A DNA stretch of 40,845 bases from Synechococcales cyanobacterium RM1_1_8 (GTDB lineage Bacteria > Cyanobacteriota > Cyanobacteriia > PCC-9006 > JAAUQQ01), in NCBI GenBank assembly GCA_012032745.1, contig JAAUQQ010000002.1:1-40845 (forward strand). Reading direction: 5' to 3'. Positions within the stretch are counted from its first letter, which is position 1; each line of letters opens with the position of its first letter. Below the pieces are notes generated by a model. It ran no database searches and was not told the DNA's origin. It saw only the letters and a list, made by a program, of their open reading frames with translations. Positions 1 through 40,845 of the stretch are shown here, piece by piece. A program made the position numbers and the translations under genes.

Positions 1-2
1 AC

Positions 3-323
3 AACAAAGCGCTGAAAATCTACGAAGATGCGGGCGACCTCTACCGAGCAGCGGGTGAGTATCACCAACTGGGCGTGGTGGCGCAGTTGCAGCGGCGGTT
101 TGAGGAGGCGATCAGCTGGTATACGAGAGCCCTCAGCATCTTCCGCCAAGCCAAGGACGAATACAAAGCCGGTTTCCCCCTCCGCCAGCTCGCCCAGCTT
201 TTCCAAACCCTCGGCCCTGCCCCTTTCAAAACCACCTGGCAAACCGCCACCGGAGCCCCCTGCCCCGCCGAGCTACTGCAAGCTTTAGCGGAAATGGAGA
301 ATTTGAAAGACTCAGAAACCTAG
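3..323 (+). CDS. TPR-repeat protein, C-terminal part (5' end outside window)
   Basis: The reading frame is open from the first bases of the window to a TAG at 321-323, so only the last ~106 residues are present. The visible part has tetratricopeptide-type helix pairs, with segments such as ALKIYEDAGD and YHQLGVVAQLQ followed by AISWYTRALSIF. This pattern is common in large cyanobacterial TPR proteins, often fused to NB-ARC or CHAT domains that would lie upstream. TPR repeats mediate protein-protein contacts; a specific partner cannot be named. The internal GTG at 75 is unlikely to be the start because TPR-like sequence continues upstream of it. Confidence 0.7.
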   Translation, partial: NKALKIYEDAGDLYRAAGEYHQLGVVAQLQRRFEEAISWYTRALSIFRQAKDEYKAGFPLRQLAQLFQTLGPAPFKTTWQTATGAPCPAELLQALAEMENLKDSET

Positions 324-432
324 ACTAGAGACAGCCCTGACCCACCAGGCCCCAGCTCTAGCACGATGACCAGCAGTTCACCCCTGCCGGACCCAGCTCA
401 CCCCACCCCACTCCGCCCACCCTCAAGCCCCC

Positions 433-1041
433 ATGCCCTATAGCCAATTCACCACGATCGCCAAAGCCAAACGCGCCTTCGGCCTCAGCACCCTCGAAGG
501 CCAGCGCCTCCTCCCCCCCATCGACCCCATCGCCCCCTCAGCAGCCCTTAGCAGCTTCCTCACCGAAACCCTCCCCATCGCCTCCGTCGGCAGCGAAAAA
601 GCCCGCTCCGAACTGATCATTTCACCGATCCTGATCGAAGTCCGCCGCCTCCGCCAACAGCAAATCAGCATCTTCTCCGGCGAAGACTTCACCATCGATG
701 AATCCCTCGGCCTCAACGGCATCTGCGACTTCCTGATCAGCCGCTCCCCCGAAATCCTCAGCATCGAAGCCCCCGCCATCATCATCGTCGAAGCCAAAAA
801 AGCCGACATCGCCACCGGCCTCGGACAATGTGCCGCCGAAATGCTCGCCGCCCAACGCTTCAACCAAGAACAACAGCGCCCCATCGAAACCATCTGGGGC
901 ATCGTCACCAACGGCATCCTCTGGCGCTTCCTCAAACTAGAAGGCACCGTCGTCAGCATCGACTCCATCGACTTTTCCTTGCCCCCCGTCGATCAAATTT
1001 TAGGCATTTTGGTCTGGATGACCCAGACCGGAACGGCATAG
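433..1041 (+). CDS. Conserved hypothetical protein with PD-(D/E)XK nuclease-like motif
   Basis: A 202-residue protein starting at ATG 433. The middle holds GICDFLISRSPE, then a hydrophobic strand and IIIVEAKKADI, followed by a helix with GQCAAEMLAAQ. The D...ExK arrangement on neighbouring strands, with a Gln-containing helix after it, is the signature of the PD-(D/E)XK fold found in restriction-like nucleases and the N-terminal domains of type I HsdR. It resembles small stand-alone cyanobacterial proteins of this kind. No methylase or specificity subunit is adjacent, so a restriction role is not shown. It lies 50 bp upstream of the next gene in the same direction and may be co-transcribed with it. 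Fold assignment is inferred from the motif only. Confidence 0.65.
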   Translation: MPYSQFTTIAKAKRAFGLSTLEGQRLLPPIDPIAPSAALSSFLTETLPIASVGSEKARSELIISPILIEVRRLRQQQISIFSGEDFTIDESLGLNGICDFLISRSPEILSIEAPAIIIVEAKKADIATGLGQCAAEMLAAQRFNQEQQRPIETIWGIVTNGILWRFLKLEGTVVSIDSIDFSLPPVDQILGILVWMTQTGTA

Positions 1042-1091
1042 CATCTGGCCCCCATCGACCTCTCATTTTGCAGCTCAGCTCCAAACCGCCC

Positions 1092-1553
1092 ATGACCCGC
1101 CTCACCCCCACCGAACTCCGCCAAGCCAGCCCCGCCCTCACCGACTCCATCGCCCTTACCACCCTCACCCGCCACAACGGCGACCTCGAAACCAGCTTCG
1201 CCGCCCTCTGGGCCGAACAACACCCCGGCCAAAGCTTCAACCTCGACCCCTTCGACGTTCCCAGCCGCTCTGCTGATAGCAACAAACCCGATCGCTCCCT
1301 GCTCCAATCCACCCTCACCGTCCTGCGCCAAGAACTCTGCGGCGACCAAGGCTTTCGCGGCCAGCTCGACGAATACCGCAAAGACCCCAGCAGCGCCCCC
1401 CTGCTCAACGCCGCGATCGCCACCGTCAGCGGCCTGGCGATCGCCAACGGCATCCCCCTCGATGGAACCCTGGCCGCGATCGTCGTCCTCTACATCGCCA
1501 AGATTGGCCTCGCAGTGATTTGCGACTACACCAAACCTGCAAAAGCAGAATGA
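1092..1553 (+). CDS. Hypothetical protein with hydrophobic C-terminal segment
   Basis: ATG at 1092 gives 153 residues ending at TGA 1551-1553. I do not recognise the family. The first ~100 residues are polar and probably helical (TELRQASPALTDSIALTTL, then QSTLTVLRQELCGDQGFR). The last ~45 are strongly hydrophobic (NAAIATVSGLAIANG, then LAAIVVLYIAKIGLAVIC) and could form one or two membrane helices or a hydrophobic helical bundle. The frame is open further upstream, but that part overlaps the preceding gene and reads as an Arg/His-rich shadow, so the later ATG is preferred. It follows the PD-(D/E)XK-like gene by 50 bp; the pair may be functionally linked, but this is inference. Confidence 0.55.
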   Translation: MTRLTPTELRQASPALTDSIALTTLTRHNGDLETSFAALWAEQHPGQSFNLDPFDVPSRSADSNKPDRSLLQSTLTVLRQELCGDQGFRGQLDEYRKDPSSAPLLNAAIATVSGLAIANGIPLDGTLAAIVVLYIAKIGLAVICDYTKPAKAE

Positions 1554-1714
1554 CAGTTGAGGATGGGAGCTAGGTGATCGCCACCAACACCCGCAGCACC
1601 GCTACCAAGGGTTGGCTGAGCTGGTGCTGTCGTTGGGCGATCCTCGATATGCGATCGCTCCATACCCTAGCTGGTCTAAGCTCCACCCTAGTCTTGCATC
1701 TCGCGCTTCACGCT

Positions 1715-1730
1715 ATGCTGATAGCAGCAT
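1715..1730. repeat. Perfect inverted repeat (6-bp arms, 4-nt loop)
   Basis: ATGCTG (1715-1720) and CAGCAT (1725-1730) are exact reverse complements around ATAG. It could be a hairpin closing the upstream transcription unit (there is no T-run) or a protein-binding site in the leader of the sigma-factor operon. Function is inferred. Confidence 0.4.
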
Positions 1731-1793
1731 TCTAGGTCAGCCATAATTCGACTCGCTACTGGCAACTATTCTTCATCCTTTACGAAATAGCGC

Positions 1794-1806
1794 TACCAAT
1801 TTGGTA
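1794..1806. promoter_or_regulatory. 13-bp palindrome 79 bp upstream of the sigma-factor start; candidate operator
   Basis: TACCAA (1794-1799) and TTGGTA (1801-1806) form a perfect inverted repeat around a single T. An odd-centred 13-bp dyad upstream of a regulatory gene is typical of a dimeric-regulator site, but no regulator is known and no promoter was identified to place it against. Confidence 0.3.
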
Positions 1807-1884
1807 TCGTATCGCTGGCTTTGACGAATTCTCAAACATCCTCTAAGGCGAATCTCCCATGATCGTTCTAAGACTTTAAGGGCG

Positions 1885-2468
1885 ATGGCATCGGACTGTA
1901 ACTCACCGATATCAGACTGGCCAGACTCGCTCCTGTGGTCTGCTGTGCAACAAGGACAAGTCAATGCTTTGGGCATCCTGTACGATCGCCATGCAGGTTT
2001 GGTGTACGGCATTGCTTGTAAATGTTTGCAAACTCCCAGGATGCTGAGGACTTGACCCAGGAAATCTTTGTCAAGTTTCCCCAGGCTCGCTATGACCCTG
2101 AGCGAGGCTCTCTGCGGACCTATTTGGCGGTGTTGACGCGATCGCGTGCCATCGATTGCCTGCGTTCTAAGCAGCGTAGCCAGGCCTCCTTGGAGAAGTT
2201 TCGCAATACCCAAATGGGCGTTGAGGAATCTAACGCTGAGGATGCCTCGTATTTTGAAGAGATTCATCCCGCTGTAGAGGCAGCGCTGGCCCAGCTCTCT
2301 GACAGCCAGCGCCAGGTTCTAGACCTTGCTTACCAAAGTGGGCTCAGCCACACTGAGATTGCTCAGCAGCTAAATGTTCCCCTAGGGACTGTCAAAACCT
2401 GGGCCAGGCGAGGCTTACTTAAGCTTCGCCAAACGCTCCAGCCTCCCTCTGATCCGGAGAAGATATGA
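1885..2468 (+). CDS. ECF-type RNA polymerase sigma factor (one-base frameshift at 2035-2037)
   Basis: A group 4 (ECF) sigma-70 factor that would redirect RNA polymerase to a small regulon. Translation from ATG 1885 gives the start of region 2 (LLWSAVQQGQVNALGILYDR, HAGLVYGIACKCLQTP). The frame is then lost at the CCC run 2035-2037. Adding one C continues directly into QDAEDLTQEIFVKF, the conserved region 2 core. Region 4 (LSDSQRQVLDLAYQSGLSHT, then EIAQQLNVPLGTVKTWARRG) is a clear helix-turn-helix near residues 138-182. The restored length is 194 residues, normal for ECF factors. The stop overlaps the anti-sigma start (ATGA), as expected for translational coupling. The missing C is probably a sequence error. 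A start at 2022 would remove most of region 2. Confidence 0.85.
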
Positions 2469-3376
2469 CCTCTCCATCCCTCTCCCCTGAAGCGTTAGCG
2501 CTGTTAATCTCAGGCTATGTGCTGAATGACCTCGACCCTGAGGAGGCAGAGCAGCTTCAGGCCTTGCGCCAAGATCCTGCCCTTGCCCAGACCATTGATG
2601 CACTGATTGCCCAAACTGAAGCCAGTTTGGAGGCGACCTATTGGCCGGCTGAGCTGTCCCCCCCGCCTCAGTTGCGCGATGCAACCTTGGCTGCATTTGC
2701 AGCGGCAACGGCCTCTGATGCTGCATCTGTGGATCCTCTGGAGGATGAAGTTGCTCAGGCGATAAATCAGCCCGTAATGCAGGCTGTGATGGGTATCGAC
2801 AATCAGATACCTCCCCTAGAAACGATATCTCGCGCTGCGCTGTTGCCTCGGTGGGCCAAGGTGGTGGGGGCGATCGCGGCGGCGGCGATCGCGGCGCTGG
2901 CCGGTAGCAATTATTGGCTCTGGCGATCGCTGCAAAACCAGTCTCAGTTGCTTCAGGCCGCCATCCAAGCTGAGGAAGTTGCCCAGTCCAGCCTCCGCCA
3001 GGTGGCGCTGCAGCCGACCGACGGTCTCAGCCAAATTGTGACAGATGTCGCCGCTGTGGTCGTTACGGTGGATTTGAATTCCGCAGCACTGACGGGCAGG
3101 CTCAATGTTAAGAATCTGCCGCCTTTGGAGCCGGGACAGGTTTATGTCCTCTGGACCGTGCTCACTTCGGATGCTCCCTTCACCACCGATGATAAGGGGG
3201 CCATTTTGACCCAGGTGTTCAGGGTGGAGGGTGATGGCAAACAGTCCCAATCCCTGAGCCTGCCCCAAGCCTTTCAAGCAGCACCGGAGTTGGTTGAAGC
3301 GATCGCCATCACGGTGGAAGATGCCGCTGCGCCCCAGGGCCATAGGGCAGCCCCAATCTTGATTAAGCAACTTTAA
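2465..3376 (+). CDS. Membrane-anchored anti-sigma factor, RskA-like
   Basis: 303 residues, overlapping the sigma gene by four bases. The N-terminal helical part (LALLISGYVLNDLDPEEAEQ) matches the anti-sigma domain that binds the sigma factor. It lacks the HxxxCxxC zinc motif, so it is the zinc-independent type. One membrane helix lies near residues 130-152 (VVGAIAAAAIAALAGSNYW). The rest (~183-300) matches the extracytoplasmic RskA domain, with VVVTVDLNSAALTGRLNVKN, LPPLEPGQVYVLWTV and AIAITVEDAAAPQGH. In known RskA systems a signal outside the membrane triggers proteolysis of the anti-sigma and releases the sigma factor; that mechanism is inferred here. The membrane helix is built from a 15-bp duplication carrying two HIP1 sites. 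Confidence 0.85.
   Translation: MTSPSLSPEALALLISGYVLNDLDPEEAEQLQALRQDPALAQTIDALIAQTEASLEATYWPAELSPPPQLRDATLAAFAAATASDAASVDPLEDEVAQAINQPVMQAVMGIDNQIPPLETISRAALLPRWAKVVGAIAAAAIAALAGSNYWLWRSLQNQSQLLQAAIQAEEVAQSSLRQVALQPTDGLSQIVTDVAAVVVTVDLNSAALTGRLNVKNLPPLEPGQVYVLWTVLTSDAPFTTDDKGAILTQVFRVEGDGKQSQSLSLPQAFQAAPELVEAIAITVEDAAAPQGHRAAPILIKQL
2870..2899. repeat. 15-bp tandem duplication containing HIP1, inside the anti-sigma gene
   Basis: Two 15-bp units beginning GCGATCGCGGCG (2870 and 2885) encode Ala-Ile-Ala-rich sequence in the membrane helix of the anti-sigma factor. Each unit carries one HIP1 octamer. Confidence 0.7.
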
Positions 3377-3530
3377 GCAGCGCTGTAATCCTTTGGCAGA
3401 AAGAACTACAGGTCATTTCCTGTGGGAAGCATCAGGAAGATCTTGGTTTCTGAATCCGATCCTGAATCACCGGCGTACTTCTACTAAATGGTGTTGTCGG
3501 TTTCGATTTCAACCCAAAGGATTTAGCCCC

Positions 3531-4807
3531 ATGAAACGCTTTGCCGCCTTGCAGAATCGTTATTTAACCCAGCGGAAACCTTCTCAGCTCAAGTGTTCAG
3601 GCTTACTGCTGACTGGCTTGGCGATCGCCCTGGGGCTGGGCTTGGGGGGCACACCCTTGCAGGCCGTTTATGGCTCTGATCATGATGATGGTGAAGTGGA
3701 TATTAAAGGCCGCAACCTCAATTTGACGGATCTTTATGTATTCGAGATCAAGATCAAGATAGCAGCGCTTCTGCAGATGATCTGGTCTTGATCATGAACA
3801 CTAATCCTCGCTCTGTGGCGAGACAACAATATTACTTTAGCAACACAGCTCGGTACGAGTTCTACATTTCTCGGGTTCAAAATAATGATGCTCCCGCAAC
3901 CGGAAGCCCTGATGTCATCTTGCGCTTTGAGTTTGATGCACCTCAGAATAACCAAGCTCAGACCTATACCATGACAGTTCTTCGAGATGGCAAGCCCTTC
4001 AAGACCCAAGGGACAACGACTCCCCTATCCCAAGGGAATTCGCCAAATATAAAGCAAGCCACATTCGATGGTGCGAAGCTGAGTGTTTTTGCAGGACTGC
4101 GTGAAGATCCATTCTTCTTTGATGTGGAGCAGTTTTTTAGAGTTCGAGCTGGTGCATTAGGAATTGGTGAAGCGGTGGGTTTTCGCTCTGCAACGGAAGC
4201 CGTAGATTTTGCCTCAGGTTACAATGTGAACGCGATCGCAGTTCGTATTCCCCGCAAATTCCTGCAAGCCGGTAGCGATACAACTACCTTTGATGTCTGG
4301 CAAACGATCTCAGTACCAACCGGAAAAAACAAAGCATTTACCCAGGTAGAGCGCCTGGGTCGCCCCGCTATAAATGAAGGCTTGATTGTTAGCAATAGCT
4401 TCCTAAACTCACTCAATAGCGTTACGCCTGGATTTGAAGCTGCAGCTCTAAAAGGCCGCACGCCTGCCGCCACAATTGCAGCTCCGATCGTGGGCGAAGC
4501 GATCCAAACGTTGAAGGCGATCGGGAACGACAGTGAGCGATCGATGGCTTTAATCAGGGCATTCTTGCCGGATGTCATGCGAATCGATACTCAGGCAGCA
4601 AGTGGTTATGGCAATGCACTCAATGCACTAGGAAGCCCAATTCGAGGCCGAATGTTGATGGATGATGTTGTTGATATCACACTCAGCGTCCTGACCAACG
4701 GTGCGATCACCGGAGACAATGTTTCTTATGTGGGCACGCCTGGAAATGCAGCCCAAGGACATGATCCACTCGTTTCAAAATTTCCTTACCTGGCCTTGCC
4801 AAACTAA
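3531..4807 (+). CDS. Exported DUF4331 domain protein (one-base frameshift at 3743)
   Basis: ATG 3531, with AAAGG 10 bp upstream, starts a protein with a signal peptide: basic N-terminus, hydrophobic LLLTGLAIALGLGLGG, then a likely cleavage after LQA. The mature start (GSDHDDGEVDIKGRNLNLTD) and the LTDLYVF motif match DUF4331, a family of exported proteins of unknown function. The frame breaks after TTC 3741-3743. One extra C gives FRDQDQDSSASADDLVLIMN and the rest of the domain (YEFYISRVQN, FAGLREDPFFFDVEQFF). Restored length is 425 residues. It lies 154 bp after the anti-sigma gene and is probably controlled by it. GC content is lower than in the flanking housekeeping genes, which could mean acquired DNA. 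Confidence 0.8.
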
Positions 4808-4872
4808 TGATGACTAAGGCATTATTTAGGCCTAGATCTTGATCAATGATGTCGTTTTTAAGGAATATAATC

Positions 4873-6219
4873 ATGCTGCACAAACCCCGTCATTACTTCG
4901 TGCTAACTACTGCGATCGCTTCAATGATGACCTTTGGATCGAGTGTGAATGCCATTACTGACAGTGATTTACCTAGCAATAGCCGCTCAACGCTGTCTAT
5001 TGCTTATCCCTATGCACCCATTTCCCAAGCCAGTCTGATTCAACGCTTACAGCAGGAAGCCAGATTTTTTGAACAGCGTATTCAACAGAGCCCATCCAAC
5101 GGTCTAGATCGAGCTGAACTTTCTAAAAATTATCTACAGTTAGCCCGTGCTACTGGAAAAACTGACTGGTATTTGGAAGCTGAAAAAATGGCTAAAGCCT
5201 CCCTCGAAGCGCTGCCATTTAACAACACAGAAGCGGTGTTGACATTGGCCTATATTGCAGAAGCTCGCCATGACTTCAATCTTTCTGTTCAGATTGCCCA
5301 ACAGGTATTGGCCGATGAACCCAACAACGAACGAGCCCTGTCCCTGCTCGTTACCAGCTATTTGGCCCAGGGAAATGGCAACCAAGCGTTAGCCATGGCC
5401 CAGCGTCTGGGCAAGCAGGTGCCAACGGTGGACACCCACGTCTTGCAAGCGATCGCCTATGCTGCCCAAAACCAAGATAGTGCAGCTATTGCTCAATTCG
5501 AGCGGGCGCTAAATGCTGAGGAAGCGGGCAATACAGCTAGCTCCGCTCAATTGCGGCTGCGGTTTGGACGCTTTTACGATGAGCGAGGCGACCTCTTGCG
5601 TGCAAAACCTCTCTATGAGGAGGCGCTGAGAATTGTGCCTCAATCTGCTTCAGCCCTGGTGGCACTAGCCCAGTTAGAAACGAATCTGGGTAACTATCTC
5701 CGAGCGGAACAGCTCTATGATCAGGTCATCGCCAATCAAGGTCTAGCCCACGTTCTAGACCATGATGCCCTTGCCGGAAAAGCTGAACTGGCACTGTTGC
5801 AGGGCGATCGTGCCAAGGCCAAAGCCCTGTGGGATGAGGCTGAGCATAATCTACTAGACCATGAGGATATCAACAGCTTTGGTCATCGCCGAGAGTTGGC
5901 TCAGCTACTGCTGCTCCAAGGCGAGGTGGCTGAACAACCCCAGGCACTACAGCTCATGCAACAGGAGTTTGCCATCCGCCAAGATGCAGAAACCATGGCG
6001 ACGCTAGCTTGGGCAATGATGGCAAACCAACAGTGGGCTGAGGCAGAAGCGATCGCCCAACAGGCGCTGGAACGCTATCCTCGCCATGCGCCGCTGCTCT
6101 ACCGTGCCAGCCAGATCGCCCAGCAGCTAGGTAAAGCAGATCAATCCCAAGCCTTGCAGCAACAGGCCAAGTTGATCAATCCCTATGTGGGGCAGGCCGT
6201 TTCTGTCATGGCGAATTAG
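4873..6219 (+). CDS. Exported TPR-repeat protein
   Basis: Of two in-frame ATGs (4846 and 4873) the second is preferred. AAGGA lies 8 bp before it, and it gives a good signal peptide (VLTTAIASMMTFGSSVNA). The mature part is a string of TPR units from about residue 60 to the end, such as EAVLTLAYIAEARHDFNLSV, AQFERALNAEEAGN and AKPLYEEALRIVPQSASALV. The restored product is 448 residues and likely periplasmic or outer-membrane associated. TPR proteins act as scaffolds. Its place between the DUF4331 and DUF4394/RTX genes suggests it helps assemble or hold those exported proteins, which is inference. It starts 65 bp after the DUF4331 stop. Confidence 0.8.
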   Translation: MLHKPRHYFVLTTAIASMMTFGSSVNAITDSDLPSNSRSTLSIAYPYAPISQASLIQRLQQEARFFEQRIQQSPSNGLDRAELSKNYLQLARATGKTDWYLEAEKMAKASLEALPFNNTEAVLTLAYIAEARHDFNLSVQIAQQVLADEPNNERALSLLVTSYLAQGNGNQALAMAQRLGKQVPTVDTHVLQAIAYAAQNQDSAAIAQFERALNAEEAGNTASSAQLRLRFGRFYDERGDLLRAKPLYEEALRIVPQSASALVALAQLETNLGNYLRAEQLYDQVIANQGLAHVLDHDALAGKAELALLQGDRAKAKALWDEAEHNLLDHEDINSFGHRRELAQLLLLQGEVAEQPQALQLMQQEFAIRQDAETMATLAWAMMANQQWAEAEAIAQQALERYPRHAPLLYRASQIAQQLGKADQSQALQQQAKLINPYVGQAVSVMAN

Positions 6220-6297
6220 GCTTCCTAATTGACTGCTCCCATCAAATTGTCCCAGGTTAAACCCTTTCCAACTCCCCAATCAACTTGGAGAAACACT

Positions 6298-7791
6298 GTG
6301 AATACCATTAGTGATGCGATTGTTTCTATTCTGGCAGGTGATGCCATTGATAGCGATGGCCTCCGCTCTTTTCTCAATGCTAATCCCGAACTCAGCATCA
6401 TTATTCTCAATCTCATCTCAGAGAGCATCGATACTGGAAAACCTATTCCAACCCTTGCAGATGTCGCTGCATTTTTGGGAGATCGCGGTCTGATGGAGGA
6501 AGGACTTTTCTTTTCTGGCCTATTTGACGTTGATGCAGGTTTCTCTTTAAATGATGCGCCAGCCTTGATTGACAACGCTAAATTCCTAGGCCTTACTGAC
6601 AACAATGAGTTGCTGCTCTTCACTGCCAATGCGCCAGAAAGGGCCAGCCCAGTTCGAGTGGATGGCTTGGATGGAAACTTGTTGGGCATTGATGTTCGCC
6701 CCGCTGATGGCAAGATCTATGGCCTCACCACAGCCAATAAGCTCTACAGGCTGGCTCCTCCACCTGCTGGGGAGGCTGGCAGCTATCGCGCAACACTCAT
6801 CAGCACCTTAGATATCCCCTTTGCAGGCGGCACTATCTCCGGCTTCGACTTCAACCCCGCTGCCGATCGCCTCCGCCTCATCGGCGACAACGATCAGAAT
6901 TTTCGCATCAATGTGGATACCGGGGCCGTTATTGTCGATGGTGCCCTGGCCTTTGCCGATGGCGATCTCAATAGCGGGACCAATCCCAACATTACCGCCT
7001 CAGCCTATACAAATGCCTTTTCAGGCACCACCACCACACAGCTCTACAATATCGATACGTTGCTCAACCAACTTGTACTACAGACCCCCCCCAACAATGG
7101 AACATTGGTGACCATTGGAGATTTGGGCGTGGACTTTGACACCTTGGGAGGATTTGATATTCTCTCCGATGGCACGGGCGGCAACGCTGCATTTGCGGTT
7201 TCTGACGGACTGCTCTATTCCATTGACTTGGACAGTGGCGCAGCGACCAGCCTTGGCAGCTTGGGCAATGGTGCCCAGCTCAATCTTCAAGGTCTCGTGG
7301 CGATCGCAGCCACTCCCGATGACAGCGACAATCTGCCCGATGCCCAGACGCTGTTTGGCACCGCTGCCTCCGATAGATTAGTGGGAGGAGCGGGCGATGA
7401 CATTCTCTACGGCAACGGTGGTGAGGATCAACTTGTGGGTGGTTCTGGCCATGACTTGATCTACGGCGGCGCTGAAGCCGACATCATTTTGGGTGGCTCT
7501 GGCGATGATATCATCTACGGTAACGGGGGGGCCGATGTGATCGACAGTGGCACAGGCCGGGATGAAATCTGGTTAGGTGGCGCGAGCAATGCCACCATCC
7601 GACTCAGCAGCGGTGAAGGCTTTGTAGCAATCAAAAACTTTCAGCAGGGACAAACCCAGCTCCAGTTCGCTGGGGCTGTCACCTATGAGGAGAGTCTGGA
7701 GGGTGCCATGATCTTCAGCGGCAGCGACCTGTTGGCCGTCGTAGCTTGGAACCCTGTTAGCCGGGTTCAGGGGAGTATCGCCATCGCTTAG
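6298..7791 (+). CDS. DUF4394 protein with C-terminal RTX calcium-binding repeats
   Basis: The frame is open from 6229 (TTG), but GTG 6298 has GGAG seven bases upstream and is preferred, giving 497 residues. The central part (about 70-340) matches DUF4394, a beta-propeller-like family of unknown function: LGIDVRPADGKIYGLTTANK, SGFDFNPAADRLRLIGDN, NFRINVDTGAV, ITASAYTNAF. Residues ~362-428 hold RTX nonapeptides (GGAGDDILYGNGG, GGSGHDLIYGG, GGSGDDIIYGNGG), which bind calcium and usually mark secretion through a type I ABC exporter. No N-terminal signal peptide is visible, consistent with type I export. No exporter genes are in the window. It is the last gene of the sigma-factor cluster, and its stop overlaps the converging gene's stop. 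Confidence 0.8.
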   Translation: MNTISDAIVSILAGDAIDSDGLRSFLNANPELSIIILNLISESIDTGKPIPTLADVAAFLGDRGLMEEGLFFSGLFDVDAGFSLNDAPALIDNAKFLGLTDNNELLLFTANAPERASPVRVDGLDGNLLGIDVRPADGKIYGLTTANKLYRLAPPPAGEAGSYRATLISTLDIPFAGGTISGFDFNPAADRLRLIGDNDQNFRINVDTGAVIVDGALAFADGDLNSGTNPNITASAYTNAFSGTTTTQLYNIDTLLNQLVLQTPPNNGTLVTIGDLGVDFDTLGGFDILSDGTGGNAAFAVSDGLLYSIDLDSGAATSLGSLGNGAQLNLQGLVAIAATPDDSDNLPDAQTLFGTAASDRLVGGAGDDILYGNGGEDQLVGGSGHDLIYGGAEADIILGGSGDDIIYGNGGADVIDSGTGRDEIWLGGASNATIRLSSGEGFVAIKNFQQGQTQLQFAGAVTYEESLEGAMIFSGSDLLAVVAWNPVSRVQGSIAIA

Positions 7792-9805
7792 GCTGGATAA
7801 ATCCGCAGCCGCCGGTTAGGCTCATTGCCAAAGCTCACCGACTTGAGCCGGTAGTGCTCAACCAGCTCATGCTGGATTTTGCGCACCTTGGGCGACCTGG
7901 GCAGCAACTCCACCGGCTGCCCCTTCGCCAAGACAATCTGCTCCACCGCCAGCCGCGCCTCCTCCAACGCCTCCAGCTCATCATCGTTGCCCTTGGCCGC
8001 AAACAAATTCAGATCCATCTCCTCTGGCATACTCGGATCCTCCATCTTCAGCAGGCGCTGCAAGGCCCGGACAATCTGGGGAAGCGTATTGGACTTAATC
8101 GTATGGATCGGAATCTCATGGTTCTTGGCCATGGCCCGCAGCTTGGAGTGATTCTTGAGGTGGCTGCGCAGGGCCAAGACCACATCGGCATTGCCCAAAT
8201 CCTTCGTGATCGTCACCGGTAGCTGCATGGAGCGAATCACCTGCTCCATCTGATGGCGACTGACAGCATAGGGATAGATATGGAGCGGCACACCATCGCC
8301 CGCCGCGCCGCCGCCATACTGGCCATAATCGGCTTGGCCATAATCCGCCGACCCCAAGTCCAGTCGGTCATCCCCGTCCCCTTCAGCATCCCAGCCCATG
8401 GGACTGAAAGAAGCGTCCAACATCTCCGAAAAGGTCTGGCGCGAGGGCTTGGTACTGCCCAGCTCAGGGAGGGCAATCAGGTTGCTGTGTCCCGGCACCG
8501 TGTGGCTAGCCCTGGAAAGCGGTTCCCCCAAGTTGGGCCACCGGAGAGGGGCACGGCTCGCAGGGGCTGGCGGCCCTCCCCTGGGGAGGCCGCGTTGTTG
8601 CTGCGCCAGCGGGTTTCCTGGCTGCCAGGCAGGCTCTGACCCCTGGACTGGTTTCGAGACTGGCCCCCGGCTGCTGCACCAGGGTACTCGGGACGGTCGT
8701 GGCTGATTTGGACTTTGCCCATCTCATCGATGCTGCGCACCTGGGGCTGGGGCGCTTTGCCCCGCAGTAGCATGTCCACGGTTTGAGAGACCGATTCATG
8801 GATGACCCAGCGCTGGCGCTCCAACATCTCCACCGCAATTTCAAAGGTCGGTGGCGCTTTGCGCTCCAGCACGGTCTTTTGGGTGCTGCGGCGACGGGCT
8901 TCATCATCTCCTAGGGTGACCGATTGGATGCCGCCCACCAGGTCCGACAGGGTTGGATTTTTGATCAGGTTCTCGATCTGGTTGCCGTGGGCGGTGCCGA
9001 TTAGCTGCACGCCTCGCTCGGCGATCGTGCGGGAAGCCAGGGCTTCCAGCTCGGTGCCAATCTCATCGATCACGATCACTTCCGGCATGTGGTTCTCCAC
9101 GGCCTCAATCATGACTTGGTGTTGCAACTCGGGCCGGGCAACCTGCATCCGTCGGGCGCGGCCGATCGCCGCATGGGGAATATCCCCATCCCCAGCAATT
9201 TCATTCGAGGTGTCAATGATCACTACGCGCTTATCCAGCTCATCGGCCAATACCCGCGCAATCTCCCGCAGCGCCGTGGTTTTGCCCACCCCAGGGCGAC
9301 CCAACATCAGGATCGATTGGCCGGTCTCCACTAGGTCGCGAATCATGCCGATGGTGCCAAAGATTGCTCGACCCACTCGACAGGTCAAGCCAATGATCTC
9401 GCCGGAGCGATTGCGCATGGCACTGATGCGGTGCAGGGTGCGTTCGATACCGGCTCGGTTGTCGCCGCTGAACATGCCGAGGCGATCGACGCAGTGTTTG
9501 AGATCGTTGTGGGTGATGAAGTCCTCGGATAAATATTCCGATCGCCCCGGAAAACGGGCTTCAGGGCGGCGGCCTAGGTCGAGGATAATTTCGACCAGCT
9601 TAGCCTTGTCGGCATGGTTGTCCAGCTTCGCTTGGAGAGACTTGGGCAAAATTTCAAACAGCGATGTCAGGTCATCAATCACCTGGGATTCATCCACCCG
9701 CATCTCGGTCTCCCCAGGGGCCAGCGAGGCATTGAGTTCATCTTGAACCTCAGCCAAGACCATGTCGTCTGGGGCACCGGAGCCTGAGGGATCATAATTA
9801 GCCAT
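7788..9805 (-). CDS. Ycf45-like R3H-domain AAA ATPase (frameshift at 8525-8529)
   Basis: This is a cyanobacterial/plastid Ycf45-type protein related to SpoIIIAA ATPases. Residues 169-176 form the Walker A motif GRPGVGKT, and [12 protein letters not shown] (~241-252) is Walker B. The N-terminal block ([20 protein letters not shown]) is family-typical. After residue ~425 the frame is lost in a run of five G (minus strand). One more G joins GGPTWG to [13 protein letters not shown] and continues through an acidic Tyr/Gly linker to an R3H domain at the C-terminus ([20 protein letters not shown]). R3H domains bind single-stranded nucleic acid. Restored length is ~672 residues. It may share a transcript with ldpA and ndhN upstream on the same strand. 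The precise cellular role is unknown. Confidence 0.85.
8323..8352. repeat. 15-bp tandem duplication in the linker of the Ycf45-like gene
   Basis: Two units starting CCATAATC (8323 and 8338) encode the repeated ADYGQ motif (minus strand) in the low-complexity linker before the R3H domain. Confidence 0.6.
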
Positions 9806-9928
9806 ACGGGGACGAGTTTGTGAAAAGCTCGAAGAAGTTTGAAAGGGAAGCTGAATCTTGACCTAGGGTGACGGATCTCGCGCAGATAGAGCAGTATCGT
9901 TGAGCACGTCAATGACCATCGATTGGCT

Positions 9929-11089
9929 CTAGCGCCTGCCAGGACGGGCCGGGGAGGCGGACCTGAGCGGGGCCAGCAGGGCCTGGACCTCGGCCAGGGC
10001 AGCGGCGAGGAGCCCTGGGTGATCCTCTAGGTGGCTCGCAGAGAGAGGCCCAGAAACTGGAAGACCAGAGGCCAAATGCCCAGAAGCCGAACGCCCAGAG
10101 GCCGAACGCCCAGAGGCTGTCTCCAGTTGCTGAAGCATCGGGTTGAGCAGCGATCGCCCATAGCTGCCATAGGCAACCCCGGCCACGGTCCGAGCCTGGG
10201 AACCGGGGATCGCTTTTAGTAACCCTAACGCATCTAGCTTAGAGAGGGTGGAACCATTGGTGCCCCCAGCCAGTTGCACATGGCCCGGCAGCTCCAGGGC
10301 AAGAACGCGCTGGGCCAGTTGAATCGCGGCTTGGGTTGTGCCAGCACCTATATCGCCGCTCATGGGGCGACCATCGGTTTGCCAGATCAGGGCCTTGGCG
10401 GGGAGCTTCACCAGCGCCGCCAGGCGGGGTAGATATTGTTCTAAGGTCTCGCCCTTGGGGCCATCGGAGCCGGGGCAGCTAATGGAAACCAGCTTGAGCT
10501 GGTCGAGCCAGGGCGAAATCTGCTGCCAAAGCCGCTGGAAGTCTTGGAAATGGCCGACCTGGGTATGGATCTCCAGGGCATCGATGCCAGCGGCGATCGC
10601 CATCTCCATCGCCACCGCCGGAGCCGACACATAGCTCCGGGCGGTAATGTTCTCCACCGGGCAAACCGGCCAGCAGCGCCCGCAGCCATAGCAGCGGCGC
10701 TCGATCACCCCAGCGGTGGCGGTTTGGAGATCGGGGGGCAGGGCGATCGCCTGGGCCGGACAGATCGCCTCACAGGGCCGAGGACAATCCGCTGGACAGC
10801 GGCGCGGATCGAACGCTGCCTTGCGAAAATGGGGATCTTCGCCATCGTTCAAACTCACCATCAACAGCGGCCGAACTAAGCCCGGCTCCAGCACCGCCGC
10901 TGCATCCAGCCCCGCCCGCACCGCCGCCACCACCGCCGGATCCGCCGCCATGTCAATGCAATCCACCCCCGCCAGCCCATAGACCAAGGCCAGCTCCCGC
11001 AGGCTGGGCAGGTGCTGAAAACTCGCGCCGCAGATCAGCTTAAACCAGCGGCCCCGTTGGAGGGATTGAAGGGCAGGATGGAGAGAAAT
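9929..11089 (-). CDS. ldpA: LdpA, iron-sulfur circadian-clock input protein (start codon unclear)
   Basis: LdpA is an iron-sulfur protein shown in Synechococcus elongatus to affect light-dependent circadian period through cellular redox state. Two ferredoxin-like cysteine clusters are visible: CPADCPRPCEAICP and CYGCGRCWPVCP. Other family stretches include GVDCIDMAADPAVV and ALEIHTQVGHFQDFQ. A TTG at 10987 would start inside conserved sequence. The frame continues upstream with LQRGRWFKLICGASFQHLPS, the expected LdpA N-terminus, but has no ATG, GTG or TTG before the stop near 11170. I place the start at ATT 11089 only provisionally; a rare codon or a sequence error is possible. The C-terminus carries a 15-bp repeat encoding SASGR-type units. 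It lies just downstream of ndhN. Confidence 0.85.
   Translation of the reverse strand: MSLHPALQSLQRGRWFKLICGASFQHLPSLRELALVYGLAGVDCIDMAADPAVVAAVRAGLDAAAVLEPGLVRPLLMVSLNDGEDPHFRKAAFDPRRCPADCPRPCEAICPAQAIALPPDLQTATAGVIERRCYGCGRCWPVCPVENITARSYVSAPAVAMEMAIAAGIDALEIHTQVGHFQDFQRLWQQISPWLDQLKLVSISCPGSDGPKGETLEQYLPRLAALVKLPAKALIWQTDGRPMSGDIGAGTTQAAIQLAQRVLALELPGHVQLAGGTNGSTLSKLDALGLLKAIPGSQARTVAGVAYGSYGRSLLNPMLQQLETASGRSASGRSASGHLASGLPVSGPLSASHLEDHPGLLAAALAEVQALLAPLRSASPARPGRR
10051..10125. repeat. 15-bp minisatellite, five units, in the 3' part of ldpA
   Basis: Five consecutive 15-bp units begin with CAGA (10051, 10066, 10081, 10096, 10111). The middle ones read CAGAGGCCGAACGCC with few changes. 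On the minus strand they encode Ser/Ala/Gly/Arg pentapeptides in a tail region outside the iron-sulfur core. Confidence 0.8.
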
Positions 11090-11097
11090 GGTGGGAT

Positions 11098-11119
11098 TGC
11101 GGGGGCGATCGCCCCCGCA
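11098..11119. repeat. 22-bp perfect palindrome centred on HIP1, between ndhN and ldpA
   Basis: The sequence reads TGCGGGGGCGA followed by its exact reverse complement, so a HIP1 octamer (GCGATCGC) is extended by seven matching bases on each side. It falls immediately upstream of the provisional ldpA start and would fold into a strong hairpin in the ndhN-ldpA transcript. Confidence 0.8.
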
Positions 11120-11134
11120 GAAACAGTAGAAAAG

Positions 11135-11151
11135 CCCTTGCTCAACAAGGG
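11135..11151 (-). terminator. Weak terminator or attenuator-like hairpin after ndhN
   Basis: On the minus strand CCCTTG pairs with CAAGGG around a 5-nt loop and is followed by CTTTTCT. It begins 24 bases after the ndhN stop. The stem is short and the T-run imperfect, so partial termination is more likely than full. Confidence 0.4.
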
Positions 11152-11174
11152 AAAGATTGCAGCGCCCCTAGGGC

Positions 11175-11660
11175 CTAAACGACCTCCGCGAGGGGCTTGT
11201 ATCCAAACGATCGCCCCCCGCCCATCTCCAACACCACCTTAAACTTCGGCTCCCCCACCGTCAGATTAATCAAATAGGTCCGCTCCTGCTTCGACAACAC
11301 CTGTCCCTCCACCAGCCACAGCACGACACCCCGCTCCTTCCCGGTCAGCTCTCCCAAGCGGCAGCTCAAAATCGGCGGCACAAAATACACCGGCCCTACG
11401 GAAGCTTCCTTTCCTACGTTTTTTTTGCCCAAATGGGGCGGACGCACCCCGTGGACACCATTCAAATAACTCTCCAAATCCCCCAGCCCCCGCGCCGTCA
11501 TCGAAACCACCCGATATCCCTTCGTCCGCAGCCGCCTCAAATAGCGACCCTCAAAGCCGCCTTCTAGGGGAGCGTAAACGGCCAGGGCATGATGTTGCTC
11601 CAATGCCTTCAAAAAAGGCTTGCCAGTGGTCAATAAAGCTGGAAAGGAAAGGCTTGCCAT
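11175..11660 (-). CDS. ndhN: NAD(P)H-quinone oxidoreductase subunit N
   Basis: NdhN is a cyanobacterial/chloroplast-specific peripheral subunit of the thylakoid NDH-1 complex, used in respiration and cyclic electron flow. The 161-residue protein carries the family blocks VYAPLEGGFEGRYLRRLRTK, MTARGLGDLESYLNGVHGVR, PPHLGKKNVG, VYFVPPIL and VLWLVEGQVLS, plus VVLEMGGGRSFGYKPL at the end. Length and order match known NdhN. The N-terminus (MASLSFPALLTTGKPF) is slightly extended compared with those I recall; no clear ribosome-binding site supports this ATG. It is the first gene of the minus-strand group ndhN-ldpA-ycf45-like and is divergent from rplC. Confidence 0.93.
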   Translation of the reverse strand: MASLSFPALLTTGKPFLKALEQHHALAVYAPLEGGFEGRYLRRLRTKGYRVVSMTARGLGDLESYLNGVHGVRPPHLGKKNVGKEASVGPVYFVPPILSCRLGELTGKERGVVLWLVEGQVLSKQERTYLINLTVGEPKFKVVLEMGGGRSFGYKPLAEVV

Positions 11661-11919
11661 AGATCAGTGCCTGGAATGAATGCCTAGTGATGAATGGACG
11701 GAACGAATGGGCAGATGAGAAAAATTCACATCCCCAACGAGGCTATACCAATAGCTTAATCGCCTAGGGCGGTCCTGCCCCAATTGCTCCCCAGAGAATT
11801 GTCCTGTCCGCCAGCCATGGGCCGCCCTCCCCGCAGCCCCCCAAAAGATTTCTTCCAGGGCTAGACAAGCGTCCTCGTTATCCGTAACATTAGTGATCGC
11901 CGCGTAAGCCGGACGCATC

Positions 11920-11939
11920 GATTCGCATCCACGCGAATC
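11920..11939. repeat. Inverted repeat in the ndhN-rplC spacer
   Basis: GATTCGC (11920-11926) and GCGAATC (11933-11939) are exact reverse complements separated by ATCCAC. This could be a regulatory dyad or an RNA hairpin; no function is established. Confidence 0.4.
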
Positions 11940-11979
11940 TGCACCCAAACGTCAATAGTTCGCTCTGTAATGAGCAAAC

Positions 11980-12007
11980 TTGCCTCGCCTTTGTGCAAAA
12001 GGATACT
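11980..12007 (+). promoter_or_regulatory. Candidate sigma-70 promoter for the ribosomal cluster
   Basis: TTGCCT and GATACT are spaced 16 bp and lie about 260 bp before rplC. Matches to -35/-10 consensus are partial, and the long leader it implies is unproven. Confidence 0.25.
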
Positions 12008-12265
12008 GGAACAGCAATGTTCTAAGTCCTGGCAAGTGCGGTAAAGAAGTGAAACGGCTGAACAAACCTACGTAAAACTTAGCGTTCGTTCAGCGACGGT
12101 TGCGAAAAGACGATCAGTTAAGACGCTCCCAAGCTGGGTTTTCCCTGGCAGGGAGCTTTGGCCTGTGGCGCTGCTTGCTTCTTAGCGTGAGTTAGTTCGG
12201 GGTTGTGATGCTGATCCCAGAAGACTCCACTTCCACTGTCCTGTCTAATCATGGAGTAGATTGCC

Positions 12266-12904
12266 GTGTCTGTCGGTATTCTCGGTACCAAAATTGGCAT
12301 GACCCAGATCTTTGACGAAGCCGGGAAAGCGATTCCCGTTACCGTCGTCCAGGCTGGGCCTTGCAAGGTCACCCAAGTCAAAACGAAAGCCACCGATGGC
12401 TACGAAGCCGTGCAAATCGGCTTCGGTGAAATCCGCGAGAAGTTGCTCACCAAGCCCAAGAAAGGTCACCTGGCCAAATCCGGCGCGGGCAACCTGCGCC
12501 ACCTCAAGGAATATCGCGTGGACAATGCGAGCACCTACGAGGCTGGTCAAGACTTAGGCGTTGCAATTTTTGAAGCGGGTCAGCTAGTGGATGTAACGGG
12601 CAAGACCACGGGTCGCGGCTTTGCGGGTTACCAAAAGCGCCACAACTTCAAGCGCGGTTTGATGACCCACGGCTCCAAGAGCCACCGCGAGCCTGGCTCC
12701 ACCGGCCCTGGCACCACACCGGGTCGGGTCTACCCCGGCAAGAAAATGGCCGGTCGCCTCGGCAACGAAACCCGCACCACGCGCAAGCTCACCATTGTCC
12801 GCGTCGATCCCGATCGCAATTTGCTCCTGATCAAAGGCGCGATCCCTGGCAAGCCCGGCGGCCTGCTGAGCATCGCATCGGCCACCATCGTTGGACGCCA
12901 ATAA
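12266..12904 (+). CDS. rplC: 50S ribosomal protein L3
   Basis: L3 is an early-assembly protein at the 3' end region of 23S rRNA whose extension reaches towards the peptidyl-transferase centre. The 212-residue product starts [20 protein letters not shown]. It contains the conserved core [16 protein letters not shown] and [20 protein letters not shown], and ends [23 protein letters not shown] 12266 is preceded by GGAG and is the expected start. It is the first gene of the cluster; rpsJ is absent upstream, as is usual in cyanobacteria where it sits with the tufA group. Spacing to rplD is 84 bp. Confidence 0.97.
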
Positions 12905-12988
12905 TCAGGCCCGACTTCAGGCCTAACCGCCTAGGGGCAAGCCCGACAATGCCTCAAGTGCAATCGTTACAAATGAAATTGGATAGCC

Positions 12989-13621
12989 ATGGTTGATTGT
13001 GTCGTTCGAGATTGGCAAGGGCAGGAGGCTGGAACAGTCTCCCTGGACCTTAAAACTGCAAAGGAAGGGACGGCGGGCCATGTGGTTCACCGGGCGCTGG
13101 TGCGTCAACTGGCAAACCAGCGCCAGGGCACGGTCTCGAGCAAAACCCGTGCTGAAGTGCGCGGCGGTGGCCGCAAGCCCTGGAAGCAAAAGGGCACAGG
13201 CCGTGCCCGTGCCGGTTCCATTCGCTCTCCCCTGTGGCGGGGCGGCGGGGTCACCTTCGGCCCCAAGCCTCGGGACTACAGCCAGAAGATGAACCGCAAG
13301 GAGCGCCGCTTGGCCCTGCGCACGGCCCTTCAAGGCCGCAGCGAGGACATGCTGGTGGTTCAGGATTTTGCGGAGAACCTCCCTCGTCCCAAGACCAAGG
13401 AGTTTGTTCAAGCCCTGGTGCGCTGGGGGATTGAGCCCACGGCAAAAGTGCTGTTGATCCTGACGGAGAAGCATGAGAGCGTCTATCTCTCCGTGCGCAA
13501 CATGCCCAATGTGCGTCTGATTACAGCGGATAACTTGAATGTGTTTGACATCATGACGGCCCACCGCATCGTCACGACCCAAGCCGCGATCGAGAAAATG
13601 CAGGAGGTCTACGGTGACTAA
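12989..13621 (+). CDS. rplD: 50S ribosomal protein L4
   Basis: L4 binds domain I of 23S rRNA and lines part of the exit tunnel. The 210-residue product shows the tunnel-loop segment [20 protein letters not shown] followed by [20 protein letters not shown], which is highly conserved. The C-terminal part ([20 protein letters not shown]) also fits. No frameshift is seen. It overlaps the rplW start by eight bases, implying coupled translation. No sign of an E. coli-like L4 autoregulatory leader was identified. Confidence 0.97.
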
Positions 13622-13916
13622 GTTTGATCCTCGGAACCTGGCGGATTTGATTTACCGCCCCATCATTACGGAGAAGGCGACTCGGTTGCTCGAAGAGAAC
13701 CAGTACACCTTTGAAGTTGACCCGCGCGCAACCAAGCCTCAGATTAAAGCGGCGATCGAGTCACTGTTTGAGGTCAAGATTGTCGGCATCAGCACGATGA
13801 AGCCCCCTCGTAAGAAAAAGCGTGTGGGTCGGTTTGCCGGAACCCGCGCCCAAGTAAAACGGGCGATCGTCAAGCTCAAAGAGGGCGATTCAATTCCCCT
13901 CTTCCCTGAGGTTTAG
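13614..13916 (+). CDS. rplW: 50S ribosomal protein L23
   Basis: L23 sits at the exit of the ribosomal tunnel and docks trigger factor, SRP and the translocon. The 100-residue protein has [20 protein letters not shown] near the start and the conserved VVGIST-like segment ([20 protein letters not shown]). GTG 13614 is preceded by AGGAGGT five bases upstream, which lies inside the rplD coding end and decides this start. Confidence 0.96.
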
Positions 13917-14015
13917 TGGGTGCCAGACTCCCCTTCGTAGCTGTTTTTGCTGCGTAACCTCCCTCTGCATAACCGAGTCACAGCCAACCCAGTCAAAGAA
14001 GATAGGTCTACAACT

Positions 14016-14880
14016 ATGGGTATTCGTGCCTTTCGGCCCTATACACCTGGCACCCGTGAACGTGTGGTCTCCGATTTCTCGGAAATCACTCGGGGCAAGC
14101 CTGAAAAATCCCTCACCCAGGCCAAGCACCGGGCCAAGGGTCGCAACAACCGGGGCGTGATCACCTGCCGCCACCGGGGCGGCGGCAGGCAAGAAGCTGT
14201 ATCGCCTGGTCGATTTTCGCCGCAACAAGCGGGATGTACCTGCCCGTGTCGCAGCGATTGAGTACGATCCCAACCGCAACGCTCGCATTGCATTGCTGTT
14301 TTACCGCGATGGCGAGAAGCGCTACATTCTCCACCCAGCGGGCCTCGAGGTCGGCAGTACGGTGATCTCTGGCGAAGAGGTGCCCTTTGAGGTGGGTAAC
14401 GCAATGCCCCTGGCCAAGGTTCCCTTGGGCTCCCAGGTTCACAATGTGGAGCTGGTGGCAGGCAAGGGCGGCCAGATTGTCCGTGCTGCGGGGGCTTCCG
14501 CCCAGGTGATGTCCAAGGAAGGGGATTATGTCGCCCTGAAGCTGCCTTCCTCCGAGGTTCGCCTCGTGCGCAAAGAGTGCTACGCCACCCTGGGTCAGGT
14601 GGGCAATGGCGAAGTGCGTAACACCTCCCTGGGCAAGGCTGGACGGACTCGCTGGAAGGGCCGTCGCCCCCAGGTGCGAGGCAGTGTTATGAACCCGGTC
14701 GATCACCCCCATGGTGGGGGTGAGGGTCGGGCTCCCATCGGTCGCAGCGGTCCTGTGACGCCTTGGGGCAAGCCAGCCTTGGGTAAGAAGACTCGCAAAA
14801 AGAATAAGGAAAGCAATCGCCTGATTGTGCGCCGCCGCCGCCGCTCGTCCAAACGTGGCCGTGGGGGACGTGATTCCTAA
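14016..14880 (+). CDS. rplB: 50S ribosomal protein L2 (one-base insertion near 14187-14190)
   Basis: L2 is needed for subunit association and peptidyl-transferase activity. The first 57 codons read normally ([34 protein letters not shown]). The frame then shifts within GGCGGCGGCAGGCAAGAAG (14181-14193). Dropping one base gives [20 protein letters not shown] and the complete remainder, including [20 protein letters not shown] with the catalytically important His region. With the correction the length is 287 residues, the usual cyanobacterial L2 length. L2 is essential, so a sequence error is much more likely than a real mutation. Unlike most other indels in the window this is an extra, not a missing, base. 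Confidence 0.93.
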
Positions 14881-14895
14881 GTTTTTGGGCTGCTG

Positions 14896-14913
14896 GCCCA
14901 GGGGAGCCTGGGC
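14896..14913 (+). other. Hairpin in the rplB-rpsS spacer
   Basis: GCCCAGG (14896-14902) and CCTGGGC (14907-14913) pair perfectly around GGAG, 16 bases after the rplB stop. No T-run follows, so it is more likely an RNA-processing or stability element than a terminator. Confidence 0.4.
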
Positions 14914-14999
14914 TAGGGCCATTGAATTTGCTGTTCCAGCGGTGGGCTAGCAGATTGAATTAGCAAGATCGAACCAGAGCACCGTTACCCAGGAAGATT

Positions 15000-15275
15000 A
15001 TGTCTCGCTCCCTTAAGAAAGGCCCCTTTGTCGCGGACCACCTCATGCGCAAGATTGAGGCCATGAATGCCCGCAATGAGAAGCAGGTGATTAAAACTTG
15101 GTCTCGGGCTTCGACGATTTTGCCCCAGATGATCGGCCATACAATCGCCGTCCACAACGGCAAGCAACATGTGCCGGTCTATGTGTCTGAACAGATGGTG
15201 GGCCACAAGCTGGGTGAGTTTTCCCTAACCCGCACCTTCCGGGGCCACTCCAAGGATAAGAAGTCGGGCCGCTAG
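15000..15275 (+). CDS. rpsS: 30S ribosomal protein S19
   Basis: S19 lies in the head of the small subunit and forms a complex with S13. The 91-residue protein has [20 protein letters not shown] at the start, [20 protein letters not shown] in the middle and [20 protein letters not shown] at the end, all typical. The ATG at 15000 follows AGGAAG. It is 119 bp after rplB, with the hairpin annotated above in the gap. Confidence 0.97.
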
Positions 15276-15362
15276 GGAGGTCTAGCCTGTGCCTAGCCCG
15301 GATCTAGGTCTGATCTAGCAGAGATGTTTCGTTGAGATTTGATTAGCCGAGGACAACGATAG

Positions 15363-15720
15363 ATGGCAGTTGATACGAGTTCAGAGGCGCGGGCGATCGC
15401 GCGATACATCCGAATGTCGCCTTCCAAGGTGCGCCGCGTACTCGACCAAATTCGGGGACGCAGCTATCGGGAAGCCCTAATCATCCTAGAATTCATGCCC
15501 TATCGCTCCTGCGAGCCGGTGTTGAAGGTGCTGCGATCGGCGGTGGCCAATGCGGAAAACAACCTGGGCCTCAACCCCGCCGACCTGGTGATCAGCGAAG
15601 CCTTTGCAGACCAGGGGCCCGTGCTCAAGCGCTATCGGCTCGGCCCAAGGCCGCGCCTTCATGATTCGCAAAGGCACCTGCCACATCACAGTGGCAGTGG
15701 CACCCGCCATCGAAGCCTAG
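15363..15720 (+). CDS. rplV: 50S ribosomal protein L22 (two missing bases at 15636-15646)
   Basis: L22 lines the exit tunnel with its long hairpin. The first ~92 residues are normal ([40 protein letters not shown]). After VLKRYR the frame is lost: the expected [11 protein letters not shown] tail is found in a different frame. Adding one C near 15639 and one G near 15643 restores it, ending [14 protein letters not shown] at the TAG 15718-15720. Restored length is 119 residues, as expected. Without the fix the frame runs on to a stop at 15723-15725 with an unrelated tail. The affected part is the tunnel-facing beta-hairpin and final strand. Confidence 0.92.
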
Positions 15721-15794
15721 GCTGACTCGATTGCTCCCCATCTAGTTACACCCCCATCTCGTTACATATCGGTTTAAGGAAGAGGAACGCGCTT

Positions 15795-16520
15795 GTGGGA
15801 CACAAAATTCACCCAACAGGATTGCGACTCGGCATTACCCAGGAGCACCGCTCTCGCTGGTTTGCCGATTCCAATCGCTACCCTGAACTGCTCCAGGAAG
15901 ACGATCACATTCGTCGCTATCTGACCAAGACCCTGGCCAATGCCGGTCTCTCAGATATCAACATTGAGCGGAAGGCTGATCAGATTGAATTGGAAATCCG
16001 CACGGCTCGCCCTGGCGTCGTGGTCGGTCGCGGAGGCGCTGGCATTGAGACCCTGCGCGAGGGCCTGCAAAAGGAACTCAACAGTGGCCGCCAAATCCGC
16101 GTCAATGTGGTGGAAGTGGACAAGGTCGATGCAGAAGCAGCCCTAATCGCTGAATACATTGGTCAGCAGCTAGAGCGCCGCGTTTCCTTCCGTCGGGTCG
16201 TGCGCCAGGCAATGCAGCGCGCCCAGCGGGCCGGAGTCAAGGGCATCAAAGTCCAGGTCAGCGGTCGTTTGAACGGCGCTGAGATCGCCCGGACGGAGTG
16301 GACCCGCGAAGGCCGCGTGCCCCTGCACACCCTGCGGGCCAACATCGACTATTCCTACAAGACCGCCCAAACGACCTACGGCATCCTGGGGATCAAGGTC
16401 TGGGTCTTCAAGGGTGAAGTCATTCCAGGTCAAGAGCCTGTTTCTGCGGTCCCGGCAACCCCCCGCCGCCGCAATGCCCGCCGCCGTCCACAGTTTGAAG
16501 ATCGGTCCAACGAGGGGTAG
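15795..16520 (+). CDS. rpsC: 30S ribosomal protein S3
   Basis: S3 forms part of the mRNA entry channel. The 241-residue protein starts at GTG 15795 with [20 protein letters not shown]. It contains the KH-type loop [20 protein letters not shown] and the C-terminal S3 domain ([40 protein letters not shown]). A basic tail [10 protein letters not shown] follows. It is complete with no frameshift, and ten bases separate it from rplP. Confidence 0.97.
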
Positions 16521-16530
16521 ATAGAACACC

Positions 16531-16953
16531 ATGCTGAGTCCAAGACGTACGAAATTCCGCAAGCAACATCGCGGTCGGATGCGGGGCCAAGCCAGTCGAG
16601 GCAACACCATCGCCTTTGGTGATTTTGCCCTTCAGGCCCAGGAATGCTCCTGGATTACGGCCCGTCAAATCGAAGCAGCCCGGCGGGCCATGACCCGTTA
16701 CATTCGCCGGGGCGGCAAGATTTGGATCCGCATCTTCCCGGACAAGCCTGTGACGATGCGTGCCGCTGAAACCCGCATGGGTTCCGGTAAGGGCAACCCT
16801 GAGTTCTGGGTGGCGGTGGTCAAACCGGGCCGCATCATGTTCGAACTAGATGGCGTGACCGAAGAGATTGCAAAGGAAGCCATGCGCCTGGCAGCTTCCA
16901 AGCTACCGATCAAGACCAAGTTTTTGTCGAAGCCCAAAGTGGAGGCTAATTGA
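16531..16953 (+). CDS. rplP: 50S ribosomal protein L16
   Basis: L16 organises the A-site tRNA binding region. The 140-residue product has [20 protein letters not shown] at the N-terminus, then [20 protein letters not shown], and the conserved [20 protein letters not shown] with [14 protein letters not shown]. Complete length. It ends at TGA 16951-16953, immediately before rpmC. Confidence 0.97.
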
Positions 16954-16955
16954 CC

Positions 16956-17234
16956 ATGGCACTACCGAAGGTGAAGGACATCCTCAATCTCAGCGCCGAA
17001 GAGATTGCTGAACAAATAGTCGAAGTCAAGCGCGAACTCTTCCAACTGCGGTTTCAACTGGCCACTCGCCAGCTCGAAAAGCCCCATGAGTTCAAGCACA
17101 AGAAGCATCGCCTGGCCCAGCTTTTGACCCTTGAGCGTCAGGTTAATCCCCAGCTCAAGACTCGTAAAGCAAAGCTCCGAGAGAAAGCTAAGGCGGCCAA
17201 GGCCGAGGCAGCCAAGGCGAAAGCCGCTTCTTGA
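16956..17234 (+). CDS. rpmC: 50S ribosomal protein L29
   Basis: L29 binds near the tunnel exit next to L23. ATG 16956 ([20 protein letters not shown]) is the natural start; a TTG at 16950 overlapping the rplP stop would add only two residues. The conserved core is [20 protein letters not shown]. At 92 residues it is longer than most bacterial L29 because of a Lys/Ala-rich tail ([16 protein letters not shown]), a low-complexity extension of a kind seen in some cyanobacteria. Confidence 0.95.
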
Positions 17235-17304
17235 GTTGAGCCCTGGTCGGCTGGCCCCCCGGCTGAACCAAAACCGTTGTCGTTAGCAGAATCGGGACAA
17301 ACCC

Positions 17305-17550
17305 ATGGCAGTCAAAGAGCGTGTCGGGCTGGTGGTCAGCGACAAGATGGATAAAACCGTTGTGGTGGCCATCGAGAACCGCGCATCTCACCCCAAGTAT
17401 AAAAAAGTGATGGCTCGTACCAAGCGCTACAAAGTGCATGATGAGACGAACCAGTGCAAAGAGGGCGATCGCGTCCGCATCCAAGAAACCCGCCCCCTGA
17501 GCAAAACCAAGCGCTGGACGGTGGCCGAAATTCTCGAGAGCGCCTCCTAG
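17305..17550 (+). CDS. rpsQ: 30S ribosomal protein S17
   Basis: S17 is a primary 16S rRNA-binding protein with an OB fold. The 81-residue product contains [20 protein letters not shown], then [19 protein letters not shown] and [18 protein letters not shown]. The start ATG 17305 is in line with family proteins. A 70-bp gap separates it from rpmC. Confidence 0.97.
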
Positions 17551-17587
17551 CGTCCCCTCGAATCACCCCAATCCAGGAGGAGTCACC

Positions 17588-17953
17588 ATGATTCAGCAGG
17601 AAACCTACCTCAACGTGGCGGACAACAGCGGCGCACGCAAGATCCAGTGCATCCGCGTCCTGGGCAGCAACAGCCGCTATGCCGGCATCGGCGACATCAT
17701 CGTCGGCGTCGTCAAAGATGCGCTGCCCAACATGCCCGTCAAAAAATCCGATGTGATCAAGGCCGTTGTGGTCCGCACTCGCAAAGGTCTACGCCGCGAA
17801 AGTGGCATGAGCATCCGCTTCGATGACAACGCTGCCGTCTTGATCAACGACAGCAACAACCCTCGGGGCACCCGCGTGTTTGGCCCCGTCGCCCGTGAAC
17901 TGCGCGATCGCAACTTCATGAAAATTGTCTCTCTGGCCCCGGAGGTGTTGTAA
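17588..17953 (+). CDS. rplN: 50S ribosomal protein L14
   Basis: L14 forms an inter-subunit bridge. The 121-residue protein begins [20 protein letters not shown], has [20 protein letters not shown] in the centre, and [20 protein letters not shown] towards the end. The start is set by a strong AGGAGG eight to nine bases before ATG 17588. Its stop is immediately followed by the rplX ATG. Confidence 0.97.
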
Positions 17954-18304
17954 ATGGCCAAGCCATCTAAAAAGTCCATCCATCCCCAAAAGATGCATGT
18001 CAAAAAAGGTGACACTGTCCAAGTGATCACTGGCAAAGACAAAGGCAAAGTCGGCACGGTCCTCCAGGTCTTGCCCAAGATGAGCCGCGTCGTGGTGGAA
18101 GGGGTCAATATTCGCACCAAGCACCTCAAGGCCAAGGCCGAAGGGGAATCGGGTCAGATCGATACCCGCGAAGCCTCCGTTCACAGCTCCAATGTGATGC
18201 TGTATTCCACCAAGGAGAAAGTCGCGAGCCGAATTTGCTACACCTTCACAGAAGATGGTCGCAAGGTTCGCAAGCTGAAGAAGACTGGCGAAATCATCGA
18301 CTAG
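17954..18304 (+). CDS. rplX: 50S ribosomal protein L24
   Basis: L24 initiates 50S assembly. The KOW motif is visible as [20 protein letters not shown] near residues 17-36, followed by [16 protein letters not shown]. At 116 residues it fits cyanobacterial L24. The gene directly abuts the rplN stop, so the two are probably translated together. A 96-bp gap with a 13-bp tandem duplication follows. Confidence 0.96.
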
Positions 18305-18333
18305 GACCGACCTGGTTCGGCTAGTTGCATTTT

Positions 18334-18359
18334 CCCCGCTCCATTCCCCCGCTCCATTC
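18334..18359. repeat. 13-bp tandem duplication in the rplX-rplE spacer
   Basis: Two exact 13-bp units CCCCGCTCCATTC (18334 and 18347) lie 42-67 bases before the rplE start. Confidence 0.7.
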
Positions 18360-18400
18360 CATGGCCTGACCCCGACCAGGCACTATCGCAACAATTCACC

Positions 18401-18943
18401 ATGGCCACCCTTCAACAGCGGTACGAGACCGAAATCGTACCCAAGCTCAAAGAACAATTTAGCTACACCAATATTCACCAAGTCCCCAAGTTGCTAAAAG
18501 TGACAATCAACCGGGGCTTGGGCGAGGCATCCCAGAATGCCAAAGCACTGGAATCCTCCCTGAGTGAAATTGCCATGATCACGGGCCAAAAACCTGTGGT
18601 CACCCGCTCCCGGAAGGCGATCGCCGGCTTCAAAATCCGCGAAGGCATGCCCGTCGGCATCGCAGTCACCCTGCGCCGCCACCGCATGTACGCCTTCATG
18701 GACCGCCTCATCAACCTGTCACTGCCTCGCATTCGCGACTTCCGTGGCATCAGCCCCAAAAGCTTTGACGGTCGAGGCAACTACACCCTAGGGGTTCGAG
18801 AACAGCTCATCTTCCCTGAAGTGAGCTACGACAAGATCGACCAGATTCGCGGCATGGACATCTCCATCGTCACCACGGCGAATACTGATGAGGAGGGCCG
18901 CGCCCTTCTGAAGGAAATGGGCATGCCCTTCCGGGATAACTGA
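18401..18943 (+). CDS. rplE: 50S ribosomal protein L5
   Basis: L5 binds 5S rRNA and touches S13 and P-site tRNA. The 180-residue product includes [40 protein letters not shown], and [20 protein letters not shown] with [14 protein letters not shown]. The start at ATG 18401 gives the family N-terminus ([19 protein letters not shown]). Complete and in frame. Confidence 0.97.
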
Positions 18944-18968
18944 GGCAGTTCCAAGTAAGGAAAGACTT

Positions 18969-19370
18969 ATGGCGGTTAACGATCCAATTGCAGATATGCT
19001 GACGCGCATTCGGAATGCGAATATGGCGCGCCATGCAACCACCTCCATCCCTGCCAGCCGCATGCTCCACAGCATCGCCAAGGTGATGGAAAGCGAAGGC
19101 TTCATCTCCAACGTCAAAGAAGAGGGCGAAGGGATTGCTCGCACAATCACCGTTTCCCTCAAGTACAACGAACAGACTCGCCAGCCCGTCATTCGGCGCT
19201 TGCAGCGAGTCAGCAAACCCGGTTTGCGGGTCTATGCCAACCGCAAGGAACTGCCCCGCGTGTTGGGTGGCATCGGCGTCGCCATCATCTCCACGTCCAA
19301 GGGCATCATGACCGATCGCCAAGCTCGGCGCGAAGGCGTGGGCGGCGAAGTCCTCTGCTACCTCTGGTAG
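18969..19370 (+). CDS. rpsH: 30S ribosomal protein S8
   Basis: S8 binds the central domain of 16S rRNA. The 133-residue protein starts [20 protein letters not shown] and ends in the diagnostic [20 protein letters not shown] followed by VLCYLW. It lies 25 bp after rplE. In E. coli S8 represses its own operon; no matching site was looked for successfully here. No rpsN lies upstream, as is usual in cyanobacteria. Confidence 0.97.
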
Positions 19371-19410
19371 TGACCACGATTGGCCCGATTGGTCAAGTCG
19401 GTTATGCCCG

Positions 19411-19470
19411 TAGGCCAGTCACTAACAGGCCAGTCACCCGCAGGCCAGCCACCCGCAGGCCACCTTGCCA
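19411..19470. repeat. 15-bp minisatellite, four units, in the rpsH-rplF spacer
   Basis: Four head-to-tail 15-bp units: TAGGCCAGTCACTAA, CAGGCCAGTCACCCG, CAGGCCAGCCACCCG and CAGGCCACCTTGCCA (starting 19411, 19426, 19441, 19456). The central two differ by one base, the outer ones are more diverged. The array fills much of the 161-bp spacer. Confidence 0.85.
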
Positions 19471-19531
19471 GCAGGTTATCCCCACAGCAGACCCCTCCCA
19501 TGTCTAGCGCCGTTATCTAGGAGCTATCCCC

Positions 19532-20077
19532 GTGTCCCGTATTGGTAAGCGTCCCATCCCCATTCCAGACAAGGTTCAAGTCACCCTGGCTGGGAATCAG
19601 GTCTCCGTCAAAGGCCCCAAGGGAGAACTCTCCCGCGAACTGCCCGTCGGCGTGTCCGTCGAGCAGGTTGACAACATGGTCGTCGTCAATCGCGACAACG
19701 ACTCTCGCACATCCCGCGAGCGCCACGGCCTTTGCCGCACCCTGGTGGCCAACATGGTTGATGGCGTTTCCAGCGGCTTCAGCAAAAAGCTGGAGATCAT
19801 CGGCGTGGGCTACCGTGCCCAGCTCAAGGGTAAGACCCTGGTGATGAACCTGGGCTACAGCAATCCCGTGGAAATGGAGCCCCCCGAGGGCATCACCTTC
19901 GAGATGGAAGGCAAGAGCAATACCACGGTAATCGTCAGCGGCATCAGCAAAGAGCTGGTGGGCAACACCGCTGCCCGCGTTCGCGCGGCCCGTCCGCCCG
20001 AGCCCTACAAAGGTAAAGGTGTACGCTACGACGGGGAGCAAGTCCGTCGCAAAGCTGGCAAGTCAGGTAAGAAGTAG
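19532..20077 (+). CDS. rplF: 50S ribosomal protein L6
   Basis: L6 stabilises the factor-binding region near the sarcin-ricin loop. The 181-residue product begins [20 protein letters not shown] and contains [20 protein letters not shown]. It ends with the conserved [20 protein letters not shown]. The GTG at 19532 is the expected start. It is preceded by the minisatellite spacer, which makes this the largest gap of the spc part of the cluster. Confidence 0.97.
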
Positions 20078-20084
20078 ATAAGCC

Positions 20085-20447
20085 ATGAAATACTCCCGTA
20101 AGCAATCCACCCAACGTCGCCACCAGCGCATTCGCCGCAAGCTCTCGGGCACCGCTGAGCGTCCCCGTTTGGCTGTGTTTCGCTCCAACAACCACATCTA
20201 TGTCCAGCTCGTGGATGATGTGGCCCAGCACACCCTGGCCTGTGCATCGACGGTGGATCCAGAGCTGAAGACCGCCCTAGGGGCGACGGCCAACTGTGAT
20301 GCCTCCGGCAAGGTCGGCGAGCTGATTGCCAAGCGTGCCCTGGAGAAGGGTCTGAAGCAGGTGGTTTTTGATCGCGGTGGCAACATCTACCACGGTCGCA
20401 TCAAAGCCTTGGCAGAGGGCGCTCGCTCTGCCGGTTTAGACTTTTAA
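20085..20447 (+). CDS. rplR: 50S ribosomal protein L18
   Basis: L18 binds 5S rRNA. The 120-residue protein has [40 protein letters not shown] and the C-terminal [20 protein letters not shown] block, ending GLDF as is typical. It starts seven bases after the rplF stop. Confidence 0.97.
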
Positions 20448-20584
20448 TCCATTTGGAAGCGATTTTGAAAGCCGTGGGGCTCAGCCCTGGGATGCAATCT
20501 CGATCCCCAGGTTGATCGATGCAAACGCTGATCGGTGCAACCATCGATGCAAGTATTGATAGACACAAGGACTAAAGCAAACTC

Positions 20585-21150
20585 ATGACTAACGCGGGTG
20601 GCGGTGGTGGCGGTGGTAATAATCGCCGGAAAAGCAGTGGCAACAACAAGGACCGGAACCGGGAGAAGGATTCGGAGTGGCAGGAGCGGGTGATTCAAAT
20701 CCGCCGCGTCACCAAGGTCGTCAAGGGCGGTAAAAAGCTCAGCTTCCGGGCGATCGTCGTTGTGGGCAACGAGAAAGGCCAAGTCGGCGTCGGCGTCGGC
20801 AAGGCTGCCGATGTGGTCGGTGCGGTGCGCAAGGGCGTGGCCGATGGCAAAAAAACCTTGATTACGGTGCCCCTGACCCGCAGCAATTCTATTCCCCAGC
20901 CCATTCAGGGCATTTCAGGAGCGGCGAAGGTAATGACTCGCCCCGCAGCACCGGTACCGGTGTAATTGCCGGTGGCGCGGTGCGAACGGTTCTGGAGCTG
21001 GCTGGCGTCAAGAATGTCTTGGCCAAGCAGTTGGGATCTAGCAACCCCCTAAACAACGCCAGGGCGACCTTGGATGCCCTGGGCAATTTGCGCACCCTGG
21101 GCGATGTGGCCTCTGAGCGAGGTATCCCCCTGGAGCAGCTCTACGGTTAA
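20585..21150 (+). CDS. rpsE: 30S ribosomal protein S5 (missing base at 20951)
   Basis: S5 contributes to decoding fidelity and mRNA unwinding. An N-terminal Gly-rich tail ([15 protein letters not shown]) precedes the double-stranded RNA-binding domain ([39 protein letters not shown]). After MTRPAAP the frame is lost at CC 20951-20952. One extra C gives [20 protein letters not shown] and the rest of domain 2, ending GIPLEQLYG at TAA 21148-21150. Restored length is 188 residues, a little long because of the Gly-rich tail. S5 is essential, so a sequencing error is the likely cause. Confidence 0.93.
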
Positions 21151-21275
21151 AGACGACTGGGGCGAGGGAGTTGCGATCGAGGGCCTCTGCGCCCCAGTTC
21201 TGCATTCCCTAGCCCCCCAATCTAGGCCTCCAAACCTGAGCCCCCAGACCTGAATTACAGATAGAGAAAAAAGCC

Positions 21276-21749
21276 ATGAGAATGCAGGATATTGGCCCCC
21301 AGAAGGGCTCGAAGAAACGTGCCCGCCGCGTGGGTCGCGGCATCGCCGCTGGCCAAGGTGCAAGCTGTGGCTTTGGGATGCGGGGCCAGAAGTCTCGCTC
21401 CGGTCGTCCCACTCGCCCTGGCTTTGAGGGTGGCCAAATGCCCCTCTATCGCCGGGTGCCCAAGCTCAAGCACTTCAAGGTGATCAACCCCAAGGTTTAC
21501 ACCGTGATCAATGTGGGCAGGCTGGCTGGCTTGGCTGCCAACAGCGAGGTCAACATGGCATCGTTGCTGGCTGCGGGCATTGTCACCTCCAACGATGGAC
21601 CCCTGAAAATTTTGGGCGATGGTGAGCTCAGCGTGGCACTCCAGGTGGAAGCGGCTGCCTTTACGGCCTCTGCAAAGTCTAAGATTGAGGCAGCGGGCGG
21701 TAGCTGCACGGTGGTGACGCGCCAGGCGGCTGCCGCTGAAGCTGCTTAG
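21276..21749 (+). CDS. rplO: 50S ribosomal protein L15
   Basis: L15 is a late-assembly protein connecting domains of 23S rRNA. The 157-residue product has [40 protein letters not shown] and [20 protein letters not shown], all hallmarks of L15. The C-terminal tail is Ala-rich and somewhat longer than average. rpmD (L30) is absent between rpsE and rplO, as in other cyanobacteria. Confidence 0.97.
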
Positions 21750-21908
21750 AATGGCGGCGATGAAGCGTCCTGGGGTTGGGCGATCGCTTCTGGGCCAGAT
21801 CGCCTAGGAGCGATTTTGCCGCTCTTCCGTCCAATCCCCCGTTACGCCGCCCAGTTTTAACTCCCAGTCTCCACTCACTGACGACCTGATCTATTGAGGA
21901 ATGCCGCT

Positions 21909-23228
21909 ATGGTAACCAATCGGGGAAAAGCTCCCACCGCCCAGGAAACCTTCTTGCAAATGGCCCAGGCCGCCGGATTGCGGGGGCGAGTGTTGGTGAC
22001 GATTGGTCTGCTGTTGCTGGTGCGGGTGGGCATTGCCATTCCGCTGCCGGGCATCGATCGCCTGCGCTTTTCCCAAGCCTTGAGTAGCAATACCGGCTTG
22101 GGTGGCGTGCTGGGATTCTTGGATATTTTTACGGGGGGCGGCCTGTCGGCCCTGGGGGTTTTTGCCCTGGGCATTCTGCCTTTTATTAATGCCTCAATTA
22201 TTATTCAGCTTTTGACCGCTGCCCTGCCCTCCCTGGAGGACTTGCAGAAGAATGAAGGTGAGGCGGGTCGCCGCAAGATCTCCCAGGTGACGCGCTACAT
22301 TGCCCTGGTCTGGTCGATTTTGCAGGGTTCAGCGATCGCCATCTGGGTCAACGCCTATGCCTACGACCCCGGCCCCCAATTTATTGTTCAGACCGTCGTT
22401 GCCCTGTCTGCGGGCTCCATGTTTGTCATGTGGCTGGGGGAGCTGATCACCGAAAAGGGCATTGGCAACGGCGCTTCGCTGCTGATTTTCGTCAACATCG
22501 TTGCGACCCTCCCCCTGTCCCTGGGCAACACGATCGAGCTGGCCCAGAATGACCAGAATGCCGTCGGTGGCATCATCATTCTTGCCCTGGTCTTCCTGCT
22601 GACCATTGTCGGCATTGTCTTTATTCAGGAAGGCACTCGAAAAATTCCGATCATCTCCGCCCGTCGTCAGGTGGGCCGCCGCATGTACCAGGAGCGCAGC
22701 AGCTACCTGCCCCTGCGCCTCAACCAGGGCGGCGTTATGCCGATCATTTTTGCTTCAACGGTGTTGATTTTGCCCGCCTACGCCGCCCAGGTGTTCAGCG
22801 AGAATGAGTTGGTGGTGCGCATTGTAGGCTATCTCCAGCCCAATGGACCGACCCCCTGGGCCTATGCCCTGTTCTACCTGACGCTGATTTTGTTCTTCAG
22901 CTATTTCTACGCATCCTTGATCATCAATCCCGTGGACCTATCCCAAAATCTCAAAAAGATGGGCTCCAGCATTCCTGGCATCCGTCCAGGGCGGGCCACC
23001 AGTGAGTACATCGGCAAGGTGCTGAATCGCCTGACCCTTCTGGGGGCGTTGTTCCTCGGGTTCGTGGCGATCGTACCCACGGCGGTGGAGAGCGCCACGC
23101 GGGTGCAGACATTCCAGGGTTTTGGAGCCACATCGCTGCTGATTCTGGTAGGCGTTGCTATCGATACCTCTCGCCAGGTTCAAACCTACGTGATCTCCCA
23201 GCGCTATGAGGGCATGGTCAAGCAGTAG
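21909..23228 (+). CDS. secY: Preprotein translocase subunit SecY
   Basis: SecY forms the protein-conducting channel of the plasma and thylakoid membranes. ATG 21909 is chosen because GAGGA (21896-21900) lies eight bases upstream; an earlier TTG at 21894 overlaps that site. The 439-residue protein has ten predicted membrane helices. Family motifs include AIPLPGIDRLRF near the start, LGILPFINASIIIQLLTA, and LNQGGVMPIIFASTVLILPA. The cytoplasmic loop ARRQVGRRMYQERSSYLPLR matches the ribosome/SecA contact region. It is complete and sits in the standard position between rplO and adk. Confidence 0.97.
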   Translation: MVTNRGKAPTAQETFLQMAQAAGLRGRVLVTIGLLLLVRVGIAIPLPGIDRLRFSQALSSNTGLGGVLGFLDIFTGGGLSALGVFALGILPFINASIIIQLLTAALPSLEDLQKNEGEAGRRKISQVTRYIALVWSILQGSAIAIWVNAYAYDPGPQFIVQTVVALSAGSMFVMWLGELITEKGIGNGASLLIFVNIVATLPLSLGNTIELAQNDQNAVGGIIILALVFLLTIVGIVFIQEGTRKIPIISARRQVGRRMYQERSSYLPLRLNQGGVMPIIFASTVLILPAYAAQVFSENELVVRIVGYLQPNGPTPWAYALFYLTLILFFSYFYASLIINPVDLSQNLKKMGSSIPGIRPGRATSEYIGKVLNRLTLLGALFLGFVAIVPTAVESATRVQTFQGFGATSLLILVGVAIDTSRQVQTYVISQRYEGMVKQ

Positions 23229-23298
23229 ATTGCTCCGGAGTCCATGACCCTAGCGGGAATCGATAGACTCGCTCGCTGAAGTTTCAGGTGATTTATCC

Positions 23299-23328
23299 AT
23301 CCCAAGGTGAAGTATCCCAAGGTGAAGT
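23299..23328. repeat. 15-bp tandem duplication in the adk leader
   Basis: Two exact copies of ATCCCAAGGTGAAGT (23299 and 23314) sit directly before the adk GTG at 23330. The second copy supplies AAGGTGAA as the probable ribosome-binding site, so the duplication creates two potential sites. Confidence 0.8.
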
Positions 23329-23329
23329 T

Positions 23330-23881
23330 GTGAAGCGCTTTATTTTTCTCGGCCCCCCCGGCGCAGGTAAGGGAACCCAGGCCGTTCAACTGTCAGAGGG
23401 AGCAGCGATCGCCCATATCTCCACGGGCGACATTCTTCGCGCCGCCGTCAAAGCCCAGACCCCCCTGGGCATGAAGGCCGATGACTACATGTCGCGCGGC
23501 GACCTGGTCCCCGATTCCCTGGTTTTGAACCTGGTCAAAGAGCGCCTGGCCGAAGCCGATGCCCAAGAGGGCTGGATTTTGGATGGCTTTCCCCGCAACG
23601 CGGCCCAGGCCGCTTCCCTGGATGATTTGCTGGGGGCGATCGGTCAGACCTCAGACTGCACCGTCAACTTTGAAGTCCCGGACGATGTCCTCGTCCAGCG
23701 ATTGCTCCAGCGGGGTCGCAAGGACGACACCGAAGCGGTCATTCGCCACCGTCTCGGCGTCTATCGGGAGCAAACCGCTCCCCTGATTGATTTTTATCAG
23801 TCTCGCCAAAAGCTCGTCTCCATTGATGGCAATACCGATGTGGCGACGGTGGCGAGTTCACTGCGAGCCTTTATCCACTAG
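23330..23881 (+). CDS. adk: Adenylate kinase
   Basis: Catalyses ATP + AMP = 2 ADP. The P-loop [11 protein letters not shown] follows VKRFIFL at the N-terminus. The AMP-binding part reads [20 protein letters not shown], and [14 protein letters not shown] is the adenylate-kinase signature. The 183-residue length is the short-LID form usual in cyanobacteria. The frame is open from a GTG at 23288, but those extra residues come from the 15-bp duplication, so GTG 23330 is preferred. It is 101 bp after secY. Confidence 0.95.
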
Positions 23882-23993
23882 GGTCTTGTCCCAGGGCGAT
23901 CGCCCCTCAGCCCTAGACCAAGCCCAGATTCGACTTCCCTCAGAATTTTCCCACCGCCTAGTCCCCTATGCACAATCAAGGAGCTCACCCAGT

Positions 23994-24218
23994 TTGTCTA
24001 AGCAAGATCTGATTGAAATGGAAGGAACTGTGGTAGATTCCCTCCCCAACGCCATGTTTCGCGTTGACTTGGACAATGGCTTCAACGTCCTAGCCCACAT
24101 CTCTGGCAAGATTCGGCGGAACTACATCAAAATTCTGCCGGGCGATCGCGTCAAGGTCGAACTCACCCCCTACGACCTCAGCAAAGGCCGGATCACCTAT
24201 CGCCTGCGAAAGCGCTAG
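23994..24218 (+). CDS. infA: Translation initiation factor IF-1
   Basis: IF-1 binds the 30S A site during initiation. TTG 23994 is the start, supported by AAGGAG ten bases upstream (23978-23983). It gives 74 residues beginning [20 protein letters not shown] and ending [15 protein letters not shown], matching IF-1 along its whole OB fold. A later ATG would lose conserved residues, and open frame upstream of the TTG has no IF-1 similarity. The use of TTG is unusual enough that gene finders may miss it. Confidence 0.95.
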
Positions 24219-24311
24219 GTGAATTTGTCGTTTTGGAACCCTCTCCCGCAAACGGCTCAAAAAAACCTCAGGATTGCCAGCGACTGACGGTTTTAGGGAT
24301 GCCTTTCCCTG

Positions 24312-24317
24312 TATAAT
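24312..24317 (+). promoter_or_regulatory. Candidate -10 box (TATAAT) upstream of rpmJ
   Basis: A perfect TATAAT lies 32 bases before the rpmJ ATG in the 130-bp infA-rpmJ spacer. A good -35 at 17 bp is not visible. It may be an internal promoter for rpmJ-rpsM-rpsK-rpoA. Confidence 0.4.
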
Positions 24318-24348
24318 TGCTGGTTTGTAGAATTGTACCGGTGTCGGC

Positions 24349-24465
24349 ATGAAAGTTAGAGCGTCCGTAAAACCCATGTGTGACAAATGCCGTGTGATTC
24401 GCCGCCGTGGGCGCATCATGGTGATTTGTTCGGTCAACCCCAAGCACAAGCAGCGTCAGGGCTAA
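24349..24465 (+). CDS. rpmJ: 50S ribosomal protein L36
   Basis: A 38-residue zinc-ribbon protein: [20 protein letters not shown], then [17 protein letters not shown]. The Cys-x2-Cys, a third Cys and a His form the zinc site of the C+ type L36. It has one residue more (Val in CSVNP) than the 37-residue form I recall in cyanobacteria. The start ATG 24349 lies after the TATAAT-containing spacer. Confidence 0.95.
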
Positions 24466-24637
24466 CACCCAACTCGGTGGCCCAAACTGAGGTCTGATTG
24501 GCCAGCAGCGGCTGGAGTGAGTATCGGTCTGGACAAGCAGCGGCTGAAGTTCAAAACAGTTGACGTTCAAAGACAGCCGAAAAGGCAGTCGAAAAGACAG
24601 TTGAATAGCTAAACGAGAGCGATTAGGGAGAAAGTGC

Positions 24638-25018
24638 GTGGCTCGGATTTCTGGAGTTGATTTACCGCGAGAAAAGCGGATTGAAGTAGGTCTGACCTAC
24701 ATCTATGGCATTGGGGCAACCCGCGCGAGGGAAGTGCTGGCGAAGACGGGTGTGAACCCAGACATTCGCGTGCGCGACCTGGAAGATGGCGACATCACCA
24801 AGCTGAGAGAGGCCGTCGAAGGCGACTACCAAATCGAGGGTGACCTGCGCCGCCTCGAAGCCATGAACATCAAGCGCTTGATGGACATCGGCAGCTACCG
24901 AGGCCGTCGCCACCGGGCAGGCCTGCCCGTACGAGGACAGCGGACCCAAACCAACGCTCGCACCCGTCGCGGCGGCAAGCGTACCATCGCGGGCAAGAAA
25001 AAGGCTCCGAAGAAGTAA
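24638..25018 (+). CDS. rpsM: 30S ribosomal protein S13
   Basis: S13 bridges the 30S head to the 50S subunit and contacts P-site tRNA. The 126-residue protein starts at GTG 24638 ([20 protein letters not shown]), has [20 protein letters not shown], and ends [16 protein letters not shown]-like ([20 protein letters not shown]). AGGGAGA precedes the start. The 172-bp spacer before it has several short degenerate repeats (AGCAGCGGCTG twice, and GAAAAG-type units). Confidence 0.97.
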
Positions 25019-25154
25019 CGCTAGACCTTCCCCCTGGGAGGGGAGCGCTCCGACCATTGCCCTGGCCCCTTGCCGTGGCAGTGCCCCTGCGAAATTCATC
25101 GCCACGGCGGTGGTTTGACCAACCTTCGTTTTATTTGTTTGCTTAGGAAGACAT

Positions 25155-25547
25155 ATGGCTCGGCCAACCAAAAGATCTGGTGCAAAGAAAAGTAAGCGCA
25201 ACGTACCCAACGGCGTTGCCCACATCCGTTCCACCTTCAACAACACAATTGTGTCCATCACTGACCCCACAGGCGAAGTGATCTCCTGGGCCTCCGCAGG
25301 CTCCAGTGGCTTCAAGGGTGCTAAAAAAGGCACGCCTTTTGCGGCTCAAACCGCTGCTGAGGGTGCAGGCCGCAAGGCCATGGACCAAGGCATGCGCCAA
25401 GTAGAAGTCATGGTCAGCGGCCCTGGTGCTGGCCGCGAGACCGCCATCCGCGCCCTCCAAGGGGCCGGTTTGGAAATCACCCTAATCCGGGATGTGACTC
25501 CCATTCCCCACAATGGTTGCCGTCCTCCCAAGCGCCGTCGCGTCTAG
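25155..25547 (+). CDS. rpsK: 30S ribosomal protein S11
   Basis: S11 lies on the 30S platform near the E site. The 130-residue product includes [40 protein letters not shown], and the C-terminal [19 protein letters not shown]. Complete. A strong hairpin lies between it and rpoA. Confidence 0.97.
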
Positions 25548-25560
25548 GGAGACTCGGAGT

Positions 25561-25589
25561 CTGCTCTTGGGCAACCTGCCCAAGAGCAG
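25561..25589 (+). terminator. Strong 13-bp hairpin between rpsK and rpoA (terminator or attenuator-like)
   Basis: CTGCTCTTGGGCA (25561-25573) and TGCCCAAGAGCAG (25577-25589) pair perfectly around ACC, directly after a smaller AGACT/AGTCT dyad at 25550-25562. Only TTTG follows, so strong intrinsic termination is doubtful. It could be an attenuator or an RNase processing site setting rpoA levels. Confidence 0.5.
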
Positions 25590-25669
25590 TTTGAACGTTC
25601 GATGCAGTTCAGCCAGGGCCGAGCGCCGAATGCAAGGGCGATAGTGGTTTTGGTGAATAAGATAGGAAG

Positions 25670-26613
25670 GTGAGCTTAGTGGCATTTCAAGTTGAATGCG
25701 TAGATACGACGGTGGCGAAGGATCAGAGTCAATATGGCAAATTTGTCATCGACTCACTTGAACGGGGCCAGGGAACGACGGTGGGCAACGCTCTCCGCCG
25801 GACGTTGCTAGCGAACCTTGGCGGCACTGCCATCACGGCAGTTCGCATTGCTGGGGTGAGCCATGAATTCGCCACTATTCCTGGGGTTCGGGAAGATGTG
25901 CTCGACATTTTGCTCAACGTCAAGCAAATCGTGCTCAATTCCACCATTGATCAGCCCCAGATTGGCCGTTTGCACGTCCAGGGCCCAGCCATGGTGACGG
26001 CGGGCCACATTGACATCAGCCCCGATGTGGAACTGGTCAACCCCAACCAGTACATCGCCACGATCGCCGCCGGGGCCAACCTTGAAATGGAGTTCAAGGC
26101 GGAGCGGGGCCAGGGCTATCGCACCTTTGAACGGGGCCGGGAAGATGTCACGGCCATGGATTTTCTCCAAATCGATGCTGTGTTCATGCCGGTTCACAAA
26201 GTGAACTACACCGTTGAGGCCACCCTCTCCCTGGAGAACGATGAAACCGATCGCGTCACCCTGGAGATCTGGACCAACGGCAGCCTCACCCCCCAGGAGG
26301 CCCTGAGCGAAGCCTCCAACAAGTTGGTTGAGCTATTCAACCGCTGCGGGAAATCAACTTTGAGGCCCCCGGCGAAGAAGAGCCCCAGGAGCGCCCCGAG
26401 AGCCAGGTGCCGATCGAAGAGCTACAGCTCTCCGTGCGAGCCTACAACTGCCTCAAGCGCGCCCAGATCAACACCGTGGCCGACCTGCTGGACTACAGCC
26501 AGGAAGACCTGTTGGAGATCAAAAACTTCGGCCAGAAATCTGCCGAAGAAGTGGTGGAAGCCTTGCAGCAGCGCCTAGGCATCACCCTGCCCCAATCGAA
26601 GCACAACGGCTAG
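25670..26613 (+). CDS. rpoA: RNA polymerase subunit alpha (missing base at 26341)
   Basis: The alpha subunit nucleates RNA polymerase assembly and contacts activators and UP elements. The N-terminal domain is normal ([40 protein letters not shown]). The frame breaks at CC 26341-26342. One C restores [20 protein letters not shown] and the C-terminal domain [53 protein letters not shown]. Restored length is 314 residues, standard. The start at GTG 25670 ([12 protein letters not shown]) has AGGAAGG upstream. The break falls exactly in the linker between domains, but rpoA is essential and split alpha is not known in this group, so an error is most likely. Confidence 0.93.
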
Positions 26614-26753
26614 GGCCCCAAATCGCCCGAGCGTTCAGCAGCTCGCTTGTTCGGGCCTTGGCCCCTGGGCCTTGCTTCCTGCAGGGCTCGGTGTGGCGAA
26701 TTCCCCCCCAACCCAACTATTCAAATCACCCTAGGGAGAAGGACCGTCCCCCC

Positions 26754-27104
26754 ATGCGACATCGTTGTAGAACCCCCCATTTAGGCCTGCCTGCTGACCA
26801 GCGCAAGGCGCTCCTGCGCGCCCTGACCACCAGCCTGCTGCGCGAAGGCCAGGTGAAAACCACACGAGCCCGCGCCAAGGCTGTGCGCTCGGAAGTGGAG
26901 CGGATTATCACCCTGGCCAAGGAAGGCAGTCTGCCTGCCCGCCGCCGCGCCATGGCCTATGTCTATGATAAGCAGTTGGTCCATGCCATCTTTGCTTCGG
27001 CAGCCGATCGCTATGGCGATCGCGCGGGCGGCTATACCCGCATCCTGCGCACCGTCCCCCGTCGCGGCGACAACTCCGAAATGGCCATCATCGAACTGGT
27101 CTAA
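26754..27104 (+). CDS. rplQ: 50S ribosomal protein L17
   Basis: L17 sits near the tunnel exit on the solvent side. ATG 26754 gives 116 residues beginning [20 protein letters not shown], with [20 protein letters not shown] and the C-terminal [20 protein letters not shown]. The frame is open upstream to 26658, but that stretch is a Pro-rich spacer translation, and GGGAGAAGG lies before the chosen ATG. Confidence 0.96.
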
Positions 27105-27119
27105 GCACACCGATCCTTG

Positions 27120-28037
27120 ATGGCTCCGGCCCCGATGGCACCCTACTCAGGCGGTGGCTCCAGCTCCGATCTAGCCCAGCCCCAATTCCAGCGCATCGCC
27201 CTGTTGATCCAGTACCTCGGCACAGACTTCTGGGGATGGCAGCGCCAGCGCCAGGGGCGAACCGTCCAATCCGTCTTGGAAGAGACGATTCAGTCAATCA
27301 CCGGGGAAACGGTCACCGTTCACTGTGCGGGCCGCACCGACAGCGGCGTCCATGCTGCGGGACAGGTGGCCCATTTCGATAGCGTCGGGCCGATCCCAGC
27401 CCAGCGCTGGATGAAAGTCCTAAATGGTCGGCTACCGAACGATCTGCTGGTTCGCGCCTCAGCGCCCGTCCCCCCCGACTGGCATGCCCGCTTCTCAGCC
27501 ACCTACCGGCGCTACCGCTACAGCTTCTACACCGATCCCTGCCCCAACCTCTTCCTGGCAACCCAGACTTGGCATTACTACCAAGCTCCCCTGGATGAAA
27601 CCGCCATGCTGGCAGCCCTGGAGCCCCTGGTGGGCCAGCATGATCTCTCTGCCTTTGAGCGGGCCGGTTCCGACCGTCCCCACGCCTGGGTCGAGCTCCA
27701 GGCGGTCCAATGCCAGCGTCGGGGGCCGATGCTGGAAGTCGAACTCCAGGCGAAAGGTTTTCTCTACGGCATGGTGCGTCTGCTGGTGGGGATGCTGGTG
27801 CGCGTTGGAGAGGGAACGTTGAGCCTGGAAGCGTTTGAGGCGATTTGGCGGCAACAACGCCGCGACTTGGTCAAGCATTCTGCCCCGGCCAAGGGCCTCT
27901 GTCTCCTGCGGGTCGGCTACCCGGAATCGCCATTCCCGCCGGGTTCTTGGTACAATACACAACCGTTGTTCGTGCTGCCCGCCGGTTCCCATTTTGGGAA
28001 CAGCCATTCTGGGAACAGCCGTTCTGGGAACAGCTAG
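27120..28037 (+). CDS. truA: tRNA pseudouridine(38-40) synthase TruA
   Basis: TruA converts U38, U39 and U40 in tRNA anticodon stems to pseudouridine. The catalytic Asp is in CAGRTDSGVHAAGQ. Further family parts are IQYLGTDFWGWQRQRQGRTV, ATYRRYRYSFYTDP and the C-terminal GFLYGMVRLLVGMLVRVGEG. ATG 27120 is used; a TTG three bases upstream is also possible. The 305-residue protein is longer than usual (~265-275) because of a tail made from three 15-bp repeats (Gly-Asn-Ser units). It starts 16 bp after rplQ, its usual cyanobacterial neighbour. Confidence 0.95.
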   Translation: MAPAPMAPYSGGGSSSDLAQPQFQRIALLIQYLGTDFWGWQRQRQGRTVQSVLEETIQSITGETVTVHCAGRTDSGVHAAGQVAHFDSVGPIPAQRWMKVLNGRLPNDLLVRASAPVPPDWHARFSATYRRYRYSFYTDPCPNLFLATQTWHYYQAPLDETAMLAALEPLVGQHDLSAFERAGSDRPHAWVELQAVQCQRRGPMLEVELQAKGFLYGMVRLLVGMLVRVGEGTLSLEAFEAIWRQQRRDLVKHSAPAKGLCLLRVGYPESPFPPGSWYNTQPLFVLPAGSHFGNSHSGNSRSGNS

Positions 28038-28040
28038 GTG
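27996..28040. repeat. 15-bp minisatellite, three units, at the 3' end of truA
   Basis: Units GGGAACAGCCATTCT, GGGAACAGCCGTTCT and GGGAACAGCTAGGTG start at 27996, 28011 and 28026. They encode GNS-x-S units of the TruA tail and include its stop. GTTCCC at 27985 can pair with the first GGGAAC. Confidence 0.8.
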
Positions 28041-28341
28041 ACACAGCTAGTTTAAGCGGCTAGTACAAACGGCTAGTCCGCAGAGCTTAGCCCCACAGCT
28101 AGGCAGCAGCGACATCCCTGACTTACCACGGCAGTTTCGCGCCGGGCTAGTTTTTTTCTGTGCTGACGGTCTTGGCTCGATTGCCTCGGCCCATCGGCCT
28201 GAAACCCTCAAACTCCTTCCGCTCATCGATTGGGACATTGTTCCCAGCCGCGAGTTTCCTCTAGTTTTAGAATCCTCCGACTTGAGAATTCTCTAATTTT
28301 AGAATCACCGTTAGCTTGAATCACCGTCAGCCTGAACCGTC
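28038..28341. other. 304-bp spacer between truA and rplM
   Basis: No coding sequence. It contains repeats of CGGCTAGT near 28056-28076, a T7 run at about 28150-28156 that lacks a convincing stem, two copies of TTTTAGAATC (about 28265 and 28297), and a 16-bp tandem duplication just before rplM. It probably holds a promoter for rplM-rpsI-rpmE, which I could not identify. Confidence 0.45.
28302..28333. repeat. 16-bp tandem duplication before rplM
   Basis: GAATCACCGTTAGCTT (28302) and GAATCACCGTCAGCCT (28318) are followed by a partial third copy GAACCGTC that runs into the rplM start. Confidence 0.7.
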
Positions 28342-28797
28342 ATGAACAAGACCCATGTCCCGCCCCAAAGCGAAATTGAGAAGCAGTGGTACGTCGTTGA
28401 TGCAGCGGACCAGCGCCTAGGCCGTCTCTCGACGGAAGTGGCCACGGTCCTGCGGGGCAAAAACAAGCCCACCTATACTCCCCACCTGGATACGGGGGAT
28501 TTTGTTGTGATCATCAATGCCGACAAAATCCGCGTCACGGGCCGCAAGCCCCAGCAAAAGCTCTATCGTCGCCACTCTGGCCGCCCCGGCGGCATGAAGA
28601 CCGAAACCTTTGAGAAGCTGCAAGTCCGGTTGCCGGAGCGCATCTTGGAGCAGGCCATTCGGGGCATGTTGCCCAAGACCCGCCTGGGTCGCCAGCTCTT
28701 CCGCAAGCTCAAGGTCTATGCAGGCCCCGAGCATCCCCATGCGGCTCAAAATCCCCAAACCCTGACCATCAACACTATCCCTGGAGACCAGAACTAA
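28342..28797 (+). CDS. rplM: 50S ribosomal protein L13
   Basis: L13 is an early-assembly 50S protein. The 151-residue protein includes [40 protein letters not shown], and the conserved [20 protein letters not shown] with [20 protein letters not shown]. Its TAA is immediately followed by the rpsI ATG. Confidence 0.97.
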
Positions 28798-29211
28798 ATG
28801 GCTGCTACCGATCAATCCAGCCGCGCCGTCTATTGGGGCACGGGCCGTCGTAAAACCTCCGTCGCTCGCGTGCGTCTGGTTCCCGGTTCTGGGAAGCTGA
28901 CGATCAACAAGCGGGATGGCGAAAATTATCTCCAGTACAACCCCGGCTACCTGTCTGCGACCAAGGCTCCCCTGGAAACCCTGGGCCTAGAGGGTGAGTA
29001 TGACATCCTGGTCAATGTCCATGGCGGTGGCCTGACCGGACAATCCGATGCGATTAAGCTGGGCGTAGCCCGTGCCCTGTGCGAACTGGATCCCGAAAAT
29101 CGTAAGCCGCTCAAAATTGAGGGCTATTTGACCCGCGATGCCCGTGCGGTGGAGCGCAAGAAGTACGGTCTGCGCAAGGCCCGGAAGGCTCCTCAGTTCT
29201 CGAAGCGTTAG
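28798..29211 (+). CDS. rpsI: 30S ribosomal protein S9
   Basis: S9's C-terminal tail reaches the P-site tRNA anticodon. The 137-residue product has [40 protein letters not shown], and the basic end [20 protein letters not shown] then FSKR. Zero spacing from rplM suggests translational coupling. Confidence 0.97.
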
Positions 29212-29230
29212 TTTTTTCGGCTCCTGGTCT

Positions 29231-29260
29231 GGGCTGGCTTGGGCTGGCTTGGGCTGGTGA
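29231..29260. repeat. 10-bp tandem repeat after rpsI
   Basis: GGGCTGGCTT occurs twice exactly (29231, 29241), followed by GGGCTGGTGA (29251), in the 179-bp rpsI-rpmE spacer. Confidence 0.7.
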
Positions 29261-29390
29261 GTAGGTCGCGGTGGGGAAGATCGTTGTGAATCCCATTGCA
29301 CCCCCATTGCACCAGGGCGCGATCGCCCCTTCCTCCGTTTTGTTTTGATCGTCATCCATTTGAGCGTCACCCTTTAGGAGTAATGGAACC

Positions 29391-29630
29391 ATGGCCAAGA
29401 AAGACATCCATCCCGAGTGGTATCCCGAAGCAAAGGTCTACTGCAACGGCGAGGTCGTGATGACCGTGGGTTCAACCCAGCCTGAGCTGAACGTGGACGT
29501 TTGGTCCGGCAACCACCCGTTTTATACCGGCACCCAGAAGATCATTGACACCGAGGGTCGGGTGGAGCGGTTCATGCGCAAATATGGCATGACCAGCGAG
29601 GCCGCTAAGGATACTGCTGCGGAAGGTTAG
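29391..29630 (+). CDS. rpmE: 50S ribosomal protein L31
   Basis: L31 bridges the subunits. The 79-residue protein reads KKDIHPEWYPEAKVYCNGEV, then VDVWSGNHPFYTGTQKIIDT and EGRVERFMRKYGM. It has only one Cys and lacks the CxxC pair, so it is the zinc-independent form. ATG 29391 follows AGGAG. Confidence 0.96.
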   Translation: MAKKDIHPEWYPEAKVYCNGEVVMTVGSTQPELNVDVWSGNHPFYTGTQKIIDTEGRVERFMRKYGMTSEAAKDTAAEG

Positions 29631-29741
29631 CGGGGGCGCGATCGCCCCACCCCTGACCCAGCCTTGCACCAACATCGGTCAAGCTCGCTCGGGTCAGGGA
29701 CTTTCCCCCCAGCTATTCCCTTCGTTGCGAGGTCATCGGCC

Positions 29742-30833
29742 ATGGCTGAAGCCTACCTGTTGGACAAACTCAAGTCTGTTGAACAGACGTTCCACGAACT
29801 CACCCGCAGAATGGCAGACCCCGATGTCGCCAGCGAACCGGGTGAGTTTCAGCGCGTCGCCAAATCTCGCTCCGCCCTGGAAGAAGTGGTGACCACCTAT
29901 GAGCAGTGGAAGCAGACCCAGGCTGAGCTGGATGAAGCCAAGCAGATTCTCAAGGAAGCCGCCAGCGATCCCGAGATGAGGGAAATGGCTGAGCTGGAGG
30001 TGGCGGAGCTTCAGGACAAGGTTCCCGAGCTGGAAGATCGCCTCAAGGTTTTGCTGCTGCCGCGCGACCCGATGGACGACAAGAACATCATGTTGGAGAT
30101 TCGTGCCGGAGCTGGGGGCGATGAGGCCAGCATCTGGGCGGGAGATCTACTGGAGCTGTACAGCCGCTATGCCAGCACCCAGGGTTGGAAAGTCAAACCC
30201 GTGAGCGAGTCCAAGGGAGAAATGGGCGGCTTCAAAGAGGTGATCATGGAGGTCACAGGGGAGCAGGTTTTTAGCAAGCTCAAATATGAAGCGGGCGTCC
30301 ACCGCGTCCAGCGGGTTCCCGCCACCGAGACCAGCGGCAGAGTCCACACCTCCACGGCAACGGTGGCGGTGATGCCGGAGGTGGATGAGGTGGAGATTCA
30401 GATTGATCCGAAGGAAATCGAAATGAAGACTGCTCGCTCCGGCGGTGCTGGGGGCCAGAACGTCAACAAGGTGGAAACGGCGGTGGACTTGATCCACAAA
30501 CCCACGGGCATTCGGGTGTTTTGCACGGAGGAGCGATCGCAATTGCAAAACCGCGAGCGGGCCATGCAGATTTTGCGATCGAAGCTCTATGAAATCAAGC
30601 TCGAAGCCCAGCAGGCGGAAGAGCGCTCCAAGCGCCTGTCCCAGGTGGGCACAGGCTCCCGCTCAGAAAAGATTCGCACCTATAACTACAAAGACAATCG
30701 CGTTACCGACCATCGCCTGGGCCAAAACTTCCCGCTGAGCAATGTTTTGGTGGGCGACATCGAGCCGATTCTGCAATCTTGCATCACCAAGGACCAGCAG
30801 ACGATGCTGGCTGAGCTGGCGGCGGAAAGCTAG
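29742..30833 (+). CDS. prfA: Peptide chain release factor 1
   Basis: RF1 reads UAA and UAG stop codons. The codon-recognition PAT motif is in [20 protein letters not shown], and the peptidyl-hydrolysis GGQ motif in [19 protein letters not shown] 29742 is preferred over an upstream TTG at 29664: GAGGT lies nine bases before it and the product (363 residues; [20 protein letters not shown]) matches the family length. It is the last gene of this plus-strand series. Confidence 0.96.
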
Positions 30834-30860
30834 GGCAGCGCTGCCAGGTTTGCAGCGTTA

Positions 30861-30912
30861 CGCCACAGACCTTGCATCATGGCTTGATGCCGTGGGCTGC
30901 AAGGTCTTGGCG
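30861..30912 (+). other. Long imperfect hairpin after prfA with an alternative inner hairpin
   Basis: CGCCACAGACCTTGCA (30861-30876) pairs with TGCAAGGTCTTGGCG (30898-30912), missing one base. GCATCA (30874-30879) can instead pair with TGATGC (30885-30890), using bases of the first arm, so the two folds exclude each other. There is no T-run. It may act in prfA mRNA 3'-end formation. Confidence 0.45.
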
Positions 30913-30954
30913 TTACATGAGGTCTTGAGGTTCGATGCTGTCGGGGCGGGCTAG

Positions 30955-30988
30955 GAACAGCGGCGGGACTAGAACAGCGGCGGGACTA
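30955..30988. repeat. 17-bp tandem duplication downstream of prfA
   Basis: GAACAGCGGCGGGACTA occurs twice exactly (30955, 30972), followed by a partial copy GAACAGC. It overlaps the stop codon of the converging small gene. Confidence 0.7.
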
Positions 30989-31156
30989 GAACAGCCGGTT
31001 GATGACAATAGCGGCGATCGCGGCAAAGGCAGTAATACCCAGCCCCACAATTGGGCTCTGACCCCGAGCAACGGCAAAGGTCGTAGCAACCCCAGCACCG
31101 GCGGCGGCAATAATGGCTTCGCCCACTAGGTCAGAATTTGATTTTTTGTGATACAT
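30986..31156 (-). CDS. Small hypothetical membrane protein
   Basis: From the ATG at 31156 this is a 56-residue protein: a polar start (YHKKSNSDLVGEAIIAAAGA) followed by two likely membrane helices around GVATTFAVARG and IVGLGITAFAAIAAIVINRL. A TTG at 31201 in the same frame would add 15 residues. I do not recognise the family, though small two-helix proteins like this are common in cyanobacteria. It converges on prfA, and its stop lies in a 17-bp duplication. Coding status rests on composition and hydrophobicity only. Confidence 0.55.
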   Translation of the reverse strand: MYHKKSNSDLVGEAIIAAAGAGVATTFAVARGQSPIVGLGITAFAAIAAIVINRLF

Positions 31157-31306
31157 GCTTTTTGGCCTGCCAGATGCGTGATTGTATGGGTTGACTTCCA
31201 ACCTATCACTGCGTTCTGACCCAACCGCAGGTCCAGGCGCAATCTGAGATGAGCCGTGATATTTGGCGAGTTTTCTTTACATTCTCTTGCGAAAGATTAC
31301 TCTGTC

Positions 31307-31780
31307 TTAATTGCTCTCCTGAACCAACTCCAGATTGCCTCCCTTGACCCAGCCTTCCAGATCGCCATTGGCCACTTTGATCTTTTGCCAGGCTTGGTCT
31401 GAACTGGTTTCCAGTAAATAGACCTCCCGTTTGTATTCAATGCCCCCCACCTGTTCGCCATCCAGATCGGCGGAAGTGCGCACGATCAGCCCCTCGGGCC
31501 AGGTGACCAGGGCCAGCTCTCCCGCCGGGGCAGGTTTTGGAGTGGGGCTGGGCTTGGCCTCAGCGGCAGGCGATGGGGCAGCCTCGCCGGGGGCTGGCTC
31601 TGGGGCACGGGTTTGCATTGGAGAAAAGGCAACGCCCTGCTCCTCCGGAAAGATCGGTTTTTCCGGCGTCGCGCCATATTTCTCCAGGTAGTGATTCGCC
31701 ACGGCATAGGCCCCGGCGGCGATCAGCGCCAGGGTGATGAAAATGCCGAGGAAAACCCGGATGCAGCCAGAGACACGCAT
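31307..31780 (-). CDS. Membrane-anchored SH3-like domain protein
   Basis: 157 residues. A short cytoplasmic start and one membrane helix (VFLGIFITLALIAAGAYAVA) are followed by a Pro/Ala-rich linker (about residues 55-88). The C-terminal domain (VTWPEGLIVRTSADLDGEQV, GGIEYKREVYLLE, AWQKIKVANGDLEGWVKGGN) has the bacterial SH3 (SH3b) pattern. Such domains usually bind peptidoglycan or peptides outside the cytoplasm. Orientation suggests the SH3-like part is periplasmic. It lies 83 bp downstream of egtD on the same strand; a link with ergothioneine is not implied. Confidence 0.75.
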   Translation of the reverse strand: MRVSGCIRVFLGIFITLALIAAGAYAVANHYLEKYGATPEKPIFPEEQGVAFSPMQTRAPEPAPGEAAPSPAAEAKPSPTPKPAPAGELALVTWPEGLIVRTSADLDGEQVGGIEYKREVYLLETSSDQAWQKIKVANGDLEGWVKGGNLELVQESN

Positions 31781-31862
31781 GGGTGGGGGAAGAACGAAGT
31801 GCAGCCCTATGCTACACGAAAGTCCAGGACTCCATAGCCTGATTCAACGCAGTCCATGCCCC

Positions 31863-33019
31863 CTAGGCCAAGGCGGGTTGAACCTGGCAGTAGCTGACCA
31901 AGAACAGCCCTTGGTCATCCTGCCAACTGGCCTGGGTTGTAAATCCCGCCTGGGCCACCAGGGCGGCAAAGCCTTGGGGGCTGTATTTGTAGGAATGCTC
32001 GGTCAGGAGGCGTTCCCCGGCTTGGAAGGCGATCGCTTCCCCCGCCACGGTCACCACTTGGTCCTGCAAGCTTTCGACATACATCTCAATGCGCCCCACC
32101 GCCGAGTTATAGAGTGCCCGGTAGCGAAATTGTGCCAGGTCAAAATCCGCCGCCAGTTCCCGGTTGGTGCGCTGGAGCAGATTGAGGGCGAAGGCCGCTG
32201 AGACCCCGGCGGCATCGTCGTAAGCCGCTTCTAACACGGCCTGATCCTTCTGGAGATCCACGCCAATCAGCAGGCCGCCGCCCGGCCCCACAAGCTGGGC
32301 GATGTTGCCCAGGAATGCTACGGCCTCCTGGGGCTGGAGATTGCCAATGGTGGAGCCGGGGAAAAAGGCCGTGCGCGCTTTACCCGCCAGCGCTTCCAGC
32401 GGTGGCAGCGCCAGGGGCAGGGTGTAGTCGGCGCAGATGGCGATGGTGGTCAGGCCAGTTTGGGGGCCAGCTTGAAGACCAGTGGCAGCCTCGTCAGCCG
32501 GAGGGGGACCGTAGTAGTTGGCGATCTGGCAGCAGGAGTCAATTAGGTGCTGCTTGGAGATATCCAGGGCCACATAGGCAGGCAGCGGTCGCTGGGCCTG
32601 AATCACGGCATCCAGCAGCGTGCGGACTTTTTGCTGCTGCCACTGCCATATTCCACCAGGACGCCATCGGCCAGGTGGGCGGCAATTTCTTCACCGTGGT
32701 CCGCCAAAATCTTGAGTTCGGTGCGGGTGGGATAATATTCGGGCTGCTGGGTGATTTGGACAAACAGCTCGGCTCCCCGCTGGTCGTAGAGGCATTTGGC
32801 GGGAAAGGCTTTGGGCTGTTGCCTCAGCCCTTGCATGACGGTTTGGCGGAAATCTTCTTCGACCGGGTGCAGGTCGAAGACGTAAACCTGGTCTGACAGG
32901 TAGAAATTGTCTGACGACGGATAGGCGTTGTCCTGCCCCCCGGCGGGTGGGCTCTCGGGTGAGCTCTCGGGCTGAATCTCGGGCAGGGTTGATGCAAGCG
33001 TAGCGGGCATGTCAGACAA
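31863..33019 (-). CDS. egtD: L-histidine N(alpha)-methyltransferase EgtD (missing base at 32627)
   Basis: EgtD trimethylates histidine to hercynine using three S-adenosylmethionine, the first step of ergothioneine synthesis. The first ~131 codons contain KAFPAKCLYDQRGAELFVQI, YYPTRTE and the SAM-binding start VEYGSGSSKK. The frame is then lost at GG on the minus strand (32627). One more base gives VRTLLDAVIQAQRPLPAYVA, LDISKQHL and the rest (TAFFPGSTIGNLQPQEAVAF, LLIGVDLQKD, NSAVGRIEMYVES). Restored length is 385 residues, with an N-terminal Pro/Ser-rich extension before the family domain. It follows egtB by about 140 bp, consistent with an egtB-egtD operon. The frameshift is likely a sequence error. 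Confidence 0.9.
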
Positions 33020-33160
33020 GATGATGAAGGGACTGGGTGATCAAGGGAGTGGGCGATCAAGGGATTGACCCTGGGGGAGCGAGCGACGCGATCGCCCCCC
33101 ACCAGCCTAGCTTTATGCCCTAGCCTCGAACAAATGGCGATCGCCCCACCTCACCCCACC

Positions 33161-34560
33161 CTAACGGGCCAAGCGAATGCCACCGAACAGCCAGCGCGCC
33201 TCAGGGGGAAAGAAATTGCGGTAGCTGGAGCGGATATGGCTATGGGCGGTGGCACAGGATCCACCTCGCAACACCAGTTGGTTGCACATGAACTTGCCGT
33301 TATATTCCCCGATCGCCCCCGCTGCTGGGCGGTAACCCGGATAGGGACCATAGCTGCTCTGGGTCCATTCCCAGACATCGCCCAGTAACTGCCGCAGGCC
33401 GGTTCCCCCAGGGGCAGGCCGGGGATGGAGCAGATCCTGCTCGACAAAATTGCCCTGCTGGAAGTCTGCTGGCCCCAGGCTGATGGAGGCGGCCCGCTCC
33501 CATTCCGCCTCCGTGGGCAGCCGCTGTCCGGCCCAGCGGGCAAAGGCATCGGCTTCATAGCCGCTGACATGGCAGACCGGCTCGGCGGGATTCATCACTC
33601 GCAGGCCGCCCAGGGTCATGACCCACCAGCTCCCCTGGCGCTGCTCCCAATAGAGCGGCGCGCTCCAGCCCTGCTGCTGCACCTTAGCCCAGCCCTCCGC
33701 CAGCCAGTGCTGGGGCTGGCGGTAGCCCCCCGCTTCGATGAATTCCAAATATTCGCCGTTGGTCACCAAGCGATCGGCCAGGGAAAAATCCTCTAAATAG
33801 ACGCGGTGGCGCGGGCCTTCATTGTCAAAGGCAAAGCCTTCAAACTGGTCCAGTGGGAGCGCTCCCAGGTCTAACCCAATTTCGACTAAGCCCCCAGAGA
33901 ATGATTGATAGCCCAGGCTGGAATGAGCCGGGGCGGCGCTGGGGGCTGCTGAACCCGGAGCTGCTAAATCTGGGGCTGCCAAATCTGGGGCTGCCAAATC
34001 CGGCACTGCCAAATCTGCTCGATAGACGGGCCGCAGCGGATTGGTGGCCAAGATATGTTTGATATCCATCAGCAACAGTTCCTGGTGCTGCTGCTCATGG
34101 TGCAGCCCGAGCACCACCAGGGCTTCCACCGCAGCGTTGCCCTGCTCCTGGACGATCAGCTGGGCCATGGCTTCATCCACCGCCTGGCGGTAGGCGTAGA
34201 TGTCTCTCACGGTGGGGCGGGACAGCAGGCCGCGCTGGGGCCGGGGATGGCGATCGCCCAAGGCCTCATAGTAAGAATTAAAACAATAGTTATAGTCAGG
34301 GTGAAAAGGCCGATAGCCGGGCCAATGCTTCCCCAGCAAGAAGGTTTCAAAGAACCAGCTCACATGGGCCAAATGCCATTTCGGCGGGCTGACATCGGCC
34401 ATGGTTTGGATGGCGTAATCCTCAGTTTCTAGGGGGCGGCAGAGCGATCGCTCCAGGCTCGCACCTGTTGATAGTGGTTCAGGAGCGAGGGGGTGGAGGA
34501 AGGAGCGATCGCGCTAGGGCTCGCTGGGGAACTTAAAGCTGGGGAACTTAAAAGGGACAT
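33161..34560 (-). CDS. egtB: Hercynine sulfoxide synthase EgtB (missing base at 34444)
   Basis: EgtB is a non-haem iron enzyme that joins a thiol substrate (gamma-glutamylcysteine or cysteine) to hercynine with oxygen. The DinB-like domain has the iron-binding histidines in KWHLAHVSWFFE and LGLHHEQQHQELLLMDIKH. The FGE-sulfatase-type domain has RLPTEAEWERAA, GDVWEWTQSSYGPYPGY and VLRGGSCAT. The frame from 34402 lacks the true N-terminus. Adding one base at 34444 joins it to SLLNHYQQVRAWSDR, giving an ATG at 34560 and 466 residues. The linker between domains is a 15-bp repeat coding PDLAA units, and the N-terminus carries another 15-bp duplication. Probably co-transcribed with egtD. Confidence 0.9.
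33946..34020. repeat. 15-bp minisatellite, five units, in the egtB inter-domain linker
   Basis: Units start at 33946, 33961, 33976, 33991 and 34006. The consensus is CTGCCAAATCTGGGG. On the minus strand they encode PDLAA/PGSAA-type pentapeptides between the DinB-like and FGE-like domains. The outer units are more diverged. Confidence 0.85.
34524..34553. repeat. 15-bp tandem duplication in the egtB N-terminus
   Basis: CTGGGGAACTTAAAG (34524) is followed by CTGGGGAACTTAAAA (34539). On the minus strand it codes the duplicated SSPAL/SSPAS. Confidence 0.75.
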
Positions 34561-34805
34561 AGGGCGATGGGGGACAGGGACAAGAACTTTTACAGGGGCA
34601 CAGGGGAAACAGATTCCCGACCTGGTTTGAGCCCTCCCTATGACTTTGACACCGACCCTGAACTTTGGCATGGCTTGGGCCTGTACCGTTGGCCTGCAAT
34701 TGGGCCTGTAATTTGGGCCTGCACTTTAGGCTGGGCCGTGACAAGCCTAGGCCCAAGCTGCTAGGATGGCGGACTGTGACTTATAGAATTTGCCGGAGCT
34801 AGGCC
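34561..34805. other. 245-bp divergent spacer between egtB and rpmH
   Basis: No gene seen. It should hold promoters for egtBD (minus) and for the rpmH-rnpA group (plus). It contains a degenerate 13-bp tandem array of GGCCTGNNN-type units around 34677-34729. TATAGA at 34782-34787 resembles a -10, but no -35 at the correct distance is convincing. Confidence 0.4.
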
Positions 34806-34943
34806 ATGACCCAACGCACCCTAGGTGGAACCAAACGCAAGCAGAAGCGCACCTCTGGCTTCCGAGCCCGCAGCCGCAGCCGCACGGGCTCGAATGTGCT
34901 CAAGGCCCGCCGCAAGAAAGGCCGCGCCCGCCTCGCGGTCTAG
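34806..34943 (+). CDS. rpmH: 50S ribosomal protein L34
   Basis: A 45-residue, very basic protein: [20 protein letters not shown], then [20 protein letters not shown] ending RLAV. GGAG lies about eight bases before ATG 34806. The rpmH-rnpA-(PH)-yidC-jag order is conserved in bacteria and in cyanobacteria. A hairpin follows before rnpA. Confidence 0.96.
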
Positions 34944-34979
34944 CAAGCTCGGTTGTTGGCATTGGAGTATCAGCATTGG

Positions 34980-35012
34980 GGGCGCAGACCCAGGTTCTGC
35001 GCCCTGTTTCTT
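34980..35012 (+). terminator. Terminator- or attenuator-like hairpin between rpmH and rnpA
   Basis: GGGCGCAG (34980-34987) pairs with CTGCGCCC (34997-35004) around a 9-nt loop, and TGTTTCTT follows. It is placed where partial termination would give much more L34 than RNase P protein. Confidence 0.55.
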
Positions 35013-35090
35013 GCATCCAACGAAAATCGACAATGGATCCAAAGGCAAGCCATGGCCAACAAAAAACGCTGACCAACAAGAAGGAGAACG

Positions 35091-35585
35091 GTGGCGCTTC
35101 CTAAGCCCTATCGACTAAGAGCGCGCCAGGAATTTTCACTGGTCTATCGCCGGGGACAGCGCTGGAGCGGCAAGCATTTGCTTCTGCGGGTGGCCCCCCA
35201 AGGGCGATCGCAACCGCCCGCCCCCAAACCCAAGCTGGCCCAGGCTGGGCTTAAGACTGGGCCAAAAGTAGGGGATGAAACCCCGGCCCCACCCCAGCCC
35301 AAACCCCAGCCCAAACCCATTCCCCCCGCCCTCCCCCCCAGCGGCGACCTCTTCCCCCAGCCGCATGGCCGTGGTCGTCAGCGTCAAGTCAGCAAACGCG
35401 CCGTTGTGCGCAACCGCCTGCGCCGCCAAGTGCAGGCTGCCCTCCAGCAACTCTTGCCCCGCCTCGCCCCCGATCAACTCCTGGTGATCACCCTCAAGCC
35501 CGGCGCAGTGGCGTGCGATTATTACAATTTTTTGCAAGAATTAGAAACATTACTCATAAACGCCGAGGCCATCCATGGGCATTAA
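35091..35585 (+). CDS. rnpA: RNase P protein component (hidden double frameshift)
   Basis: The protein subunit of RNase P, which matures tRNA 5' ends. Both ends read as RnpA in one frame: ALPKPYRLRARQEFSLVYRR at the start, and VSKRAVVRNRLRRQVQAALQ with LLPRLAPDQLLVITLKPGAV at the end. The conserved strand between them is wrong in that frame (HGRGRQRQ) but right in the next one (SRMAVVVSVK). So the frame is lost within the C-rich segment 35272-35365 (one extra or two missing C) and regained by a missing G at 35388. The single open frame therefore hides two errors, and the product as written would lack a core strand. The variable region is unusually Pro-rich. GTG 35091 follows AAGGAG and is the start. 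Confidence 0.9.
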   Translation: MALPKPYRLRARQEFSLVYRRGQRWSGKHLLLRVAPQGRSQPPAPKPKLAQAGLKTGPKVGDETPAPPQPKPQPKPIPPALPPSGDLFPQPHGRGRQRQVSKRAVVRNRLRRQVQAALQQLLPRLAPDQLLVITLKPGAVACDYYNFLQELETLLINAEAIHGH

Positions 35586-35973
35586 AGAAGATATTTTCTA
35601 TGAGGGAGGCCCCCACCGGGGCGAACTGCTCCTCAACCTGCTGATTGGCTTAACCATCATTGGCTTGCCCCTGGCCGTGGGTGCGATCGTCCGAGCCCTC
35701 TGGCTGCGCTACCGCATTTCCAATCGACGCATCTCCATCACCGGGGGCTGGATGGGGCGGGACAAGTATGAATTTATCTACAACGAAATCCGTAAGGTCG
35801 TCGCCATTCCTCGGGGCGTTGGCCTTTGGGGCGACATGGTGGTCACGCTCAACGATGGCTCCCGCATCGAAATGCGCGCGGTGCCCAAATTCCGCGAGGT
35901 TGAGGACTACATCAACGATCGCATCGCCAGCAAAAAAGCAGAGCGCAAAGCTGAGAAGAAGTCCAAGGCTTAA
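35575..35973 (+). CDS. PH-domain (bPH2-type) membrane protein
   Basis: 132 residues, overlapping rnpA by 11 bases. It has a hydrophobic N-terminal stretch (LLNLLIGLTIIGLPLAVGAI) that spans the membrane, followed by a bacterial PH-like domain (YRISNRRISITGGWMGRDKY, IRKVVAIPRGVGLWGDMVVT, SRIEMRAVPKFREVEDYIND) and a Lys-rich tail. Cyanobacteria keep this gene between rnpA and yidC; its function is not established. The other frame after the stop could encode 35 further residues (to 36079) if one T in TT 35970-35971 is extra; this is noted as a possibility only. Confidence 0.85.
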   Translation: MGIKEDIFYEGGPHRGELLLNLLIGLTIIGLPLAVGAIVRALWLRYRISNRRISITGGWMGRDKYEFIYNEIRKVVAIPRGVGLWGDMVVTLNDGSRIEMRAVPKFREVEDYINDRIASKKAERKAEKKSKA

Positions 35974-36239
35974 CTCCGGTGCGACCCTGCCCGAGGCCCG
36001 ACCCGATGGCCGCAATTATGAGGATCGGTTCAATGGCGGCGTTCCGCCCATGGAACAGCTCCGAGAGCGACTAAGATAGAAGGGGTTTGCTGGGGGTGGG
36101 TTGGGGTGCAGCTTGCAGGCCCAACCTTCAAACTGTCTGAGGTCTAGCCTGGGTTGCCCTTGGCGGCCGGGCCGGTTCGGGCGTGGGTCTACCCTAGAAC
36201 CCGGCAATCGTAAAACTGTAGAGGCGCAACGGCAGGCGA

Positions 36240-37484
36240 ATGGATTTCGGCATTGGCTTTCTCTCGAACAACGTAATGCTGCCCATCCTAGATTTTTTCT
36301 ATGGATTGGTGCCTAGCTATGGACTGGCGATCGTCGCGCTAACCCTAGTGGTGCGGACCGCTGTCTTCCCCCTCAGCGCTGGATCCATTCGCAGCGCCCG
36401 GCGCATGAAGGTAGTCAATCCCCTCATGCAGGAGCGCCAGAAAGAGGTCAAAGAGCGCTACAAAGACGACCCCACCAAGCAGCAGGAAGAACTGGGCAAA
36501 ATTTTCAAGGAGTTCGGCAACCCCCTGGCGGGCTGCCTGCCCGTGCTGTTCCAGATGCCAATTCTGTTCGCCCTGTTCGCGACGCTGCGGGGCTCGCCAT
36601 TCTCGGACATCAACTACACCGCCAATGTCCAGGTGCTGCCCCAGGACAAGATTGAACAGCTCCAGCCCGTTGCCTTCGCAACCAAGCCCCAAAACATCTA
36701 TTTTTCCGACGATCACCACACCAAGATCGCGGCGGTCATCCCCAGTGGCAACCGCTTGGCCGTGGGGGACAAAGTTGCCATTGAATTCAAGACCCTTGAG
36801 GGTGAGTCCTTAACGGAGCTAGTCGCCAACTATAAGGATGCGGATCTGACGCCCCAGTGGAGCATCACCAAGGGAGATGAGGTGATTTCCATCTCCCCCG
36901 ATGGGACGATCACCGCGCTCCAACCTGGGGATGCAACGCTCCAGGGCACGGTGCCTGGGCTCGCCGCCAACCGTGGCTTCCTGTTCATCAAGGCCCTGGG
37001 CCGCGTCGGTGCCACCAACCCAGATGGCAGCATCAACTGGGACATCATCGCCATGGTGGCTGCCTTTGGGGTCAGCCTGTTCGCGAGCCAGCAGCTCACC
37101 AGCCAGGGCAACAAGACCGAGGGAGAGCCCACGGCCCAACAGGCTCAGCAAGAGACCATCACCAAGGTCACGCCGGTTCTGTTTTCGGGTATGTTCCTGT
37201 TCTTCCCCCTACCGGCTGGGGTGTTGATGTACATGGTGATTGCCAACATTTTCCAGACGGTGCAGACCTTCTTCCTGATGCGTGAGCCGCTGCCGGACAA
37301 CATCCAGAAGCTGCTCGATGACCAGACCCGCAAGGAAGATGCAGCGGTCAACCGCATGGCCTTTGAGCCGAAGGGTGGCAAGGCCAAGATGAAAACGGTG
37401 GATGTGGAAGCCACGCCGGTCAAGAGCACCCCTGCGAATCCCAAGGCTATCGTCAAGAAAAGAACCAAGAAGCGCAACAAGTAG
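36240..37484 (+). CDS. yidC: Membrane protein insertase YidC/Alb3
   Basis: YidC inserts membrane proteins, alone or with SecYEG; in cyanobacteria it also serves thylakoid proteins. The 414-residue product has [20 protein letters not shown] with the conserved hydrophilic-groove Arg, [20 protein letters not shown] (cytoplasmic hairpin), [20 protein letters not shown] and the last helices ([20 protein letters not shown]). A lumenal/periplasmic insert near residues 165-255 ([29 protein letters not shown]) looks like a BIG2-type Ig fold, a feature of cyanobacterial YidC. The C-terminal tail is basic (KKRTKKRNK) and can bind ribosomes. Confidence 0.95.
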
Positions 37485-37508
37485 CCCAACCCCTCCCAAG
37501 CTCAAGCC

Positions 37509-37536
37509 GCCCAGAAGCACTTGCCCAGAAGCACTT
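37509..37536. repeat. 14-bp tandem duplication between yidC and the jag-like gene
   Basis: GCCCAGAAGCACTT occurs twice exactly (37509, 37523), followed by a partial copy GCCCAGA. Confidence 0.7.
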
Positions 37537-37561
37537 GCCCAGACCCATCTCTGCGAGGACA

Positions 37562-38116
37562 ATGACCGTGAGCTCAGCCCTCCAATCCCACCTTGACCAA
37601 GGTAGCCAATGGCTAGAGCGGCTCTTGGATTTGAGCGGCTTTCAGGCTTCCGTCCAGGCAGATATCGTCGAGCCCCTGTCCCATGAACATGTAGAAGGGC
37701 AGGCGGTGGAGGAGGCGGTGGCTTGGTTGACGATTGATGGTTCCCAGCTCTCCCCCGAGGAGGTGGCACTGCTGATTGGCGAGCAGGGGGAGGTGTTGGA
37801 CGCGATTCAGTATTTGGCGAGCCTGGAGCTGAATTTTAAGGCGGACCGCGAGACCCAGCGCGCCTTTGTGGTGGATATTGATGGCTATCGCGATCGCCGC
37901 CGCGAGGAACTCAAGCAGCTCGTCACCGAAGCCGCCGCCACCGTGCAGCAGTCTGGCCAGGAGCAGGAGATCTGCGGGCTGTCCTCCGCCGAGCGCCGCG
38001 AAGTCCACACCTTGCTCAAGGCGATGTTTCCCCTGATGGAAACCTTTAGTCGGGGCAAAGAGCCCGATCGCCGCTTGGTGGTTCAGCCCCGCGCCCCTGG
38101 GGAACCGGAGAGTTAG
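37562..38116 (+). CDS. Jag/KhpB-like RNA-binding protein (KH and R3H domains)
   Basis: ATG 37562 has GAGG eight bases upstream and is preferred over a start at 37535. The 184-residue protein has a KH-like domain (LTIDGSQLSPEEVALLIGEQ, GEVLDAIQYLASLELN) and an R3H domain (AERREVHTLLKAMFPLMETF, RGKEPDRRLVVQP). Firmicute homologues (Jag/KhpB) bind RNA together with KhpA. The neighbourhood with yidC and rnpA is the usual one. It lacks the long N-terminal Jag-N domain, as is normal in cyanobacteria. Confidence 0.88.
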   Translation: MTVSSALQSHLDQGSQWLERLLDLSGFQASVQADIVEPLSHEHVEGQAVEEAVAWLTIDGSQLSPEEVALLIGEQGEVLDAIQYLASLELNFKADRETQRAFVVDIDGYRDRRREELKQLVTEAAATVQQSGQEQEICGLSSAERREVHTLLKAMFPLMETFSRGKEPDRRLVVQPRAPGEPES

Positions 38117-38241
38117 CCTCTGGGACTGTGGTCTCTGGCCCTAGCGATTGGGACTGGCTTGTGGGGCTGGCAGGACAGGGCTGCTGGGATGATGGTTTTG
38201 ATCTGCTGGTTTCGGTCCATTTGATTGAGGAGTCACTAACC

Positions 38242-38808
38242 ATGAATGATCCTTCAAAACTGCCCGTGGCGAAGCCGCCCTCGGCAAAACCGCCCCTGGG
38301 CCTGGTTCCGGTGCTCCAACTGCTCCAGATTCCAGAAAAATGCCTGACCATCCTGGTCAAGGATCATTTGCCCGGCCTAGAGACGCTGATGCCGGTGCAG
38401 GGCGAGATTCAGCTCCACCACAAGGGCACGTTTTTGGAGGTCAGCGCCCAGGCCACCGCGATTGTGACTTTGGGCTGCGATCGCTGCCTCAACCAATACA
38501 ACCACCGCATTGCCTTGGACACGACGGAAATCATTTGGCTAGAGGAAGCGGAGGATCTGGGTCCAGGGGATGCCCTGGAGCGCGAAATTGAGTTTGAGGA
38601 CTTGGTGGAGCGCATTTCCCCTCGGGGGAGCTTCGACCCGGCCCAGTGGCTCTATGAACAGCTCTGTTTGGCCATTCCGCCCCAGCAGCTCTGCGATCTG
38701 GACTGCGATGGCATCTTGGTGGAAACAGAAGTTGCTCAGCCGAGCGAGCCTGCCATTGACCACCGCTGGGCCGCCCTAGCCCAGCTCAAACAGCAGCTAC
38801 CGTCGTAG
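38242..38808 (+). CDS. DUF177 (YceD family) protein
   Basis: ATG 38242, with GAGGAG upstream, gives 188 residues; a GTG at 38128 would add a spacer-derived extension. The family motifs are TLGCDRCLNQYNHRI and LEREIEFEDLVERISPRGSF, then LCLAIPPQQLCDLDCDG with paired cysteines that may bind zinc. YceD proteins are linked to 23S rRNA maturation or accumulation in bacteria and plants. Here it sits downstream of the jag-like gene in the same direction. Confidence 0.88.
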   Translation: MNDPSKLPVAKPPSAKPPLGLVPVLQLLQIPEKCLTILVKDHLPGLETLMPVQGEIQLHHKGTFLEVSAQATAIVTLGCDRCLNQYNHRIALDTTEIIWLEEAEDLGPGDALEREIEFEDLVERISPRGSFDPAQWLYEQLCLAIPPQQLCDLDCDGILVETEVAQPSEPAIDHRWAALAQLKQQLPS

Positions 38809-38877
38809 ATCCATGGCGCTGGTCGTTCCGTTTTTCTAGCCGTTCCATTTTCCCAGCCATCGAGTCATCCCTGCAAT

Positions 38878-40397
38878 ATGTCCTTCCAGCAAGAGTTTGA
38901 GCTGATGTTGCGGGCGCGTTACCCGATCCTCTACGTGCCCACACCGGAAGAGGAACGCTTGGAGGGAGCGATCGCCACTGCCGCAAAAAACCTAGGCAAC
39001 CGCGCGCTCTACACCTGGGACTTTGTCGATGGCTACCGGGGCAACGCCAACGATCAAGGCGTGGCGGTGCGCAACCCGCTCCAGGCCCTAGAACATTTGG
39101 AAAAACTGCCGACGGGGACGCCGGTAATCGCGATTTTGAGGGATTTCCATCGATTCCTCGAAGATGTGGCCGTGGCCCGCAAGCTGCGCAACCTGGGCCG
39201 GTTGTTCAAGTCCCAGCCCAAGAATATTGTGATCACCGCTGCGGAGCTGAGCCTGCCGGGGGAGCTGAGCGAAGTGGTGACGGTGCTGGAGTTTCCCCTG
39301 CCCAAGGTCCAGGAGATCAAGGCCGAGCTGGAGCGACTGCTGGGGGCGACGGGACAAAGCCTAGATGAGCGAAATCTGGACAACTTGGTGCGCTCTTGCC
39401 AGGGTCTGAGCCTGGAGCGGATTCGGCGGGTGCTGGCGCGGGCGATCGCCACCCATGGCGAAATCAACCCCAACGATCTCGACTTGGTCCTGGAGGAAAA
39501 GCGTCAAACCATTCGCCAGACTCAAATCCTGGATTTCTATCCCACCAGCGAGCAGATCACCGATATCGGCGGCCTCGACAACCTCAAGGATTGGCTGCTG
39601 CGCCGGGGCGATGCCTTTTCTGAGAAGCGCGCCAGTATGGTCTGCCCCATCCCCGAGGGCTGCTGCTGGCGGGCATTCAGGGCACGGGAAAATCCTTGAC
39701 AGCCAAGGCGATCGCCCACCATTGGCACCTGCCCCTGCTGCGGCTGGATGTGGGCCGCCTGTTCGCGGGCCTGGTGGGCGAATCAGAATCCCGCACCCGC
39801 CAAATGATTCAGATTGCCGAGGCTCTGTCGCCCTGCATCCTCTGGATCGATGAAATTGACAAAGCCTTTTCGGGCCTGGATGGCCGGGGCGATTCCGGCA
39901 CCACCAACCGCGTCTTTGGCACCTTTTTGACCTGGCTGGCGGAAAAACAGAGCCCCGTTTTCGTCGTCGCCACCGCCAACAATATCCAAACCCTGCCCGC
40001 CGAGCTGCTGCGCAAGGGGCGCTTCGATGAACTGTTTTTTGTCGGCCTGCCCAACCGCCAGGAGCGCCAGGCCATTTTTGAAGTGCACCTGTCGCGGCTG
40101 CGGCCCCACAACCTCAAGGCCTACGACCTGGAGCGCCTCGCCTATGAGACCCCGGACTTTTCTGGAGCGGAGATCGAACAGACCCTGGTCGAGGCCATGC
40201 ACCTGGGTTTTAGCCAAAACCGTGACTTCCAGACCGATGATGTCCTAGAGGCCGCCAGCCAAATTGTGCCCCTGGCCCGCACCGCTCAGGATCAGATCGA
40301 AGCGTTGCAGGCTTGGGCGGCAGCGGGGCGCGCCCGGCCCGCATCGCGCTTTGGTGGTTTGAGCGATCGCATCCAAGAGCTACAGCAGCCCGACTGA
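38878..40397 (+). CDS. Ycf46-like AAA ATPase (missing base at 39627)
   Basis: An AAA+ ATPase of the cyanobacterial/plastid Ycf46 type. The N-terminal domain begins [20 protein letters not shown] and includes [20 protein letters not shown]. The frame breaks at AAG 39625-39627, just before the P-loop. One extra G gives [20 protein letters not shown], then the Walker A GIQGTGKS (~residue 264), Walker [12 protein letters not shown] (~320) and [20 protein letters not shown] with the arginine finger region. Restored length is 506 residues. The break would separate the ATP site from the N-terminal domain; given the pattern elsewhere it is probably a sequence error. The cellular role is poorly known; involvement in CO2 utilisation has been suggested for a cyanobacterial homologue. 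Confidence 0.88.
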
Positions 40398-40436
40398 GCG
40401 CGACAACAGCCCAACTGATCAAATCTGAGTGTTCAA

Positions 40437-40664
40437 TCAAAACCCACGACGCAGCAGCACCAGCGCCATCCCCAGGGGAGGCAGCAACACAATCCCCAGG
40501 GCGACGCCAGTCGTGGCAGGAATTGACAGCAGCGGTCCCCCAAACTTGAGGCCATAGGAAATCGCCCCGGAGATCACCAACAGCTTGGCCAAAAAGCTGA
40601 GGGTTGTTCGGGCCTGGTTTGGGGCCTGGTTTGGGGCCTGGTCTGGGGGCAGATCTCGGTTCAC
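40437..40664 (-). CDS. Small membrane protein translationally coupled to glmU
   Basis: 75 residues from GTG 40664. The start overlaps the glmU stop as GTGA, so it is likely translated by re-initiation. After a polar lead with APNQ repeats, two membrane helices are predicted (LSFLAKLLVISGAISYGLKF and GVALGIVLLPPLGMALVLL). I do not know a function. Coupling to a peptidoglycan-precursor gene could hint at a cell-envelope role, but this is weak inference. Confidence 0.65.
   Translation of the reverse strand: MNRDLPPDQAPNQAPNQARTTLSFLAKLLVISGAISYGLKFGGPLLSIPATTGVALGIVLLPPLGMALVLLRRGF
40611..40646. repeat. 12-bp tandem repeat, three units, in the small membrane protein gene
   Basis: GGCCTGGTTTGG at 40611 and 40623, then GGCCTGGTCTGG at 40635. 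On the minus strand it codes the APNQ/APDQ repeats at the N-terminus. Confidence 0.8.
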
Positions 40665-40845
40665 AACTTGACCTCAGGGTTATTGGCAGCGGACTCAGAG
40701 GATTCGGTTCCAAGCCCAGCGCTTGGGGAGGGGCCAGTTTTTGCATGCCAGCCCGGCTTGACCACCTGGCGGCTGCGGGCCACGGCCAGGGGATTGGGAA
40801 GGCACATCCGTGGGTCAGGGTGGAGCCTGCGCCGATGGTGACATC
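40661..40845 (-). CDS. glmU: GlmU, C-terminal end (5' part outside window; frameshift near 40798)
   Basis: GlmU makes UDP-N-acetylglucosamine; its C-terminal left-handed beta-helix is the acetyltransferase. At the window edge the minus strand reads DVTIGAGSTLTHGCAFP. After one missing base near 40796-40798 the other frame continues NPLAVARSRQVVKPGW, the usual GlmU ending, then a low-complexity tail to TGA at 40661-40663. Only about 61 residues are in the window. The last bases overlap the next gene's GTG start. Confidence 0.75.
   Translation of the reverse strand, partial: CHHRRRLHPDPRMCLPNPLAVARSRQVVKPGWHAKTGPSPSAGLGTESSESAANNPEVKL

Follow-up and report, generated by a model that had tools for sequence, protein, structure and literature searches.

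The rnpA frame on this contig, open from end to end and acceptable to the usual family models, is with high probability the gene of an unexceptional cyanobacterial RnpA; the draft metagenome-assembled genome (MAG) around it would contain many one-base errors of the consensus, and two of these, opposite in sign, would fall within rnpA itself. The stretch analysed, hereafter the window, spans 40,845 nucleotides and constitutes the entire contig 220 of a 4.78 Mb genome in 486 contigs, estimated at 87.7% completeness. The features on which the argument turns are as follows:

34806 to 34943, plus strand: frame of rpmH (ribosomal protein L34) from the open reading frame (ORF) list, 5' of rnpA; we take it to be rpmH from its sequence and position, judged by eye
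35091 to 35585, plus strand: rnpA as annotated, GTG start, 164 amino acids, without internal stop
35272 to 35355, plus strand: range in which the first frame break falls (net gain of one base), within a C-rich linker; placed by the next-frame TAG at 35269-35271 and by alignments
35356 to 35388, plus strand: core beta strand PSRMAVVVSVK, displaced into the next frame; from protein and DNA alignment with relatives
about 35383 to 35388, plus strand: second frame break, net one base missing, with return to the annotated frame; from alignments and a one-base DNA gap
35575 to 35973, plus strand: PH-domain gene (PF03703), 3' of rnpA and overlapping its end

The same series continues 3' with yidC after the PH-domain gene. 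Between rpmH and rnpA, at 34979-35005, is a stem-loop resembling a terminator, one of 5 such sites in the region where 2.8 were expected.

Judged by family models alone, little would seem amiss. The annotated protein passes PF00825 with 68.1 bits against a cut-off of 22.3, and TIGR00188 with 45.0 bits against 38.35, so that automatic annotation would name it rnpA, as the first-pass annotation had predicted; two relatives of the same genus reach 69.2 and 70.2 bits with the latter model. The helix of the RNR motif is present in the annotated frame as KRAVVRNRLRR and aligns with that of relatives. The core strand that should immediately precede it in the same frame is missing there and exists one frame over: the PF00825 match falls into two pieces, covering profile positions 1-41 and 49-108 and skipping the strand at 42-48, where the RnpA of each of two relatives (G001 and G002) gives a single piece from 1 to 108. 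The initial observation that the frame has RnpA-like ends, with the core strand SRMAVVVSVK displaced into the next frame, is thus borne out by the split match and by the next-frame residues from 35359. In the annotated frame the strand region reads HGRGRQRQ, and one strand of the RnpA fold would be lost.

That the displaced residues are the strand itself is evident from relatives. The family to which the genome belongs holds five other genomes, of which three (G001 to G003) share its genus and two (G004 and G005) belong to another; no RnpA match was found in G003 or G004, and comparison within the family was accordingly made with G001, G002 and G005. G001 (CALIGI010000249.1) and G002 (CALLPZ010000301.1), both uncultured Pseudanabaenaceae MAGs, match the window at DNA level with the same gene order around rnpA, and their RnpA resembles that of the window at both ends, shares with it a long variable linker and is 56-58% identical over the annotated frame. 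They differ in reading PSRIAVVVSTK directly before VHKRAVVRNR, in one frame with the rest of RnpA, whereas the window's strand is out of frame; the alignment to relatives that had been proposed as a check therefore falls on the side of a displaced strand. The window's six frames contain 61,780 stop-free words of ten residues, and of these SRMAVVVSVK scores highest against the relatives' SRIAVVVSTK (BLOSUM62 score 35; runner-up 25), and the best word in each of 30 residue shuffles of the whole window scored only 18-24. Homology of the strand extends to the nucleotide level, since the blastn match to G001 and G002 starts at 35355 and 35356, and in the DNA alignment with both genomes the strand fits with one single-base gap, directly 5' of GTC. 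Over ten strand codons read in the next frame, differences at first, second and third positions number 1, 1 and 4 against G001 and 1, 1 and 6 against G002, a pattern that would be as expected under selection in that frame, small as the numbers are. Solved RnpA chains align over the core strand when the G001 protein is the query; with the window's protein as query, one solved chain was found, aligned from the RNR helix onward together with a weak N-terminal stretch.

The positions of the two breaks can be bounded with unequal precision. In frameshift-tolerant alignments G001 and G002 agree on 35383 for the missing base, whereas the extra base is put at 35322 with G002 and at 35349 with G001; as these two sites lie 27 bases apart, a single-base placement of the first break was rejected and an interval is given instead. 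That interval contains C runs of 6 and 7, plus a run of 5 at its end. The limits within which the frame must change and return, originally drawn from the next-frame TAG at 35269-35271 and from the GTC of VSKRAVV at 35388-35390, hold. Allowing two shifts lifts the alignment score by 46 (G001) and 48 (G002), penalties excluded; at a penalty of 20 per shift the two-shift alignment wins and at 30 the one-frame rnpA alignment does, so the alignment score alone gives moderate support.

How much of the Pro-rich stretch should be considered aberrant is a separate matter. A motif scan of 94 cyanobacterial loci recovered an RnpA frame in 61 (55 of them distinct; the remaining 33 loci may lack rnpA or fail the motif), and the core strand stands before the RNR region in all 55 distinct frames, 53 by pattern and two (L027 and L096) by eye. 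In the 55 distinct frames (loci L004-L032 and L053-L117), a rough measure gives a linker of about 5 to 64 residues ahead of the core strand, and a long linker is therefore normal in cyanobacterial RnpA. The notion of a novel Pro/Gln/Arg insertion was rejected, because a variable linker is usual at this place. Of the original interpretation, two compensating frame breaks are upheld by the single frame of relatives, by the nucleotide homology and by the lost core strand, whilst the Pro-rich stretch is not in itself the artefact. Misreading is certain only for the final residues ahead of VSKRAVV, and how far upstream the misreading extends depends on where in 35272-35355 the first break lies.

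Breaks of this kind are not confined to rnpA. They were counted against selected ORFs of G001 to G005 as references, with none taken from the window's own genome and with at least two reference genomes required for each break. A first automatic count, inflated because it took in antisense ORFs and used broken ORFs of the window itself as references, was discarded and replaced by this two-reference count. Three rows were dropped: window 24339 as antisense, and window 12244 and L130 9146 as each lay 5' of the reference ORF's start codon. This leaves the window with 10 of its 12 listed breaks, over 27.0 kb of conserved coding DNA, with net extra bases in 3 and net missing bases in 7. Two of the 10 are those in rnpA; the other eight, and three breaks on other contigs of the same MAG, are the following:

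25670 to 26578, rpoA ORF (RNA polymerase alpha): break at 26339, four reference genomes; C-terminal domain read in another frame
14187, break in rplB: three reference genomes, gene named by relatives' proteins
15639, break in rplV: three reference genomes, gene named by relatives' proteins
20954, break in rpsE: four reference genomes, gene named by relatives' proteins
32626 to 32635, minus strand: break in egtD (ergothioneine), three reference genomes
34443 to 34446, minus strand: break in egtB (ergothioneine), three reference genomes
39628, plus strand: break in an AAA ATPase gene, two reference genomes, gene named by relatives' proteins
8533 to 8539, minus strand: break in a gene with two pieces weakly matching SpoIIIAA and Jag models, both below cut-off; two reference genomes
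L146, 10891 (other contig of the MAG): break in a GDP-mannose dehydratase-like gene
L147, 7728 (other contig of the MAG): break in a DisA-domain gene
L136, 5831 (other contig of the MAG): break in a flavodoxin gene

The three contigs outside the window, which are the three longest of 14 retrieved and not a random draw, contribute 3 breaks in 15.4 kb, and together with the window give 13 in 42.4 kb, or 0.31 per kb. G001 to G004 together show 2 breaks listed and 1 kept in 95.2 kb (G001, 1 in 16.2 kb; G002, 0 in 30.1 kb; G003, 0 in 25.0 kb; G004, 1 listed in 23.9 kb and dropped). The frame-break rate of this assembly is thus high, with an excess over relatives of 13 in 42.4 kb versus 1 in 95.2 kb that reaches into essential genes. 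When breaks seen with one reference are counted too, the contrast is much weaker, at 30 in 58.5 kb for this MAG versus 46 in 130.6 kb for G001 to G004; such breaks, part of which were inspected, include reference errors, start regions and antisense frames. G005, the MAG Synechococcales cyanobacterium CRU_2_2 (loci L131, L035 and L173), has 6 breaks in 22.0 kb, and a second MAG of the family is therefore similarly affected. At 0.31 per kb, a Poisson estimate puts two breaks in a 495-bp gene in about 1% of genes, and a double break is therefore unremarkable for a window of this size. The sequence contexts of the breaks are mixed and indicate no platform.

Ribosomal proteins L2, L22 and S5 and the alpha subunit of RNA polymerase could hardly all be broken in one living cell, and the errors are therefore best placed in the consensus; the excess of breaks in essential genes of the window supports sequence error as the cause. 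We infer that the errors sit in the sequence and that the organism is unaffected. One error would lie in the C-rich linker and the other just 5' of VSKRAVV; their opposite signs would cancel and leave the annotated frame open, with about 11 to 39 codons misread, the core beta strand among them.

One must consider, nevertheless, that both indels might be genuine mutations, the first having broken rnpA and a second nearby having restored the frame with the strand left altered. The frame is indeed open throughout and scores above the TIGR00188 cut-off, and the first break falls among C runs (6 and 7 bases) at which genuine slippage is also possible; yet the segment enclosed by the two breaks has kept its conserved strand sequence one frame over, so that both changes would need to be recent, and the assembly also shows breaks in further essential genes that could not coexist in a living cell. 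We regard such a history as unlikely. It is very unlikely that the organism's sequence is as written and that its RnpA arises either by a pair of opposite ribosomal frameshifts or with the core strand replaced by a rebuilt segment, although, if true, an essential gene would here show a double frameshift or a rebuilt core strand, which would be rare. A genuine RnpA in which a new Pro/Gln/Arg segment has replaced the strand could appeal to the open frame above the family cut-off and to the natural occurrence of long linkers at this place. It is made extremely unlikely by the presence of the missing strand one frame over, scoring above the best word in each of 30 shuffles, and by the behaviour of the solved chain, which aligns with the window's protein from the RNR helix on and over a weak N-terminal stretch, where the G001 protein aligns across the strand.

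If the sequence were correct and ribosomes shifted frame twice, the forward shift in the linker could conceivably occur at its C runs, with a return ahead of VSKRAVV. Relatives, however, use one frame throughout (55 distinct RnpA frames, from 61 of 94 loci) and share no shift site; the RNA 3' of the second break folds no better than its shuffles (z -0.72; 52 of 200 at least as well), and inspection by eye for the usual pattern revealed no slippery heptamer at that break. Programmed frameshifting was rejected, being unneeded by relatives and lacking structure 3' of the second break, the one break that was folded, and we consider it barely credible. A search for a second, intact rnpA in the genome returned just weak matches, with E values of 0.12 and above. 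A single contig scan, which may omit the window's own records, found no second genome of the same species, the relatives having at most 83% YidC identity.

Consensus error in a draft MAG accordingly remains the reading that we favour. Indel errors that break genes in draft assemblies are the subject of PMC12007338 and PMC9262707, and as there, frame breaks are scattered across conserved genes, essential ones included; the window's rnpA differs in that its two breaks cancel and leave no split gene as the usual sign. It provides a clean example of a hidden error: with two one-base breaks of opposite sign, the gene still passes automatic annotation and might find its way into databases as an RnpA variant. 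As a frame break occurs roughly every 3 kb in conserved coding DNA here, other oddities of this assembly, such as split or truncated genes, should be read first as consensus errors. As for the organism itself, the RnpA encoded in the cell is most likely normal and has a long linker.
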